Shown: piece by piece, positions 1-64,000 of the stretch
Numbering within the stretch: position 1 is the first letter of the stretch
Layout: every line of letters begins with the position of its first letter
Assembly (NCBI GenBank): GCA_001485605.1
Contig: FAON01000007.1
Span: 180,188 to 244,187 of the forward strand
Direction of reading: 5' to 3'
Source of the DNA: Candidatus Kryptobacter tengchongensis
GTDB lineage: Bacteria > Bacteroidota > Ignavibacteria > Kryptoniales > Kryptoniaceae
DNA length: 64,000 bases
Made by a program: the position numbers and the translations under genes
Notes under the pieces: model-generated
The model's input: only the letters and a program-made list of their open reading frames with translations
Database searches by the model: none
What the model was told of the DNA's origin: nothing

Positions 1-897
1 CTTGTAAGTTTTTTTATCAACTTTGATAAAAGAATTTTCAACTTCAACGCCGACATTTTCAAGCCCAAGATCATCAGAATTTCCACGAACTCCAATTGCA
101 ACAAGAGCAAGATCTGCTTTTAAAGTTTTCTCACCGCTTTCATTTTGAATTTTCACCTGCGCTTGACCATCAACCGCTTTTGCCTCAACAACTTTCGTCC
201 CAGTTAAAATATCAATACCCGACTTTTGAAATGATTTAGCAAGTATATCTGTTATTTCCCTATCTTCATTTGGCAGAATTGAAGACATCATCTCCAACAA
301 TGTTATCTTCGTTCCAAAAGAATTGTAGAAATAGGCAAATTCAACGCCAATTGCCCCAGCCCCGATGATTATCATTGATCTTGGTGGTTCCTCAAGAAGC
401 ATTGCCTCTTTACTTGTGATGATAACTTTACCATCTATATTAATTCCATGTAATTCTCTTGGCCTTGCACCCGTTGCAATGATTATATTACTTGCTTGAA
501 TTTCTATTTCATCTTTTTCATTTTTTACACCTACAAGACCAGGTTTTAAGACAAAACCGTGACCGGAAATTTTCGTTACATTGTTTTTTCTGAGCAAAAA
601 TTCAACTCCTTTTGTTAATCTTTCCGCAACCTGTCTGCTTCTTTGAATTATCTTTTTGAAATCAAAGCCCAAGTTTTCAACTTTTAGCCCAAACTCACTT
701 GCCCTTTTTACAAGATTGAAAAGTTCAGCCGATTTTAGCAAAGCCTTCGTTGGAATACATCCCCAGTTAAGGCAGATCCCCCCAACACGATCTTTTTCAA
801 TTAAAGCAGTTTTAAAACCAAGTTGAGATGCTCTTATGGCAGCAACATAACCTCCTGGACCACCGCCAATTATTGCTATATCAAATTTTTCAGGCAT
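1..897 (-). CDS. lpdA: dihydrolipoyl dehydrogenase, 3' end beyond window
   Basis: The E3 flavoprotein of the 2-oxo-acid dehydrogenase and glycine-cleavage complexes, which reoxidises dihydrolipoyl groups with NAD+. I translated the minus strand from the ATG at 897. It opens with an FAD-binding Rossmann motif (IAIIGGGPGGYVAA) and then carries the redox-active disulfide motif GGICLNWGCIPTKAL near residue 40. A second dinucleotide-binding motif (IIIGAGAIGVEFAYFYNSFG) follows near residue 180. About 299 codons are present. The C-terminal dimerisation domain lies beyond position 1, so the gene is partial only because of the window edge. It is separated from the upstream porV-like gene by a terminator, so it probably has its own promoter, though I could not pick one with confidence. 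A lipoate ligase at 25314 fits the same pathway. Confidence 0.93.
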   Translation of the reverse strand, partial: MPEKFDIAIIGGGPGGYVAAIRASQLGFKTALIEKDRVGGICLNWGCIPTKALLKSAELFNLVKRASEFGLKVENLGFDFKKIIQRSRQVAERLTKGVEFLLRKNNVTKISGHGFVLKPGLVGVKNEKDEIEIQASNIIIATGARPRELHGINIDGKVIITSKEAMLLEEPPRSMIIIGAGAIGVEFAYFYNSFGTKITLLEMMSSILPNEDREITDILAKSFQKSGIDILTGTKVVEAKAVDGQAQVKIQNESGEKTLKADLALVAIGVRGNSDDLGLENVGVEVENSFIKVDKKTYK

Positions 898-990
898 ATT
901 AGAGAAAAGTTTGTTTTAAAATTTACAAAAATTTAAAAACGAGGAATGAGAAATAAAAATCTTGTAGGGGGGATATGGGGAGAGTTAAAC

Positions 991-1018
991 GAAAAAGGGC
1001 GGGCTAAAACCCGCCCCC
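991..1018 (-). terminator. rho-independent terminator after porV-like gene
   Basis: A 7-bp perfect stem (GGGCGGG 997-1003 with CCCGCCC 1010-1016, 6-base loop) is followed on the minus strand by five Ts at 996-992. It closes the 9110-1027 transcription unit before lpdA. Confidence 0.85.
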
Positions 1019-1026
1019 TGCATTGT

Positions 1027-2043
1027 CTAAAATCCAACTTTCAAATTGAACACATGATTTGCACTAAAATATGTCACCGGGACATAAGCATAATCAAACG
1101 ACACCTTTAATCCAATCAAACTTTCCGTATTAACCCCAGCGCCAAGTGTATAATGATGCCAAATTGAAGTTAATTCACCTGACTTGCTATAATTATAGCC
1201 CGCTCTGAGGAAGAAAATATTTTTAAATGAATACTCAAATCCGAACTTATAAGCATCTATAGCGTAAAAGTTATTTGCTTGATATAATCCAGTGAGAGAT
1301 AAATTGTTAACTTCACCTATCGTATAATTGTATCCAAGTCCAATTTCAAATGAAGTTGGCATTGGGAATGAAGCCGCTTCAACTTTATAAAATGTGACTC
1401 CTCTTTCCGAGCCTGGAACCACTGCCCTAACCCACAATCCCGAACCACCATATTTCATCGTTGGTCCTATATTCTTAACAACAACACCAAGTGAAAGTCC
1501 AGAAATATTCAACATATTTCGGTATTGAATTCCAGCATCAAACGCAAAACCAGTTGCGCTAACCCTTCCAAAACTTTCATTTACAAGGTTGAAATTTACA
1601 CCAACAGAAACACGATCGGATAATCTTTTTGAGTAAGTCAAACTCGCAACAAAAAAGTTCGGGCTTATAACCTCACCTGTTCCGTCAGGTTGAAATTCAG
1701 TCGTAATAGGAATATCTCCAAAATCAAATGTTCTTAACGATAGACCAACCGAACCAAACCCAAATTTTCCGACCAAAGCAAGATAATTAATTCCGATATC
1801 TGCAATATAACGTCGGTGAGAAAACATCGCCTGACCATTTCCGACGATCCAATCAACCCCACCCGGATTCCAAGTTATTGCTTCAACACCTTCTGCAAGG
1901 ACTCCAGATGCACCAGCCATAGCTGTATATCTTGCTCCAACTGGAATAGTAAGCTCAGGCGCAGCGGATGTTCCAGCTTTTGATTGCGCAAATAACCACT
2001 GCCCCGAAATTAGCAAAACAATTATTAAATAAATCTTTCTCAT
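1027..2043 (-). CDS. PorV/PorQ-family outer-membrane protein
   Basis: A 338-residue protein with a signal peptide ending near LFAQ (residues 1-20). Its many alternating aromatic/glycine strands and AMAGASGVLAEGVEAITWNP segment are typical of the PorV/PorQ (FadL-like barrel) family. Family members are outer-membrane barrels that, in type IX secretion, shuttle or anchor secreted cargo. The start at 2043 has a GGAG Shine-Dalgarno about 8 bases upstream. It is the last gene of a four-gene unit, directly after a large protein with a sorting-tail-like C-terminus, which suggests the two work together. It is not the main porV of a por operon, because no other T9SS genes are in this window. A general nutrient barrel is the alternative. 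Confidence 0.78.
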   Translation of the reverse strand: MRKIYLIIVLLISGQWLFAQSKAGTSAAPELTIPVGARYTAMAGASGVLAEGVEAITWNPGGVDWIVGNGQAMFSHRRYIADIGINYLALVGKFGFGSVGLSLRTFDFGDIPITTEFQPDGTGEVISPNFFVASLTYSKRLSDRVSVGVNFNLVNESFGRVSATGFAFDAGIQYRNMLNISGLSLGVVVKNIGPTMKYGGSGLWVRAVVPGSERGVTFYKVEAASFPMPTSFEIGLGYNYTIGEVNNLSLTGLYQANNFYAIDAYKFGFEYSFKNIFFLRAGYNYSKSGELTSIWHHYTLGAGVNTESLIGLKVSFDYAYVPVTYFSANHVFNLKVGF

Positions 2044-2070
2044 GGTTCAAACTCCGTTTTTTTATTTTTA

Positions 2071-2098
2071 AATAACCGCCCCTAACGAAAGGGGCGGT
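2071..2098 (-). terminator. hairpin between secreted protein and porV-like gene
   Basis: An 8-bp stem, ACCGCCCC 2075-2082 with GGGGCGGT 2091-2098, lies in the 63-base gap. The T-rich stretch after it on the minus strand is interrupted by As, so it may be a partial terminator that lowers expression of the downstream porV-like gene, or an mRNA-stabilising hairpin. Confidence 0.55.
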
Positions 2099-2106
2099 GT
2101 TAAATT

Positions 2107-5100
2107 TTAATAAGTTGGAATTATCTCCTCTTCTTGAACGATCATGAGCTTTAAAATTTTCGTCTTTCCAATATCCGGCATGTCAATATGGACAATGTAA
2201 ATACCACTTGCAACAGGAAGATTGTGCTCATTTCTTAAATTCCACCTCGCAAATTGCGAATCATCATCTTTATAAATCGTCTTCACAAGAACACCAGCAA
2301 GGTTGAATATCCTTATCGTTGCTTTCTTCGGCAAATGGTTGAAAGTTATATACTTTAACAACCTATCGGTTTCCATTAAATTAAATCCATAATATGGGTT
2401 CGGAAAAGCGTTAATTTTTTCAACATCTTGACGGGCAAGTTGAACATCACCAACTGTTGGAGCTTGTGTGACAAATACAAATGTATCAGCAGGCGTATTT
2501 ACACGATTTGGATAAAGTTTTAAAGTTACATCTGCACGGTAAGGCTCTTGAGTTCCCCTTTGATATAACCACAAAGCCCACAAAACTGGATAAGCGCTAT
2601 GATTAGAACCGTTGGTCATAAATCCTCTTCCTTGTGTTGGATCCCATGCTTTTCCAGTAGGATCATAATCACTATCTAAAATCCATATATATTCATATGG
2701 CGTAATTGCATCATTCGCATCTGAGATATCCCATTGTCTATTTGCATTTCTATCACGAACGACGACATTTAACTGCCGAGGTGAGTTCGGATTTTCAATA
2801 TCAAAAACCTGGAAAGGAACATCAAAGAACCCTTCATATGCACCATTATTCCATGTTTGATACATAAATGCTTTTTGCGATTTTGCTGGATCAACTGTAT
2901 AAGGTTCTCCAAGGTCATATTTCCCATTATTATTTGCATCTGTATATCCAGTTTTTGCAGAAAATCTAATTTCAACTGATTTAAAATCACCTGGTGCCAA
3001 GCTACTTCCAGTGAAGTTTGGACCCAAAAATACAGCACCAAATAACAGCTCACCACCATTTGCTGGATTTCCTGTGAACCATCTATTTGCAGATGGCTCT
3101 GCAACCCATTCTTTCCCAGCAAGAGGTGGACCCATTACTTTTACAAAAATACCATCAACTACCGGATAAGCTTCACCCCCAGATTGATTTGTCCCGGTTG
3201 CTTTTACCTTATTTTCATTAACATCAACGATATACCAATTCCCTTCATTATCAAATCTTACTTGATAAGTATGTCCTGTTGTGATAGATGGATCAACAAG
3301 TATGGCGACCACTTCGCCATCACTTTTACCCTTATGTATAACTTCTAAGGTATCGCCCACCACTCCAAAGTATCTTGACCCAGGCGGTGGAGATTGCGGG
3401 GTGGCTTTAAGGACAATCGGGGTGCTTTCAAGGGCTCTAAATGGAGACAATGGATCTGGGTTGTATGCATAGGCAGTCACAGCATAGTAATAAGTTTGAC
3501 CATTTACAAGCGGTCGCTGACGGATATAATCTGTGGTCAAAGCAAGAAAATGTCTTATCCCGCTATTGCTACCGGTTTGAACTGGGACTGATAAAAGAAC
3601 TCCCGTTTTCGGGTCTATAGTTCTATCAAGTATGACAGTGACATCATTGATGACATCATATGTTGCTATCTTAACAGCCTCATTTAAACCTGCTGTTGCC
3701 GAAGGTAATTGATAAACGTTGTATCCCTCAAAAATAAATCCAGCTGATTTAAAGTTCTCAATTGCATTAACACTTGCCTGATCCCATCCCCAGTTTAACA
3801 CAATTTGACGATCTAATTCAGCAACCTTAACATTTGGCGCTGGAGGTGGAGATGGCAAGACAAATAAATTATCATAGGCAAATTGAGCATAGGTATCATA
3901 ATACTTTAGAACCAAAACACTTGAAAGATTATCAGCACCCATTGCTCCTATTAAGGCAACAACTATTTCAGCTGTATCTCCAAGGCTTAATCTAAATGGA
4001 CCTGTCACATTAACAATTCTTCTATCACCTGGTGGAATTACCCTTCCATCAATCCAACCTGTCCCCGTCACAGGATCACCTGCTACAGCATATTTTGTTG
4101 GATAAGCGTTTGGATCCTGCGCTGTAAAAGCTGACCAAAATGGGACAAAAGATGGATATTCAGGTCTTGGCAAACCTCCTCTCATTAAATTAAACCATTG
4201 ATTAGCATTTGTAGGGTCACTTATACCGGTTCCAGCAGCAAAGAAAACAAATGTTGTAAGTGGATTTTCATTCCAATATTTATAACCTTTCCTCCACTCC
4301 AAGCCAATAACAGCAGAATCATTTGGATTCCCAGTATAATATGCCGGACCTTGAAGGAAATCAAAACCAACAGCTGGGGCAGGATAACCTATCGCTTGAT
4401 ATTCTGCATCAACTGTATTTGCATTATACACATAACCAAGACCAAGCACAGAATCACATCCAGCTAAATCGTCGGAATATTCCCCAAGGTCAGGGTCTGA
4501 CCACTTAACAACATAAACACTATCAATAGTTGAATTTGGATCTGCTGTTGCGGTTCCCTTGTAAATTATCCTGAATTGCTGGAAAATAATATTGTTCAAC
4601 GGATTTGAAACAGCATAACACCATTCTGTAACTTGAATTTCAAGTCCTATGGGAACTGAGCTAAACACGCTTTGACCTAAACTTGCGTCTAAATCATTAC
4701 CAACAGTCCAAACCGTCTGAGTAGCACCGGGGATACCGGGGACATGGTTGGGATTATTAGGATCAAATCCAGGTCCGTATTTTACTTTATATGCATCTGG
4801 TCCGGTGGTTGTATACCATGGCGCACCTTTATCAGCAGGCCAATCTTTCCAATCATTTTCATACTGTTGACGAAGTGCATCTTCATCAGCTGGCGTTACA
4901 TCTTTAAGTGGTTTCATAAAATATTCCGCAGCGTCAGCTTTTAAATCAGCAGTTTGATAATCAGGGCGAACTCGCCATACTCTTTTGACATCCGGAAGAT
5001 TATAATCTTCAGCTTGCCCCTTCGTTACTATCCTCCCCGGTCTTATACTTGTCCTGTAAAAAATTCCTTGCGCCCTTAAAACTGGAGAAACCCCATCATT

Positions 5101-5394
5101 AACAAGACCACCTATCATCAAACCTTCTCTATAAATCATCCCAACACCACTACCTCTGGGGAATGTCCCATTATAAGAGTTTCTAATTAGCGGTGGCCAA
5201 CCTAATCCTCCAGGAGAACTTATAACCGATATCCAACTTGTTATGTTATTCGCGTCAATGACTGTTTGTGTAACTCCAGCTGCACCTGATTTAAAGAAAA
5301 ATTCTTCACCTCTTTTCTTTAAAGGATCTTCTCTACCTACCACCAACCCAATGAAAGTTAGTATAAATATTGAAAGGATTAAAATTCTCCTCAT
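2107..5394 (-). CDS. large secreted protein with T9SS-like C-terminal tail
   Basis: A 1,095-residue exported protein. It has a signal peptide (about residues 1-20), long beta-rich stretches, and a fibronectin-III-like module around residues 515-665 (APNVKVAELDRQIVLNW... and TYYYAVTAYAYNP). Two acidic calcium-loop-like stretches (DANNNGKYDLGEPYTVD and DRNANRQWDISDANDAI) follow. It ends with a roughly 90-residue tail that resembles the type IX sorting domain: FPNPYYG, then IRIFNLAGVLVKTI, then ASGIYIVHI and KILKLMIVQ. The known fate of such tails is passage through the T9SS and attachment to the cell surface. The start has a GGAGG motif 9 bases upstream. It sits between a TonB receptor and a PorV-like gene, so a surface-exposed binding or assembly partner is likely. 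No enzymatic domain was recognised. Confidence 0.72.
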   Translation of the reverse strand: MRRILILSIFILTFIGLVVGREDPLKKRGEEFFFKSGAAGVTQTVIDANNITSWISVISSPGGLGWPPLIRNSYNGTFPRGSGVGMIYREGLMIGGLVNDGVSPVLRAQGIFYRTSIRPGRIVTKGQAEDYNLPDVKRVWRVRPDYQTADLKADAAEYFMKPLKDVTPADEDALRQQYENDWKDWPADKGAPWYTTTGPDAYKVKYGPGFDPNNPNHVPGIPGATQTVWTVGNDLDASLGQSVFSSVPIGLEIQVTEWCYAVSNPLNNIIFQQFRIIYKGTATADPNSTIDSVYVVKWSDPDLGEYSDDLAGCDSVLGLGYVYNANTVDAEYQAIGYPAPAVGFDFLQGPAYYTGNPNDSAVIGLEWRKGYKYWNENPLTTFVFFAAGTGISDPTNANQWFNLMRGGLPRPEYPSFVPFWSAFTAQDPNAYPTKYAVAGDPVTGTGWIDGRVIPPGDRRIVNVTGPFRLSLGDTAEIVVALIGAMGADNLSSVLVLKYYDTYAQFAYDNLFVLPSPPPAPNVKVAELDRQIVLNWGWDQASVNAIENFKSAGFIFEGYNVYQLPSATAGLNEAVKIATYDVINDVTVILDRTIDPKTGVLLSVPVQTGSNSGIRHFLALTTDYIRQRPLVNGQTYYYAVTAYAYNPDPLSPFRALESTPIVLKATPQSPPPGSRYFGVVGDTLEVIHKGKSDGEVVAILVDPSITTGHTYQVRFDNEGNWYIVDVNENKVKATGTNQSGGEAYPVVDGIFVKVMGPPLAGKEWVAEPSANRWFTGNPANGGELLFGAVFLGPNFTGSSLAPGDFKSVEIRFSAKTGYTDANNNGKYDLGEPYTVDPAKSQKAFMYQTWNNGAYEGFFDVPFQVFDIENPNSPRQLNVVVRDRNANRQWDISDANDAITPYEYIWILDSDYDPTGKAWDPTQGRGFMTNGSNHSAYPVLWALWLYQRGTQEPYRADVTLKLYPNRVNTPADTFVFVTQAPTVGDVQLARQDVEKINAFPNPYYGFNLMETDRLLKYITFNHLPKKATIRIFNLAGVLVKTIYKDDDSQFARWNLRNEHNLPVASGIYIVHIDMPDIGKTKILKLMIVQEEEIIPTY

Positions 5395-5421
5395 GGTTTT
5401 AAACCTCCAGATTTTATTTTT

Positions 5422-8400
5422 TTAAAATTCAATCTTCAATCCAGCTCTTAACTGTCTTGGTGGACCAAATAGATCCTGCAAAATTCCATTGAATCTCCAT
5501 TGATGTTGACGATTTTCAAGGTTGATCGCTCTATACAGTTGAATATATGTTTCGCCAAATTGTTGAACGAAACTTCCACTAAGATCTGGGTTTGTTAAGA
5601 AACCATCATCATACGCATTTCCAGTTCTGTAATAAACATTTATCACATTCTTTGTGTTAAACAAATTCTGGACATAGACATAGAAATTGATATTAGCTGG
5701 ACCAATTGAGATAGTTTTATCAACTCTCAAATCAACATTCCATACCCATGGCGTTCTTGACGCATTTATAGGTTCAAGCGGGTTTCTGTTCCTTGGATCT
5801 CCATCATTTAGGATTCCGCCATCATCAGCGTCTTGCTGTGCTATACCACCTGTGGCAAGTGTATACGGATGCCCACTGTTAAATGTTATAAGTAAGTTAA
5901 CACCAAACCTTTCAAGCAGCGGACCACCTTCACCTTTACCAAAGCGATAATCAATGTTTATGCTTCCCCTATGTGTCTGATTATAAGTTAACGGAACAGT
6001 TAATGTAGGTGTAATTTGAGTAATCCCAACCGCTGCCCACGCACCGTTTGCAAAAGAATTTGTTCCGCGCGCATCTTGCAATGTATAACTTACTTGCGCC
6101 TGAACTCTGTAGACACGACGAATCCTTAATGTAAATTCAAGCCCATAAACATTTTCAAAATCCCCATTTGCATAAACAGCATATTTTGTCCCAGCAAATG
6201 TTCCAGAAGTAATAGGCACAGTTGAAACCTGAAGCTGATTCCTAACATCTTTATAGAATCCAGTTATATCAAAAGCTGCGAAATCAGTAAACTGTTGTGA
6301 AAAACCAATCTCATACTGAGTTGTTTTAACTGGATCAGGGTCAAAAGCAAGGGGATCAGGTATCAATTCAATTGATGGAAGATATACGCTCCCGGGATAA
6401 TATGATAACCCAGCATAAAGCGAAGTCAGAGCCGGTGCCTGAACGAAAACACCATACTGGAGATGGAATACAGTTCTATCCGTAACAGGGAACGAAAATC
6501 CTAACCTCGGCTGAAGGTAAGCTCTGGGTTTACCTTTCTCAAGCCCAAGCAACTTTCTGTTAAACAAGTCAACCTCTGGAGCCGATGGGTTCTTAAATTT
6601 CCAAGCATCAAAATACATATAATCATAACGAAGCCCGGCGTTTATAATTAAATCGCTGAATTCAATCCTATCTTGAATATAAGCAGAGAAAAAGTATGGA
6701 TGCCTTGGTCCATCTTCACCTGAATCAACCTTCCTTCCAAATCTATCAAAACCATAGTTATTAACATAGCTTCCAAGCAACCTATAAAGATAATTTTCAT
6801 TCCTTGCGGAATCTGGCAAAGAATGGAATGCTCTAAACAAACCACCTGTCCCAAGTCCATAGTGGCGTACTGTCCATCTTTGATAACTTGTTCCAATTTT
6901 GAACTCGTGGTTTTTAACCTGCGATGTCAAAGCGATACTTCCGCCATAATAACCCTGCTGAAACTTGCTATATCCAGCAAACAAAGTTCCAGGTCTATAA
7001 AACGCAAATCCATAAAAATCATATGGAGGTGGACCAACATACCTGCTGACATATTTGAAACGCTCACCATATGCACGCACAACCTGTAAACTATCATCAT
7101 AAGCAAGGACATTATCACCAAAGGCTGGTTCATAGGATTTATTTCGGTAATCAAGGAAACTCACAGATGCCTCTAAAAATGTCTTTGAAGATATGAAATA
7201 GCTCGCCTTAATATCAAAGAAAAATTCGGTATTATCCGTTACTGGCAATCTCTCAAGATTGAAAATATTTCTCAACGAGTTATTTGCCCTCTCCCTTGAC
7301 CAAGTGTACGCACCCGCAACTCTTATTTGAAGCGGTTTGAAATCAAAAGTCAAAGTTCCATTCCCGGTGTATCTATTTACCATTCTACCTGGTATATTTG
7401 CATCATTCCAAGCTACAAGAGCCGAATCACCCTTTGTCCCACCTCTTCGTCCATTGTCTTTCATATATCCAAAATTATAACCCTTGAAGAAATGTGGTAT
7501 ATAATCCCTTACAAAGTTATTTTCTCCAGCCAGGAAAAACTTAACTCTTTCAGTTAGAAGTGGACCACCCAAAGTTAAAACAACATCTGAATAACCGTAA
7601 GAATATGTCCCAAGGAATTTCTTACCAGGATAATTTCCAAAATTATCTGTTTCAAATTGAGCCGATGCGGAAAACCTTGGTTTACCTGTTTTGAAAACTT
7701 GCTGAACGATTCCAGCGTTTGCATTACCAAATTCAGCATTGTAACCACCTGCTTGAACCGAGATTTCCTCAAGAGCCTCCGGGATTGTCGTCACCAAGCC
7801 ACCGCCCAACGCTCTATATCTATCCCTTGACGCAAAAGCCCCACCCCTTGCTCCAGTCCTTGCACCAAGTATATTTGTAACATTTGCCCCCTCAATCATA
7901 TAGCCAACCTCATCTGGTCTACTTCCTCTAACAAACAATCGTCCATACTGTAAACTCACCCCAGCTTGAATTGCAAAATATACATTCACATCCCTGACCG
8001 GCAACTTCTCAATATCGGTAGAGGTTACAACTCTTATTGCATTAGTGGCTGATTTCTCAATTAACGGTCTTTCAGCAACAACTTCCACAGCTCTTAACTC
8101 TATAGCTGTTGATGGCAATTCAAAATTTAATTCTCTTGTCAAACCTGCGATAACTTGAACACCTGAAACCGTAACAGTTTGATATCCAACATAAGAAGCA
8201 ACAACTGTATACACTCCAGCTGGGACATTTAAAATAACATAATTCCCGTTTACATCAGCCGCAGCCCCAAGCGTTGTCCCTTGAATCACAATTGATGCCC
8301 CAGGAAGAGGCTCTTTTGTTTCCTTATCAACAACCTTCCCAGCAATTTTACCATATTGAGCAAATATGACTTGAAAAGAGACTAACAATAATGAAACCGA

Positions 8401-8427
8401 GATTAAAAATCTAACTGTGTTTTTCAT
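5422..8427 (-). CDS. TonB-dependent receptor with carboxypeptidase-regulatory-like domain
   Basis: A 1,001-residue outer-membrane receptor. The signal peptide ends near VIFAQ. A CarboxypepD_reg-like domain (GKIAGKVVDKETKEPLPGAS through VASYVGYQTVTVSGV, about residues 27-95) precedes a plug domain with VVAERPLIEKSATN and RGSRPDEVGYMIEGAN. A long barrel follows and ends in an amphipathic strand with terminal Phe (LRAGLKIEF). Such receptors import ligands across the outer membrane with energy from TonB-ExbBD. An AGGAGG ribosome site lies 8 bases before the start. No SusD homologue follows. The neighbours are a DUF4397 lipoprotein and a large secreted protein, so this is not a standard SusCD pair. 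The ligand is unknown. Confidence 0.9.
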   Translation of the reverse strand: MKNTVRFLISVSLLLVSFQVIFAQYGKIAGKVVDKETKEPLPGASIVIQGTTLGAAADVNGNYVILNVPAGVYTVVASYVGYQTVTVSGVQVIAGLTRELNFELPSTAIELRAVEVVAERPLIEKSATNAIRVVTSTDIEKLPVRDVNVYFAIQAGVSLQYGRLFVRGSRPDEVGYMIEGANVTNILGARTGARGGAFASRDRYRALGGGLVTTIPEALEEISVQAGGYNAEFGNANAGIVQQVFKTGKPRFSASAQFETDNFGNYPGKKFLGTYSYGYSDVVLTLGGPLLTERVKFFLAGENNFVRDYIPHFFKGYNFGYMKDNGRRGGTKGDSALVAWNDANIPGRMVNRYTGNGTLTFDFKPLQIRVAGAYTWSRERANNSLRNIFNLERLPVTDNTEFFFDIKASYFISSKTFLEASVSFLDYRNKSYEPAFGDNVLAYDDSLQVVRAYGERFKYVSRYVGPPPYDFYGFAFYRPGTLFAGYSKFQQGYYGGSIALTSQVKNHEFKIGTSYQRWTVRHYGLGTGGLFRAFHSLPDSARNENYLYRLLGSYVNNYGFDRFGRKVDSGEDGPRHPYFFSAYIQDRIEFSDLIINAGLRYDYMYFDAWKFKNPSAPEVDLFNRKLLGLEKGKPRAYLQPRLGFSFPVTDRTVFHLQYGVFVQAPALTSLYAGLSYYPGSVYLPSIELIPDPLAFDPDPVKTTQYEIGFSQQFTDFAAFDITGFYKDVRNQLQVSTVPITSGTFAGTKYAVYANGDFENVYGLEFTLRIRRVYRVQAQVSYTLQDARGTNSFANGAWAAVGITQITPTLTVPLTYNQTHRGSINIDYRFGKGEGGPLLERFGVNLLITFNSGHPYTLATGGIAQQDADDGGILNDGDPRNRNPLEPINASRTPWVWNVDLRVDKTISIGPANINFYVYVQNLFNTKNVINVYYRTGNAYDDGFLTNPDLSGSFVQQFGETYIQLYRAINLENRQHQWRFNGILQDLFGPPRQLRAGLKIEF

Positions 8428-8441
8428 TTGCTAACCCTCCT

Positions 8442-9110
8442 TTAATCTTCTTTGAAAAACTTTTTTTGTAAATCAGTCCTTAAACCATAAACGACAACTG
8501 AATATCTACCAGCACTTGATATCCCCGAGTCCCATGCTTTGATAAGCGTATCGGTTCCAGAGATAACCGTATATTTCACAGGAAATGAGGAAATTTCAAG
8601 ATATGGCGTCCCCGCCTTGAAGCCAACATTTGAAAAGGTTGAATCTTTCCCCGCAAAGTTAATTATAACTTTTGCAGCACCCAAGTTAGGGCTAAGGTTT
8701 AAAAATCTTACGAGTGCCTTGCCACTTGGATATGGCTCGTCAAAAGTGTTTCTCTCAGCTGCAAATAATACACTGTCCAAACCCTTACCAACATAGAAAA
8801 CAGTGTACTTTTTCTCTGAATCAAGAGACCTTCTAAGCGTATCACCAGCAGCAAAGACAAAAACTCTTGAACCAGCTGGCAAATCAAGATAACTTGACGC
8901 CTCGCCAAAAGAAAGTGAACTCACCTTGTCAACCCCATCAACATTTACTTTTATTGTAGTCCCACTTTTTAAATTTACAAACTTCGCAAGGGAACGATAA
9001 TCAACAGGTTGCACTACCGGATTATCAATGTTGATACACCCACTCCAAGTGACTAAATAGGCAAGAAAAATAACAAAACCAAAAAAACAAATAGTAAATT
9101 TACATTTCAT
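8442..9110 (-). CDS. DUF4397-type lipoprotein
   Basis: A 222-residue protein with a long hydrophobic leader ending in a lipobox-like VTWSGC (Cys near residue 25), so it is probably lipid-anchored. The mature part has two repeats of a beta-sandwich pattern typical of DUF4397 proteins: KFVNLKSGTTIKVNVDG followed by SSYLDLPAGSRVFVFAAGD, then RFLNLSPNLGAAKVIIN followed by TPYLEISSFPVKYTVISG. The function of the family is not known. It is the first gene of the unit, with GGAGG 7 bases before the start, and lies 15 bases before the TonB receptor, so the two are co-transcribed. It may be the surface or periplasmic partner that replaces a SusD-like protein; that is inference. Confidence 0.72.
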   Translation of the reverse strand: MKCKFTICFFGFVIFLAYLVTWSGCINIDNPVVQPVDYRSLAKFVNLKSGTTIKVNVDGVDKVSSLSFGEASSYLDLPAGSRVFVFAAGDTLRRSLDSEKKYTVFYVGKGLDSVLFAAERNTFDEPYPSGKALVRFLNLSPNLGAAKVIINFAGKDSTFSNVGFKAGTPYLEISSFPVKYTVISGTDTLIKAWDSGISSAGRYSVVVYGLRTDLQKKFFKED

Positions 9111-9210
9111 AAGAAACCTCCACTATTTAATTTGAACAAAATTGACTTATAAATGAACAAAGGCAGGTGCTCTTTTAAAACCCTTAAATAGAGTGATTTT
9201 TTATTTAAAA

Positions 9211-9226
9211 TGAGCTTTTCGGCTCA
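9211..9226 (-). other. hairpin at the 5' end of the DUF4397/TonB transcript
   Basis: TGAGC 9211-9215 pairs with GCTCA 9222-9226 around a 6-base loop. On the minus-strand transcript it begins only a few bases after the predicted start site (about 9229) and is followed by TTTTAAATAAAAAAT. It could protect the 5' end of a stable mRNA or act as a weak attenuator. Confidence 0.45.
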
Positions 9227-9235
9227 CTTGCTAAT

Positions 9236-9264
9236 AATATAATACTTTTTTCATATTTTGTCAA
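9236..9264 (-). promoter_or_regulatory. sigma70-type promoter for the 9110-1027 unit
   Basis: On the minus strand, -35 TTGACA (9264-9259), a 17-base spacer and -10 TATATT (9241-9236). The predicted start is near 9229, which gives a leader of about 120 bases before the DUF4397 gene. On the plus side of this 270-base gap I found no convincing promoter for mrp. Confidence 0.75.
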
Positions 9265-9380
9265 GAGCCGGAACAAAAAAAATCGCCTGAAAATTAAAAT
9301 TTAAACCACAAGTGAAACTTTTTTATCCCCACTTTTTTTATTAAGTTTAGAATGACTTCAAAAACAAAAATATCATACAA

Positions 9381-10463
9381 ATGCGAAACACTGAAGAAAT
9401 AATCAACGCACTTAGAGAAATTTATGACCCAGACCTTCACAAAGATATTGTTTCCCTTGGATTTATAAAAGATGTCAAAGTTGATTCAAAAAAGGCGTAT
9501 ATCAAAATTGAGCTCACAACCCCAGCTTGCCCAGTAAGAGATAAAATAAAAGATGAAGCGATAGAAAAAATAAAAAAACTTGGATTTGATGAAGTTCAAG
9601 TTGAAATGACCGCACAAGTCTCCAAACACATCAACCAACAAAAAGATCTCCTTCTTCCGAATGTTAAAAATACAATCGCAATTGCAAGCGGAAAAGGAGG
9701 CGTTGGGAAATCCACCGTCGCAGTTAATATAGCTGTCTCTCTTGCGCTTGATGGCGCAGAAGTCGGTCTAATTGACGCTGATGTCTATGGTCCAAATGTT
9801 CCAATTATGTTAGGTGCAAATGAAAAACCAACATTAACCCCTGATGGGAAAAAAATTGAACCTGTTGAAAAATATGGTGTTAAGTTAATTTCAATTGGCT
9901 TACTGCTTGACGATCCAGATACAGCTTTGATCTGGCGCGGACCCATCGCCAGCGGAGCAATAAAACAATTTATGACAGATGTTGAATGGGGTGAACTTGA
10001 TTATCTTATATTTGATTTGCCCCCTGGAACTGGTGATATCCAACTAACACTTGTCCAGACAATACCATTAACCGGGGCAGTGATAGTTACAACCCCACAA
10101 GATGTTGCGCTTGCAGATGTCCGAAAAGCAATAAAAATGTTTCAAAAAGTCAATGTCCCAATACTTGGAATAATTGAAAATATGAGCTATTTTATCTGCC
10201 CACATTGCGGTCAAAGAGATGATATATTTGACCATGGTGGAGGGAAAAAAGCAAGCGAAAAATTTAATGTCCCTTTTTTGGGCGAGATTCCAATTAATAC
10301 AAGAATCAGAATAAGTGGCGATTCAGGGAAACCAGTGCCTGTTGCCTATCCGGATACAGAAGAAGCAAAGATAATAAAAGAAATCTCAAGAAAACTCGCA
10401 GCTCGCATAAGTATAGTAAACTTCAAACAACAAGCGATGCCAAAAATTGAGATTAAATTATGA
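9381..10463 (+). CDS. apbC: Mrp/NBP35-family Fe-S cluster carrier ATPase
   Basis: A 360-residue protein. The N-terminal MIP18/DUF59 domain (residues about 1-90, EEIINALREIYDPDLHKDIV and TPACPVRDKI) is joined to a ParA-like ATPase. The ATPase has the deviant Walker A SGKGGVGKSTVAVN, a DADVYGPN motif and the Fe-S binding pair ENMSYFICPHCG. The family binds and transfers Fe-S clusters to apo-proteins in the cytoplasm. Its stop overlaps the start of the Nfu-type gene (ATGA at 10460-10463), so the two scaffold/carrier proteins are translationally coupled. No Shine-Dalgarno is visible before the ATG at 9381. The C-terminus extends about 20 residues past the usual end. Confidence 0.93.
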   Translation: MRNTEEIINALREIYDPDLHKDIVSLGFIKDVKVDSKKAYIKIELTTPACPVRDKIKDEAIEKIKKLGFDEVQVEMTAQVSKHINQQKDLLLPNVKNTIAIASGKGGVGKSTVAVNIAVSLALDGAEVGLIDADVYGPNVPIMLGANEKPTLTPDGKKIEPVEKYGVKLISIGLLLDDPDTALIWRGPIASGAIKQFMTDVEWGELDYLIFDLPPGTGDIQLTLVQTIPLTGAVIVTTPQDVALADVRKAIKMFQKVNVPILGIIENMSYFICPHCGQRDDIFDHGGGKKASEKFNVPFLGEIPINTRIRISGDSGKPVPVAYPDTEEAKIIKEISRKLAARISIVNFKQQAMPKIEIKL

Positions 10464-10708
10464 AGAACAAAGAAGAACTTAAACAACGCGTATTAAAAGC
10501 ACTTGAAATTGCAAAACCATACCTGAAAGCTGACGGTGGGGATGTTGAACTCGTTGAAATCACAGATGATTATATCGTCAAAGTTAGATTGATTGGTGCC
10601 TGCGGTAGCTGCCCCCTCTCTATGATGACTTTAAGAGCTGGGATTGAGAGAGTAATTATTCGCGAAGCCCCGGAAATAAGGCGAGTTGAAGCCGTGTTCA
10701 GTTATTAA
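10460..10708 (+). CDS. NifU C-terminal-domain (Nfu-type) Fe-S scaffold
   Basis: An 82-residue protein consisting only of the Nfu domain: KPYLKADGGDVELVEI near residue 20 and the cluster-binding CGSCPLS motif near residue 50. Nfu proteins hold a [4Fe-4S] cluster as dimers and hand it to target enzymes. It overlaps mrp by four bases, which is direct support for a shared job in Fe-S delivery. The transcript ends at a strong hairpin 8 bases later. Confidence 0.93.
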   Translation: MKNKEELKQRVLKALEIAKPYLKADGGDVELVEITDDYIVKVRLIGACGSCPLSMMTLRAGIERVIIREAPEIRRVEAVFSY

Positions 10709-10715
10709 AAAATTA

Positions 10716-10738
10716 GGGCAAGCCATAGAGGCTTGCCC
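10716..10738. terminator. bidirectional terminator between nfu and pgeF
   Basis: A 9-bp perfect stem, GGGCAAGCC 10716-10724 with GGCTTGCCC 10730-10738, lies between convergent genes. The T-run is better for the minus-strand transcript (TAATTTTTTAA beyond 10715), but the hairpin serves both directions. Confidence 0.88.
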
Positions 10739-10744
10739 CTTGAC

Positions 10745-11530
10745 TTAACTTTTTATCCCGAACAACGCCCACATCCTACCAGAACCTTCACCATCTCTCC
10801 TGTAAGAATGAAACAAATCCGAACTGCAAATTGTGCAATGCTTGCTTACACTGATGTTTTTAAAATTAACACCAACTCTAACAAGCTGTGAAAAAATTTC
10901 CCCTTTTAAATCAAAATTAAACTTACCATTCCCTTTGAACCTCAAAAACTTAACATCAAAAAAATTTTCAAACTCTTTATCAACTTCATAACAGCAAACT
11001 GAAGCACAGGGTCCAACATATACAATTAAATCATAAACATCGCTACCAAAGTCCCTGATCATTAGATGAATTGTTTTTTCAACTATCTTCTCCCTTGCAC
11101 CCCTCCATCCGCAATGAATCAAGCCGATTGCTTTTTTCTTACTATCATAAACATAAACCGGGGCACAATCAGCAACGCTTACAACAAGATAAACATCCCT
11201 TCTATCGGTCACAAGAGCATCACAATTTTCGTAAACCCCTGGTTTATCAACCACACATACATTTGAACTATGTATTTGCTTTGGTATCGCAAGCTGCTCC
11301 TTGCTTATTCCAAGTTGTTTAAGCAAAATTTCTCGGTTTTTATTAACTTTTTCAGGCTCAGAATTTCTGGTAAAACCCAAATTAAATCCTTCATCAATTT
11401 GACTCGCCGACTTTTTCGTCGTTAGAACTGCAAGCAATTCATCATATGGTTCAAAAATCTCAGGTTTAATCAGATAAATAAAATCAGAACTCACCAATTT
11501 TATCCTTTTCTTTTTGTTAAATTTTGGCAA
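10745..11530 (-). CDS. pgeF: PgeF/YfiH-family protein (multicopper-like purine nucleoside phosphorylase)
   Basis: A 261-residue protein of the DUF152/Cu-oxidase_4 family. Motifs: QIHSSNV near residue 100, VADCAPVYVYD, LIHCGWRGAREK with the conserved His and Arg, YVGPCASVCCYEVD, and the C-terminal SYRRDGEGSGRMWALFGI. Members have been described as peptidoglycan editing factor and as purine nucleoside phosphorylase/adenosine deaminase with a zinc site. The start is uncertain. The longest reading begins with TTG at 11530 and overlaps the upstream PLP-enzyme gene by 14 bases. A TTG/GTG pair at 11497/11494, with AAAAGGA just before it, would give a more usual length. It is co-transcribed with the upstream gene. 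Confidence 0.88.
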   Translation of the reverse strand: MPKFNKKKRIKLVSSDFIYLIKPEIFEPYDELLAVLTTKKSASQIDEGFNLGFTRNSEPEKVNKNREILLKQLGISKEQLAIPKQIHSSNVCVVDKPGVYENCDALVTDRRDVYLVVSVADCAPVYVYDSKKKAIGLIHCGWRGAREKIVEKTIHLMIRDFGSDVYDLIVYVGPCASVCCYEVDKEFENFFDVKFLRFKGNGKFNFDLKGEIFSQLVRVGVNFKNISVSKHCTICSSDLFHSYRRDGEGSGRMWALFGIKS

Positions 11531-12932
11531 GCCCTTCGCTTAAATCAAGTATTATATCATCAACTTTCTCAAGCCCTATGGACAATCTAATTCCACCCGG
11601 GTCTATTCCCTTTTTCAATTGCTCTTCAGCTGGAATAGTTGCATGTGTCATTGAGCCGGGGTGTTCAATCAAGGTTCTCACATTCCCGAGACTTACGGCA
11701 AGCGTTATGGTATATGCATTTTTCGCAAGATAATTTATAAGTTTTTCAGCTTTTTTTCTCCTGCCCTCTGGTGATTCATCTTTTATAACAAAATAAATCA
11801 AAGTACCAGGGGCAAAATTACCTTCGTAATCAACCATTTGTTTTTTTGCAAGCTCGTATTGTGGAAATGTATGAAGCCCCGGATAACTTACATATTGAAC
11901 TTTTGGATGGGAACAGAGAAATCTTGCGACTTCCATAGCTGTTTTTTCCTGCTGGCGCACTCTTAATGCAAGCGTTGGCAAACCATAAACAAGAATAGCC
12001 CAAGCGCTTTTCGTCCCGAGAACCCCGCCAAAATCCTTTCTATAAAGCAACAATTGATCTCTGCTCCATTTTGGACCGATAACAACACCACCCATATCTG
12101 TCCCAAATCCACCAATGTTCTTGGTCAAGGAATGAACGACAAAATCAGCACCAAGTGTAAGTGGTCTCTGACAAAATGGAGTCGCAAATGTGTTATCAAC
12201 AACGATATAAATTTTTTCATTTGGCTTTCGCTTCTTGTTTTCTTCCTTGACTATTTCCGCAACTCCCGCAATATCAATAAGCTCAAGCGTTGGATTAACA
12301 GGTGTCTCAAAGTAAACAACCCTTGTCTTTGGGGTAATGGCTTTCTTGAGATTGGAGAGATCACGAAGATCAATAAATTTAGTGCTGATTTGATATCTTG
12401 GATACCAATAAGTTAAAAGTTCATAAGTACATCCGTATAAAAGTTTATGTGCTATAACCTCATCACCTGTTCTTGTCAAAATTCCGAGAACAGCTGAAAT
12501 TGCTCCCATTCCTGATGCAAATGTCACAGCGGATTCACCTTGTTCCGCATACGCAAGGTATTCCTCAAGCATCTCTTTGTTTGGCTCGCCAAGACGATCG
12601 TAAATATAAATTGGCGCTTTAACTTCAACTTCCTCGTTATTCACAGTATGGGCAAACTGCAAAAATCCAAGTGCGCCTCTCTGCGCTGATTCAAGCCTGA
12701 ATGTAGCTGAAGCGGAAATTGGCGGAACTACATGATGGGAATATTCCCATTTTGGGGTAAATGAACGACCATAAATCAGGTGGGTTTCCATTGAATATTT
12801 TTCTTCATTATTCCTCCTTTTTCTCGGGGACTTCTCCCGAGCCGAACTCATTGAGCCATTTTCAATTACTCCCTTTCGCTTCGGGGACTTTTCCCGAATC
12901 GAACTCGCTGAACCGTTTTGCTTTTTTACCAT
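11517..12932 (-). CDS. Cys/Met-metabolism PLP enzyme (gamma-synthase/gamma-lyase type) with repeat-bearing N-terminus
   Basis: A 471-residue fold-type-I PLP enzyme of the trans-sulfuration family. It has YDRLGEPNKEMLEEYLAYAE, the phosphate-binding FASGMGAISAVL, DNTFATPFCQRPL, and the Schiff-base lysine in HSLTKNIGGFG (about Lys271). The family includes cystathionine gamma-synthase and lyase, O-acetylhomoserine sulfhydrylase and methionine gamma-lyase; sequence alone does not separate them. The catalytic domain begins at METHLIYGR (Met48). The first 47 residues hold two 19-residue Lys/Arg/Ser-rich repeats not seen in the family. The ATG at 12932 is supported by AAGGAGGG 7 bases upstream. A second AAAGGAGG lies before Met48, but its well-spaced ATG is out of frame. 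I saw no SAM riboswitch in the leader. Confidence 0.85.
   Translation of the reverse strand: MVKKQNGSASSIREKSPKRKGVIENGSMSSAREKSPRKRRNNEEKYSMETHLIYGRSFTPKWEYSHHVVPPISASATFRLESAQRGALGFLQFAHTVNNEEVEVKAPIYIYDRLGEPNKEMLEEYLAYAEQGESAVTFASGMGAISAVLGILTRTGDEVIAHKLLYGCTYELLTYWYPRYQISTKFIDLRDLSNLKKAITPKTRVVYFETPVNPTLELIDIAGVAEIVKEENKKRKPNEKIYIVVDNTFATPFCQRPLTLGADFVVHSLTKNIGGFGTDMGGVVIGPKWSRDQLLLYRKDFGGVLGTKSAWAILVYGLPTLALRVRQQEKTAMEVARFLCSHPKVQYVSYPGLHTFPQYELAKKQMVDYEGNFAPGTLIYFVIKDESPEGRRKKAEKLINYLAKNAYTITLAVSLGNVRTLIEHPGSMTHATIPAEEQLKKGIDPGGIRLSIGLEKVDDIILDLSEGLAKI
12807..12920 (-). repeat. two tandem 57-bp units with conserved hairpins inside a coding region
   Basis: The units at 12864-12920 and 12807-12863 encode QNGSASSIREKSPKRKGVI and ENGSMSSAREKSPRKRRNN. 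Each contains a perfect inverted repeat with a 7-base loop: TTCGGG 12880-12885 with CCCGAA 12893-12898, and CTCGGG 12823-12828 with CCCGAG 12836-12841. The outer base pair changes on both sides together, so the pairing is kept while the bases differ. Confidence 0.75.
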
Positions 12933-13142
12933 AAAATTCCCTCCTTAAGTGAGGTAGGTTTGTTTTCAAATTTAATTTAAAAAACGAATTAAAAATTTAC
13001 AAGCAAAAGGTATCACTAATTTTTCTTGGTTTAGGGTTATGAAAGCGACAAAATTTATCTACCACACGCTGATCAAAGTTTTACATATTGAGGTGAGCCT
13101 GAATTTGTTTTTGAGATGTAAAAATTTTAAATTTTTAAAAAA

Positions 13143-13214
13143 GCTGGCGTAGCTCAGCGGTAGAGCAGCTGATTCGTAATCAGCAGGGCGTGGGTTCAAA
13201 TCCCACCGCCAGCT
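13143..13214 (+). tRNA. tRNA-Thr (anticodon CGT)
   Basis: A full cloverleaf in 72 bases. The acceptor GCTGGCG pairs with CGCCAGC, and the D-stem is GCTC/GAGC. The anticodon stem GCTGA/TCAGC encloses loop TTCGTAA (anticodon CGT), the T-stem is GTGGG/CCCAC with loop TTCAAAT, and the discriminator is T. The 3' CCA is not encoded. It reads ACG codons. The rest of the 367-base gap (12933-13299) is AT-rich leader on the left and the amidase promoter on the right. Confidence 0.96.
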
Positions 13215-13250
13215 CTTTATTACTCCATCTACATCTTCCCACTTTTATTA

Positions 13251-13279
13251 TTGAAACAATCAATCCCAAGTTTTATATT
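13251..13279 (+). promoter_or_regulatory. promoter of the amidase-SpmA-SpmB unit
   Basis: -35 TTGAAA (13251-13256), 17-base spacer, -10 TATATT (13274-13279). The predicted start is about 13286, only some 14 bases before the ATG at 13300, and no Shine-Dalgarno is present. The mRNA would be almost leaderless. Confidence 0.65.
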
Positions 13280-13299
13280 TACTCAAAAAGTTCATTCAA

Positions 13300-14361
13300 A
13301 TGAAAGCCTTCATTAAATTCTACTTCTTCCTCCTGTTGATTTTTCTAAATTTTGCCTGCGCTCCAAAGCCTTACTATGTCATACCAAATGAGTGGAAAAC
13401 CCCAGAGAGAAAAGATTCAGTGATTAATTTTTACTCCAAATTTCTTAACGGATGGAAAATTTTCATTGACCCAGGGCATGGGGGAAAAGACAGGAAAAAC
13501 ATTGGAATTAAAAAAAGAATTGTTGAAGCAGATGTTAATTTGAAGGTTGCACTCTACCTCCGAGATTATCTTGCTAAAGCTGGCGTAACTGTCTTTATGT
13601 CAAGAGATAAAGATACGACAGTTTCACTTGAAGAAAGAGTAAAAATGGCAACTGAAAGTGGTGCCGACATTTTCATTTCCATACATCATAACGCAATGCC
13701 CGGGGATGAAAACACTTTCTATGCCTCAACTTGGTATCACGCAGTTGAGGGCGACCCTAAATTTCACCCTTGCAACAGGGACATCGCAAGATATATTCAA
13801 AGAGACCTCGCTTATGCATTGAGAATCTCTGGCTCCCTTGCAAGTTTTGATGGAACAATGTCGGACTACCTCGTTTACCCAAAACAAGGATTTTATGTCT
13901 TAAGAAACGCAACAATGCCTGCTGTTCTTGTTGAATGCACATTTTTCACAAATGAATATGAAGAAAGAAAATTAAGCATTGACGAATTTAACCGAATTGA
14001 AGCATGGGGAATTTTTAAAGGCATTGCAAAATATATCCAGGCAGGGGTCCCAAAAATTGAATTCATTTCGGATACGATTTTAACTTCCGAAAAACCAACA
14101 ATTCTTCTAAAGGTTTCCGATAAATCAGGGATTGATAAACAAAACATTCAAATAAAAATTGACACTATCCTTGTAAGTAAAGACCACATTACTACAATTG
14201 ATGGCAACGGCTTTGCAATTGTTCTTTTCACTCCGAACTTTAAACTTACAGAGGGAACACATCAGATTGACATCATAGTCAGAAACAAAAATGGAAACTC
14301 ATCTTTCCCATTTAAAAGGAACATATACATTTATAAACAAAAACAGGTGACAGAACCATGA
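13300..14361 (+). CDS. lipoprotein N-acetylmuramoyl-L-alanine amidase (Amidase_3)
   Basis: A 353-residue envelope hydrolase that cuts the bond between muramic acid and the peptide stem. The leader ends in LNFAC (Cys near residue 20), which suggests a lipid anchor. The catalytic domain (about 50-240) has FIDPGHGGKD with the first zinc His, EADVNLKVALYL with the zinc Glu, ISIHHNAMPG with the second zinc His, and VLVECTFFTN with the catalytic Glu. After it comes a roughly 100-residue beta-rich domain that may bind wall or a partner. The stop overlaps the next start (ATGA at 14358-14361), tying it to the SpmA-like protein. Confidence 0.88.
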   Translation: MKAFIKFYFFLLLIFLNFACAPKPYYVIPNEWKTPERKDSVINFYSKFLNGWKIFIDPGHGGKDRKNIGIKKRIVEADVNLKVALYLRDYLAKAGVTVFMSRDKDTTVSLEERVKMATESGADIFISIHHNAMPGDENTFYASTWYHAVEGDPKFHPCNRDIARYIQRDLAYALRISGSLASFDGTMSDYLVYPKQGFYVLRNATMPAVLVECTFFTNEYEERKLSIDEFNRIEAWGIFKGIAKYIQAGVPKIEFISDTILTSEKPTILLKVSDKSGIDKQNIQIKIDTILVSKDHITTIDGNGFAIVLFTPNFKLTEGTHQIDIIVRNKNGNSSFPFKRNIYIYKQKQVTEP

Positions 14362-15356
14362 TGAACTACATCTGGCTTGCTTTGGTAATAATCGGAATAA
14401 TCACAGCTGTTGGAACAGATGTTTATGAAAGTTTAACGAATAAATACAAAAATGGCGTTGAATTTGAAGCTATAGTTGAACTCAATGAAGAAATGAGGAT
14501 GCGAACCCCAATTAAGGGAACTTTGAAAGTTAGTGGCGAATACTATAAAAACTTTTACTCGCTTAATAATTTCCCACATGATAGTGTAAAAAACGAAGTG
14601 ATTTTAAACTTAAAAGAAGATGGCAAAGGGACTGCGATTTTAAACATCTCGGAAGGCACGCCCAATTTCTGGAAAATTATGGCGAAAGGGAAAGGGACAA
14701 ACACAGATAAACTTATTGCGAATATCTTGAAGATTGAAAAAGTGGGAGAAAATAGATATAAAGTTTTTCTTATTTTTGAGCGGATTTCACTTGTAAAAAT
14801 CAAGCAAGTTTTAAACGCTGTCATTGAATATTCAGATATAGCGGTTAAAATAGCAATTGGATTAATTGGCATAATGGCTTTATGGCTTGGGATAATGAAG
14901 ATTGGTGAGCTCGCTGGATTGATAAATTTACTTGCAAAAGTTGTAAAGCCATTGACAAAACGACTTTTCCCTGATATCCCTCCCGAACACCCAGCGATAG
15001 GTGCAATAATAATGAACATTTCCGCAAATATGCTTGGACTTGGAAACGCAGCAACACCACTTGGATTAAAAGCAATGGAAGAACTTCAAAAGTTAAATCC
15101 AAAGAAAGATACCGCAAGCGATTCAATGATCACTTTTCTTGTGATTAATACAAGCGGGATGACTTTAATACCCGCAACTGCGATCGCTGTAAGAGCTGCG
15201 CTTGGCTCTGGAGATCCAGCAGCAATCATCAGCACAACAATTATCGGAGGATTTGCTGCAACCATCGCTGGAATAACATCGGCAAAAATTTTACAAAAGT
15301 TGAAAATTTTTAGAAAGGAACTTGAAGAAAACAACAAAAGCGAGGAACAAGGATGA
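14358..15356 (+). CDS. SpmA-like nucleoside-recognition (Gate) membrane protein with N-terminal soluble domain
   Basis: A 332-residue membrane protein. After one N-terminal helix (residues 4-20) there is a soluble beta-rich stretch of about 110 residues (NGVEFEAIVELNEEMRMR through YKVFLIFERISL). The Gate-domain helices follow, with IMALWLGIMKIGELAGL, PAIGAIIMNISANMLGLG and NAATPLGLKAMEEL, as in SpmA (spore maturation protein A). Family members occur widely in non-spore-formers, and their transport role is not settled. The soluble insertion is unusual for SpmA. The gene overlaps the amidase before it and the SpmB-like gene after it by four bases each, so the three are translated together. Confidence 0.8.
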   Translation: MMNYIWLALVIIGIITAVGTDVYESLTNKYKNGVEFEAIVELNEEMRMRTPIKGTLKVSGEYYKNFYSLNNFPHDSVKNEVILNLKEDGKGTAILNISEGTPNFWKIMAKGKGTNTDKLIANILKIEKVGENRYKVFLIFERISLVKIKQVLNAVIEYSDIAVKIAIGLIGIMALWLGIMKIGELAGLINLLAKVVKPLTKRLFPDIPPEHPAIGAIIMNISANMLGLGNAATPLGLKAMEELQKLNPKKDTASDSMITFLVINTSGMTLIPATAIAVRAALGSGDPAAIISTTIIGGFAATIAGITSAKILQKLKIFRKELEENNKSEEQG

Positions 15357-15892
15357 GCTTTAAAGAAATAATGAACATAATCTCGGTTGTCGCAATACCT
15401 TTTGTAATTTTCATTTTTTTGATCTATGGCTTTGCAAAAAAAGTTAAAGTTTATGAATCATTCGTTGAAGGTGCAAAAGAAGGATTTAATGTCGCTGTGC
15501 GAATAATCCCCTATCTTGTTGCGATGCTCGTTGCGATTGGAATTTTCAGAGCAAGCGGAGCAATGGATGTCCTTGTTGCAATTTTAAGCCCGATCACAAA
15601 TTTAATTGGTTTTCCAGCCGAAGCCTTGCCTATGGCTTTGATGCGCCCCTTGTCAGGAAGTGGCTCACTTGGAATTATGACGGAAATAATGAAAACACAT
15701 GGACCTGATTCTTTCCTCGGATTATTGGTTTCAACAATGTATGGAAGCACCGAGACAACTTTCTATGTCCTTGCGGTTTATTTTGGCTCTGTAAATATAA
15801 GAAAAACAAGACATGCTGTGATCGCAGGTGTGATCTCCGACATAACAGGCTTGCTTACAGCGTTTTTTATTTGTAAATTAGTTTTCGGATGA
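15353..15892 (+). CDS. SpmB-like nucleoside-recognition membrane protein
   Basis: A 179-residue polytopic membrane protein, matching SpmB in length and motifs: VYESFVEGAKEGFNVAVRII, PMALMRPLSGSGSLGIM, and STMYGSTETTFYVLAVYFG near the C-terminus. SpmA and SpmB are usually adjacent and often fused. Here they are separate genes with a 4-base overlap (ATGA at 15353). The coupling to a cell-wall amidase hints at a role in wall growth or turnover; that is inference from the neighbours. Confidence 0.83.
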   Translation: MSFKEIMNIISVVAIPFVIFIFLIYGFAKKVKVYESFVEGAKEGFNVAVRIIPYLVAMLVAIGIFRASGAMDVLVAILSPITNLIGFPAEALPMALMRPLSGSGSLGIMTEIMKTHGPDSFLGLLVSTMYGSTETTFYVLAVYFGSVNIRKTRHAVIAGVISDITGLLTAFFICKLVFG

Positions 15893-15921
15893 ATTTAAAA
15901 ATTAAAAAGTGAGGCGCAAAA

Positions 15922-17262
15922 ATGAAAAAAGTTATAATTCTACTGCTTCTATTTTCATTATTAACCCAAACTTATTCACAGCGAAAAGTTCAAAGGGAAA
16001 CCACACCATCAAGACCACAAACAAGTGGGGAATTTTCAGGTGGACTTGGTATGTCATGGTTTGATGGAAAACCATATTACTTGCTTAATATCTCGCCAGA
16101 AATTGCTTTCGGTAAAATTGGCGTCGGACTTGATGTGAATTTAAGAATTGGAGTAAATGATGGAAAAATTAGAAAAGAAGATTGGAATGAACCATACGAC
16201 TTCTTAAGAGCAATAAGATATGTAAGATATGGACTGAAAGGGGATCCATTTTATGCACGACTTGGTGCACTTGATTATGCACGGCTTGGGCATGGAACAA
16301 TTGTTTATTATTACAAAAACAACGCAAGCTATGACGATAGAAAAGTTGGGCTTGAATTTGATGTTGATTTTGGAAAATTTGGATTTGAATCAGTTGTGGG
16401 TGATTTAAAAAGAATCGGGGTCTGGGGACTTCGTGGATATGTAAGACCACTCAAATTTACTCCCGCTGGTGATATACCTATAATTGGCAACCTTGAACTC
16501 GGTGCAACATACGCAACTGATCTTGATAAAAATGCCCTCGCACACTATGATCCTGTGAAAAGAGAAATCGTAAGAGATTGGGATAGACCTGATATTGTTG
16601 GACTTGATATTGGTTTACCAATTATAAGATCAAAAATTTTCGGATGGGATATTTACTTTGACTATGTTAAGTTCTTAAATTATGGGAGCGGGATTGCCTA
16701 CGGAAGTAATTTTGAATTTAGAGGGCTTGGAATTCTTAACATCGGAGCAAAAATTGAAAGAAGAAATTTCGGCGATCAATTCCTACCAAGCTATTTTAAT
16801 TATTTCTACGAGATAGAAAGATTTAATTTGAGGGACACAGTTAATGCAACAAGTAAGTTACAAGAATTGAGAAATGCAAAAAAGACAGCTGGCACTTATG
16901 GTGAGTTAATTTTTACCATCCTTGGACAGCTTCAAATTGTCGGAAGTTATCAACAACTTGATGCGATACCTGAAAGCGGAACACTTCACCTTGACCTTGA
17001 ACTTCCACAGGTCTTACCAACGATTGTTTTTGATGCTGGGTATGATAGAAGAAATATAAAAGATTTTGGAGATGTTTTTCGCCTTGATGAACGCTCTCTT
17101 TTATATGCAGAAGTTGGATATAAACCTATCAAATACATAGTTATAAGCATGCTCTATCAATGGACATTCAAACCTACAAGGGTCGGCGATAAAACCAAGT
17201 ATGAAGTTCAAAAGCGAATTGAACCAAGAGTATCGTTTGTATTTCCGTTCGGAGGCAAGTAA
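15922..17262 (+). CDS. outer-membrane beta-barrel-like protein of unknown function
   Basis: A 446-residue exported protein with a signal peptide ending at QTYSQ (about residue 20). The body is rich in alternating hydrophobic strands (FGKIGVGLDVNLRIGVNDG, NLELGATYAT, IGAKIERRNFG, and the C-terminal RVSFVFPFGGK). This suggests a beta-barrel or a surface protein. I do not recognise a named family. The start has GAGG 10 bases upstream, and the gene lies 29 bases after spmB, so it probably shares the amidase transcript. A bidirectional terminator follows. Confidence 0.65.
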   Translation: MKKVIILLLLFSLLTQTYSQRKVQRETTPSRPQTSGEFSGGLGMSWFDGKPYYLLNISPEIAFGKIGVGLDVNLRIGVNDGKIRKEDWNEPYDFLRAIRYVRYGLKGDPFYARLGALDYARLGHGTIVYYYKNNASYDDRKVGLEFDVDFGKFGFESVVGDLKRIGVWGLRGYVRPLKFTPAGDIPIIGNLELGATYATDLDKNALAHYDPVKREIVRDWDRPDIVGLDIGLPIIRSKIFGWDIYFDYVKFLNYGSGIAYGSNFEFRGLGILNIGAKIERRNFGDQFLPSYFNYFYEIERFNLRDTVNATSKLQELRNAKKTAGTYGELIFTILGQLQIVGSYQQLDAIPESGTLHLDLELPQVLPTIVFDAGYDRRNIKDFGDVFRLDERSLLYAEVGYKPIKYIVISMLYQWTFKPTRVGDKTKYEVQKRIEPRVSFVFPFGGK

Positions 17263-17271
17263 GTTAATCAC

Positions 17272-17292
17272 GGGGCGTCATTAAGACGCCCC
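17272..17292. terminator. bidirectional terminator
   Basis: An 8-bp stem, GGGGCGTC 17272-17279 with GACGCCCC 17285-17292, 5-base loop, lies between convergent genes. The plus-strand tail is ATTTAAAAATTTTAA. Confidence 0.82.
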
Positions 17293-17304
17293 CATTTAAA
17301 AATT

Positions 17305-17562
17305 TTAACGCTTCCCGACTACCCAGTTGTAAACCCAGCCTAAAATGATTCCACCGATGAATCCATCAATAAATCCTTCAACGAGTCCTATAAACGCTCC
17401 CATAATACTAATTTCATAAAACGGGAATAGTTTGCTCAGAAAAGCGCTTCCCCTATCACCTTGCAAAAAGAGAATAATTGTAGCTGTAAAAATCGCAAGC
17501 CCTTCAATAACACCAAGCCCAACACCAAGTGCTATAGGATGAACTTTTTGATAATTTGTCAT
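17305..17562 (-). CDS. small holin-like membrane protein
   Basis: An 85-residue protein with two hydrophobic segments (about residues 8-32 and 53-78) and the C-terminal pattern GFIDGFIGGIILGWVYNWV. This pattern is shared with a family of small proteins often labelled bacteriophage holin in genomes without any phage around them. There is no endolysin or phage gene here, so the name says little about function. Upstream on the minus strand a TTGACA sits at 17671-17666, but the matching -10 is poor. Two alternative GC hairpins lie in the leader near 17621-17643. Confidence 0.6.
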   Translation of the reverse strand: MTNYQKVHPIALGVGLGVIEGLAIFTATIILFLQGDRGSAFLSKLFPFYEISIMGAFIGLVEGFIDGFIGGIILGWVYNWVVGKR

Positions 17563-17726
17563 TTGGCTTAAATCAATTTTCTGAAAGTGAATTTTAAAAG
17601 TATAATTTCCAATATATAACGCGCTGGGCGCTTTGTATCCCAGAGTTATGAAGATGTTGAAACTATGTCAAAGTAAAAAGAAATATGAAAAATAGCAAGG
17701 AAGAAATTTTATGACTTTTCATCTTT

Positions 17727-20700
17727 TTACATTTTCTCTGTTTCAATTTCTTTTCTTAAGCTCCAGCTTCTCCAGACAAGATAAATCGCTGGGTATATGA
17801 CAAGTTCAAGCATAAAACTTGTCACAACACCGCCAACCATTGGTGCAGCGATTCTTTTCATCACATCCGCCCCTGTTCCATGGCTCCACATTATCGGTAG
17901 AAGCCCTGCTATGATTGCCGAGACGGTCATAGCTTTTGGTCTTATTCTTTTTACAGCACCGTGATATATTGCTTCTTTTAAATCATCAATTGTTTTTAAC
18001 ATCCCTTTTCTTTTCCATTCCTCATAAGCAAGGTCAAGATAAAGAAGCATCACAACTCCGGTTTCAGCATCAAGCCCAGCCAAAGCGATTATCCCAACCC
18101 ACACAGCAACGCTCATATTGTACCCAAGTATGTAAAGAAGCCATATGGCTCCAACAAGTGAAAATGGGACAGCAAGAAAAACGATAATTACCTTTGTAAC
18201 TGACTTCGTGTTTAAATAAATTATCACAAAAATTATGAGCAAAGTCGCAGGAATTATGTAATAAAGCTTTTGCTTGGCTCTTTCCATGTATTCAAATTGA
18301 CCGCTCCAGGTTATCGTATATCCAGAGGGAAGTTTGACATTTTCTTTCACAGCTTGCTGAGCCATCCTGACATAAGTTCCAACATCGTAATCTCTAAAAT
18401 CAACATAAATCCAAACGTTCGGTCTTGCGTCCTCACTTCGTATAACCATTGGACCCTTTTTAATTTCAATGTCTGCAAGTTGTCCAAGTGGAATTTGTGC
18501 ACCGGACGGAGTTGGAACAAGAACACGCTTTAAATTTTCTATATTATCTCTTAACTCCCTTGGATAGCGTATGCTAACGGGATATCGTTCAAGACCTTCA
18601 ACAGTTGTCGTAACTTCCATTCCACCAATAGCTGTCATTATGATATCTTGAACATCCCCAACTGTTAAACCATATCTTGCTGCTTCTTCTCTTTTGATCT
18701 TAAAATCAACATAGTTTCCACCAAGAATCCTTTCCGAATATGCAGAAACGGTGCCAGGAACTTTTCTTATCACTGCCTCAATTTGCTTCCCAATTTCCTC
18801 AAGTGTTTTCAAATCTGGACCTGCAACTTTTATTCCAACTGGTGTTCTTATTCCCGTTGAGAGCATATCAACCCTTGTTTTTATGGGCATGGTCCAGGCA
18901 TTTGATAAACCTGGAATTTGAAGTGCTTTATCCATTTCCTTTATAAGCTTTTCTGGTGTCATCCCAGGTCGCCATTCTTTTTCCGGTTTCAACATAATTG
19001 TTGTTTCAATCATATCAAGTCCAGCTGGGTCAGTTGCAGTTTCAGCCCTTCCAATTTTACCAAAGACATGGTGAACCTCTGGAAATTGCTTTATGATTTT
19101 ATCCGTCTGTTGTAAAATTTCCCTCGCTTTTGTAATTGAAATCCCAGGCAAAGTTGTCGGCATATAAAGAAGATCTCCTTCCCACAGAGGTGGCATAAAT
19201 TCCGACCCAATTCTTGAAAATGGGAAATAAGTTAAACCTAAAATTAAAAGGGTTGAAACTATGACAATCCATTTAAATCTTAAAGAGAAGTGCAAAACCG
19301 GATGATAAATTTTAATTAAAAATCTGTTGATTGGATTCTTTTCCTCGGGCGGAATCTTACCCCTGATAAAATATCCCATCAGAATCGGAACAATCGTGAT
19401 TGAAAGGAGAGAAGCTGCTGCCATTGAATATGTTTTTGTATATGCAAGTGGTTTAAATAATCTCCCCTCCTGCGCTTCCAACGCAAACACTGGAAGAAAT
19501 GAAACTGTGATGACAAGAAGAGAATAAAAAAGTGAAGGTCCTACTTCTTTTGAGGCGTCAACGATTATTTTCCAATGATCTTTTTTTCCAGAATCGCGTT
19601 CAAGATGTTTATGCGCATTTTCAATCATAATTATTGCAGCATCAACCATAGCCCCAATTGCAACCGCAATCCCACCAAGTGACATTATATTTGCATTTAT
19701 ACCTTGAATTTTCATAATGATGAAAGAAATCAAAATCGCCGTGGGAAGCGTGAATATAGCCACTAATCCACTTGTAAAATGGAATAAAAAAAGCAAACAA
19801 ACAAGAGCAACGATAATTGATTCTTCAATGAGTTTTTCTTTTAAGGTTGCTATTGATCTTTTTATAAGTTCAGACCTATCATACACAGTTATAATTTTAA
19901 CATCCTCAGGAAGTCCGGATTTTAACTCCTCAATTTTTTTCTTAACACCATCAATAACTTTCAAAGCGTTTTCACCATGTCGCATCACAATTATACCTCC
20001 CACAACTTCACCTTCGCCATTTAACTCGGCTATTCCCCTTCTCATCATCGGCTCAATTGAAACCGTGGCTATATCTCCAAGATATATAGGCGTCCCGCCA
20101 CTGAAAATTCTATTTTGCATAGATTTCCCGCCCAAAGGTGTGAGTTCCAATTCCATATTTGCATTTCCCATATTCATTCCAGAAAGCTCGCCCATCGGCA
20201 CTTGAGCCATCGCTTCGGATGTTTCCTTAGAAAATTTGCTCACACCGACTGGAATACGTTTTATATCTTCAATTGTCCTTATATAACCCAGCCCACGAAC
20301 CATATATTCCATCTCCCCCATTTCTATTACCTCCCCACCCACATCTTTGTTGCTTCGCTTTATCGCCATCTCAACTTGACTTAGCGGGATGTTATACGCA
20401 AGAAGTTTATTTGGATCAACCGTTATGCGATAATTTTTTACATATCCGCCAACACTTGCAACTTCAGCCACACCATCAACACTCGTAAGCGCATATCTAA
20501 GATACCAATCTTGAATTGAACGCAACTCACTCAAATCTCTTTTATCCGACACAAGGGCATACATATAAACCCAGCCCACGCCAGTTGCATCCGGACCAAG
20601 AGCTGGAACAACACCTTTTGGAAGTTTATCTATTGCATAATTTAAATATTCAAGAACACGACTTCTCGCCCAGTAAAGGTCTGTACCATCCTCAAATATT

Positions 20701-20984
20701 ACATAAACAAGCGAAAAACCAAAAAAGGAATAACCACGAACAACTTTTGATTTTGGAACCGAAACCATTGCTGTCGTAAGTGGATAGGTGATCTGCTGTT
20801 CAACAATTTCAGGCGACTGACCTGGATATTGTGTATAAATTATAACTTGAACATCGCTTAAATCAGGGATTGCATCAATCGGGATCGTTTGAATTGAATA
20901 AATCCCGGCAATGATTGCGAAAACAACGACAAGTATCACGAGAAATTTATTGTTAACCGACCATTCAATTATTCTCTGAAGCAT
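17727..20984 (-). CDS. cusA: heavy-metal efflux RND transporter, CusA type
   Basis: A 1,085-residue inner-membrane pump of the HME-RND family, which exports Cu(I)/Ag(I) through a CusCBA-like tripartite channel using the proton gradient. It has IIEWSVNNKFLVILVVVFAIIAG at the N-terminus, the paired 12-helix layout, GIAVAIGAMVDAAIIMIENAHKHLE in helix IV, and VGIIALAGLDAETGVVMLLYLDLAYEE in the second half. An insert around residues 255-290 is rich in Met (MAQVPMGELSGMNMG and further Met) in a periplasmic loop. This is consistent with Cu(I)/Ag(I), though zinc/cobalt pumps are close relatives. It is the last gene of the operon, with GGTGA 7 bases before the start. Confidence 0.93.
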   Translation of the reverse strand: MLQRIIEWSVNNKFLVILVVVFAIIAGIYSIQTIPIDAIPDLSDVQVIIYTQYPGQSPEIVEQQITYPLTTAMVSVPKSKVVRGYSFFGFSLVYVIFEDGTDLYWARSRVLEYLNYAIDKLPKGVVPALGPDATGVGWVYMYALVSDKRDLSELRSIQDWYLRYALTSVDGVAEVASVGGYVKNYRITVDPNKLLAYNIPLSQVEMAIKRSNKDVGGEVIEMGEMEYMVRGLGYIRTIEDIKRIPVGVSKFSKETSEAMAQVPMGELSGMNMGNANMELELTPLGGKSMQNRIFSGGTPIYLGDIATVSIEPMMRRGIAELNGEGEVVGGIIVMRHGENALKVIDGVKKKIEELKSGLPEDVKIITVYDRSELIKRSIATLKEKLIEESIIVALVCLLFLFHFTSGLVAIFTLPTAILISFIIMKIQGINANIMSLGGIAVAIGAMVDAAIIMIENAHKHLERDSGKKDHWKIIVDASKEVGPSLFYSLLVITVSFLPVFALEAQEGRLFKPLAYTKTYSMAAASLLSITIVPILMGYFIRGKIPPEEKNPINRFLIKIYHPVLHFSLRFKWIVIVSTLLILGLTYFPFSRIGSEFMPPLWEGDLLYMPTTLPGISITKAREILQQTDKIIKQFPEVHHVFGKIGRAETATDPAGLDMIETTIMLKPEKEWRPGMTPEKLIKEMDKALQIPGLSNAWTMPIKTRVDMLSTGIRTPVGIKVAGPDLKTLEEIGKQIEAVIRKVPGTVSAYSERILGGNYVDFKIKREEAARYGLTVGDVQDIIMTAIGGMEVTTTVEGLERYPVSIRYPRELRDNIENLKRVLVPTPSGAQIPLGQLADIEIKKGPMVIRSEDARPNVWIYVDFRDYDVGTYVRMAQQAVKENVKLPSGYTITWSGQFEYMERAKQKLYYIIPATLLIIFVIIYLNTKSVTKVIIVFLAVPFSLVGAIWLLYILGYNMSVAVWVGIIALAGLDAETGVVMLLYLDLAYEEWKRKGMLKTIDDLKEAIYHGAVKRIRPKAMTVSAIIAGLLPIMWSHGTGADVMKRIAAPMVGGVVTSFMLELVIYPAIYLVWRSWSLRKEIETEKM

Positions 20985-21019
20985 TTAAATTCACCGATTT
21001 TATTTTAAAAATTCTTTAA

Positions 21020-22633
21020 TCACTGCCTCTTTAAATATCTCTCCGGGTTCTTTTTAAACTTTTCCATATCAGATTTCATACAGAAGTAATATCTCTTTCC
21101 GTTATAAACATATGAAAGTTCTTCCTTTGGCTCTATCTCCATTCCACAAACAGGATCAACAACTTTATTTATTGTCTTCTTCCCATAATCTTCATGATCC
21201 TTATGTCCCTCCGACTTTTCCCCTTCGGAACTTTTTCCGCTTTCTTTAGAGCTTTCATGTTTCATTTCGTGTCCTTTATGTTCCTTCAATTTTATCTCTT
21301 CATCAGCAGTTTTATTTCCACTTTTTTGTTTATATCCTTTCGTTTCTGAAACCATAGAACCATCATGTTGATGTGTCAACCCAGCAAGCGCAGTTTTGAG
21401 ATTGCTTTCTGAATCTATGAGGAAGTGAGATGATGTAACTATATTTTGATTTTCATGCAGACCCTCAAGCACCTGATAATAACCATCTGCAAGAACGCCA
21501 AGTTTAACATCAACTGATTTAAATCTTCCACCGCCAAGGGCAACAACTACAACATCTCTTTTACCCGTTCTTATCACAGATTGTTCGGGCACAACTAAAG
21601 CATCAATAGCAACTTTTGATTTGATATTAACATTTACATACATGTCAGGCTTAAGCAGATACCCTGGATTTTCAAATTCAAGTCGCACCTTTACTGTTCT
21701 CGTCTCAGGCTGAAGAAAAGGGTAAATATAGACGATCTTCCCCTTTAAAATTTTACCTGGGATATAAGAAAGTTCAACTTCAGCTTCTTCTCCAACCTTC
21801 ACCCAGGGTAATTCATATTCATACACATCAGCGTAAATCCACACAGTTGATAAATCCACGATTTTCATCAAATTCATACCTTGCGCCACCTTCGTCCCAA
21901 GAAAAACATTTCTCTCAATAACGACACCATCAACAGGGGAATAAAACACCAACGTTTTCCTGACCTGTTTTGTGTTTTCAAGCTCTTTTATTTGTTCTTC
22001 TGTTATATCCCAATAAAGGAGTCGTTTGCGAGAGCTTTCCACAAGCTGATTCGCACCATCAATTATATATGGATCTTTGCTACCTGAAACACTTTCTTTG
22101 TAATTTATCGCCCGAAGATACTCCTCCTGCGCTGTAACAAGTTCAGGGCTATAAACTTCAAATAAAGGTTCACCCTTACGAACAAACTTACCTGTGTAAT
22201 CAACATAAAGCTTCTCTATCCATCCAGAAATTTTAGTTGTAACAACTGCAATTTTTGTCTCATCGTAATCAACTTTTCCAACAGTTCTTATTGTTTTTGT
22301 GAGTTTCATCCTTTTAACTGGTTCAATTTTTACGCCGATATTTTGAACTATCGTTGGGTCAATTCTAATTACGCCTTCTTCCATTCCCTCTTCACCCTCA
22401 TAGACAGGAACCAAATCCATCCCACAATCTGGCGCTTTCCCCGGCTTATCACTTGTGATCCACGGATGCATCGGGTCTTTGTAATAAAGAATTTTTCGCT
22501 CAGTTTTAACAGAAACATGCGAAATATCAGATTGATTTTTTAAGTAGGGATGAAATACCAGAGCGACAAAATATCCAACCGAAAGCGAAACAAAAGAAAT
22601 GAGCATAACTAAGATGATCGTTTTTTTGTTCAT
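21020..22633 (-). CDS. cusB: efflux RND periplasmic adaptor, CusB type, with two extra metal-binding domains
   Basis: A 537-residue membrane-fusion protein. An N-terminal anchor helix is followed by a heavy-metal-binding domain (YYKDPMHPW, then KAPDCGMDLVPVYEG, about residues 48-78). Next come the barrel, lipoyl and hairpin parts (IRTVGKVDYDETKI, ISGWIEKLYVDYTGK, VYSPELVTAQEEYLRA). The C-terminus holds a His/Lys/Ser/Glu-rich linker (about 430-485) and a YHS domain (VVDPVCGMEIEPKEE and YYFCMKSDMEKFKKNPERYL). Adaptors with both an N-terminal metal-binding domain and a C-terminal YHS domain are less common. These parts may hand metal to the pump. It lies between cusC and cusA with short gaps. 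Confidence 0.92.
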   Translation of the reverse strand: MNKKTIILVMLISFVSLSVGYFVALVFHPYLKNQSDISHVSVKTERKILYYKDPMHPWITSDKPGKAPDCGMDLVPVYEGEEGMEEGVIRIDPTIVQNIGVKIEPVKRMKLTKTIRTVGKVDYDETKIAVVTTKISGWIEKLYVDYTGKFVRKGEPLFEVYSPELVTAQEEYLRAINYKESVSGSKDPYIIDGANQLVESSRKRLLYWDITEEQIKELENTKQVRKTLVFYSPVDGVVIERNVFLGTKVAQGMNLMKIVDLSTVWIYADVYEYELPWVKVGEEAEVELSYIPGKILKGKIVYIYPFLQPETRTVKVRLEFENPGYLLKPDMYVNVNIKSKVAIDALVVPEQSVIRTGKRDVVVVALGGGRFKSVDVKLGVLADGYYQVLEGLHENQNIVTSSHFLIDSESNLKTALAGLTHQHDGSMVSETKGYKQKSGNKTADEEIKLKEHKGHEMKHESSKESGKSSEGEKSEGHKDHEDYGKKTINKVVDPVCGMEIEPKEELSYVYNGKRYYFCMKSDMEKFKKNPERYLKRQ

Positions 22634-22664
22634 TTTTAAACTTTCTTTTTGTTTTTAAAATTTA

Positions 22665-23912
22665 TCAAAAGGTTTTAACTGCAGTTAACATTTCAAGCTC
22701 AGCAAGACTTGAATGATAGTCAGCCAAAACTTTTTCGTATTGAATTTGATATTTGTAAAGAGACATGAAATTATCAACAAGCGTCATAAAATCAATCTTT
22801 CCAACTTGATAACCGACAAGTCCGATGTTCAAATTTTGAGTCGCTTGTGGAATTAAACCATTTTTATAAAGGTCAATCAAACGAACATTTTGCTCAATTT
22901 TATTCAATGTCTCCTGAATCATTTTTGAAATCTCGTTTTTCACTGCCGAAAGCTTTGCCTCGGATTGTGATATATTTATAGCGGTTTCTTGAATCTTTAA
23001 ATTTTGCTTTCGCCAGAAAAAGATCGGTAGATTCACCCCGATTGAAAAGTTTAACATATCATGCGCCTTCATACCAGTTTGTTCAATGGCGGAGCGTTGA
23101 CCATAAGAAAATCTGATTTCAAAATCAGGTATTAGTTCCTTCTTAGCAAGGATGTTCATAACTTTATCTTTTTCAACCATCTTTTCCATCGCAATTATCA
23201 TTGGATTATTTTCAAAGGCAAGCTTTTCAAGTTCATCATACTTTTTTTCAATCTGAACAAACTTAATTTCATCTGGGACATAGACCGAATCAGTTGGTTT
23301 TCTATAAAGCAAGGCATTAAAGCGTGCTATCATCATTTTCCTTTCAGTTTCCATCCTTATCAATTCATCTATCATTTTTGAAAGCTCAACTTGTGCCTTC
23401 AAAACATCCTGTTGAATTCCCTGTCCAGTTGCAAATTTTGTTGATGCTATCTTAACAAAATCTCTAAGCAAATCTATTGACCTTCGGGTGATCTCAATTG
23501 CCCTTGTCATATAATAAATTTCAAAGTAAGCCATTTTAACATTTGCGATAACTTCAAGTCGCTTTGCTTCATAAACCTCTTTTGCAATTTCATAATCTTT
23601 TTCCGCCATCTTTTCCATCAATGAATACTTCTCGGGATACATCAGCATTTGGGTTATCCCGATTTCTTTCATCGTCATCACATCTTGGGTAAATCTTAAA
23701 CTTGTCGGAAGATTCGCAATTCCAAACATTAATATCGGATCAGATGGAGTGCTTGCTTGTTTTATTTTTCTTTCATATGCGTCAATCTGCAATTTTAAAG
23801 CTTTAAGATCTGGATTATTTCCCAGAGCAATTTCTATGTAATCTTCAAGTGTTTGAGAAATTGCAAAGCTGGAAAATAAGCAAATGAAAACAAGATATTT
23901 TGTAAACTTCAT
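22665..23912 (-). CDS. TolC-family outer-membrane channel, CusC-like
   Basis: A 415-residue outer-membrane efflux protein with a signal peptide (ending near SFAISQ). The two long coiled-coil repeats expected of the TolC fold are visible: YIEIALGNNPDLKALKLQID opening the first half and IQETLNKIEQNVRLIDLYKN in the second. YPEKYSLMEKMAEKDYE and IGVNLPIFFWRKQNLK are typical of the metal-efflux branch. It is the exit duct for the CusB/CusA pair downstream, from which it is separated by 31 bases. Confidence 0.9.
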   Translation of the reverse strand: MKFTKYLVFICLFSSFAISQTLEDYIEIALGNNPDLKALKLQIDAYERKIKQASTPSDPILMFGIANLPTSLRFTQDVMTMKEIGITQMLMYPEKYSLMEKMAEKDYEIAKEVYEAKRLEVIANVKMAYFEIYYMTRAIEITRRSIDLLRDFVKIASTKFATGQGIQQDVLKAQVELSKMIDELIRMETERKMMIARFNALLYRKPTDSVYVPDEIKFVQIEKKYDELEKLAFENNPMIIAMEKMVEKDKVMNILAKKELIPDFEIRFSYGQRSAIEQTGMKAHDMLNFSIGVNLPIFFWRKQNLKIQETAINISQSEAKLSAVKNEISKMIQETLNKIEQNVRLIDLYKNGLIPQATQNLNIGLVGYQVGKIDFMTLVDNFMSLYKYQIQYEKVLADYHSSLAELEMLTAVKTF

Positions 23913-24056
23913 GATTTTTTCAACTTTTGTTTGAGAAGAATTGTAAATTCAAAATCAGCAAATTGCCAAAATTATTTTTTCAAAAAATCAACCCTGCAAG
24001 GGACAAAAACCCCGCATAACCTTAATCTTATGCTAAAGCCCAGATCTTAAAAGGGC

Positions 24057-24446
24057 TCAAATAAGAAGAGTTGAATTTTTTATGTAAAGATTGGATTCAG
24101 GAGGCGGGAAATTGTAAGAGATGAGAACTTTTAATTCAGGGGATTTTTGAGTAAAAGTTAGTTCAAAGTTAGCATCCCCAATAAACGAAACAAATTTTAA
24201 AATTTCAACCTTTAAATCCGCAAAATCTTGAACCTTATCTTTTTCAAATTTTTTAATTGAACAACACTTCATCTCTCCTTGAGATATAGAAACACCGCTT
24301 TCAAAATTTTCAGAACACGCACATGAAATTGAAGTTTGTATTTCCCCCATCATCTTGCAGTATTGACCCATGCTCGCAAATTGAAATGTGCCAAGCACAA
24401 AAGTTATAAGTGTCAGTATGTGCATTAAGCTTTTAAACATCTTCAA
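24057..24446 (-). CDS. HYC_CC_PP-like small exported protein
   Basis: A 129-residue protein with an N-terminal hydrophobic segment (LMHILTLITFVLGTFQF). Its spaced motifs GQYCKMMGE, SCACSE, MKCCSIKK and NFPPPESNL match the pattern behind the name HYC_CC_PP, a family of short Cys-containing exported proteins in Bacteroidota that tend to lie beside metal genes. The cysteines could bind copper. It precedes cusC on the same strand with a 144-base gap, so it may be co-regulated rather than tightly co-transcribed. The family assignment rests on motif order and context only. Confidence 0.6.
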   Translation of the reverse strand: MKMFKSLMHILTLITFVLGTFQFASMGQYCKMMGEIQTSISCACSENFESGVSISQGEMKCCSIKKFEKDKVQDFADLKVEILKFVSFIGDANFELTFTQKSPELKVLISYNFPPPESNLYIKNSTLLI

Positions 24447-24513
24447 AAAATTGAATTTGATTCATTAGTTATAACAATTTTTTTTCCTTACCTCGTTCCT
24501 TGGTTTTAGAGCA

Positions 24514-25317
24514 TCAATAGGATTCGCTCTCACTTGGAAATTTTCCACTTTTCACATCGGAAATATAATTTTCAAAGGCATTTCTTATAATTTTTGAAAG
24601 CTCAGCATATCTTCTCACGAATTTTGGTTTAAATTCCTCAAACAAGCCAAGCATATCATAAACCACGAGGACTTGTCCATCGCAGAATGGTCCTGCCCCA
24701 ATGCCAATAGTTGGGATTGAGATTGTTTCGGTAATTTTTTTTGCAAGTCCTGATGGTATTTTTTCAAGAACTATTGAAAACGCACCAGCGGATTCAAGCT
24801 CTTTTGCGTCGTTTAAAATTTTCTCCGCTTCTTTCTCATCAACCCCTCGCACATCATATCCACCAAATTTATGAATGCTCTGCGGGGTCAAACCAAGATG
24901 ACCCATGACGGGAATCCCGATACTTGTTAATTTATAAACCACATCTATGATTTCTGACCCACCTTCAAGTTTTACCCCTTCAGCGCATGTTTCCTTCAAA
25001 ACCCTTCCGCAATTTTTTATCGCCTCTTCAAGGCTTACTTGATAAGAAAGAAATGGCATATCAACCACAACCATCGCTCTTTTGACAGCTCTGCAAACCG
25101 CTTTAGCGTGGTAAATCATATCATCAACTGTAACTGGCAAAGTTGTCTCATGTCCTTGAAAAACATTCCCAAGAGAATCGCCCACAAGTATGACATCAAT
25201 TCCAGCCTCATCAAGAAGTTTTGCAATCAAAAAATCGTATGCAGTCAACATCGCAATTTTCTCGCCACGCTTCTTCATCTCAATCAAAATTTTCGTCGTC
25301 ACTTTTTTCAAACTCAT
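24514..25317 (-). CDS. panB: 3-methyl-2-oxobutanoate hydroxymethyltransferase
   Basis: A 267-residue enzyme making ketopantoate from 2-oxoisovalerate and methylene-tetrahydrofolate, the first step to pantothenate and CoA. Motifs: [39 protein letters not shown] with metal-binding Asp, [36 protein letters not shown] and [16 protein letters not shown]. The length is normal. The start overlaps the lipoate ligase stop by four bases, so it is the last gene of a long minus-strand operon. Note that both it and the gene before it serve acyl-carrier cofactors. Confidence 0.95.
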
Positions 25318-26081
25318 AAAATCATTTCTTGAAATTTTATTTGTGAAAGATCTTCAAACTCTATTCCAAGTTCAATTTCAAAACCTTTTTTTAAAGCAAC
25401 CGCAACCTCTTCAAAGCTTACCTCACGCCCGAAAATTTCGTTCAAACATATTGTCTTGTTTTCAATCTCATATTTAATCTGATCAATCAAATCTCTTGAA
25501 TCAACCTTTAAGAACTCTGGCAATCTTTTATGATATCCTCCAATTAGAATTGAACCATGCTGTAAAACAACATCACCATATCTTCTTTGTGCACTTCCGA
25601 CGACTTTCTTTCCTTTATAGTGAATTTCATACTTTGCCGAGCTCGCAAAACATGGAATTGAATTAAAATGCTTATAAAGTTTTACAAAATCGGGTTGAGA
25701 TTCCTCAAGTTCAAATTCAGCTCCAAGTAAACTCAATCCCTTTGCTATCGCCTGACTTAACAAGTTATAAACATCAAGAACACTTTTACCATCTGCGTTC
25801 ATCACGACAGAATATGTAAGTTCCTCTGAATGAAGTATTGCCCTTCCTCCCGTTGGTCTTCTGACGAAGCCGATGCCTGAACTTTTTATTTTTTCAAAAT
25901 CAAAAACATTTTCATCTTGATTGTATCCAATTGAAATAGTATAAGGTCTCCAACCGTAAACTCTTAAAACAGGTTTTATCTTTCCAGCTGAAAAAAGATG
26001 AGCAAGTTTCTGGTCAAACATCATATTAAATTCCCCGTCGTGGAAACCTGTATTTAGAAAGATCCACCTTTTATTCATCAT
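25314..26081 (-). CDS. lipoate-protein ligase A family protein
   Basis: A 255-residue protein of the biotin/lipoate A/B ligase fold, which attaches lipoate (or octanoate) to E2 and GcvH proteins. Visible: the active-site motif [19 protein letters not shown] (about residues 75-95), [19 protein letters not shown] with the conserved Lys, and VLQHGSIL. Whether it is a ligase (LplA) or an octanoyltransferase (LipM type) cannot be told from sequence alone. It overlaps lpxA by 11 bases and panB by four. An lpdA gene at the left edge of the window encodes another part of the lipoate-dependent complexes. Confidence 0.86.
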
Positions 26082-26862
26082 ATGGACCTCTGATTATACC
26101 GCGCTGACTTTTTTCAATGAAATTTATTATATTTTGAACTTCGGGGATCAAATCTGCTTCGCTTTTCAACTTTTCTAATGCTTGAGAAACATTCAAATTT
26201 GATTGATAAATGATTCGGTAAGCGTGTTCAATTTTTTCAATGACTTCTTTCGGAAAATTTCTTCTTTTCAATCCGACTATATTAAGCCCTTCAAATCTAA
26301 GTGGTTCGCGCGCAGCCATAATATATGGTGGGACATCCTTTGGGACACGCCAGCCACCTCCAACTATTGAATGTTGCCCAATTCTAACAAATTGGTGAAC
26401 TGGGACAAGCCCACCAATCACAACATAATCTTCAACTACAACATGTCCCCCAAGATTTACAGCATTTGCCATGATCACATTATTTCCAACTACACAGTCA
26501 TGCGCCACATGAACATATGCCATAAGCAGACAATTGCTTCCTATAACTGTTTTCCCTGAATGAGATGTCCCTCTATTTAATGTGCAAAATTCACGAATTA
26601 CCGTATTATCTCCGATTTCAAGAGTTGTTTCCTCACCCTTGAATTTTAAATCCTGCGGGATTGAGCCAACAGAAGCTCCGTGAAAAATTTTACAATTTTT
26701 CCCTATCCTTGTCCCGCTACCTATAAATACATTTGGACCTATAATTGTCCCATCCCCGATTATGACATTATCTTCAATTACCGTAAAAGGACCTATTTTA
26801 ACATTCTCCCCGATTTGGGCATTTGGGCTGACCACAGCCCTGGGATCAATAAATGTGCTCAT
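26071..26862 (-). CDS. lpxA: UDP-N-acetylglucosamine acyltransferase
   Basis: A 263-residue left-handed beta-helix acyltransferase that starts lipid A synthesis by adding a 3-hydroxyacyl chain to UDP-GlcNAc. Hexapeptide repeats run over residues 1-190 (IGENVKIGPFTVIEDNVIIG). The catalytic His is in VHVAHDCVVG, and the C-terminal helical part begins near LRFEGLNIVGLKRRNFP. The start (SD AAAGAGG) overlaps the lpxC-fabZ stop by four bases. The order lpxD, lpxC-fabZ, lpxA is the common order in Bacteroidota and Chlorobi. Confidence 0.95.
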   Translation of the reverse strand: MSTFIDPRAVVSPNAQIGENVKIGPFTVIEDNVIIGDGTIIGPNVFIGSGTRIGKNCKIFHGASVGSIPQDLKFKGEETTLEIGDNTVIREFCTLNRGTSHSGKTVIGSNCLLMAYVHVAHDCVVGNNVIMANAVNLGGHVVVEDYVVIGGLVPVHQFVRIGQHSIVGGGWRVPKDVPPYIMAAREPLRFEGLNIVGLKRRNFPKEVIEKIEHAYRIIYQSNLNVSQALEKLKSEADLIPEVQNIINFIEKSQRGIIRGPYDE

Positions 26863-28295
26863 GCCTCTTTTTCTGAAGTTTGTTCAACAGATGTTAGTTC
26901 GGATTTTGTAACTATTGCTGCCATCATCTCTGCCTCTGCAACAAGTTTCCCATCTACATAAGCTTTGCCACGCATAGTGCAATACTTTGTCCTTCTTTCT
27001 ACCATTTCAACCTCAAAAATAAGAGTATCACCCGGGAACACAGGTTTTCTGAACTTAGCATTTTTTATTGCCATGAAATAAACATATTTGTTATCCATGT
27101 TTTCTTCACCGTTCAAAAGTAAAATTCCACCTGTTTGCGCCATTCCCTCAATTATTAAAACTCCGGGCATTATCGGGTGCCCCGGGAAATGACCCTGAAA
27201 GAAAAATTCATTCCCAGTGACATTCTTAACCCCAACTATCTTCTCGCCCATTTGAAAATCAATTATCTTATCAACTAAAAGAAACGGATATCTATGCGGT
27301 AAAATTCTTTGAATCGCATTTATATCAAAAACAACACCCTCTTTTTTCTCAAATTGATATCTTTTAACAAGTTTCTTTTGCAAGTAAAGTTTTCTTATTT
27401 TCTTCGCAAACTCAATGTTGCTTGCATGCCCGGGTCTTGCTGCAAGGATTTGAGCTTTCATCGGAGCACCAACGAGAGCAAGGTCACCAAGAAGATCAAG
27501 AAGCTTATGCCTTGCCGGTTCATTTTTAAATCTTAAGGATTTATTGTTTAAAATACCGTTGCTTCCAAGAAAGACAACCTCATTTATACCAAGCTTTTTG
27601 CTCAACTTTTCTATTTCCTCTTTTGAAAGTTCACGATCAACAATGACAATAGCGTTATCAAGATTTCCACCCCGTATCAACCCTTGTTCATAAAGCATTT
27701 CAACTTCATGCAGGAAACAGAATGTCCGTGCAGGGGCAAATTCAGTTACAAATTCCTTCTCAAGCGAAAACAATCCCGTATGCTGGCTTCCAAGAGCTGG
27801 ATTCTTGTAGTCAATCATTATCGTAATTCTAAAATCATCAAGTGGCAAAGCTGCAATATCAACCCCTTTGCTTTCATCAGAATAAAGAATCGCTTGATCT
27901 ATTATCAAATAATCCTTTGGTTCATCTTGTTTTTCAATACCTGCCTCAAGCAGGGCATCAACAAATGGCTTTGCACTTCCATCTCCAACAGGTGGCTCAA
28001 TTGAATCAATTTCAATCAAAATGTTGTCAATTTGAAGACCCGCAATCGCTGCAAGCACATGTTCTACTGTATGAACTCTGACTTCACCAATCCCAAGTGT
28101 TGTCCCACGACTTACATCAACAACATACTCAACCAAAGCTGGTATCTCAGGTGCCCCTCCAAGGTCAATTCTTTTAAATCTAATTCCATAATTCGGCGGT
28201 GCTGGTTTAAAAGTTATAGTGCACCATTGACCCGTATGCAAACCAACCCCGGATAATGAAACAGGCTTTTTTATCGTCTGCTGTTGAACTAACAT
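26859..28295 (-). CDS. lpxC-fabZ: bifunctional LpxC deacetylase / FabZ dehydratase
   Basis: A 478-residue fusion. Residues 1-310 are LpxC, the zinc deacetylase that commits to lipid A (TIKKPVSLSGVGLHTGQ, VHTVEHVLAAIAGL with zinc His, ARTFCFLHEVE, and KLLDLLGDLALVG near the zinc ligands HxxxD). Residues about 330-465 are FabZ, the 3-hydroxyacyl-ACP dehydratase (ILPHRYPFLLVDKIIDF, FFQGHFPGHPIMPGVLIIEGMAQTGG with the catalytic His). The fusion joins the competing uses of 3-hydroxyacyl-ACP in one protein and is characteristic of Bacteroidota/Chlorobi. SD AAGGAGG before the start. Confidence 0.96.
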   Translation of the reverse strand: MLVQQQTIKKPVSLSGVGLHTGQWCTITFKPAPPNYGIRFKRIDLGGAPEIPALVEYVVDVSRGTTLGIGEVRVHTVEHVLAAIAGLQIDNILIEIDSIEPPVGDGSAKPFVDALLEAGIEKQDEPKDYLIIDQAILYSDESKGVDIAALPLDDFRITIMIDYKNPALGSQHTGLFSLEKEFVTEFAPARTFCFLHEVEMLYEQGLIRGGNLDNAIVIVDRELSKEEIEKLSKKLGINEVVFLGSNGILNNKSLRFKNEPARHKLLDLLGDLALVGAPMKAQILAARPGHASNIEFAKKIRKLYLQKKLVKRYQFEKKEGVVFDINAIQRILPHRYPFLLVDKIIDFQMGEKIVGVKNVTGNEFFFQGHFPGHPIMPGVLIIEGMAQTGGILLLNGEENMDNKYVYFMAIKNAKFRKPVFPGDTLIFEVEMVERRTKYCTMRGKAYVDGKLVAEAEMMAAIVTKSELTSVEQTSEKEA

Positions 28296-28368
28296 ATCAA
28301 CTCTCCTCCTTCATTTATTTTATTGTAACTCATTTGCTCAAATTTTTTGCTGAAAATTCAACGAAATT

Positions 28369-29403
28369 TCATTTTCCCGAAAAAAATTTTTCAACTTTTG
28401 ACTTCAACTCACGAAATTCCTTTATCAACTCAGGAAGCTGCCTTATAGCTCCTTCTATCCTCAAAGCAACCGAATGCTCTCTCGCTGGATAACCAAAATA
28501 AACTTTACCAGGTTCAGTTATTGACTTTGATACACCCGATTGAGCTGCTATCGTTGTTCTATCAGCAATTTCAATATGTCCTACGATACCTACTTGACCC
28601 GCAAGAACACAGTTTTTCCCAATCTTTGTGCTCCCTGCTATCCCAGTTTGTGCTGCTATGACAGTGTTCTCACCAATTACAACATTATGAGCGATTTGAA
28701 TTAAATTGTCAAGTTTTGCTCCTCGTTTTATCACGGTTTCACCAAGCGTAGCCCTGTCAATTGAACAATTTGAACCAATTTCAACATCATCCTCAATCAC
28801 GACAATCCCAACCTGGGGTATCTTTTCATAACTTCCATCAGGTCTTGGAGCAAAACCAAATCCATCACTTCCAATGACAGTTCCAGAATGAATTATAACC
28901 CTGTTGCCAATTTTACACTTATGGTAAACTGTTACATTTGGATAAATCAAAACATCATTACCTATTTCAACATCATCGCAAATTACAACACCTGGCATTA
29001 TCACGGTATTATTCCCAATTTTTACTCTTTCACCTATAACAGCATTAGCCCCGATTCGGACATTTTCACCAAGAACAGCGCTTTCTGCAACAACAGCTGT
29101 TGGATGAATCCCCGGAGGTAAAAGTTCCACCGGAGGATTTAACAGCTTCAAAACCCTAACAAAGGCAAAATAAGGATCATCAACAATAAGTAATGATATA
29201 CCCTCTCTTCTCTTAGTAAAACTTTTACCAACTATCACAGCGGAAGCACCTGTCGTATCAAAAAATTTTTCATACTTTGGATTTGATATGAAAGTTATAT
29301 CTCCTTTACCTGCATTCTGTATTTCAGCAACTCTTCTTATCTCAATCTCCGGGTTACCTATGATCTCACACCCGAGTGTATTTGCTATTTCATAAAGTTT
29401 CAT
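28369..29403 (-). CDS. lpxD: UDP-3-O-(3-hydroxyacyl)glucosamine N-acyltransferase
   Basis: A 344-residue trimeric acyltransferase, the third step of lipid A synthesis. The N-terminal uridine-binding domain (residues about 1-95, KGDITFISNPKYEKFF and LLIVDDPYFAFVRVL) is followed by many hexapeptide repeats. The catalytic His lies in NLIQIAHNVVIGENTVIA. A C-terminal helix (AIRQLPELIKEFRELKSKVE) closes the protein. It lies 73 bases before lpxC-fabZ and 9 bases after the second ompH gene. Confidence 0.95.
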   Translation of the reverse strand: MKLYEIANTLGCEIIGNPEIEIRRVAEIQNAGKGDITFISNPKYEKFFDTTGASAVIVGKSFTKRREGISLLIVDDPYFAFVRVLKLLNPPVELLPPGIHPTAVVAESAVLGENVRIGANAVIGERVKIGNNTVIMPGVVICDDVEIGNDVLIYPNVTVYHKCKIGNRVIIHSGTVIGSDGFGFAPRPDGSYEKIPQVGIVVIEDDVEIGSNCSIDRATLGETVIKRGAKLDNLIQIAHNVVIGENTVIAAQTGIAGSTKIGKNCVLAGQVGIVGHIEIADRTTIAAQSGVSKSITEPGKVYFGYPAREHSVALRIEGAIRQLPELIKEFRELKSKVEKFFSGK

Positions 29404-29412
29404 TTCAAAAGA

Positions 29413-29931
29413 TTATTTCAATTGAAGGAGTTTGTTTAACACTTTCTGGGTTAGATCATACTTTTCATTCGCATAAAGCAATAAAATTTCACCGCTTTTA
29501 TCAAACACAAAATCATATCCCTCTTCAAGTGCGACTTCTTTTATCGCATTAAAAATTTTGTTCTGAATTGGTTTTACAAATTCATCCTGCTTGCGATAAA
29601 GTTCCCCATCAGGACCAAATTTTTGCATTTGGAAATCGGCAATTTTTCTGTCAAGCTCGGTTAATTCTTTCTCCATTTGAGCTCTTGCTTCATCGGTTAA
29701 AATAAGTTTCCGCTTTTCATATTCTTCATATTTCATCTTCCACTCATCCCTCATCTTTTGAAGTTCCCCTTGCCATTGCTGTATCAGCACATCAATTTTA
29801 CGCTGTGCTTCCTGCGCCTCTGGAAGCTGTTTCATTATTGTTTCAGAATCAACATAACCTATCTTCAACTGAGAAAATGAGATCTCGGCAAGAATAAAAC
29901 AACCCAGAAGGATTTTGAAAAATATCTTCAT
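29413..29931 (-). CDS. OmpH/Skp-family periplasmic chaperone, second copy
   Basis: A 172-residue Skp-like protein: signal peptide (to about residue 20), IGYVDSETIMKQLPEAQEAQRK, a long coiled-coil middle (WKMKYEEYEKRKLILTDEAR) and a C-terminal beta strand with DFVFDKSGEILLLYANEKYDLT. Skp trimers hold unfolded outer-membrane proteins in the periplasm and pass them to BAM. It starts inside the stop of the first copy (ATGA at 29928-29931), so it arose by tandem duplication and is translationally coupled. Confidence 0.9.
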   Translation of the reverse strand: MKIFFKILLGCFILAEISFSQLKIGYVDSETIMKQLPEAQEAQRKIDVLIQQWQGELQKMRDEWKMKYEEYEKRKLILTDEARAQMEKELTELDRKIADFQMQKFGPDGELYRKQDEFVKPIQNKIFNAIKEVALEEGYDFVFDKSGEILLLYANEKYDLTQKVLNKLLQLK

Positions 29932-30464
29932 TTAGATTTGGCTCCTCTCGTTAATTTATCAAGAACTTTAAATGTAATATCAAACTGCTTATCCGCATAA
30001 AGCAGAATGACATCACCAGCTTTATCAAAAACGAAATTCAACTTTTCTTCACGAGCGACATCTTCAATTGCATCAATTATCTTATCTCTCAAAGGTTTCA
30101 ATCTTTTTTCCCTTTCCTGTTCAAATTCCCCTTGAGGTCCAAGTTTCTGATTTCTGTATTCAAAAATTTTCTGTTCAAGCTCCATAATTTCTCTTTGCAT
30201 TTGCTCCTTTGCTTGCGGGTTAAGCATTGCCTCTTTCTTTTGATATTCTTCAACTTTGCTTTGATAAGTCTTCACCATCTGATCGTATTCAGCCTGATAT
30301 TTTTGCAACAAATTATCAAGTTCTTTTTGAATTTTTTGAGCTTCGGGCAATTGCTGCAAAATTACTTGTGAATCAACATAACCAATTCTTATCGCTGTTT
30401 GTTGTGAGTTAAGCGTTGTTACAAAAAATAAAATTGTTAGAATCAAGCCAATGTTTTTCTTCAT
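29928..30464 (-). CDS. OmpH/Skp-family periplasmic chaperone, first copy
   Basis: A 178-residue Skp-like chaperone. I chose ATG 30464 over GTG 30467 because AAGGAG then has an 8-base spacing. The signal peptide is followed by IRIGYVDSQVILQQLPEAQK, a long charged coiled coil (EYDQMVKTYQSKVEEYQKK, REIMELEQKIFEYRNQK) and NFVFDKAGDVILLYADKQFDIT. It shares its head and tail motifs with the next gene. It lies 27 bases after bamA, the usual place for skp. Confidence 0.9.
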   Translation of the reverse strand: MKKNIGLILTILFFVTTLNSQQTAIRIGYVDSQVILQQLPEAQKIQKELDNLLQKYQAEYDQMVKTYQSKVEEYQKKEAMLNPQAKEQMQREIMELEQKIFEYRNQKLGPQGEFEQEREKRLKPLRDKIIDAIEDVAREEKLNFVFDKAGDVILLYADKQFDITFKVLDKLTRGAKSK

Positions 30465-30493
30465 CACAAGTTCTCCTTTTGTTTAGTTTTAAA

Positions 30494-32860
30494 TTAAAAA
30501 CCTCTTCCGAATTGGAAATGAAAATGCCAGCCATCGGGCTTTCCATCCCTGGGTTCAACATCATCAAACCCATATCCATAATCAAATCCAATTAAACCAA
30601 TCGGTTGCATATGAAGTCGCACGCCAAAACCAGCAGAGCGATAAAGATTAAATAAACTCACCTGTCGCGTCCTCGCCCAAGCATTACCAGCCTCCGCAAA
30701 CAAAAGCAAATATATCGGCATTGGATTCATCGTTAATCCAAAACGAACCTCAGTTGTATATTTCATCAAGACCCTCCCTTGAGGCACATTATTTGATGTA
30801 ACGCCAATGGATATATCATTATACCCACGAAGCGGGGTCACGGCAATATAACCAAGCCCTGTCCCACCCATTGAAAACAACTCTATCGGAGGTATAAACG
30901 AATCACGCCTGAAACCATCAACATAACCCCAATCAAAAGAATTATACCAAACAAGTTTTTCCCAATTGAAAATTCTGCTAAACCATTCAGAGCTAAGATA
31001 AATCTTAAAGTAATCAGTTGTCCCAGGAAAGATCGGACCGCCTGAAATTTCAGTTGAAAGTGAAACATTTGAGCCAATGCTTGGGAAAATCGGATTATCA
31101 ACGCTATTCCTTGTTATCACCTGAGTTAAACTAAACTGACTCCACTTCCCTTCTCTATAGTATCCACTCGTGCCCCCGACATTGTAAATTTGAAATCTGA
31201 AAATATAGTCAACCCTGAAATAATCATCTGGCCATCTCAACCTCCTTCCCAAACTAATAGAACCACCTGTTTGCCTTAAATCATATCCAAAAGAATATCT
31301 CGTATCAACGATGTTAAAGCCGACTGAGGTCGGTGTATCTCTAAACCACGGTTCCCTGAAACTCAAACTGAATGTCCTGTAGTCATATCTTCCAAAAACC
31401 CACTCAAAATTCAACATTTGCCCGTCTCCACCACGCCACGGCTCAGAAATTGAAAAATTGTTGAATGTCACACCAATGCTCCCTATCAATCCAAAACTAC
31501 TATACCCAACTGAAGCGTTAAATGTATCGCTTGACTTCTCTTCCACTTCATAAGTTAAATCAACCGTTGAATCGCTCACCATCCTATAATCTGGTTTAAG
31601 CTTTTCAGGGTTAAAATAATTTAAAACAGCAAGATTCCTTATGCTTCTTATAATATCACTTCTGCTGAAAAACTTTCCAGGAACAGTATAAAGCTCACGC
31701 CTTATCACCTTATCTTTTGTCTTCGTATTCCCCTTTATATCTACCCTTCTTATCCTAAACTGTTTCCCCTCAAAAACATGGACCACAATATCAATCGTAT
31801 CTTCGCCCACCTTTATCTCCTCAGGTTGCATATTCACTGTTAAATATCCATTGTCAAGATAAAGCGATGCAACATCCGTTTGTTGCTCATTCCCATATAG
31901 ATTTTTTTCAAACTTCTCTCGGTTGTAAATATCCCCACTTTTGAAATCAAGTCGCTCACTTAGGACTTTATCATCAAAAATTGTGTTCCCTTCCCATGTG
32001 ATGTTTCTAACTTTATACTGTGGACCCTCAAAAACTTTTATTTTTATGTAAAGATGTTCCCTTTTCTCATCAACATAAATAGAATCGTCCAGTATCGTCG
32101 CATCTTTAAATCCCTTTTTGCGATAATACTCAATTATTTTCTTTTTGTCCTCTTCATATTTTTTCCTATCAAACTTTGCAGTCCGCCAGAACATCCACCA
32201 TTTCTTCTCCTTCGTGTCTTTCATTGCTCCCTTCAAATCACCATCTTTGACTTTTACATTGCCATCAAAGATGATTTTTTTAATTGAAATTTTCCTCCCT
32301 TCATTTATTTTAACTTTTAAATTAGCTCTTCCCTCCTTCGTTGGAATAACCTCAAACTTAACATCCGCCAAAAAATATCCTTTCTCCTCGTACACTTTCT
32401 TTATTTCGCTTGCTACCGATGTTAGTCTATTTTCAGCGATTACCTGCCCACGAACTAAATTTATTTTATTCTTTATATCCCTTGTGGAAACCGCTTTATT
32501 CCCCTCAATTATTATATCATCAAGCCGTGGGTATTCCTCAACCCGAATTAAAAGGTAAACTCCATCTCCAACTTGATTTTCAACTTCAACGCTGACCTTC
32601 TTAAAAATCCTCAACGCCCATAATTGTTTAACTGCATTCCTGACCTTATCCCCGGGAATGAGCATATCACCAACTCTCGTTAAAGTAATCTCATCACCAA
32701 CCTTCAACCCAGAATTAAAGATTATAGCTGAGGGTTGTGCAACGGTATTGCCTTCAACTGAAATACCAAGAATTTTATAGACTTCCTGCTGTTGCGAGAA
32801 CAAATTTGATGACAAAACAAAAATAAAAAAAATGCAAACTATAAACCTACGCATTCCCAT
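30494..32860 (-). CDS. bamA: outer-membrane assembly factor BamA
   Basis: A 788-residue Omp85 protein that folds and inserts barrels in the outer membrane. It has a signal peptide (to about SNLFSQ), then POTRA repeats in the first 430 residues (YKILGISVEGNTVAQPSAI, LDDIIIEGNKAVSTRDI, KYKVRNITWEGNTIFDDKV and FRIRRVDIKGNTKTKDKV are repeat starts), and then a C-terminal 16-strand barrel with a terminal Phe (FQFGRGF). The start overlaps uppS by 14 bases, and the chaperone genes follow, so synthesis of machine and chaperones is linked. Confidence 0.95.
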   Translation of the reverse strand: MGMRRFIVCIFFIFVLSSNLFSQQQEVYKILGISVEGNTVAQPSAIIFNSGLKVGDEITLTRVGDMLIPGDKVRNAVKQLWALRIFKKVSVEVENQVGDGVYLLIRVEEYPRLDDIIIEGNKAVSTRDIKNKINLVRGQVIAENRLTSVASEIKKVYEEKGYFLADVKFEVIPTKEGRANLKVKINEGRKISIKKIIFDGNVKVKDGDLKGAMKDTKEKKWWMFWRTAKFDRKKYEEDKKKIIEYYRKKGFKDATILDDSIYVDEKREHLYIKIKVFEGPQYKVRNITWEGNTIFDDKVLSERLDFKSGDIYNREKFEKNLYGNEQQTDVASLYLDNGYLTVNMQPEEIKVGEDTIDIVVHVFEGKQFRIRRVDIKGNTKTKDKVIRRELYTVPGKFFSRSDIIRSIRNLAVLNYFNPEKLKPDYRMVSDSTVDLTYEVEEKSSDTFNASVGYSSFGLIGSIGVTFNNFSISEPWRGGDGQMLNFEWVFGRYDYRTFSLSFREPWFRDTPTSVGFNIVDTRYSFGYDLRQTGGSISLGRRLRWPDDYFRVDYIFRFQIYNVGGTSGYYREGKWSQFSLTQVITRNSVDNPIFPSIGSNVSLSTEISGGPIFPGTTDYFKIYLSSEWFSRIFNWEKLVWYNSFDWGYVDGFRRDSFIPPIELFSMGGTGLGYIAVTPLRGYNDISIGVTSNNVPQGRVLMKYTTEVRFGLTMNPMPIYLLLFAEAGNAWARTRQVSLFNLYRSAGFGVRLHMQPIGLIGFDYGYGFDDVEPRDGKPDGWHFHFQFGRGF

Positions 32861-33704
32861 TAAAACTTTTCTTTTTTATTTGCTCACTTGTCATCCCAAA
32901 TCTTCGCTCCCTTTTCTGATAATCCCTTATCGCCTCATATAGATGCTTTCTTCTAAAATCTGGCCAAAGACAATCACAGATATAAAGCTCCGTGTATGCT
33001 ATTTGCCATAATAAGAAATTACTTATTCTAAACTCCCCGCTTGTTCTTATAAGCAAATCAGGTTCAGGTATCCCTGCTGTTTTAAGATAACTTGCAAAAA
33101 GACTATCATTGATCTCTTCAACTTTTATCTTCCCACTTTTAACATCTCTTGCTATGCCTTTAACCGCTTCAATAATTTCCCATCTGCCACTGTAACTTAA
33201 TGCGAGGTTCAAAACCATTCTTTTGTTATTTTTCGTTTTTTCAATTGCTTCTTTAAGCTCCCGCTGAACCTCTACAGGCAAGGACTCAATATCCCCTATA
33301 GCCATAAGTTTAATATCATTTTTATGAAGTTTGTCGGTTTCAGTTCGTAGCGTTTTTATCAAAAGTTTCATCAAGGTATCAATTTCATGCTTCGGTCTTT
33401 TCCAGTTTTCTGTGGAAAAAGCAAACAAGGTAAGATATTTCACACCAAGTTGTGCACATGCCTCAACGACATCACGAACAGATTTAACTCCTTCTCTATG
33501 TCCCGCAACCCTTGGAAGTCCTCTTTTCTTCGCCCATCGTCCATTGCCATCCATTATTATTGCAATGTGTTTTGGAATCTCTCCACTTTTTTTAAGTTCC
33601 TCCTGAATTCTCCTGTCGTAAGAACTTTTGCTCTCCACTTTTGATGATGATGAGACAGAGTCGCTCATTTTGTTACCATTCTCGCTTTTTTTGAAAAACC
33701 TCAA
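32847..33704 (-). CDS. uppS: isoprenyl transferase (undecaprenyl diphosphate synthase)
   Basis: A 285-residue cis-prenyltransferase making the C55 carrier lipid for wall and O-antigen. Motifs: IAIIMDGNGRWAKKRGLPRVAGHREGVK with the catalytic Asp, TLFAFSTENWKRP, LNLALSYSGRWEI, and DLLIRTSGEFRISNFLLWQ with ELYICDCLWPDF. The first 40 residues are Ser/Lys-rich and not part of the fold. Start choices are TTG at 33704 (GAGGA 7 bases before it) or ATG at 33668. First gene of the uppS-to-panB operon. Confidence 0.93.
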   Translation of the reverse strand: MRFFKKSENGNKMSDSVSSSSKVESKSSYDRRIQEELKKSGEIPKHIAIIMDGNGRWAKKRGLPRVAGHREGVKSVRDVVEACAQLGVKYLTLFAFSTENWKRPKHEIDTLMKLLIKTLRTETDKLHKNDIKLMAIGDIESLPVEVQRELKEAIEKTKNNKRMVLNLALSYSGRWEIIEAVKGIARDVKSGKIKVEEINDSLFASYLKTAGIPEPDLLIRTSGEFRISNFLLWQIAYTELYICDCLWPDFRRKHLYEAIRDYQKRERRFGMTSEQIKKKSFNGNA

Positions 33705-33740
33705 ATTTCTATCCTCTAAATTTCAAAATCTCTGAATCAA

Positions 33741-33769
33741 AATTTAACCTTTTATATTTAAAAAATCAA
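33741..33769 (-). promoter_or_regulatory. candidate promoter of the uppS-bamA-lpx operon
   Basis: On the minus strand, TTGATT (33769-33764), 17-base spacer, TAAATT (33746-33741), about 35 bases before the TTG start of uppS. The region is very AT-rich, so a chance match is possible. Confidence 0.4.
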
Positions 33770-33817
33770 TTTAGCCCGAACATAGAACATTGGAAGATAA
33801 GCACGCTTTAGCAGAAT

Positions 33818-33846
33818 TTGACTTTAATTAAATTGAAATTTAACTT
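33818..33846 (+). promoter_or_regulatory. candidate promoter of arsA
   Basis: TTGACT (33818-33823), 17-base spacer, TAACTT (33841-33846). It would start the transcript about 23 bases before the ATG. No Shine-Dalgarno is visible in that short leader. Confidence 0.4.
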
Positions 33847-33875
33847 TAAATTGGAAACCTAAAAACACCTCGTCA

Positions 33876-35051
33876 ATGCGTGTTATAATTTATACAGGAA
33901 AAGGTGGCGTTGGAAAAACAACAATTTCAGCTGCAACTGGAGCCCTCTGTGCCGAACTTGGATATAAAACTATCGTAATAAGCACAGACCCAGCTCATAG
34001 CTTAAGTGATTCATTCGGCAAAAAAATTGGCAAAAACCCCATTAAGATAACAAATAAACTCTGGGCTCAGGAAATTGATGTGAATGAAGAACTCCGAATT
34101 AACTGGGATAAAATCCAAGGGTTTATAGTTAAATTTCTATCATATCAAGGATTTGACAAATTTATGGCTGAAGAATTTGCAATCTTCCCTGGACTTGAAG
34201 AACTCTTCAGTCTGCTTAAAATAAATGAATACTATGACAAAGAAACCTACGATGTGATCATCGTTGATTGTGCCCCAACCGCTAATACTATTAGAATGTT
34301 AAGCTTCCCTGACATTGTGAGTTGGTATATGGAACGATTTTTCCCCTTGGAAAGAAAACTTGTTAAAACAATAAGACCCGTTGCTGAAAAAGTAGTTAAG
34401 TTTCCCCTTCCCACAGATGATGTCTATGCACAAGTTGAAGAACTTTACAGAAAAATTGAACGCGCTAAAGAAATTTTAACCAACCCCAAAATTTCCTCAG
34501 TCCGCCTTGTGCTCAACCCCGAAAAAATGGTTATAAAAGAATCTCAAAGAGCTTACACCTATCTTAACCTTTTTGAATTCCCCGTTGACCTGATAATAAT
34601 CAACAAGGTTCTTCCTGATGAGATTGATGATGAACACTTCAAAAAATGGAAATTAACACAAACAAAACATATTGAGACCGTAAAAGAAGCATTTGACCCA
34701 ATCCCGATAAAAATCTCCTTTCTATACAATGACGAGGTAACCGGGCTAAATAAACTTCTAAAGTTTGCACAAAATCTATTCAACGATGAAGATCCGACTA
34801 AAATTTATTACTCCGAGAAGCCAATCCAAATTGAAGAAAAAAACGGAAGATACTTTTTAAAACTTAAAATGCCTTATTTCACGAAGAAAGATATCAATGT
34901 CTGGGTTAAAAACGATGAGTTGATAATAGAATTGCCAAGCTTTAGAAGAAATATATTTTTACCATACACACTTGCGTCATCAAAAGTTAAAGAGGCAAGT
35001 TTAAACGATGGAATTCTAACCATTGAATTTGAAAAAATAAAGGAAGGTTAA
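33876..35051 (+). CDS. ArsA/Get3-type ATPase with C-terminal Hsp20-like domain
   Basis: A 391-residue P-loop ATPase. Walker A is GKGGVGKT at residues 8-15, followed by ISTDPAHSLSDSFGKKIG (switch I) and IIVDCAPTANTIRML (switch II). Only one ATPase unit is present, as in Get3, not the duplicated form of plasmid ArsA. Residues about 315-390 form an Hsp20/alpha-crystallin-like domain (GRYFLKLKMPYFTKKDINV, DELIIELPSFRRNIFLP, GILTIEFEKIKEG). The same arrangement is known from Chlorobi-type ArsA proteins. The role may be handling hydrophobic or tail-anchored proteins rather than arsenite, since no ars genes are nearby. Confidence 0.87.
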   Translation: MRVIIYTGKGGVGKTTISAATGALCAELGYKTIVISTDPAHSLSDSFGKKIGKNPIKITNKLWAQEIDVNEELRINWDKIQGFIVKFLSYQGFDKFMAEEFAIFPGLEELFSLLKINEYYDKETYDVIIVDCAPTANTIRMLSFPDIVSWYMERFFPLERKLVKTIRPVAEKVVKFPLPTDDVYAQVEELYRKIERAKEILTNPKISSVRLVLNPEKMVIKESQRAYTYLNLFEFPVDLIIINKVLPDEIDDEHFKKWKLTQTKHIETVKEAFDPIPIKISFLYNDEVTGLNKLLKFAQNLFNDEDPTKIYYSEKPIQIEEKNGRYFLKLKMPYFTKKDINVWVKNDELIIELPSFRRNIFLPYTLASSKVKEASLNDGILTIEFEKIKEG

Positions 35052-35054
35052 ACC

Positions 35055-35291
35055 ATGCCAGAGGAGAAGGAAAAACAAATGCCAAAATATTATATTCCGT
35101 TGCCAGATTTCTCAGCAATTCTTGAGTCGCTTCCCCCAGAGTTAAATGAAACAAAAAAACATTTCATTCAAGCAAGTAAGGAATTTTTACTTGCGATAAG
35201 GTCAATGATAGACGCCACGATTACAATTGCGGACAAACTACTTGAGGAAAAGCCAAAAGCTGAGCCTGCGAAAAAGGTAAAAGTAAAATGA
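35055..35291 (+). CDS. small acidic/basic protein downstream of arsA
   Basis: A 78-residue protein with a GGAAGG site before the ATG, 3 bases after the arsA stop, so it is certainly in the same transcript. It has a proline-containing start (KYYIPLPDFSAILESLPPEL), a single amphipathic helix (KHFIQASKEFLLAIRSMIDA) and a Lys/Pro/Glu tail. No family was recognised. A partner or regulator of the ArsA-like ATPase is plausible from context only. Its stop codon directly abuts the stop of the convergent gene (TGATCA, 35289-35294). Confidence 0.65.
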   Translation: MPEEKEKQMPKYYIPLPDFSAILESLPPELNETKKHFIQASKEFLLAIRSMIDATITIADKLLEEKPKAEPAKKVKVK

Positions 35292-36083
35292 TCATCTCTG
35301 CGGGATTTCAAAACTGAATGATGCCCAAAAACTTTCCCAATCTGCATCGCTACATTTTTCGCATCTGCGTAAGTGAACAAGACGAATAAGATGAAATCCT
35401 GAGTTATTGATTTTAAATTTCGCCACACCATTTTTATCTGTTTTCACATTTTGCTCAAAAACTTTACCCTGAACCAAACTGTAAAGCATAACGGTTTTAT
35501 TCACAAGTGGTTTCCCTTCAAATAAAACCTGAGCTTCAACCTCATCCCCAATTTTAAGTGAAAATGGATTCTTAAAAAGAATTATCTCAAGCCGTTGATT
35601 TAAAACTTTTTTATAAATTTCACCCTCAACTTTATCCCCGAACATAATAAGCGATTTAATATATCTGCGATATCTTTCCCTTTCAACTTTTTTCTTTACC
35701 GATTTTGAAATTTTTATATTTTCAATGCCCTCGTGGCGAATATATTCTTCAAAATCCTTTTGACTCAATTCAATGTAAGCCCATCCCCTATCCATGGCAA
35801 CTAAAGCAAGCCCCTCAAGTTCAAACTTCTCACTCAAAACAGGAAGGGATTTATCCTGCAATCGCGGCAAAAGATTGATAATTGTATCGTTTGTTATAAT
35901 TTCAAATTTTTCCGTCATATCTTTTTGAAACTCACGCTCAATTTCAATGTTAAGTTTATCCCCAACATAAAGATGGATTGTTAATGTATCTTCTTTTGAA
36001 AGGACAAATTTTTTAGGATGAAGCCAGTAATCATGAGAATAAACGAGATTAAAAACGAATAAAAAAACCAAAAATTTTTTCAT
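35292..36083 (-). CDS. DUF4198-type periplasmic protein
   Basis: A 263-residue exported protein with signal peptide ending near LVYSHDYWLHPKKF. The HDYWLHP start of the mature protein and the later pattern GDEVEAQVLFEGKPLVNKTVML and VKTDKNGVAKFKIN are typical of DUF4198, a family of beta-sandwich proteins linked in some bacteria to metal (nickel/cobalt) uptake. It also contains C-x2-C (RRCEKCSDADW) near the C-terminus, which could bind a metal. It follows the 265-residue unknown gene after 6 bases. Confidence 0.66.
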   Translation of the reverse strand: MKKFLVFLFVFNLVYSHDYWLHPKKFVLSKEDTLTIHLYVGDKLNIEIEREFQKDMTEKFEIITNDTIINLLPRLQDKSLPVLSEKFELEGLALVAMDRGWAYIELSQKDFEEYIRHEGIENIKISKSVKKKVERERYRRYIKSLIMFGDKVEGEIYKKVLNQRLEIILFKNPFSLKIGDEVEAQVLFEGKPLVNKTVMLYSLVQGKVFEQNVKTDKNGVAKFKINNSGFHLIRLVHLRRCEKCSDADWESFWASFSFEIPQR

Positions 36084-36089
36084 ATGACT

Positions 36090-36872
36090 TCACACGATTT
36101 CTTTTAAAAATATGATAGCTCTTGCCTTTTTGTTCAGATCGTAGCCTGTAAAATCATCTCCTTCAAAATCATATGGGTCTCCATAACCAAGCCAGTTCCA
36201 ATCCTGAAGGATTGCAAGTTTATCTTTTCTGTTAAGTGAGTTATAGTTCGGGATGACATTTTTAAGGCGTGGGTAATTTGAGTATTTCGCTGGGTCAACA
36301 ATTGAAAAAACTTTCTTGTGTCTTCTCATCTCACCCCATTTTTCCTCCGAAACCCTATCCGTTTTTTGAACATAAACTTCGCCCATTTTTATCTTGACGA
36401 AGCCACTTTTTATAAACTCACCCTCATCATAAACACTTATCTCAACTCCCGTGGCAATGAGCGATGCCTTGAGAATAAATTCACACAATAAATATGCGTT
36501 GAATTCATTCCCACCGATTCTTGTTATCCCACTTGCAATTGAATTATCAATGTATCCACCCCTTTTCACGAGAATTAAACCTTCTTTTTCAAGTTTTTCA
36601 AGCACTTCAACCTCGTTCATTCCAGATGATAAAAGCATCTCAAACCTCTTTGCAATTATATTTTTAACTGGCTCTTTTTCACCAGCCCAAATCATAAGTT
36701 CAACATTTTCCCAGTTCGGGAAGATCGCAAATCTTTTAAAGTTTATCTTCCCTGCAGTCCAAACAAATTCAGAATTATACCATCTTTGCAACTTCATTAT
36801 CTCGTCCCACTCATCATCCGTCATAAAATTTTTCCCGTTATCCTCTATCCAGTATTTTATCCTCCTTGCCAT
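36090..36872 (-). CDS. conserved-looking protein of unknown function
   Basis: I chose the ATG at 36872 (MARRIKYW) because GGAGAG lies 7 bases upstream; an ATG at 36887 has no such site. The protein is about 260 residues, soluble, without signal peptide, rich in Trp and charged residues. It starts with IKYWIEDNGKNFMTDDEWDE and ends DDFTGYDLNKKARAIIFLK. No known family was recognised. The gene overlaps the end of ribE, so the two are translated from one message. It is followed by the exported DUF4198 protein. Coding is supported by the operon position and ribosome site. Confidence 0.65.
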   Translation of the reverse strand: MARRIKYWIEDNGKNFMTDDEWDEIMKLQRWYNSEFVWTAGKINFKRFAIFPNWENVELMIWAGEKEPVKNIIAKRFEMLLSSGMNEVEVLEKLEKEGLILVKRGGYIDNSIASGITRIGGNEFNAYLLCEFILKASLIATGVEISVYDEGEFIKSGFVKIKMGEVYVQKTDRVSEEKWGEMRRHKKVFSIVDPAKYSNYPRLKNVIPNYNSLNRKDKLAILQDWNWLGYGDPYDFEGDDFTGYDLNKKARAIIFLKEIV

Positions 36873-37471
36873 GGTTGTTCTCTCCATTGTTTTAAAAAAC
36901 TTTCAATGTATTTCCCGAAGAAATCAAATTCAAGATTTACCCTGTCCCCAGACCTTTTAAATTTAAGGTTCGTGTTCTCCCAAGTAAATGGAATAATTGA
37001 AACTTTAAATTTACCATCGTCAACCTCTGCGATAGTTAAACTTATCCCATCAACCGCAATTGATCCTTTCGGGATGATATATTTTCTGAATTCAATTGGA
37101 AACTTTATTTCAAAAATCCAGCTATTTTTAAGTTTTAGTATGTTTTCAATCACCCCAGTTGTATCAACATGCCCAAGGACTATATGCCCTCCAAGCCGAT
37201 CACCGAGTTTAAGAGAAAGTTCAAGATTAACGCGATCTCCAGTTTTCAAATTCCCAAGATTTGTTTTTTTTATCGTTTCTTCAACCGCTTCAACTTTAAA
37301 ATATTCATTTAGTTTTTCAAATACCGTAAGGCAAACCCCATTTACTGCAACGCTATCCCCGATTTTGATATCATTTAATAATTTCTCTGATGATATCGCA
37401 AAAACCCTCGCCTTGCCCTTTTGGACGACTGATTTAACCTTTCCAACCTCTTCAATGATCCCAGTGAACAT
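36857..37471 (-). CDS. ribE: riboflavin synthase, alpha subunit
   Basis: A 204-residue enzyme that dismutates two 6,7-dimethyl-8-ribityllumazine molecules into riboflavin. The two homologous lumazine-binding barrels are visible: MFTGIIEEVGKVKSV with IGDSVAVNGVCLTVFE in the first, and LGHVDTTGVIENI with PKGSIAVDGISLTIAEVDDG in the second. It stands apart from other rib genes here. I looked for an FMN riboswitch in the leader and saw none. First gene of a three-gene minus-strand unit. Confidence 0.95.
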   Translation of the reverse strand: MFTGIIEEVGKVKSVVQKGKARVFAISSEKLLNDIKIGDSVAVNGVCLTVFEKLNEYFKVEAVEETIKKTNLGNLKTGDRVNLELSLKLGDRLGGHIVLGHVDTTGVIENILKLKNSWIFEIKFPIEFRKYIIPKGSIAVDGISLTIAEVDDGKFKVSIIPFTWENTNLKFKRSGDRVNLEFDFFGKYIESFLKQWREQPWQGG

Positions 37472-37584
37472 TTCAACTTCTGAATTAATTTTGACAAATT
37501 CAAAATAAATCTAAATGATGAAATTTCAAAATCAATTGATGGATAATAACCCCAATCCAAATGGATGAACCACACCCAAAATAC

Positions 37585-37613
37585 TTGACAAATGACCAAA
37601 TTTTTATTATATT
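37585..37613 (+). promoter_or_regulatory. strong sigma70-type promoter
   Basis: -35 TTGACA (37585-37590), 17-base spacer, -10 TATATT (37608-37613). The predicted start is about 37620, 32 bases before the lipoprotein ATG. This is as good a promoter as any in the window and suggests high expression of the two genes that follow. Confidence 0.8.
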
Positions 37614-37651
37614 ATCGCTGAATTCAAAAATAAAAAATGGAGTGTTCAATG

Positions 37652-37909
37652 ATGAAAAAAGTTGGCTCAATTTTGTTAATATCTTTATTTGTGATTTTCG
37701 TTGCTGGCTGTACAAAATATGCAAAAGATGAAGAAATTCAACAGCTGAATAACCTAAAAGCCGAGGTTGAGCAACTTGAAAAAGAAATCAAAGCAAAAGA
37801 ACAAGAAAAGGCAGCGTTGCAAAACGAAATCTCCCAGAAAGACCAAAAACTTAAAGAACTTCAATCTGAAAAGGAAAAAGTCCAGCAACGACTTCAGCAA
37901 TTGAAATAA
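37652..37909 (+). CDS. small coiled-coil lipoprotein resembling Braun's lipoprotein
   Basis: An 85-residue protein. The start at 37652 is set by GGAGTG 7 bases upstream; an in-frame ATG at 37637 precedes that site and is unlikely. The signal peptide (KKVGSILLISLFVIF) ends in the lipobox VAGC. The mature chain of about 66 residues is almost wholly one heptad coiled coil (LKAEVEQLEKEIKAKEQEK, LKELQSEKEKVQQRL), and the last residue is Lys. Lipid anchor, all-helical stalk and terminal Lys are the features of Lpp of E. coli, which ties the outer membrane to peptidoglycan. There is no sequence identity I can claim, so this is a structural analogy. Confidence 0.8.
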   Translation: MKKVGSILLISLFVIFVAGCTKYAKDEEIQQLNNLKAEVEQLEKEIKAKEQEKAALQNEISQKDQKLKELQSEKEKVQQRLQQLK

Positions 37910-37946
37910 AGAGTTTTTAACAAAAAAATAAAATGGAGTGGTGACA

Positions 37947-38747
37947 ATGAAAAAAAGCATATTAATAATTTTGCTTATTTCAGTCTTTGTAGCAACTAGC
38001 TTTGCGCAGGAGAAAGTGCGAATGAAGTATGACGATTGGCTGAAAGAAATGGCATTATGGACAGCGAAAAGAGATGAATTGAGGGCTAAACTTGATGCAT
38101 TAAATAAAGAAATTGACGCATTAAAACAACAATCAGCTCAAAAGGACGCTCAAATCAAGCAGACACAAGATGAAATTTATGCTCTTGTTGGAACAACACC
38201 AGAAGGTGTGAACGAGTACAGGCAAAGGGTTGCTGATCTTGAAAGGAAATTAAATGAGCTGTCACGCCTCTCAAATGAACAACTTTATGAAAGAAAAGCT
38301 GAGGTTGAACAACTTTACAATGATTATCAAGCATTGAAATCAGATAAAAGGGTTGCTCTTTCAGAATTTTATGACAAAGTTATGGGATTTGAATCACAAG
38401 TGAATAATTTGAACACAACAGTTAAAGCCCTTGTCAAAACAAAAGAAGGACAAGTCCTTGTTGCTGAAGCGATAGTAAAAGAAACAACTTATACAGTTGG
38501 AACCTGGAAAAAAGACCGTGATTGCCTTTGGAACATAGCAAAGAAGCCAACGATTTATGATAATCCATTCCTCTGGCCAAAAATTTATGTGGCAAATAGA
38601 GATAAAATAAAAGATCCTGATTTGATTTACCCCGGCTGGGTTTTGAAAATTCCTCCAAAAGCAGAGCTTACAAAAGAAGAAAAACGAGCTGCAAACGCTT
38701 ACTATCGCAAGAAAGCAGAGAAACAGCAAGCAGGTGGTGGAATGTGA
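37947..38747 (+). CDS. exported coiled-coil protein with C-terminal LysM-like domain
   Basis: A 266-residue protein. The start at 37947 is supported by GGAG 8 bases upstream; a GTG at 37938 lies inside that site. Signal peptide to about ATSFAQ. Two coiled-coil stretches follow (RDELRAKLDALNKEIDALK and RVADLERKLNELSRL). The C-terminus has a LysM-like module (TYTVGTWKKDRDCLWNIAKK through DPDLIYPGWVLKIP), a peptidoglycan-binding fold. It shares its promoter, ribosome-site context (ATGGAGTG) and coiled-coil design with the lipoprotein just before it. A role in joining envelope layers is likely. Confidence 0.83.
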   Translation: MKKSILIILLISVFVATSFAQEKVRMKYDDWLKEMALWTAKRDELRAKLDALNKEIDALKQQSAQKDAQIKQTQDEIYALVGTTPEGVNEYRQRVADLERKLNELSRLSNEQLYERKAEVEQLYNDYQALKSDKRVALSEFYDKVMGFESQVNNLNTTVKALVKTKEGQVLVAEAIVKETTYTVGTWKKDRDCLWNIAKKPTIYDNPFLWPKIYVANRDKIKDPDLIYPGWVLKIPPKAELTKEEKRAANAYYRKKAEKQQAGGGM

Positions 38748-38775
38748 AGATTTCTCCTTTAGATTTTCAAATGCT

Positions 38776-38825
38776 AAAACCCCTGAGCTGTCCAATGTGA
38801 GACAGCATCAGGGGTTTTTCTTTTT
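38776..38825 (+). terminator. strong rho-independent terminator
   Basis: A 17-bp stem with one bulged A: AAAACCCCTGA 38776-38786 plus GCTGTC 38787-38792 pair with GACAGC 38801-38806 and TCAGGGGTTTT 38808-38818. It is followed by TTCTTTTT. It isolates the LysM gene from phoH. Confidence 0.93.
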
Positions 38826-38904
38826 GGAACTATTTTAAAATTTTTCAATTTGTTGTTTTTAGAGAAACAAAAACAAATTCGGAGGCGCAGAAAATATAAA
38901 AATT

Positions 38905-39918
38905 ATGGTTGAAAGAAAAATTAAGTTGTCTGGAGTTAATACACTCGCCCTTTTGGGTTATAATGATATCTATCTTCATTTAATTGAGAAAAAATTTGAC
39001 GCCGGGATAACTGTCCGGGGGGATAACTTGATCCTAAAGGGAGAAAAAGATGAGGTAGAAAAAATTGAGCGTGTTTTTAAAGAGCTTATTTTCATACTCA
39101 ATAAAAATGGTCATCTTACGGAAAACGATGTCAATATTGTAATTGACCTCGTAAAGCTTGATAGCGAAGACCTATCAACAACTCACAAAAAGAAAAAACA
39201 TGTTGAAGATGAATTTGATTCAACAATTCTTTTCACAAAAAATGGACCTATAAAAGCCAAGACCCCTGGACAACTTGAATATTATCGTCAGGTGAAAAAG
39301 AATGACATTGTTTTCGTCATAGGTCCTGCTGGTACTGGTAAAACATATCTTGCGGTTGCAATGGCGGTTGCAAGTTTAAAAAATCACGAGGTAAACAAAA
39401 TTATACTCTGCAGACCCGCGGTTGAGGCTGGAGAAAACCTTGGATTTTTGCCCGGCGATTTGAGGGAAAAGATTGATCCCTATCTTAGACCCCTATATGA
39501 TGCACTTGATGACATGCTCCCAGCTGATAAACTGAAGTCATACTTTGACAAAAGAATCATTGAAATAATTCCGCTTGCTTATATGAGAGGCAGAACTTTG
39601 AGTAATGCCTTTGTGATACTTGATGAAGCTCAAAACGCCACAAGCTTGCAGATGAAAATGTTTTTGACACGTCTTGGAGTTAACTCAAAAGCGATAATAA
39701 CTGGCGACATAACCCAAATAGATCTACCCTCAAGAACTACATCTGGACTTGTTGAAATTCAGGAAATTTTAAAGGGAATTGAAGGAATCGCCTTCGTATA
39801 TCTTGATAAAAATGATGTTGTAAGACATCGGCTTGTTAAAGATATCATTGAAGCTTATGATAGATACAATGCAATGAACGGAAAATCAAACGAAAAAAAG
39901 GATCAAAGTAATGAATAA
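38905..39918 (+). CDS. PhoH-family ATPase
   Basis: A 337-residue protein with an N-terminal KH-like region (LHLIEKKFDAGITVRGD) and a PhoH ATPase domain: Walker A GPAGTGKTYLAVAMA near residue 135, RPAVEAGENLGFLPGDL, DEAQNATSLQMKMFLTRLG as Walker B, and TGDITQIDLPSRTTSGL. PhoH-like proteins act as RNA helicases or nucleotide-linked RNA factors, often next to ybeY and RNA-decay genes. The nearest GGAGG (38881-38885) is 19 bases from the ATG, an unusually long spacing, so the start or its recognition is open. It overlaps mazG by 8 bases. Confidence 0.9.
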   Translation: MVERKIKLSGVNTLALLGYNDIYLHLIEKKFDAGITVRGDNLILKGEKDEVEKIERVFKELIFILNKNGHLTENDVNIVIDLVKLDSEDLSTTHKKKKHVEDEFDSTILFTKNGPIKAKTPGQLEYYRQVKKNDIVFVIGPAGTGKTYLAVAMAVASLKNHEVNKIILCRPAVEAGENLGFLPGDLREKIDPYLRPLYDALDDMLPADKLKSYFDKRIIEIIPLAYMRGRTLSNAFVILDEAQNATSLQMKMFLTRLGVNSKAIITGDITQIDLPSRTTSGLVEIQEILKGIEGIAFVYLDKNDVVRHRLVKDIIEAYDRYNAMNGKSNEKKDQSNE

Positions 39919-40681
39919 AACTAATGAATTATTTCTGGAATTCGTTGAAATTGTTCGCAAGTTAAGAAAGGAATGCCCTTGGGATAGGGAACAAACACAT
40001 AAATCAATAAGACATAACTTAATTGAAGAAGCATATGAAACGGTTGAAGCTATAGATAAAGATGACTTTGAGGAATTAAAAAAAGAGCTTGGGGATTTAT
40101 TGCTTCATGTCGTGATGCATTCGGTGATGGCTGAAGAAGAAAATAAATTTACAATTGATGAGGTTATAAGCGGAATTAAAGATAAATTGATCTACAGACA
40201 CCCCCATGTTTTCGGTAATGTTAAAGTCAATGGCTCTAAAGAAGTAAAACATAACTGGGAAAAACTTAAACGATCAGAAAGCAACCGTGATTCAGTGATT
40301 TCAGGAATTCCAAAATCCTTACCAGCATTGATAAAAGCATATAGAGTCCAAGAAAAAGCAGGAAGTGTTGGATTTGATTGGACAAATATTGACGATGTAT
40401 GGAAAAAAGTTGAAGAAGAAATTTCTGAGCTAAAAAAGACACTTGAAATTGGCGAACAAAGTAAAATAGAAGAAGAATTGGGGGATTTGTTGTTTGCAAT
40501 CGTAAATTATTCAAGATTTTTAAGAATTAATCCGGAAAGCGCCTTAAATAAAGCCGTTGAAAAATTCACACACAGATTTCAACTGATTGAGAAGGAACTT
40601 AAAGCTCAAGGCAAAGACATTTACTCATCAACACTTGAAGAAATGGATGCAATCTGGGAAAAGATAAAAAAAGAAAAATAA
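39911..40681 (+). CDS. mazG: nucleoside triphosphate pyrophosphohydrolase MazG
   Basis: A 256-residue house-cleaning enzyme that hydrolyses (d)NTPs to monophosphates. Both MazG domains are present: LRKECPWDREQTHKSIRHNL with EEAYETVEAIDKDDFEELKKELGDLL (metal-binding Glu/Asp) in the first, and VGFDWTNIDDVWKKVEEEI with IEEELGDLLFAIVNYSRFL in the second. The length fits the two-domain E. coli-type enzyme. A terminator follows immediately. Confidence 0.95.
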   Translation: MNKTNELFLEFVEIVRKLRKECPWDREQTHKSIRHNLIEEAYETVEAIDKDDFEELKKELGDLLLHVVMHSVMAEEENKFTIDEVISGIKDKLIYRHPHVFGNVKVNGSKEVKHNWEKLKRSESNRDSVISGIPKSLPALIKAYRVQEKAGSVGFDWTNIDDVWKKVEEEISELKKTLEIGEQSKIEEELGDLLFAIVNYSRFLRINPESALNKAVEKFTHRFQLIEKELKAQGKDIYSSTLEEMDAIWEKIKKEK

Positions 40682-40684
40682 AAA

Positions 40685-40705
40685 GGGACACCCTGAAGGT
40701 GTCCC
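40685..40705. terminator. bidirectional terminator between mazG and hutU
   Basis: An 8-bp perfect stem, GGGACACC 40685-40692 with GGTGTCCC 40698-40705, loop CTGAA. On the minus strand it is followed by TTTTTATTTTTC, a clear U-tract for hutU. Confidence 0.9.
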
Positions 40706-40711
40706 ATGATA

Positions 40712-42385
40712 TTATTTCAACATTGGCATTTTTATACCATGCTTTTTAGCTACTTCAATCGCTTTTTCATATCCAGCGTCGGCATGCCGAACGATACCAA
40801 GACCTGGATCTGTTGTCAAAACTCTTTCAAGTCGTATTTCCATCTCCTTAGTTCCATCTGCAACTACGACCATGCCAGCGTGAATTGAAAGCCCGATTCC
40901 AACCCCACCACCGTGATGAACAGCCACCCAACTTGCACCTGCAACTGCATTTAAAAGAGCATTTAAAATCGGCCAGTCAGCAATTGCATCGCTTCCATCT
41001 TTCATTTTTTCCGTCTCACGGTTTGGAGAAGCAACAGAACCAGTATCAAGATGATCACGACCTATCACGATTGGTGCCTTAACTTCGCCAGTTCTAACCA
41101 TTTCATTAAAAATTTTACCCATCTTTGCTCTCTCACCATATCCGAGCCAACAAATTCTTGCAGGAAGTCCCTGAAACTTGACATGTGCTCTCGCCTTTTG
41201 AATCCACCTCACAAGCGATTTATTCTCAGGAAATGTTCTCATCACAGCTTCATCCGTTGCGTAAATATCCTCTGGGTCACCGCTTAAAGCAACCCATCTA
41301 AACGGACCTCTACCTTCGCAAAAAAGCGGACGAATGAACTCATGGACAAAGCCAGGAATTTCAAAAGCATCTTTTACACCATTTGCGTAAGCTTCACCAC
41401 GAATGTTATTCCCGTAATCAAATACCACCGCTCCTTTTCTTTTGAATTCAAGCATCGCCTTCACATGCTCAACAATGGAACGCTTAGCCATCTGAATGTA
41501 TTTTTGCGGATCCTTCTTCCTTAATTCAAGCGCTTCTTCATAGGGAATTCCATTTGGCACATAACCATTCAAAGTATCATGAGCTGAGGTTTGATCAGTT
41601 ACAATGTCGGGTATTATCCCCCTTCTTAAAATTTCAGGTAAAACATCAGCAGCATTACCAACAAGTCCAACTGAGACTGCTTCTTTTTTCTCTTTTGCTT
41701 TAAGTACAATTTCAAGGGCTTCGTCAAGGTTATCCGTCATCATGTCAAGGTATCCTGTTTGAAGTCGTCTTTCAATTCTTTTTCTATCAACCTCAACCCC
41801 GAGGAAAGCTGCTCCATTCATTGTAGCTGCAAGAGGTTGCGCTCCACCCATGCCACCAAGTCCAGAGGTAAGCAAAAATCTTCCTGCAAGTGTTCCACTA
41901 AAATATTTATCCGCGCACGCAGCAAATGTCTCGTATGTCCCCTGCAAAATGCCTTGCGTCCCAATATAAATCCAACTTCCCGCGGTCATCTGCCCATACA
42001 TTGTAAGCCCAAGTGCTTCAAGCCGTCTAAATTCATCCCAGGTAGCCCAAGCAGGCACAAGCATCGCATTTGAAATTAATACACGCGGAGCAAATTCATG
42101 TGTTTTAAAAATCCCCACCGGCTTACCTGATTGAATTAAAAGAGTTTCATCATTTTCCAGCTCTTTTAAACTTTCAACTATAGCGTAAAAACATTCCCAA
42201 TTTCTTGCAGCTTTGCCAGTCCCACCATAAACAATAAGTTCTTCCGGTTTTTCTGCTACCTCAGGGTCAAGATTATTCATCAACATTCTCAAAGCTGCTT
42301 CCTGCGCCCATCCCTTGCATGTTAAGACATTTCCACGTGGTGCCCTTACTTCCCTTACCCCAACTTGATTTAATACTTCCGCCAT
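40712..42385 (-). CDS. hutU: urocanate hydratase
   Basis: A 557-residue NAD+-dependent enzyme converting urocanate to imidazolone propionate in histidine breakdown. Visible: [43 protein letters not shown] in the nucleotide-binding part, [32 protein letters not shown] with the conserved Gly-Tyr-Gly, and [22 protein letters not shown] near the C-terminus. AGGAGGTGA precedes the start, one of the strongest ribosome sites here. The partner genes hutH, hutI and hutG are not in the window; it is paired instead with proline dehydrogenase. Confidence 0.96.
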
Positions 42386-42404
42386 ACTTTTTCACCTCCT
42401 GTTT

Positions 42405-43310
42405 TTAAAACGAGTTTCTTGTAAATATAGATTTGAAAACATAACCAGCAATTTGTGGATTCTCCCTAAACCTTCGCATTGAATAAGCATACCAATGCTC
42501 CCCAAACGGAACATATATCCTCAGTTTGTGACCATCTGAAACGATCCTATTCCCAAGCTCGGGACGAACCCCAAGCAACATTTGAAACTCAAATTTATCA
42601 TCTGTTAAGTTATACTCCGCTATCAAACGGTAAGCTTCATTTATCAACTCTTCATCGTGGGTGGCAATGCATGTATAAGCATCGCTCTGAAGAAGAATGT
42701 TCAAAAGATGTTTAAAATTGTGATTTATCAATTCCTTCCTTTTAAAGGCGATCGTTTCAGGCTCAATGTAAATTCCCTTACACAATCTAATCCTCGGTTT
42801 CAAAGGCAAAAGCGATTTTATATCGCTTTCACTTCTTTTCAAATACGCCTGAATCGCCACACCAACATTATCATACTTTGACCTTAACTCCTTATAGATT
42901 TTAAGTGTTGCCTCCGTCGTTGAGGAATCCTCCATATCAATTTCTACAATGTTATTAAGCTGTTTCGCGAGTTTGACGAGTTCTTCAACATTGGAGTAAC
43001 AAAAATCATAATCAAGCTTTAAACCAAGCTGAGTAAGTTTAATTGAGAGATCAGAATTTAGATTGTTTTCCTTAATTGTGTTAAGAACAAGTTTGTAAGT
43101 ATTTAATGCTTCAATTGCCTCGCTTTCGCTGGTGATGTTTTCGCCAAGGACATCAATGGTGGCTAACTTTTTCTGTTCATTCAATTTCTTGACAACAGAG
43201 ATCGCATCTTCAAGCTTTTCCCCCGCAATATAACGACTTGCGAAATGCCTAATTACCTTCTTAGGAACAAATGGCAAGGTGCGAACAATAAGTTCATTTA
43301 AGGGGTTCAT
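42405..43310 (-). CDS. proline dehydrogenase
   Basis: A 301-residue single-function FAD enzyme oxidising proline to pyrroline-5-carboxylate at the inner membrane. Motifs of the short (Thermus-type) family: ATIDVLGENITSESEAIEAL, VEIDMEDSSTTEATLKIYKEL, VGVAIQAYLKRSESD, PRIRLCKGIYIEPE, CIATHDEELINEAYRL, EFQMLLGVRPELG and YSMRRFRENP with the substrate-binding Arg pair. P5C dehydrogenase is not in the window. It lies 19 bases before hutU, so the two catabolic genes form one unit; both pathways end in glutamate. Confidence 0.9.
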   Translation of the reverse strand: MNPLNELIVRTLPFVPKKVIRHFASRYIAGEKLEDAISVVKKLNEQKKLATIDVLGENITSESEAIEALNTYKLVLNTIKENNLNSDLSIKLTQLGLKLDYDFCYSNVEELVKLAKQLNNIVEIDMEDSSTTEATLKIYKELRSKYDNVGVAIQAYLKRSESDIKSLLPLKPRIRLCKGIYIEPETIAFKRKELINHNFKHLLNILLQSDAYTCIATHDEELINEAYRLIAEYNLTDDKFEFQMLLGVRPELGNRIVSDGHKLRIYVPFGEHWYAYSMRRFRENPQIAGYVFKSIFTRNSF

Positions 43311-43412
43311 AGTAAAAACAATCTTTTATTTTTTAGCCAGAAAAATTTAACTTTTAAAACTTAAAAATCAAAGTCCAACTTTAAACATCACTCCCAACAG
43401 AATCTTGAAATT

Positions 43413-44639
43413 TTAATAATTTAACTCTCTTCTGTTTGCATAGAAATTCAAAAGTAAGCCAGCCATCGCCATATTGATCCACATTGCTGAACCACCATAA
43501 CTTAAAAAGGGAAGCCATATCCCAATTACAGGCAAAAGACCCAAAGTCATCCCGATATTGACAATCACATGAAACAGCCATGTAGAAAAAATCCCAATGG
43601 TCACCAAACTTGCAAATTTTTGTTTTATCAGCGTAGCAAGATTCAGCACCCGCCATAAAAGAACAAGGTAAAGTAAAAGAATTATCACAGAACCAATAAA
43701 CCCAAATTCCTCAGCAGGGACACAGAAAATAAAGTCAGTCCATTGCGCTGGGACAAATCTCAACTGCGTCTGCGTGCCCTTCATAAAACCTTTACCAGTT
43801 AACCCACCAGAACCTATTGCAATCTTTGATTGAATTACATTATAACCAGCGCCAAGAGGATCTTTAGATGGATTTAGAAATGTTGATATCCTCTTCTGTT
43901 GATGCGGTTTCAAAACCTTATGATAAATATGCTCACTTGTCAACCCAATAACAAGGTTCATCGCAACAACTATAAATGTCAAGATAAATGGTTTTTTCAT
44001 CAAGAGAAATAAAACAATAATTAAAATTGAAGCAGCGATAAAAACTTTAAAGCTGAAAAAGGATGCAACTATCAAAACAACGGGAGCTAGCAAAAGCAAA
44101 AGCCAAAAAACGGGAACCCCAGCCCAGAACATTATTCCCAAAAAGATTGCACCAAACACAATTGCCGTCCCAAAATCAGGCTGTAAAACAGTTAAAAAGA
44201 ACGGAACAAGCGTCAAAACACCAGCAACTATGAATGTGATCGGATTATCCGCCCTAATGTTTCTCTTTGAGAGAAAATACGAAAGAATCAAAATTGTCGT
44301 AAATTTTGCAAACTCTGATGGCTGAAACTGAAATTTCCCTACTTGAATCCACGAAGCAGAACCCGATACCCTCTTACCAATGAAAATAACAAGCATAAGA
44401 AAAGCAAGGGAAAGAATGTAAAGTAAAACCGTTAACCCTGATAATCTCTGCACAGGTAAAAAATAGAAAAATATAGCGATGAAGATACCGCTTGTAACCC
44501 ATAACACATGCCTTATGAAAATAGAATATTGCCCTGGAAGTTTTGTAGCGCTGTAAATTGATAGAATACTTACGATTAACAACCCGAACAAGGGAATCAA
44601 AATCTTAAAATCAATTTTATCCCCGATTCCTCTTACCAT
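43413..44639 (-). CDS. rodA: rod-shape-determining protein RodA
   Basis: A 408-residue SEDS glycosyltransferase that polymerises lipid II during cell elongation. About ten membrane helices are visible, with [80 protein letters not shown] and [15 protein letters not shown], all SEDS signatures. It begins inside the end of mrdA (ATGGTAA), so the polymerase and its transpeptidase partner are translationally coupled. Last gene of the elongasome operon. Confidence 0.95.
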
Positions 44640-46408
44640 TTTACAAGTTTAAACTCCTTCCTTTGATTTTTCAATTCAAAGTACTTCTTAACTATTTCCC
44701 TTGCAATTGGTGCAGCAACCGCACCACCAAAGCCCGCATTTTCAACTATAATCGCAAAAGCAATTTCAGGATTTTCATATGGGGCAAACCCGATAAACCA
44801 AGCATGATCGTTTCCATGAGGATTTTGTGCAGTTCCCGTCTTTCCAGCAACATTTATACCTTCTACCTTTGCTCCTTTACCTGTCCCAGCAGAACCATTT
44901 ACAACCAGATACATCGCCTCACGGACTATATCAAATGTTTTCTGCGAAACAGGGATTTCCCTGGTATAATATGAAACTTCCTCAATCTTTCCAGTTTTTT
45001 TATTAATAATCTCTTTAACAAGATGCGGTTGATGATATTTACCTGAATTAGCAAGTGCCATCGCATATCCGGCAAGCTGAAGTGGGGTCGCACTTATCTC
45101 ACCCTGCCCAATAGCTAAACTTATAAGATAACCCTTTGTCCATTTATTAACCCCGTAGACCCTGTTAAAATAATCTGTTGATGGTAAAATCCCAGGAAGT
45201 TCTTCAGGCAGATCAACCCCCGTCTTCCTACCAAAACCAAAAAGTTCTCCATACCTTGACCAATCATCAAAATTAACCTTCAACATCAAATTATAAAAAT
45301 AAACATTACACGATACCTCAATCGCCTTCGTTAAATTAACCCATCCATGCCCATGGGATGTATGACATTTAAACACCTTGTTTCCATAAACGAAATAACC
45401 AGGACAATAAACTTTCCAATTAAGATCCACCGCCCCAGTTTCAAGTGCAGTTACTGCAAGTATCATTTTAAATGTTGAACCTGGCGAGTAAAGTCCAGAT
45501 ATAGCTCTATTCAACAGCGGCTTTTGAGGATCAGAATTAAAAGAATTCCATATCTGACTTGGCGTATACCCACTCAAAAGTGTAAGATCATAGTTAGGTT
45601 TGCTAACCATGGCAAGGATTTCACCATTTCTTGGGTCAATCACAACTACTGACCCAGTCTTGTCTTGAAGCAATTGCTCTATAAATTCTTGTAATTCAAT
45701 ATCAATTGTCAAAATCAAATCAGATCCTTCCCCCGGCGGTATATCATTCTTGCCATCATTATATCTTCCAACAAATCTCCCGAGCGCGTCAACCATTATA
45801 AAACGATACCCCTTTTCTCCTTTTATAATGGGCTCGTAACTTTTTTCAAGCCCCGATTGACCGATCTGATCACCGGGTTTATACAAACCTTTATAAATTG
45901 CCAATTGTGAAGATGTAATTTCCTTAACATAACCGAGGATGTGGGATGCAAGCCCAGGAGATTTATAATTTCTCTTATGCTCAATTAAATAATCAACCCC
46001 CCTTAATTCATTTCTGTGTTCCTCAATATAGGCTATTGCTCTGATTGGTGCATCGCGCCGAATTTTAACAGGTGCAAACGGTGATGGAGCAGACGAAATT
46101 TTTTCAAGGATATATTGACGATCAACCTTTAAAATTTTCGTAAGGATGTCAAGATTTCTCAAATCAAATTCATAAGGCGTCAAAGTAACAGTGTATGAGG
46201 GAACATTATCAACAACGATCTTCCCATTTCTATCCAATATCAACCCCCTTATCGGATCATGTTGAATTGTTCGGATGCTATTGCTCTCCGCCTGCCTCTT
46301 ATATTCAATGTCGCGGTAAAGTTGTAACTCATAAAGCTTAACGATAAGGAAAAGAAACACAAGAAAGAGAAAAACTTTCAAAAACTTAACCCTTGATGTC
46401 TCGCTCAT
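44633..46408 (-). CDS. mrdA: penicillin-binding protein 2
   Basis: A 591-residue class B transpeptidase cross-linking peptidoglycan in elongation. An N-terminal membrane helix ([20 protein letters not shown]) is followed by the PBP dimerisation domain ([20 protein letters not shown]). The transpeptidase domain has the three active-site motifs: [10 protein letters not shown] (Ser-x-x-Lys), SCNVYFYNL (Ser-x-Asn) and [12 protein letters not shown] (Lys-Thr-Gly). It overlaps mreD by four bases at its start and rodA at its end. Confidence 0.95.
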
Positions 46409-46896
46409 ATTAACTTCGTCCTTTTTGAAGTTGTGAAAACGGGAATTAAAGATAAAATAGAGGTATAAACTGTTTTCCCAATTATCAGTTTGAAAACCGC
46501 AACGTTATTGAAACTATTTCCAAGAATATCCACAAGAAAATAAACGAAGTTATCCAGAGCAGAGATAAAAACTGTGATTGCTGAAAAACGAAGCGTTTCG
46601 GTATTTATCTCAACCTTTGCGTCACCGTAAAAATATCCAGCAACGAAACCTGCAACTGTTTTTGAAAGAGTTGAAAGCCCAGGGACAAAATCAATCAAGA
46701 AATCTATAAGCAATCCAGAAATAAATCCCGCTACAGTTCCTGGAATTTGTCCATTTTTTAAAGCAACATATACAATGAAAATCGTCATTAGATCTGGGGT
46801 TACACCCTCAATTGCAATCAAAGGTGCAATCACCATTTGAACTATCAAAATTACAATGCCAACGATAAAATATCGGATATATACCATCAAGCGCAA
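46405..46896 (-). CDS. mreD: rod-shape-determining protein MreD
   Basis: A 163-residue, five- to six-helix membrane protein, small and poorly conserved as usual for MreD: VQMVIAPLIAIEGVTPDLMTI at the start, NGQIPGTVAGFISGLLIDFL and VPGLSTLSKTVAGFVAGYF inside. The gene order mreC-mreD-mrdA makes the assignment secure. The longest reading starts with TTG at 46896 (GGAA 8 bases before it). An ATG three codons later has no ribosome site. Confidence 0.92.
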   Translation of the reverse strand: MRLMVYIRYFIVGIVILIVQMVIAPLIAIEGVTPDLMTIFIVYVALKNGQIPGTVAGFISGLLIDFLIDFVPGLSTLSKTVAGFVAGYFYGDAKVEINTETLRFSAITVFISALDNFVYFLVDILGNSFNNVAVFKLIIGKTVYTSILSLIPVFTTSKRTKLI

Positions 46897-46899
46897 TTT

Positions 46900-47736
46900 T
46901 TATTTTCCAAATTCCGATTGTTCAATTTCCTCCCTTTCAAGATCACTTTTATACTTTATAATAAAGACCTCCTCAAGTTTTGTGAAATTAACCGATGGCT
47001 TTACTTTGATAGCCTTAAAAAGACCGGGCACCGAATTGTCAATTTCTACAACCACTCCAATCTCAAATCCAGGCGGGAAAATTGTGCTATATCCCGAAGT
47101 TATCACGACATCTCCTAACTCAACATCCATTGTCTTTGAAACATTCGTCACCGACAGGTATTCTCCACCTTCCCATACGAGAATTCCATCCACCCTTGTT
47201 CTTTGAATTTTCACACTTGCTCTGAAATCTTTATGAAAAAGGATCATAGCCAAGGAATAATTCTTACCAACCCTCATAATTTTTCCAACTACGCCTGATT
47301 CGCACACAACGGGCATATTAACTTCAATCCCATCATCTGACCCAGCGTTTAAAACTATGTAATTGTATGGGCTTATAAGAGTTTTCCCCACAACATCAGC
47401 TGGGATAAACTCATAATTGTTTTGTCTTTCCTTAAAGCCGAGAAGTTTACGCAATCTTATATTTTCAAGCTTCTCCTCACGAAGTTGATTTAACTCATTA
47501 AGCAAAACTATATTTGTTTTTCTCAACTCTTTATTTTCAGCCCTTAGATCACGAAAACTTGGTAAAATGCCCGTGATATACTTTGTAAAGCCAACAAGTT
47601 CAACGGCGATTTGCGTAACAAGATGTGTTTTTGAAGAATTGCCTGAAAAAAGAAGGATCAGAGAAATCAAAACTAATATGGAAAAAGTCAGGTATTCTTT
47701 GAAATTCTGCGTTATTTGGGATAAAATTTTCAGCAT
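46900..47736 (-). CDS. mreC: rod-shape-determining protein MreC
   Basis: A 278-residue periplasmic protein with one N-terminal membrane helix (TFSILVLISLILLF). A coiled-coil stretch (LRAENKELRKTNIVLLNEL, RLRKLLGFKE) follows, then the two six-strand barrels (ADVVGKTLISPYNYIVLNAG, VVCESGVVGKIMRVGK, LGDVVITSGYSTIFPPGFEIG). It activates PBP2. Its start overlaps the mreB stop by one base (TGATG). Confidence 0.95.
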   Translation of the reverse strand: MLKILSQITQNFKEYLTFSILVLISLILLFSGNSSKTHLVTQIAVELVGFTKYITGILPSFRDLRAENKELRKTNIVLLNELNQLREEKLENIRLRKLLGFKERQNNYEFIPADVVGKTLISPYNYIVLNAGSDDGIEVNMPVVCESGVVGKIMRVGKNYSLAMILFHKDFRASVKIQRTRVDGILVWEGGEYLSVTNVSKTMDVELGDVVITSGYSTIFPPGFEIGVVVEIDNSVPGLFKAIKVKPSVNFTKLEEVFIIKYKSDLEREEIEQSEFGK

Positions 47737-48761
47737 CAGTATCTTTGGCTTTTAATTAAAACCTTTGAATATGCATCAAGGTTTTCAAGAACTTTCCCAG
47801 CGCCACGAACAACAGCTGTAAGTGGATCTTCAGCAACATGAACAGGCAATCCTGTTTCCATTCTAATCCTTTCGTCAAGACCCTTAAGCAACGAGCCACC
47901 CCCAGTAAGCATTATACCACGGTCAAGTATATCAGCTGCAAGCTCGGGTGGAGTTCTTTCAAGAGCAAGCTTTATAGCATCAATTATAGCAATTATTGGC
48001 TCATTCAAAGCCTCCCGAATTTCAACGGAGCTCACTTCAACAATTTTTGGAATTCCGGTCACAAGATCCCTGCCCTTCACCTGAATAGTTACTTCCTCTT
48101 CAAGTGGCATTGCTGAACCAACTTCACATTTTATATCTTCCGCAGTTCTCTCACCTATCAAAACATTATACGATTTCTTGAAAAGCTGAATTATTGCGTT
48201 CGTCATCTCATCACCCGCAATCCTTATTGATTCTTGAGTGACGATCCCAGACAACGCTATAACAGCAATCTCCGTCGTTCCTCCACCAATGTCAATTATC
48301 ATATTTCCATACGGCTCTGTAACATCAATCCCGATCCCAATTGCAGCAGCCATTGGCTCGGGGATAAGATGAACCTCTTTAGCTCCTGCATGTTCAGCAG
48401 AATCACGAACAGCTCTTTTTTCCACTTCTGTAACACCACTTGGAACACTTATCACCACTCTTCTACTTGGGAACCAATTTACATGGATTTTTTTGATGAA
48501 CTCTCTTAACATACCTTCCGCCATCTCAAAGTCAGCTATAACCCCATCCTTCAAAGGTCTTATCGTTTGAAGGTCCTTGTGCGTTCTACCAAGCATCTCT
48601 TTCGCTTCTTTCCCAATTGCAACAATTTTGCGGGTGCTTCTATCGTATGTAACAATTGATGGTTCATTAAGGACAATCCCTTTCCCCTTCATCCAAATAA
48701 GCGTGTTCGCAGTTCCAAGATCAATTGCTATATCAGCTGTAAACAAATTAAAAATTCCCAT
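47736..48761 (-). CDS. mreB: actin-like rod-shape protein MreB
   Basis: A 341-residue bacterial actin that positions the elongation machinery. Nucleotide-binding motifs are complete: ADIAIDLGTANTLIW (phosphate 1), VISVPSGVTEVEKRAVRDSA, MIIDIGGGTTEIAVIAL (phosphate 2) and IMLTGGGSLLKGLDERI (adenosine). The length is normal. It follows purH with 20 bases between, so cell-shape genes and the end of purine synthesis appear to share a transcript. Confidence 0.97.
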   Translation of the reverse strand: MGIFNLFTADIAIDLGTANTLIWMKGKGIVLNEPSIVTYDRSTRKIVAIGKEAKEMLGRTHKDLQTIRPLKDGVIADFEMAEGMLREFIKKIHVNWFPSRRVVISVPSGVTEVEKRAVRDSAEHAGAKEVHLIPEPMAAAIGIGIDVTEPYGNMIIDIGGGTTEIAVIALSGIVTQESIRIAGDEMTNAIIQLFKKSYNVLIGERTAEDIKCEVGSAMPLEEEVTIQVKGRDLVTGIPKIVEVSSVEIREALNEPIIAIIDAIKLALERTPPELAADILDRGIMLTGGGSLLKGLDERIRMETGLPVHVAEDPLTAVVRGAGKVLENLDAYSKVLIKSQRY

Positions 48762-48781
48762 TTTCCCTATGTTTTAATTTT

Positions 48782-50320
48782 TTAATGTTTAAAATGTCTT
48801 ATTCCTGTAAAAACCATGGCAATGTTATATTCATCTGCTGTTTTTATGATTTCATCATCCTTTATTGAGCCACCAGGTTGAATCACTGCGGTTGCCCCTG
48901 CTTTTATCGCCTCAATTAATCCATCTGGAAAAGGGAAAAAAGCATCAGACGCCACAACACTACCCCTTAGGTCGTGCCCCATTTCTCTTGCTTTCATAAT
49001 CGCAACTTTTGAAGCATCAACCCTTGACATTTGCCCTGCACCAATTCCAAGAGTTCTGTCTTTCTTTGCATAAACAATCGCATTTGACTTAACATGTTTT
49101 ACAACTTTCCATGCAAATATCAACGCCTCCATTTCATCAACCGTCGGTTTCCTTCTCGTTACAACTCTCAAATTCATTGGCTCAAGATCAATTGAATCAA
49201 ACTCTTGAACAAGAACGCCACCTATAACCCTCTTAAAATCAAGCCCTACCTTTTTTAAGTTGATATCCTTATACCTTATCAATCTTCTATTTTTCTTCCG
49301 CGTCAAAAAGTTTAAAACATCCGGCGGAAACTCAGGAGCGATTATAACCTCAGTGAAAATTTCATCAATTGCCATAGCTGTTTTCAAATCAATTGGACGA
49401 TTAAAAGCAATTATCCCACCAAATGGCGAAACTGTATCTGTTGCAAATGCTTTTTTAAAAGCCTCAAGAACCGATTTATCATCAACCCCAACTCCACATG
49501 GATTCGTGTGCTTTACAATCGCACATGCAGGTTTGTCAAACTCAATAACAAGTTCAGTCGCAGAACTTATGTCAAGTATATTGTTATAGGAAAGTTCTTT
49601 CCCGTGAAGATGCTCAAAATAATTGAAAAAGTCACCATAAAGCGCGGACCTTTGATGTGGATTTTCGCCATAGCGTAAATTTTTAACTTTGCCCAAACTT
49701 AGATGAAAAATCTCTGGCAAAACATCCTCAGTTAACTGGGATGCGAAAAAGTTAGCAATAGTTGCATCATAATTTGATGTGTGCTTGAAAGCTTCAACGG
49801 CAAGCATGATACGTGTCTTTTCAGAAAGTTCTCCCCCGCTTGATTTAAGCTCTTTGATTACCTGTTCATATCTTTGCGGATTTACAACGACAGCGACATA
49901 TTTATAATTTTTTGCACCTGCCCTTAAAAGTGAAACACCACCTACATCAATTTGCTCAATTACCTCCTCAATCGTGAAATTTCCTCTCTTGATCACATCT
50001 GAAAACGGATAAAGGTTCACAACGACAAGGTCAATTGGGGTTATATCAAAACTTTTCAATTGTTCTTCATGCCTTGGATTACCCCTCAAAGCAAGTATTC
50101 CGGCAAGAATTTTTGGGTGTAAAGTTTTAACCCTACCATTGAGTATTTCAGGAAAACCTGTTATCTCTTCAACCCGTTTAGATTTAATTCCATTTTGCAC
50201 AAGAACATTATAAGTTCCACCAGTTGAAATTATCTCTATATCAAGCTCTTGCAATTCCCGTGCAAATTCAACTATTCCAGTTTTATCATATACGCTGATA
50301 AGAGCTGTTTTAATTTTCAT
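48782..50320 (-). CDS. purH: bifunctional AICAR transformylase / IMP cyclohydrolase
   Basis: A 512-residue enzyme for the last two steps to IMP. The N-terminal MGS-like cyclohydrolase ([48 protein letters not shown]) is followed by the transformylase domain ([28 protein letters not shown] with the Lys-His pair, [39 protein letters not shown]). The start lies inside the end of purN (11-base overlap). Confidence 0.97.
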
Positions 50321-50933
50321 CTTTTATAAAAACTTTTCTTCCAGATATAACTACTCTACCTTCAACAAAAAGTTCAATCGCTTGTGGGTAAATTTCATGT
50401 TCAACTTTCAAAACTCTTTCAGCAAGGCTCTCGGGCGTATCATCGTCTCTGACCTCAACCACTCTCTGCATAACTATTGGACCATGGTCATACTCTTCAT
50501 CAACAATATGCACAGTTACACCCGTTACCTTAACACCGTAATCAATCACCGCCTTGTGAACATTAATCCCATACATTCCAGGTCCTCCGAAGGCGGGCAA
50601 AAGTGCAGGGTGTATGTTTAGAATTCTATTTTGATATTCACGAACTATTTCCGGTGGAATTTTCTTCATATACCCAGCTAAAACAATAAGTTCAATGTTT
50701 CTTGTTTTAAGCTCATGAAGGAGTTTTTGAATATACTCTTCATCGGATGCAAATTGTCTTCTGCTTATGTGAAGGGCATCAATTCCATTTGCCCTTGCGA
50801 TTTCAAGAGCACCTGCATTAGAGTTATTGCTTATCACAAGTGCAACCTTCGCATTTAATCTTCCTTCCTTTATGGCATTGATGATCGCCATAAGATTTGA
50901 GCCACGCCCGGAGGCGAAAACAGCGATGTTCAT
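50310..50933 (-). CDS. purN: phosphoribosylglycinamide formyltransferase
   Basis: A 207-residue enzyme transferring a formyl group to GAR in purine synthesis. Motifs: VFASGRGSNLMAIINAIKEG with the phosphate loop, LVISNNSNAGALEIARANG, ELIVLAGYMKKIPPEIV, RILNIHPALLPAFGG with the catalytic Asn/His, and VTVHIVDEEYDHGPIVMQ with the catalytic Asp. First gene of the purN-purH-mreBCD-mrdA-rodA unit. No clear Shine-Dalgarno is seen. Confidence 0.96.
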   Translation of the reverse strand: MNIAVFASGRGSNLMAIINAIKEGRLNAKVALVISNNSNAGALEIARANGIDALHISRRQFASDEEYIQKLLHELKTRNIELIVLAGYMKKIPPEIVREYQNRILNIHPALLPAFGGPGMYGINVHKAVIDYGVKVTGVTVHIVDEEYDHGPIVMQRVVEVRDDDTPESLAERVLKVEHEIYPQAIELFVEGRVVISGRKVFIKDEN

Positions 50934-50962
50934 TGATTACAGCACATTTCGTTTTCCGATTA

Positions 50963-50991
50963 AATTTAATACTTGATTTATAAATTATCAA
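50963..50991 (-). promoter_or_regulatory. candidate promoter of the purN-mre-rodA unit
   Basis: On the minus strand, TTGATA (50991-50986), 17-base spacer, TAAATT (50968-50963), about 30 bases before the purN start. Confidence 0.45.
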
Positions 50992-51064
50992 ATCCACTGA
51001 AAGAATGTTAAAAAAATTTCAGTGCAAACAGATTACACTTTGTTAAATCTCAATTAAAACAAAA

Positions 51065-51089
51065 AAGCCCCGACTTGATGTCGGGGCTT
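51065..51089 (-). terminator. terminator of groES-groEL
   Basis: A 10-bp perfect stem, AAGCCCCGAC 51065-51074 with GTCGGGGCTT 51080-51089, 5-base loop, is followed on the minus strand by TTTTGTTTT. Confidence 0.92.
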
Positions 51090-51113
51090 CAATCTTAACT
51101 TTTTAATCTCCCA

Positions 51114-52775
<1,662 letters not shown>

Positions 52776-53072
52776 TTACTCAATTATTGCAAGAATATCA
52801 CTTTCCCTCATAATTAAATACTCTTCTCCATCAATTGAAATTTCAGTCCCAGCATATTTACCATATAAAACCTTATCTCCAACTTTTACCTCCATCGGGA
52901 TTTTTTTCCCATCATCGGTAATCCTCCCAGGTCCAACTGCGATTACTTCCCCCTGTTGAGGTCGTTCTTTTGCAGTATCTGGAATGACAAGACCACTTTT
53001 TGTAACCTCTTCCGCTGGTAACGGCTTTACAACAACCCTATCAGATAAAGGACGGATATTTACTTTTGCCAT
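52776..53072 (-). CDS. groES: co-chaperonin GroES
   Basis: A 98-residue lid protein for GroEL. I set the start at 53072 ([17 protein letters not shown]) because GGGAGG lies 8 bases upstream and this matches the normal N-terminus; a longer in-frame reading from 53117 would run into the CIRCE element region. The mobile loop ([17 protein letters not shown]) and the [13 protein letters not shown] strand are complete. Confidence 0.97.
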
Positions 53073-53103
53073 AAAATCTACCTCCCAAAGTTTTTTATTT
53101 TTA

Positions 53104-53130
53104 TTAGCACTTAACACTTATGGTTGCTAA
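53104..53130 (-). promoter_or_regulatory. CIRCE-like operator (HrcA site)
   Basis: Half-sites TTAGCACTT (53104-53112) and GGTTGCTAA (53122-53130) are separated by exactly 9 bases, as in the consensus TTAGCACTC-N9-GAGTGCTAA. The outer six bases of each arm pair perfectly. The element covers the region just after the predicted groES start site, where HrcA would block transcription. Confidence 0.85.
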
Positions 53131-53141
53131 ACGCAATTATA

Positions 53142-53170
53142 AATATAATGTTTAAAACAATTCATGTCAA
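53142..53170 (-). promoter_or_regulatory. groESL promoter
   Basis: On the minus strand, -35 TTGACA (53170-53165), 17-base spacer, -10 TATATT (53147-53142). The predicted start is near 53135, directly in front of the CIRCE-like element. A TATAAT at 53141-53136 is an alternative -10 but gives a 23-base spacer. Confidence 0.75.
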
Positions 53171-53266
53171 GTGACAGATTGACACCTATTTATAGTTCCC
53201 CCTTTGAAAATCAATAAAGATCAAAATAATCAAAACACATATTTATGTAATTTTGTCAGCGATCTT

Positions 53267-53701
53267 CTAAATTTTAAACTCACCGTTCAAAAGCTCCTTT
53301 AAGGTTTTCTCGGAAAGCATCTGCTTTATTTCTTCACGAATGTTTTTCCAATACTCATGAACAGGGCATGGCTTTTTATCAGAGCAATTGGGAAGCCCAA
53401 GCACACAGCCCTTCAAAAGATCTTCACCTTCAAGCGCAACAACAATATCAAACAATTTTATCTTTTCAGGAGCTTTTTTCAAGATAAATCCGCCATCTCT
53501 TCCACGTTTAGAGTGTATTATTTCAGCTTTTACGAGTTTTTGAATAACCTTAGCAAGAAAATGATAAGGAACTTTTAAATCTTTTGCGATATCCCTTGTA
53601 GTTAAACACCTTTTTAAATTTTTCTTCTGAACTTGTTTTAAGGCAATATAAAGAACCGCCCTTATGCCGTATTCAGCGGTCTTGCTAAGCAATGCGGACA
53701 T
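53267..53701 (-). CDS. Rrf2-family transcriptional regulator, probably Fe-S
   Basis: A 144-residue winged-helix regulator: KTAEYGIRAVLYIAL, the recognition region TTRDIAKDLKVPYHFLAKVI, and KRGRDGGFILKKAPEKI in the wing. Three cysteines in GCVLGLPNCSDKKPCPVHEYW (pattern C-x6-C-x5-C) match the cluster-binding loop of NsrR/IscR-type members, so it may sense nitric oxide, redox state or Fe-S supply. It stands alone, upstream of the tRNA-Ala gene on the opposite strand. Targets cannot be read from context. Confidence 0.9.
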   Translation of the reverse strand: MSALLSKTAEYGIRAVLYIALKQVQKKNLKRCLTTRDIAKDLKVPYHFLAKVIQKLVKAEIIHSKRGRDGGFILKKAPEKIKLFDIVVALEGEDLLKGCVLGLPNCSDKKPCPVHEYWKNIREEIKQMLSEKTLKELLNGEFKI

Positions 53702-53749
53702 TTCATGTTTTTTTCAAAATTTAAAATTAAAATTTTACATTTCAAAAAT

Positions 53750-53778
53750 TTGCAAAAATTAAATTTATCCATTAAATT
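53750..53778 (+). promoter_or_regulatory. candidate promoter of tRNA-Ala
   Basis: TTGCAA (53750-53755), 17-base spacer, TAAATT (53773-53778), about 20 bases before the tRNA. The region is AT-rich, so confidence is limited. Confidence 0.4.
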
Positions 53779-53798
53779 AATGTTGAGTTTTTCCATAT

Positions 53799-53871
53799 GG
53801 GGCCGTAGCTCAGCTGGGAGAGCGCCACAATGGCATTGTGGAGGTCACGGGTTCGAATCCCGTCGGCTCCA
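53799..53871 (+). tRNA. tRNA-Ala (anticodon GGC)
   Basis: A 73-base cloverleaf. The acceptor GGGGCCG pairs with CGGCTCC and includes the G3-U70 pair that marks alanine tRNAs. The D-stem is GCTC/GAGC, the anticodon stem CCACA/TGTGG carries loop ATGGCAT (anticodon GGC), the T-stem is ACGGG/CCCGT, and the discriminator is A. CCA is not encoded. Confidence 0.97.
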
Positions 53872-53950
53872 CTTCATCTTTAATAAATCCAACTTGAAAA
53901 TTTTGCTCCATTCCGTTAATTTATTATAAAAATAAAAAATAGGGTTTGAT

Positions 53951-54874
53951 ATGGATATGCCAAGAGCAAAATGGAAAATATATCCAGCTAATGATGAATT
54001 ACCAGATGATGTTAAAAATCTCGCAAAACAAATTGAAAATGATGGAGGCACCGTTTTAACAATTTACCAGGAACCATATGGAAAAAATTGGCAAATTTTC
54101 GCGCTCCTTCCACTTGAAAAAGTAAAACCAACACCATTCCAAAGAGATCTATCATCCTCACATGTGAAAAGACTTCAAGAGGTAATTGAACAGGTCAAAA
54201 GATTCATAGATCCAATCGTTGCAGTAAGATATGGCGACGGTGAATATTGGACACCAAATGGGAACCACAGAAGAGAAGCTCTACTTCAACTTGGAGCAAA
54301 GGAAATACCAGCAATTATAATCCCCGATATGTCAGTTGCATTCCACATCCTATCTCTTAACACAGAAAAAGCACACAACCTCAAGGAGAAAGCACTTGAA
54401 GTTATAAGAATGTATAGAGGCTTGCTTGAGACAAACGGGAAAATTTCTGAGATGGATTACGCTTTCCAATTTGAAGAGGCTTATCTTATAACACTTGGTT
54501 TAATTTATGAAAAACATCTTAAATTCAGCGGTTCAGCTTATGTACCGATACTCAAAAAAGTTGACAACTTCATTGATGCACCACTTCCAGAAGCTCTGAG
54601 CGAGAGAGAAAAAAGAGCGGATCTTCTTAAAGAAGTTGATGATGTAATTGAACCCATTGTACACAGCTTAAGAGAAAGAGGTATAAATCACCCATTCCTA
54701 AAACAAGCAGTTGTTTCAAAAGTTAATCCGATCAAAAGAAAACGAATTGCAACAGTTGAATACAATGATTTGTTCAAACAGATGAAGAAAGCACTTGAAA
54801 AACTTGATCCATCTACGATAACCATGGAGGAACTCATTGCTCTTGCTTCTGAAATGAGCGGATGGACTGATTAA
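53951..54874 (+). CDS. ParB/sulfiredoxin-fold domain protein
   Basis: A 307-residue protein. Residues about 50-135 form a ParB N-terminal-like domain: LLPLEKVKPTPFQRDLS opening it and the nucleotide-binding-type motif TPNGNHRREALLQLGAKEIP (family pattern G-H-R-R). The rest is helical without a recognised DNA-binding HTH (KALEVIRMYRGLLETNGKI, FQFEEAYLITLGLIYEKHL). It has no ParA partner and no parS site that I could see, so it is unlikely to be the chromosome-partition ParB. It ends tail-to-tail with the LonC-like gene, the two stop codons overlapping within TTAA at 54871-54874. Confidence 0.72.
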   Translation: MDMPRAKWKIYPANDELPDDVKNLAKQIENDGGTVLTIYQEPYGKNWQIFALLPLEKVKPTPFQRDLSSSHVKRLQEVIEQVKRFIDPIVAVRYGDGEYWTPNGNHRREALLQLGAKEIPAIIIPDMSVAFHILSLNTEKAHNLKEKALEVIRMYRGLLETNGKISEMDYAFQFEEAYLITLGLIYEKHLKFSGSAYVPILKKVDNFIDAPLPEALSEREKRADLLKEVDDVIEPIVHSLRERGINHPFLKQAVVSKVNPIKRKRIATVEYNDLFKQMKKALEKLDPSTITMEELIALASEMSGWTD

Positions 54875-57312
54875 TCGCTTGTAAACTTCTTTAAACCTTT
54901 TGAAATCTCTCTCAATCTCTTATCAACGAGATAATTAACAGTTCCAGGCTCAAATTCACCATTCTTTAACCTTTTCCCAGCCTTCACACCAGTTAAAATT
55001 TCAATTCCTTCATCAATTGTCTCAACAGGATAAATATGAAACATCCCATTTTTCACCGCTTCAATCACATCATCTCTCAACATCAAATCGTCAACATTTC
55101 TCTTTGGAATTATCACGCCCTGTTCACCTGTTAACCCTTTCGCCTTGCAAACATCAAAGAATCCCTCAATTTTTTCATTTACCCCACCAATTGGTTGTAT
55201 ATCACCTTTTTGATTCACAGAGCCCGTCACCGCTATCCCTTGCTTTATCGGCAGTCCAGAAAGAGCGGAAAGCAAAGCATAAAGTTCAGTTGAAGATGCG
55301 CTGTCACCATCTATCCCAGAATAAGACTGCTCAAAACAAATGCTTGCAGAAAGTGTAAGCGGTTTATCCTGAGCATACTTCTCCCTCAAATAGCCAGCAA
55401 GAATTAAAACCCCTTTATCATGAATTCTACCGCTTAAATTTGACTCCCGCTCTATATTGATAATCCCAGCCCTTCCCATTGAAACACTTGCTGTAATTCT
55501 AACAGGTCTACCAAATTTGTAATCCCCCATCTCATAAATTGTCAAGCCATTAACTTGCCCAACTCTTTCACCTGTGACATCAACAAGTATCACACCTTTC
55601 GCAATTAGCTCCTTAATTTTATCCTCTATCATCTTCTTTCTGTCAAAACTTTCTTCAATGGCTTTTTGGACATGTTCTGTTTTCACAAATTCGCTCCCAT
55701 CAACCCCAGCCCAGTAATTTGCTTCACGAATTAAATCAGCTATGATGCTAAACTTTGTCGTAATTTTATCTCTTCTTCCCGCCTGTCTAACGGCAAATTC
55801 AATAACTTTCCCAATCGCACCTTTATCAAAAGGTTTCAAATTCTCATCACGGCACATTTTTCGCACAAATTTAGCATACTGAACAATAACTTCATCGGTT
55901 AAATTCATCTCAAAATCAAAATCAGCTTTTATCTTGAAAATTTTCTGAAAATCTTCATCATATTCATAAAGCAAATGATAAAGTTCAGGGTCACCAAGCA
56001 TTATAACTTTTGTGTTTACCTCAATCGGTTCGGGCTTTAACGAGATTGAACTTATTTGAAAGAAAACATCAATTGGTTGAATTTCAAGTTTTCTATACAT
56101 CAATGTTCTTTTAAGCGCCTTCCATACCCCAGGTTCACTTAGTGCATCCCTTGCATTTATAACAAGATAACCACCGTCAGCCTTGAGAAGCGAGCCAGCT
56201 TTTATCTTTGTGAAATCAGTTCTCCAAAAGCCACGAGAATCATAAACTTTTTCAATTGTTCCAAATATATTTGCAAATGTCGGCGTCGTTTCAATTATAA
56301 CAGGCACGCCCTCCTGTTCCGAATTGTCAAGGATGACATTTACACGATACGGCAAAAATGGATCAACCTCATCTTTCTGCTCAGGCATTGGAAATGGCAT
56401 CTTACCCTGCTCGGCTGACATCTTGAAAATGTTAAGATTATTTAAAATATGCTTCCTCACATCATCAAGATATTCATGGACTTTGGGAATTTTAAACTGT
56501 TCTTTGATCTCATCAATTATTCCATCAACAATTGACCTCACTGCATCACGCTCAAGTTCTTCAAGCTCCTTTGCCAACTCCCTTGTAAGCACCATCTCCT
56601 TTTTAAAAACTTCTTGCATCTGCGCCTGTAACTCAAGATATTTTTGCTGAATCTCACGGACTGTTTCCTCAGAGATCTTCCCCGACTTTGCAAGATTAAC
56701 AAGCTGCTCCACAGGGACAGGTTTCCCCTCAATTATCGGGACAATGCTCGGCTTGACGACATTTTCAACTTGCATGTTTATAATCGCAAACCTCTCGCTT
56801 TCAACTTTTTTCTGAAACTCACGAAACAATTCCTGCTCTTTTCTTTGATATTTCTCAATTATCTTGTTTCTTGCCTCAATATATTTTTCATCCTCAAGCG
56901 TTCTCGGTATTTTTTGCTTTAGATAAAAAATCATCGCTTCCATATTACGTTTGAACATTATCGCCTGCCCACGGGGAAACTCAAGAAGCCGTGGCTCATC
57001 TGGATTTTTAAAGTTATAAACATAACATCTATCAGGTGCTTGAGGAGCTTTAGGTGAAATTTGTTTTAGGATATGCTTTATCGTCGTCATCCGCCCCGTC
57101 CCGGTTAAACCACAAACAAATATGTTATACCCAGGCGCAAAAAGCTCCGTCCCAAGCTTCAAAGCCTTCAACGCTCTCTCCTGCCCAATTATATCCTCAA
57201 GCGGTTCAACTTCTTCCGTTGTTTCAAAATGTAATTTCTCAACAGGACATGCCCAGCGAAGTTCTTCAGGTTTTAACTCGGTAAATTTCTTTTTTAATTT
57301 AAGTTTAACCAT
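54871..57312 (-). CDS. Lon-like protease (LonC/YcbZ type), degenerate Walker A
   Basis: About 813 residues from ATG 57312; a TTG at 57354 would add 14. The N-terminal P-loop-like region reads CGLTGTGRMTTIKHIL, with Arg where the Walker Lys should be. A long insert coiled coil follows (about 120-260), then an AAA-like region (KADGGYLVINARDAL, KVIMLGDPELYHLLYEYD). The C-terminal S16 protease domain has the catalytic Ser671 in GDSASS and Lys714 in VNEKIEGF, 43 residues apart as in Lon. LonC proteins are described as ATP-independent, which fits the Arg. No Shine-Dalgarno is obvious. Confidence 0.88.
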   Translation of the reverse strand: MVKLKLKKKFTELKPEELRWACPVEKLHFETTEEVEPLEDIIGQERALKALKLGTELFAPGYNIFVCGLTGTGRMTTIKHILKQISPKAPQAPDRCYVYNFKNPDEPRLLEFPRGQAIMFKRNMEAMIFYLKQKIPRTLEDEKYIEARNKIIEKYQRKEQELFREFQKKVESERFAIINMQVENVVKPSIVPIIEGKPVPVEQLVNLAKSGKISEETVREIQQKYLELQAQMQEVFKKEMVLTRELAKELEELERDAVRSIVDGIIDEIKEQFKIPKVHEYLDDVRKHILNNLNIFKMSAEQGKMPFPMPEQKDEVDPFLPYRVNVILDNSEQEGVPVIIETTPTFANIFGTIEKVYDSRGFWRTDFTKIKAGSLLKADGGYLVINARDALSEPGVWKALKRTLMYRKLEIQPIDVFFQISSISLKPEPIEVNTKVIMLGDPELYHLLYEYDEDFQKIFKIKADFDFEMNLTDEVIVQYAKFVRKMCRDENLKPFDKGAIGKVIEFAVRQAGRRDKITTKFSIIADLIREANYWAGVDGSEFVKTEHVQKAIEESFDRKKMIEDKIKELIAKGVILVDVTGERVGQVNGLTIYEMGDYKFGRPVRITASVSMGRAGIINIERESNLSGRIHDKGVLILAGYLREKYAQDKPLTLSASICFEQSYSGIDGDSASSTELYALLSALSGLPIKQGIAVTGSVNQKGDIQPIGGVNEKIEGFFDVCKAKGLTGEQGVIIPKRNVDDLMLRDDVIEAVKNGMFHIYPVETIDEGIEILTGVKAGKRLKNGEFEPGTVNYLVDKRLREISKGLKKFTSD

Positions 57313-57390
57313 AACTTGGGAAGTAGATTTTTTTGTTTGTATCAATCGCTTCAATTGAAATTTATAACTTTAAATGGAAAGAAAAAATTT

Positions 57391-57876
57391 TTACTTTAAC
57401 CCCGCGTAGGTCTCAGGTATTCGTATGACCTTACTTATTTTTTCATCTCTTAACAGGTTAAAAATCTCCTTCTTTGTTAAAAGTTTTGGTTTATCCCTCT
57501 TTGCGTCAACTATGCAGAAAAATCCAAACGCTTCATCTGAATCATTTACAAATTGATGCGGAACATTTGAACCGATATATAAAACATCCATAAATCCCAT
57601 TTCAAAAACCTCATTCCCAGCTATCGCCTTTCCCCGCCCTCTGACGCAGATAACAACATGTTCATGTTTATGTTTTTCAAGCGTTGAATATCCACCCGGT
57701 TCAATTTCAAAATATCTTAAATGAAATTTTATCTTCTCACCCGCTTTCCCAGCTATCACCTGTCTGCAGACATTAAGCCATGTTTTATTTTCATCCTTAT
57801 ATTTTTTAACCTCAACCCCGTTCCATCTATAGTTTTCAAACTTCAAAAATCGGACATTATTTTGGTTCATTTCCAT
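57391..57876 (-). CDS. cupin-domain protein
   Basis: A 161-residue single cupin. Motif 1 is seen in EPGGYSTLEKHKHEHVVICVRGRG (positions about 62-86: His, His, then Glu replaced by the nearby pattern) and motif 2 in GFMDVLYIGSNVPHQFVND. The three histidines could hold a metal. Substrate unknown. The gene lies between the Lon-like gene and the cytochrome, all on the minus strand, but a terminator separates it from the cytochrome upstream, so it probably has its own promoter. Confidence 0.82.
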   Translation of the reverse strand: MEMNQNNVRFLKFENYRWNGVEVKKYKDENKTWLNVCRQVIAGKAGEKIKFHLRYFEIEPGGYSTLEKHKHEHVVICVRGRGKAIAGNEVFEMGFMDVLYIGSNVPHQFVNDSDEAFGFFCIVDAKRDKPKLLTKKEIFNLLRDEKISKVIRIPETYAGLK

Positions 57877-57931
57877 TTTTAAAATTTGTTTATTTTAAAA
57901 AATTTAATCAAAACACACAAAAAACAAAAAA

Positions 57932-57948
57932 GGGCGGGAAACCCGCCC
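57932..57948 (-). terminator. terminator of the octaheme cytochrome gene
   Basis: A 7-bp stem, GGGCGGG 57932-57938 with CCCGCCC 57942-57948, 3-base loop, is followed on the minus strand by TTTTTTGTTTTTTG. Confidence 0.9.
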
Positions 57949-57977
57949 CCGTTCTATTAAGCAGTCGTTTTATAATC

Positions 57978-59303
57978 TCACTTCTTCCGTCTCGTTTGAG
58001 CAAATTGTTTTCTTAACATCTCCGCTTCGTGTTTTATTTCCGCAAGGTCACGCTTCAACTCAGCCCATCCATACCAGTGTTGATAATCTGGATTCATATG
58101 AAAAGCACCTTGAAAACTCCGCATCCTGTGTTCAAGAAACATAACATAAAGCTTTTGCTCAATAGGATGACGAACCTCATAAAATCTCAACAGATCAGTG
58201 TGCAACGGATAATCTTTTGGTCTTTCAAGTATTCCATCTTTATAAAGAGATTCAACTATCTCAATCGCCTCAGCCATAAGTTTATCAGATTCTTTTATAA
58301 CTTCATCTGCCTTATCAAGTTGTTCTTTTGCAAAGCTTGGGCTATGACATTGGGAGCAAACTCTTAACATTCTATCTCTCTCCGCCTGCCATTCCTCAGC
58401 CGTTAACCTCACAACTTTCCCAGCTTCAACAATCTTCACTCTTTCTGTAAAGTTTCCTTTTTCATCAAGAACTCCAAGACCACGCATGATTGTATTTCTC
58501 AACTTTTGCCATTCGGGGTCTTTCTCAGCAACTCTTAATGCAAGGAATCCCCATGCTGTTCTAACCCCATGATCTCCATTTGGCATATGACACGTTTGGC
58601 AAACTGGAGCTCTTGGTGTCTTAGGGTCAGCTTTGTAAGGTTCTTTATACCATTCACTCAAAGGTTTGCTGAAATCCCATTTATCCTTTTCCACTGCGTA
58701 GATGGTCCCATGTTTTGATGTGCTCCACATCTCCCATTGTGGATGGTCAAACCCCATGTGACAGGTCATGCACGCCTCGGGTCTTCTGGCTTCCGCAGCA
58801 GAAAATCTATGTCTTGTATGACATGCATCGCATTTACCCTCATCTCTCCCGATTCTATGACAGCCACCGCAACCCTTTTCACCCTCAATTAGCACACTTG
58901 GCTGATCTTTAGTTGTGGGCATAGCCATCATAGCAACCCAAGCAAGGGCATGTTTACCTCGCTCAAATTCGTTCACTTTATCTTCATGACATTGCGCGCA
59001 ATTTTTTGGAGAAACAAGCCTTCTAACTCTTTTATCCTCACAATTGCTCTTTGATTCGTGAATTTCCTTAACAGCCTCTTTCACTGGAATATGACAATCC
59101 GCACATCCAACCTCAGCCTCATAATGCTTGCTTAACTGCCAATCCCGAATAGCGCTCGCTGTTATCTTTTTTGAGACATGACAATCAACACACTCCTTTG
59201 AGTTTAATTTAACAGCGTCAGTTTTTGAAGGATATATGAGGATAAAAGATGAGATTATTAAAATCGGCAAGAAAGCAAGGGCAAAGAACTTGACTTTACT
59301 CAT
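57978..59303 (-). CDS. octaheme c-type cytochrome, hydroxylamine-oxidoreductase-like
   Basis: A 441-residue exported cytochrome with an N-terminal signal or anchor helix (FFALAFLPILIISSFILIYP). I count eight CxxCH heme sites: CVDCH, CADCH, CAQCH, CGGCH, CDACH, CMTCH, CQTCH and CSQCH. The spacing and the C-terminal RMRSFQGAFHMNPDYQHWYGW match the HAO family, which in non-nitrifiers (for example epsilonproteobacterial Hao) reduces nitrite or hydroxylamine. Which direction applies here cannot be told from sequence. No NrfH-like quinol oxidase or cytochrome c554 partner is in the window. AAGGAG lies 7 bases before the start, and a strong promoter precedes it. Confidence 0.87.
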   Translation of the reverse strand: MSKVKFFALAFLPILIISSFILIYPSKTDAVKLNSKECVDCHVSKKITASAIRDWQLSKHYEAEVGCADCHIPVKEAVKEIHESKSNCEDKRVRRLVSPKNCAQCHEDKVNEFERGKHALAWVAMMAMPTTKDQPSVLIEGEKGCGGCHRIGRDEGKCDACHTRHRFSAAEARRPEACMTCHMGFDHPQWEMWSTSKHGTIYAVEKDKWDFSKPLSEWYKEPYKADPKTPRAPVCQTCHMPNGDHGVRTAWGFLALRVAEKDPEWQKLRNTIMRGLGVLDEKGNFTERVKIVEAGKVVRLTAEEWQAERDRMLRVCSQCHSPSFAKEQLDKADEVIKESDKLMAEAIEIVESLYKDGILERPKDYPLHTDLLRFYEVRHPIEQKLYVMFLEHRMRSFQGAFHMNPDYQHWYGWAELKRDLAEIKHEAEMLRKQFAQTRRKK

Positions 59304-59342
59304 ATCACGCTCCTTATTTGTTTTCGTGCGTCTTCAATTGAA

Positions 59343-59371
59343 AATATACAAAATTCAGACAAATTTGTCAA
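59343..59371 (-). promoter_or_regulatory. promoter of the octaheme cytochrome
   Basis: On the minus strand, -35 TTGACA (59371-59366), 17-base spacer, -10 TATATT (59348-59343), with a leader of about 33 bases. The remaining part of the 278-base gap (59372-59581) shows no feature I can support, only AT-rich sequence. Confidence 0.78.
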
Positions 59372-59581
59372 ATTTTTTTAACCTGCTTAAGCATTAACAG
59401 GACAATTTAGCCTCAATAAAAATTTTATCAACTAAATAAAAAATCTAATTTTCGCGTGAAGGCTATGCCTTTGAACTTTTTATCTTACAAGGATACCAAA
59501 ATGCCTCAAAATTAAAATTTCCCTTTAACATTCCCTTCCAATCGCTAAGATCTCACAACCCTTTATGTCTTCATAGATATT

Positions 59582-61132
59582 TTATTTGATCTTGACACTA
59601 CGCCATGGAACAGAGGTTGGGCTTACTACTTTCTCATAAGCTCCAATATCAAATCCCTGCCCCTGAGGTCTCGGGTTTCCATCTAAATCTATTAATGGTG
59701 CTGAATTTTCCGTACCTTTATCTATTGCAGGACTTCCATCGTTAAGATGATAATCACCCTCAGAGCCCCAGGCAGTCCGAATGAAAAGAGGATCGCCGTA
59801 AATGTTCCCTTCCCCCAGCTGTCCAATGTTATCCCGAGTATAAACTTGATCCCTGTATTCAAGAACCCTCTCTGACCGTGGAAAATAGAATAAATTGTGA
59901 TCTGCAGTTAAAGTTACATTGTTTCCTATATAAATAGGCGAGTCGTTTCCCCTGCTTGAAAAGATCGTGTTTCTAATTAGAAGTCTTATCGGAACAGTAC
60001 TGCTATACTGAACATATGCAACATAACCTTCTCCAAGCTCATCATCTACAGTAACATTGATGATCTCAAAGGTAGCGTCTGGCTTTTCAACTTGGTCAAT
60101 TACAATTGCCCCCCACGGGGTTGGCAAATTTTTGCCGTCACCTCTACCATATATGAGTGTATTTTCTATTTTACTTCCTGAACCCCAAAGTTTAATACCA
60201 TCGCATGAATTATTTGCCACAATACATCTCTTTATAATTGTATTCTCAGCTTTGGAATCAAGTCCATCGCCCTCATTGTGTTCAGCAATGGTGTTTTCTA
60301 TTAAAACCGGACCCTGGGAAGGTTCTATACCAAACCCATCTGGACGATCATATGGGCGATTTGAACCATCTCCACCTTGATAATAATGTCCACTATAAGA
60401 TAATCTGCAATTTTGAATCTTTACATTTCTCCACCCCCCGTAATTTCCTAAGGGACCACCAAGAGCGCCAAAACCACAATATTCAATCCTGCAATTTATG
60501 ATCTGAAGGTCCTCAACATCTTGAATGTTCATCCCAAATTCATCAATATGGTGAATATAAAGATCTTTAAGGATAATATGAGATGATGGATTTCCTAAAA
60601 TTTCCACGCCATCGCGAAACCATGTCGCTTCTCCGGTTACCGTGCTATCATGAGTGATTTCCAGATTTTCCACACAAACATACTGAACACCGGAGAGGTT
60701 AACAGCTGTTATAAGGTTATCCCGACCAAGCAAAATTGGACGATTGCCCTCTTCACCTTTAATGGTTATCCATGCTGAAGGTGTCCCAGATCTTGGTGTG
60801 ATGATGTCAGCCTCATATTCACTTAAGATATAACGACCGCCCAAAATAACTAAAGTATCCCCAGGTTGCAGTTGGCGTGAGCCATAGCCAGGGGTAGCCC
60901 AAGGCTGTTCACGAGTGCCAGGATTGGAGTTGTTACCATAGGGTGCAACATAAAATACATGCCCTAAAACAATCTTCCCTCCAGTTTCCTTGTTTGCTCC
61001 GGGACCACTTCCTTCATCAACACCGCTAATATAGTTTTTACTTTTACAACCGTATAATACTAAAGAAAAACCTAACATAAAGAAAATTGCAACAAAAGTG
61101 CTCAATTTTACACTTATTACTTGAGCCCGCAT
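59582..61132 (-). CDS. lipoprotein with right-handed parallel beta-helix
   Basis: A 516-residue protein with a lipoprotein-type leader (FMLGFSLVLYGC, Cys near residue 28). The start of the mature domain (HVFYVAPYGNNSNPGTREQP, WATPGYGSRQLQPGDTLVI) is typical of DUF1565/pectate-lyase-like beta helices. Successive rungs follow (ENLEITHDSTV, LKDLYIHHIDEFGMNIQ, IINCRIEYCG, VKIQNCRLSYSG, VLIENTIAEHNEGDG, TIIKRCIVANNSCDGIKLWG), and the end is YHLNDGSPAIDKGTENSAP. Such folds bind or cut polysaccharides, or serve as surface proteins; no catalytic residues could be assigned. The G+C looks higher than in the CRISPR genes beside it. It has its own promoter, a palindrome at the start site and a GGGGGG ribosome site. 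Confidence 0.82.
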   Translation of the reverse strand: MRAQVISVKLSTFVAIFFMLGFSLVLYGCKSKNYISGVDEGSGPGANKETGGKIVLGHVFYVAPYGNNSNPGTREQPWATPGYGSRQLQPGDTLVILGGRYILSEYEADIITPRSGTPSAWITIKGEEGNRPILLGRDNLITAVNLSGVQYVCVENLEITHDSTVTGEATWFRDGVEILGNPSSHIILKDLYIHHIDEFGMNIQDVEDLQIINCRIEYCGFGALGGPLGNYGGWRNVKIQNCRLSYSGHYYQGGDGSNRPYDRPDGFGIEPSQGPVLIENTIAEHNEGDGLDSKAENTIIKRCIVANNSCDGIKLWGSGSKIENTLIYGRGDGKNLPTPWGAIVIDQVEKPDATFEIINVTVDDELGEGYVAYVQYSSTVPIRLLIRNTIFSSRGNDSPIYIGNNVTLTADHNLFYFPRSERVLEYRDQVYTRDNIGQLGEGNIYGDPLFIRTAWGSEGDYHLNDGSPAIDKGTENSAPLIDLDGNPRPQGQGFDIGAYEKVVSPTSVPWRSVKIK

Positions 61133-61191
61133 TTTATACCCCCCCTTACTTTCTTTTTTTACTTTATTTTAATCCCGAATCTATTTAAATG

Positions 61192-61205
61192 TTTACCCAG
61201 GTAAA
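61192..61205. promoter_or_regulatory. palindrome at the beta-helix gene start site
   Basis: TTTACC (61192-61197) and GGTAAA (61200-61205) form a 14-base inverted repeat with centre CA. It touches the -10 and covers the predicted transcription start, a place where a repressor would act. Confidence 0.35.
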
Positions 61206-61233
61206 GTATAATAAATACTTACTAAAAAATCAA
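61205..61233 (-). promoter_or_regulatory. promoter of the beta-helix lipoprotein gene
   Basis: On the minus strand, TTGATT (61233-61228), 17-base spacer, TATACT (61210-61205). It lies only 5 bases from the last CRISPR repeat, so array and gene are read in series. Confidence 0.55.
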
Positions 61234-61237
61234 GACA

Positions 61238-61467
61238 GTTTAAATTCCACACTGGTTCAATGCTCACAGAGGTTGCGGGAAAAATTGAAATCCTTAAAAG
61301 CGCGTTTAAATTCCACACTGGTTCAATGCTCACTCTGACAATCTTGAGTATGATCCAGGTTCGAACACGGTTTAAATTCCACACTGGTTCAATGCTCACT
61401 TTTTAGCACATATAGCACCCTATGAGATAGTTCTCTAGTTTAAATTCCACACTGGTTCAATGCTCAC
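61238..61467 (-). CRISPR. short CRISPR array: 4 identical 30-bp repeats, 3 spacers
   Basis: Repeats at 61238-61267, 61304-61333, 61370-61399 and 61438-61467 are identical. Spacers are 36, 36 and 38 bases. On the plus strand each repeat opens with GTTTAAATTCC and closes with CAATGCTCAC. Read on the minus strand the 3' end is GGAATTTAAAC, which resembles the ATTGAAAC-like 5' handle of type I-B crRNAs. The array is therefore probably transcribed on the minus strand, from the same side as the cas genes, with the newest spacer at 61438. Repeat and spacer lengths fit type I-B. Confidence 0.95.
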
Positions 61468-61590
61468 CCTTTAAAAATAAGCAATTTCAAGCGAAAAAAG
61501 CAAATTTCCGAAGCTAAAGTTTAGTCGCGGAGGAAAATGCAAAAAAACCCAGCCTGCGACAAAGTATTAACTTATCGCACCTTTCTTAAA
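61468..61590 (-). promoter_or_regulatory. CRISPR leader
   Basis: A 123-base AT-rich non-coding stretch lies between the cas2 remnant and the first repeat. On the minus strand it has GTCGCAGG and CCGCGAC in inverted orientation around a GGGTTTTTTTGC run, the general look of CRISPR leaders. Its position directly before the array on the cas-gene side supports the inferred direction. Confidence 0.6.
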
Positions 61591-61752
61591 CTAAATTATT
61601 CTATTCGTATCCCCCTTTTCTAAACCTATAATTTCCCTCTCTATCCACTTCTTCTCCATTGAATAAATCAAAATTGAATCTTTATCCTGCTTTATTAATT
61701 TTTTCAACCTCAACTTTAACTCTTCAAATTGTGTCTCACTTACCTTTACTCC
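61591..61752 (-). pseudogene. cas2: C-terminal fragment of cas2
   Basis: On the minus strand, in a frame different from cas3, the sequence reads GVKVSETQFEELKLRLKKLI, then KQDKDSILIYSMEKKW, then IEREIIGLEKGDTNRII and a stop at 61593-61591. This matches the second half of Cas2 proteins in order and length: F-E-G-x-hydrophobic-S/T-E, KDSVLIY, GKEKG and a terminal N-I-I. Upstream the frame meets a stop (61776-61774) without any ATG, GTG or TTG start, and the first about 38 residues of Cas2, including the catalytic Asp strand, are missing. It overlaps the end of cas3 by 7 bases. Confidence 0.8.
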
Positions 61753-63923
61753 ATATAAATACCAAATGTATTGCTATATTTGTAATCCACTACTTTAATG
61801 TTAAGCAAAAATTCTTTTATTTCATCATTCTTAACGTGATCACTAAGAGAGGATAAAGAATTTCCTTTTATCCTATAAAGAGGAATTGGAACCATAAAAT
61901 CTTTGATGAGTTCCATAAATAAGATTTTTTCTTTTCTATCTTTGAGTCTTATTCTTTCAATAATGTTTCTAAGAGAATCTTTTTCAAGGTTAAGTTTCTT
62001 TAGTATTTCTTCATTTTGGACCTCCTGATCTAATAAACATTTTGGAATAACCTCAATTTGACTTATATCACGAAATACTTCTTGCGCTTCCGTTTTTTTA
62101 TTAACTGAATAGTGTTTAACACTTTTTAATGCATTATTAAATTTAGTCCAATAATTGGTATTTTTTATATTTTCTTTAGAATAAAATTCTTCCGTCATTT
62201 GATACTTTTCTTTTTCAGATAAGATTCCACTCTTTAGAAAATCTTTAGATTTTTCCATAATCTCCTTTTCATAAACTGTTCCAATTCCTGAGGGGTCTTT
62301 TGTAAAAATATACACATTAGGTTCTGAGGGATAAAATTCACCATCACTTTTAAATCTCCTATAAATTCTGCCCATTCTTTGTACTAAAACATCCAAAGGA
62401 GACATTTCAGTGATTAAAATATCAAAATCAATATCAAGTGAAACTTCAATAACCTGAGTAGAGATTAAAATTCCTTTAAAATCTTCTCTTAGCACAATAT
62501 TTTCTTTAAAATTCCTATCAAACCGCGTAAATCTGGAATGAAGTAATAAGGGTGAAAATTCTTTTAAAATTTTATATAACTCTTGAGCTTTTTCAACAGT
62601 ATTACACACAATTAGAATTTTACCTATTCCGTTGCTGATTAATTTTGACAGTAGTTTTTTTATGGTATTTTCTGCTAAAGGTTCATCCACCAACTTAACA
62701 TTATGCTTTTTTAAATTTGGAATTTTAGTTATTGAGAAATCAAGCGGGAGTTCATCTCTTACGAAAGATGGGAAAGTAGCTGTAACTATCAAAAATTTGC
62801 CACCTATAGAGGCTATTTCTTTTAAACCATGGATTATTATAGCCATTGTTTGAGGTGAATACGCTTGTATCTCATCAACTATCACCTTTGAATAGGAAAG
62901 AGTTGCATAAATTTTCTCAAAACCCAAATATTTCAAAGTTGCAGTAAAAATTTGATCAGCTGTGGAAACTATCAATGGATAAGATAAATTTTTAGCCATA
63001 TCGTAATGATAGAAAATATCATCTGTTGATAATTTTCTTTCCTCAAAAAATAAATTGCTCATTGCATCTGAATGAAGTAATCCAACTTTCTCCTTTCCAA
63101 ATAGTCCCTTCAATCTTCTAAACATAGCAGTAACTGAGGTTCTTACGGGTAGAGTATAAAAAGTCTTTTGGGAATTACTCCACAATAAAGACATTTCTGT
63201 TTTACCCATTCCTGTAGAGGCTATAACAATTCCATTCTTATTTTTATAATCTTTACTTACTTTACTTAATTCTGATAACTGCCATGGTTTAGCGGTCTTC
63301 TTTAGCAAAAAATTTTTGGTTATTTCATATTTATTGATTGGCTCAATTTCTACTGGAACTCCAGCAGATGCTGAATGATCTATTCTGTTTAATAAACCCA
63401 AGAGAATAACGAATTTTGATTCATTTTCTAAATCAATACCTCCATCTATTCTCCGAAAATAATATCTCTGAAGTTTTTCCAAATCTTTTTTGAATTCAAG
63501 AACTTTCTTCAAGTTGAAAGATTTATTGAAATACTCTTCTAATTTTGAAATATAGCGAGAAATATCATTACGAATTTCCTCTATTTTCTTTTCTCTCAAA
63601 TCAGGAAAATCTCTCCAATGATGGAAAGCCACAAGTTTTAAAAGCATCTCACTTTCATTTGGTAAGAAAAAGAGTGATAAAAAATTGTGTGGGATATCTG
63701 AAAGATTGAGAGATTCTCTGATCTTTTTCTGAAAAACTGAATTTGCTTTACCAAAATCATGGTAAAAGCATGCTTTTTTTAATATCTCCCAATCTTCTTC
63801 TCCAAGATTTATCCCCACCTTATTTGCTAATTTTCTTAAATTATCAAATGCATTCATCACATCATCAATGTGTTCTTTCAATGTCTTTTGAGGATGTGAT
63901 TTGGCTATTATTTCATCCACCAT
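61746..63923 (-). CDS. cas3: CRISPR-associated nuclease/helicase Cas3
   Basis: A 725-residue type I effector that unwinds and degrades target DNA recruited by Cascade. The HD nuclease domain has CFYHDFGKAN (His55, Asp56) and LVAFHHWRDF (His101-His102). The helicase has Walker A ASTGMGKTEMS (Lys241), the Cas3-type motif II IVDEIQAYSP (350-353), TATFPSF (motif III) and LVQRMGRIYRR (motif VI, about 515-523). All catalytic motifs are intact, so it should work. It overlaps the preceding gene by 16 bases. Two 60-base lines inside it (62401 and 63301) have only 17 and 15 G or C, lower than most of the window, which suggests acquisition by transfer. Confidence 0.95.
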   Translation of the reverse strand: MVDEIIAKSHPQKTLKEHIDDVMNAFDNLRKLANKVGINLGEEDWEILKKACFYHDFGKANSVFQKKIRESLNLSDIPHNFLSLFFLPNESEMLLKLVAFHHWRDFPDLREKKIEEIRNDISRYISKLEEYFNKSFNLKKVLEFKKDLEKLQRYYFRRIDGGIDLENESKFVILLGLLNRIDHSASAGVPVEIEPINKYEITKNFLLKKTAKPWQLSELSKVSKDYKNKNGIVIASTGMGKTEMSLLWSNSQKTFYTLPVRTSVTAMFRRLKGLFGKEKVGLLHSDAMSNLFFEERKLSTDDIFYHYDMAKNLSYPLIVSTADQIFTATLKYLGFEKIYATLSYSKVIVDEIQAYSPQTMAIIIHGLKEIASIGGKFLIVTATFPSFVRDELPLDFSITKIPNLKKHNVKLVDEPLAENTIKKLLSKLISNGIGKILIVCNTVEKAQELYKILKEFSPLLLHSRFTRFDRNFKENIVLREDFKGILISTQVIEVSLDIDFDILITEMSPLDVLVQRMGRIYRRFKSDGEFYPSEPNVYIFTKDPSGIGTVYEKEIMEKSKDFLKSGILSEKEKYQMTEEFYSKENIKNTNYWTKFNNALKSVKHYSVNKKTEAQEVFRDISQIEVIPKCLLDQEVQNEEILKKLNLEKDSLRNIIERIRLKDRKEKILFMELIKDFMVPIPLYRIKGNSLSSLSDHVKNDEIKEFLLNIKVVDYKYSNTFGIYME

Positions 63924-64000
63924 ATTGGTATTCCATCTATATGTATTTTTAATTTTTTCGCAACTGTTTGTTCTGCATGAGCATATTTGACTTTTATCAT
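63908..64000 (-). CDS. end of a gene upstream of cas3, probably cas5
   Basis: The last 31 codons of an open frame read VKYAHAEQTVAKKLKIHIDG, then IPIWWMK and a stop at 63910-63908, overlapping the cas3 start by 16 bases. In type I-B operons the gene immediately before cas3 is normally cas5, and Cas5 proteins often end in a short beta strand with aromatic residues. The rest lies beyond the window, so the family is inferred from position only. Confidence 0.5.
   Translation of the reverse strand: MIKVKYAHAEQTVAKKLKIHIDGIPIWWMK

Follow-up and report, generated by a model that had tools for sequence, protein, structure and literature searches.

CRISPR-Cas loci without adaptation genes are well known, and passages in three papers describe such systems (PMC12669027, PMC6452270, PMC12596717); the step that produces them has rarely been caught. 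Replacement of effector genes beside a resident cas6 and resident adaptation genes is also described in passages of two papers (PMC6452270, PMC5704561), and in the relevant part of PMC5704561 the adaptation genes of the cases examined are said to stay untouched. The window analysed here is a stretch of 64,000 nucleotides from Candidatus Kryptobacter tengchongensis (genome G000, contig C7, positions 180188-244187), the end of which is also the end of the contig. At this end, on the minus strand, cas3 adjoins the last codons of a cas2, followed by a leader and a short CRISPR array (Table 1). We consider it probable that this locus suffered a recent in-place loss, most likely one deletion, which left a read-only system. 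The leader and the four identical repeats, already pointed out in a sequence-only reading of the window, were both present. No RNA family reached its gathering score within 61100-64000. None of the three spacers had an exact match for its 26-base core in the viral collection, and no spacer was common to this array and the other arrays compared.

Table 1. Features at the end of the window (window coordinates)
Feature	Position	Strand	Evidence
cas5, 3' end	63908..64000	-	Translation of 64000-63908 stops at TAA; matches the Cas5 end on contig C6
cas3, 725 aa, helicase and HD domains	61746..63923	-	TIGR01587 and TIGR01596 above cut-offs
cas3/cas2 join, within this interval	61732..61757	-	Cas3 tails, and identity to P0121 from 61731
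cas2 stump, last 46 codons and stop	61591..61731	-	PF09827 positions 37-73; P0121 46/46
Array leader	61468..61590	-	Likeness to K. thompsonii and C11 leaders
CRISPR array, 4 identical 30-bp repeats, 3 spacers (38, 36 and 36 bp)	61238..61467	-	

The frame that contains the cas2 stump (61773-61591, minus strand) comprises 60 codons with stop codons at both ends. In a whole-genome profile search it matched positions 37-73 of the 74 in PF09827 (E 1.4e-6; 31.2 bits, cut-off 23.8), and with TIGR01573 it scored 20.9 bits, below the cut-off of 24.5 as expected of a fragment. Cas2 profile matches under the cut-off were also seen on contig C4 of this genome (12.7 bits) and contig C20 of G003 (18.3 bits). 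A protein search with the 60-residue frame returned two proteins, both of them Cas2, which together with the profile match rules out a chance likeness. The better match, P0121, is an intact metagenomic Cas2 of 95 aa encoded on an 811-bp contig, and it was identical to the stump in 46/46 residues, from the Q codon at 61731 through the stop. Over the same 46 residues, the next best, P0122 (Candidatus Kryptonium sp.), had 38 identities, followed by the Cas2 of G002, a second species of the genus (28), that of Candidatus Kryptonium thompsonii (27) and the complete Cas2 of this genome itself (18). These results bear out the earlier suggestion that the frame is the C-terminal part of Cas2, for which a profile search had been proposed. 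They also indicate that an undeleted allele exists, and since no residue of the stump differs from it, the event looks recent. Relaxed selection on the stump, considered from its 53% identity to the K. thompsonii Cas2, was dropped given the identity to P0121.

The Cas2 N-terminus carries a conserved acidic residue. The N-terminal strand is missing from the stump, and the whole Cas2 fold is therefore not present; without this part and with its own cas1 gone, the stump is presumably dead. It is hardly credible that it yields a functional product, be it a short protein of its own or an addition to Cas3 reached by frameshifting. The frame is indeed open over its 60 codons and unchanged in 46 residues with respect to P0121, but the lack of change is accounted for by a recent event, the stump and cas3 are in different frames, and there is no ATG, GTG or TTG in the first 20 codons. 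The sequence-only reading had called the frame start-less, which holds for these 20 codons and not for those further on, where in-frame TTG codons at 61713, 61707 and 61671 would give 40 (the longest), 38 and 26 residues, respectively, and an ATG at 61659 would give 22.

The window Cas3 scored 239.5 bits with TIGR01587 and 89.6 bits with TIGR01596. Its alignment with Cas3 relatives is secure up to the codon ending at 61758, and the first certain Cas2 codon is at 61731; the join is thus located between 61757 and 61732. The joined ends predicted from the sequence were real, although they had been placed slightly too far upstream, at 61752-61775. The protein ends 3 residues past a conserved Gly-Ile, compared with 9 in its nearest relatives (P0004 and P0005) and more than 9 in K. 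thompsonii. A short tail alone is not diagnostic, because P0014 ends only 4 residues past the same Gly-Ile. Three further cas3 clusters on four contigs (P0001-P0003), with 1, 6 and 8 residue differences from the window Cas3, all had its unusual tail; they end before certain cas2 sequence and hence back the join only indirectly, and they may not be independent of this assembly.

These tails bear on whether sequences of two strains or species were wrongly assembled into the join, which we regard as very unlikely. The bin is a 16-contig draft, the cas2 in question has an intact allele, and 127-bp k-mers are held in common by the window contig end and contig C6 and by another contig pair; however, the join lies in unique sequence and not in a repeat, the same tail recurs in the three other clusters, and collinearity with K. 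thompsonii extends over both flanks. The contig ends at the 127-bp k-mer common to C6 (63874-64000), in the cas5/cas3 overlap region and 2.2 kb from the join, a sign of an assembly-graph branch and perhaps of strain variation. Elsewhere in the genome, on C5 (L017, 1533-3977), about 2.4 kb of unrelated genes lie between two identical repeats, and the end of the stand-alone array on C11 (L018), which has six spacers, has exactly 127 bp in common with C5:3979-4105. Sequence may have been inserted between the repeats, or the assembly may branch through a CRISPR repeat.

Among the named genomes scanned, two encode a close cas3. In one of them, K. thompsonii JGI-4 (LDXX01000001.1, L039; also G001), the syntenic locus is intact, with the order methyltransferase-cas6-cas8-cas7-cas5-cas3-cas4-cas1-cas2-leader-array and 34 exact repeats. 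The two loci are alike in flanks, gene order and kind of leader and have nearly the same repeat, and beyond the array, along with intervening genes, each genome has a gene for a multihaem cytochrome (89% identical between the two) and one for a cupin (84%). Identity is even from the methyltransferase through cas6, cas8, cas7, cas5 and cas3, at 66-78%. They differ in that K. thompsonii has cas4, cas1, a whole cas2 and the long array, whereas the window has the stump and four repeats. On the K. thompsonii scale, the window lacks about 1.75 kb (positions 12173-13927), which comprises the final codons of cas3, all of cas4 and cas1, and the first part of cas2. The order cas5-cas3-cas4-cas1-cas2-leader-array, which had been given as the normal one, was therefore seen at the syntenic place, and the proposal that its ends are joined in the window held, cas4 and cas1 being absent between cas3 and the leader and cas2 being a stump. 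It had also been considered that relatives might have the stump frame as a complete short gene; in G001 and G002 the gene is instead a whole cas2 of 86-87 aa.

Beyond the window, contig C6 starts with the last 127 bases of the window contig and carries the remainder of the cas5 whose 3' end overlaps the cas3 start, then cas7, cas8, cas6 and a methyltransferase gene. Cas7 (Cst2/DevR; TIGR02585, 150.9 bits), Cas5t (TIGR01895, 112.1 bits) and Cas6 (TIGR01877, 103.4 bits, NCBIfam) were over their cut-offs. The 587-aa gene at the place of cas8 (large subunit) is named by place only, matching no NCBIfam model, and is 66% identical to its K. thompsonii counterpart. With these genes on C6, the effector set of this type I-B locus is complete, Cas7 and Cas5t being of the I-B kind. 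The effector is presumably expressed and active, and targets that match the three stored spacers are likely still cut.

A plain deletion is the simplest origin of the join. One recent deletion, from the cas3 end to the middle of cas2, would have removed about 1.75 kb in place, and the resulting system would likely still interfere by means of its three spacers and is predicted to lack the ability to gain new ones on its own. A second origin is possible, although we do not hold it probable, namely an effector-module replacement with its right edge at the join, in which a foreign cas8-cas7-cas5-cas3 block was set behind the resident cas6 and overshot into cas2, the adaptation genes being lost as collateral. 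It concerns only how the join arose, the predicted outcome being the same. In its favour, Cas8, Cas7, Cas5 and Cas3 are 88, 95, 90 and 86% identical, respectively, to a block in an Omnitrophota MAG (L038), where the neighbours of the block are a cas6 unrelated to ours (31%) on one side and different adaptation genes on the other (21% between the stump and its Cas2), and the described replacements beside resident cas6 and adaptation genes provide a precedent. However, additional sequence borders the block on either side in L038, which would suit L038 as the recipient, and vertical descent would give just such an even identity to K. thompsonii. The Cas3 tree nests this species with the Omnitrophota MAG and a MAG labelled as an archaeon, K. 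thompsonii being outside. Grouping of our Cas3 with that of K. thompsonii was rejected (p-AU 5.6e-8), as was our clade plus K. thompsonii without P0008 (p 0.002), whereas the wider clade of our Cas3, P0008 and K. thompsonii was not (p 0.4); these p-values flatter the result, since the tested groups were named after the tree had been viewed. From these sequence comparisons, it is well supported that the effector block moved between lineages, which applies to the movement itself and not to its direction. The stretch of L038 in question (JAMWDI010000003.1, 6670-12205), 86-95% identical to the block on C6 and C7, may represent a transfer between phyla or a mis-binning of the MAG. We nevertheless favour an in-place loss with a read-only outcome, most likely through a single deletion.

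A second, independent stump, which also speaks for the main reading, was found in G002. On its contig C21, the type I-B effector block is a different one (Cas3 has 893 residues; Cas7 and Cas5 exceed their cut-offs), and cas3 is followed by the last 36 codons of cas1, then by a full cas2 with a leader and array behind it. The array beside this cas2 has two exact repeats, identical to those of the window, and one degenerate repeat; the Cas2 is 79% identical to that of K. thompsonii. The cas1 stump is identical to the intact metagenomic Cas1 P0130 in 36/36 residues and to P0128 in 35/36, and a cas1 was not found in this genome, which is 78% complete. Among the genomes seen, three (G000, G001 and G002) have cas genes next to an array of this kind, and two of these three carry stumps. 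Their right ends differ, whereas both left ends fall at the end of a cas3, and in G002 a clearly different effector block meets a cas1 stump, cas2 and repeat of the resident type, two features that favour replacement. At loci of the second I-B type, cas4, cas1 and cas2 are kept behind cas3 in 6/6 genomes (G000, G001, G003-G006). It is conceivable, although rather unlikely, that this genus swaps I-B effector modules at the border between cas3 and the adaptation genes, cutting resident cas1 or cas2 and leaving read-only systems with leader and array kept; populations would then be polymorphic for learning, as intact alleles of both cut genes still exist. It was also noticed that in G002 a leader and array are located on both sides of the cas operon (L053, G002:C21:8000-27000; 4498-5712 and 14281-14619), and that these leaders hardly differ (score 337, shuffled maximum 27), which would fit a duplication of leader and array.

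The sequence-only reading had described the system as able to interfere and unable to acquire spacers, and had proposed a search for cas1 and cas4 elsewhere in the genome. The first part agrees with the effector operon completed by C6. The second is qualified by a complete cas4-cas1-cas2 set of another type at C12:1586-3483; the only cas1, complete cas2 and cas4 of the genome over cut-off are all at this left end of C12, and acquisition in trans is therefore possible. A type I-B/III-A composite is reported for all Kryptonia genomes in a passage of PMC4737851, and the C12 locus is likely this composite, because Csm1 is encoded on the same contig (C12:15810-18320). At positions 1-1045 of C12 (L003), two short genes (ORFs 165-773 and 770-1045) at the contig end reach the second array and run into it.

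That the window array is not frozen, the C12 Cas4-Cas1-Cas2 adding spacers to it in trans, is considered unlikely. Trans supply is shown in Flavobacterium columnare in a passage of PMC8092290 and proposed for a Haloferax proviral I-B system in a passage of PMC12596717, and the set on C12 is complete. In addition, G004 (C13, C6 and C26; L054, L055 and L056) carries 101 repeats of the kind found in the window, and its only cas1 is of the other type, a hint that arrays of this kind can depend on the other set; cas7 of the window's kind was not found there at E 1e-15. On the other hand, the C12 repeat is identical to that of the window at just 23/30 positions, and the C12 leader resembled the window leader no more than shuffled sequences did (score 22, shuffled maximum 26). 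The window leader scored 66 with the K. thompsonii leader (shuffled maximum 26), 72 with that of the C11 array (25) and, marginally, 31 with that of G002 (29). Moreover, the two kinds of Cas1 are 53% identical (K. thompsonii vs C12), K. thompsonii retains the two sets in complete form, with a separate repeat and array for each, and the window array has three spacers only. The C12 set therefore probably does not serve the window array. According to a passage in PMC4737851, K. thompsonii genomes look clonal in their spacers, with no active acquisition, which would fit a low value of acquisition in the genus.

A narrow search of the open literature, by which absence is not proven, found no paper on cas1 or cas2 stumps joined to cas3. 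Stumps with intact sister genes (46/46 and 36/36) and an intact congener were observed here twice in one genus, with different breakpoints. This makes it testable whether a read-only CRISPR is a transient step in decay, is favoured by selection or arises as a side effect of effector swaps; selection would mean that useful memories are kept without the cost of self-targeting.

In the type I-F fusion, a whole Cas2 precedes Cas3 in one protein. The window resembles it in that cas2 and cas3 sequences adjoin, but has only the end of Cas2, located after Cas3 and in another frame. Effector genes without cas1, cas2 and cas4 at the locus are likewise found in types IV, VII, III-G and III-H and in the proviral I-B system of Haloferax lucentense; as these are described in the passages on them, the module is absent without trace or by rule of the subtype, whereas the window retains a stump and has an intact sister allele, which suggests that its loss was in place and recent. 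The locus is also similar to the in situ effector replacements described in parts of PMC5704561 and PMC6452270, as its block is related to that of another phylum and its cas6, cas2, leader and repeat are of the resident type. The replacements in these passages spare the adaptation genes, whereas the borders in the window and G002 fall inside cas2 or cas1, and an origin as a by-product of effector swapping, if true, would depart from that published pattern.
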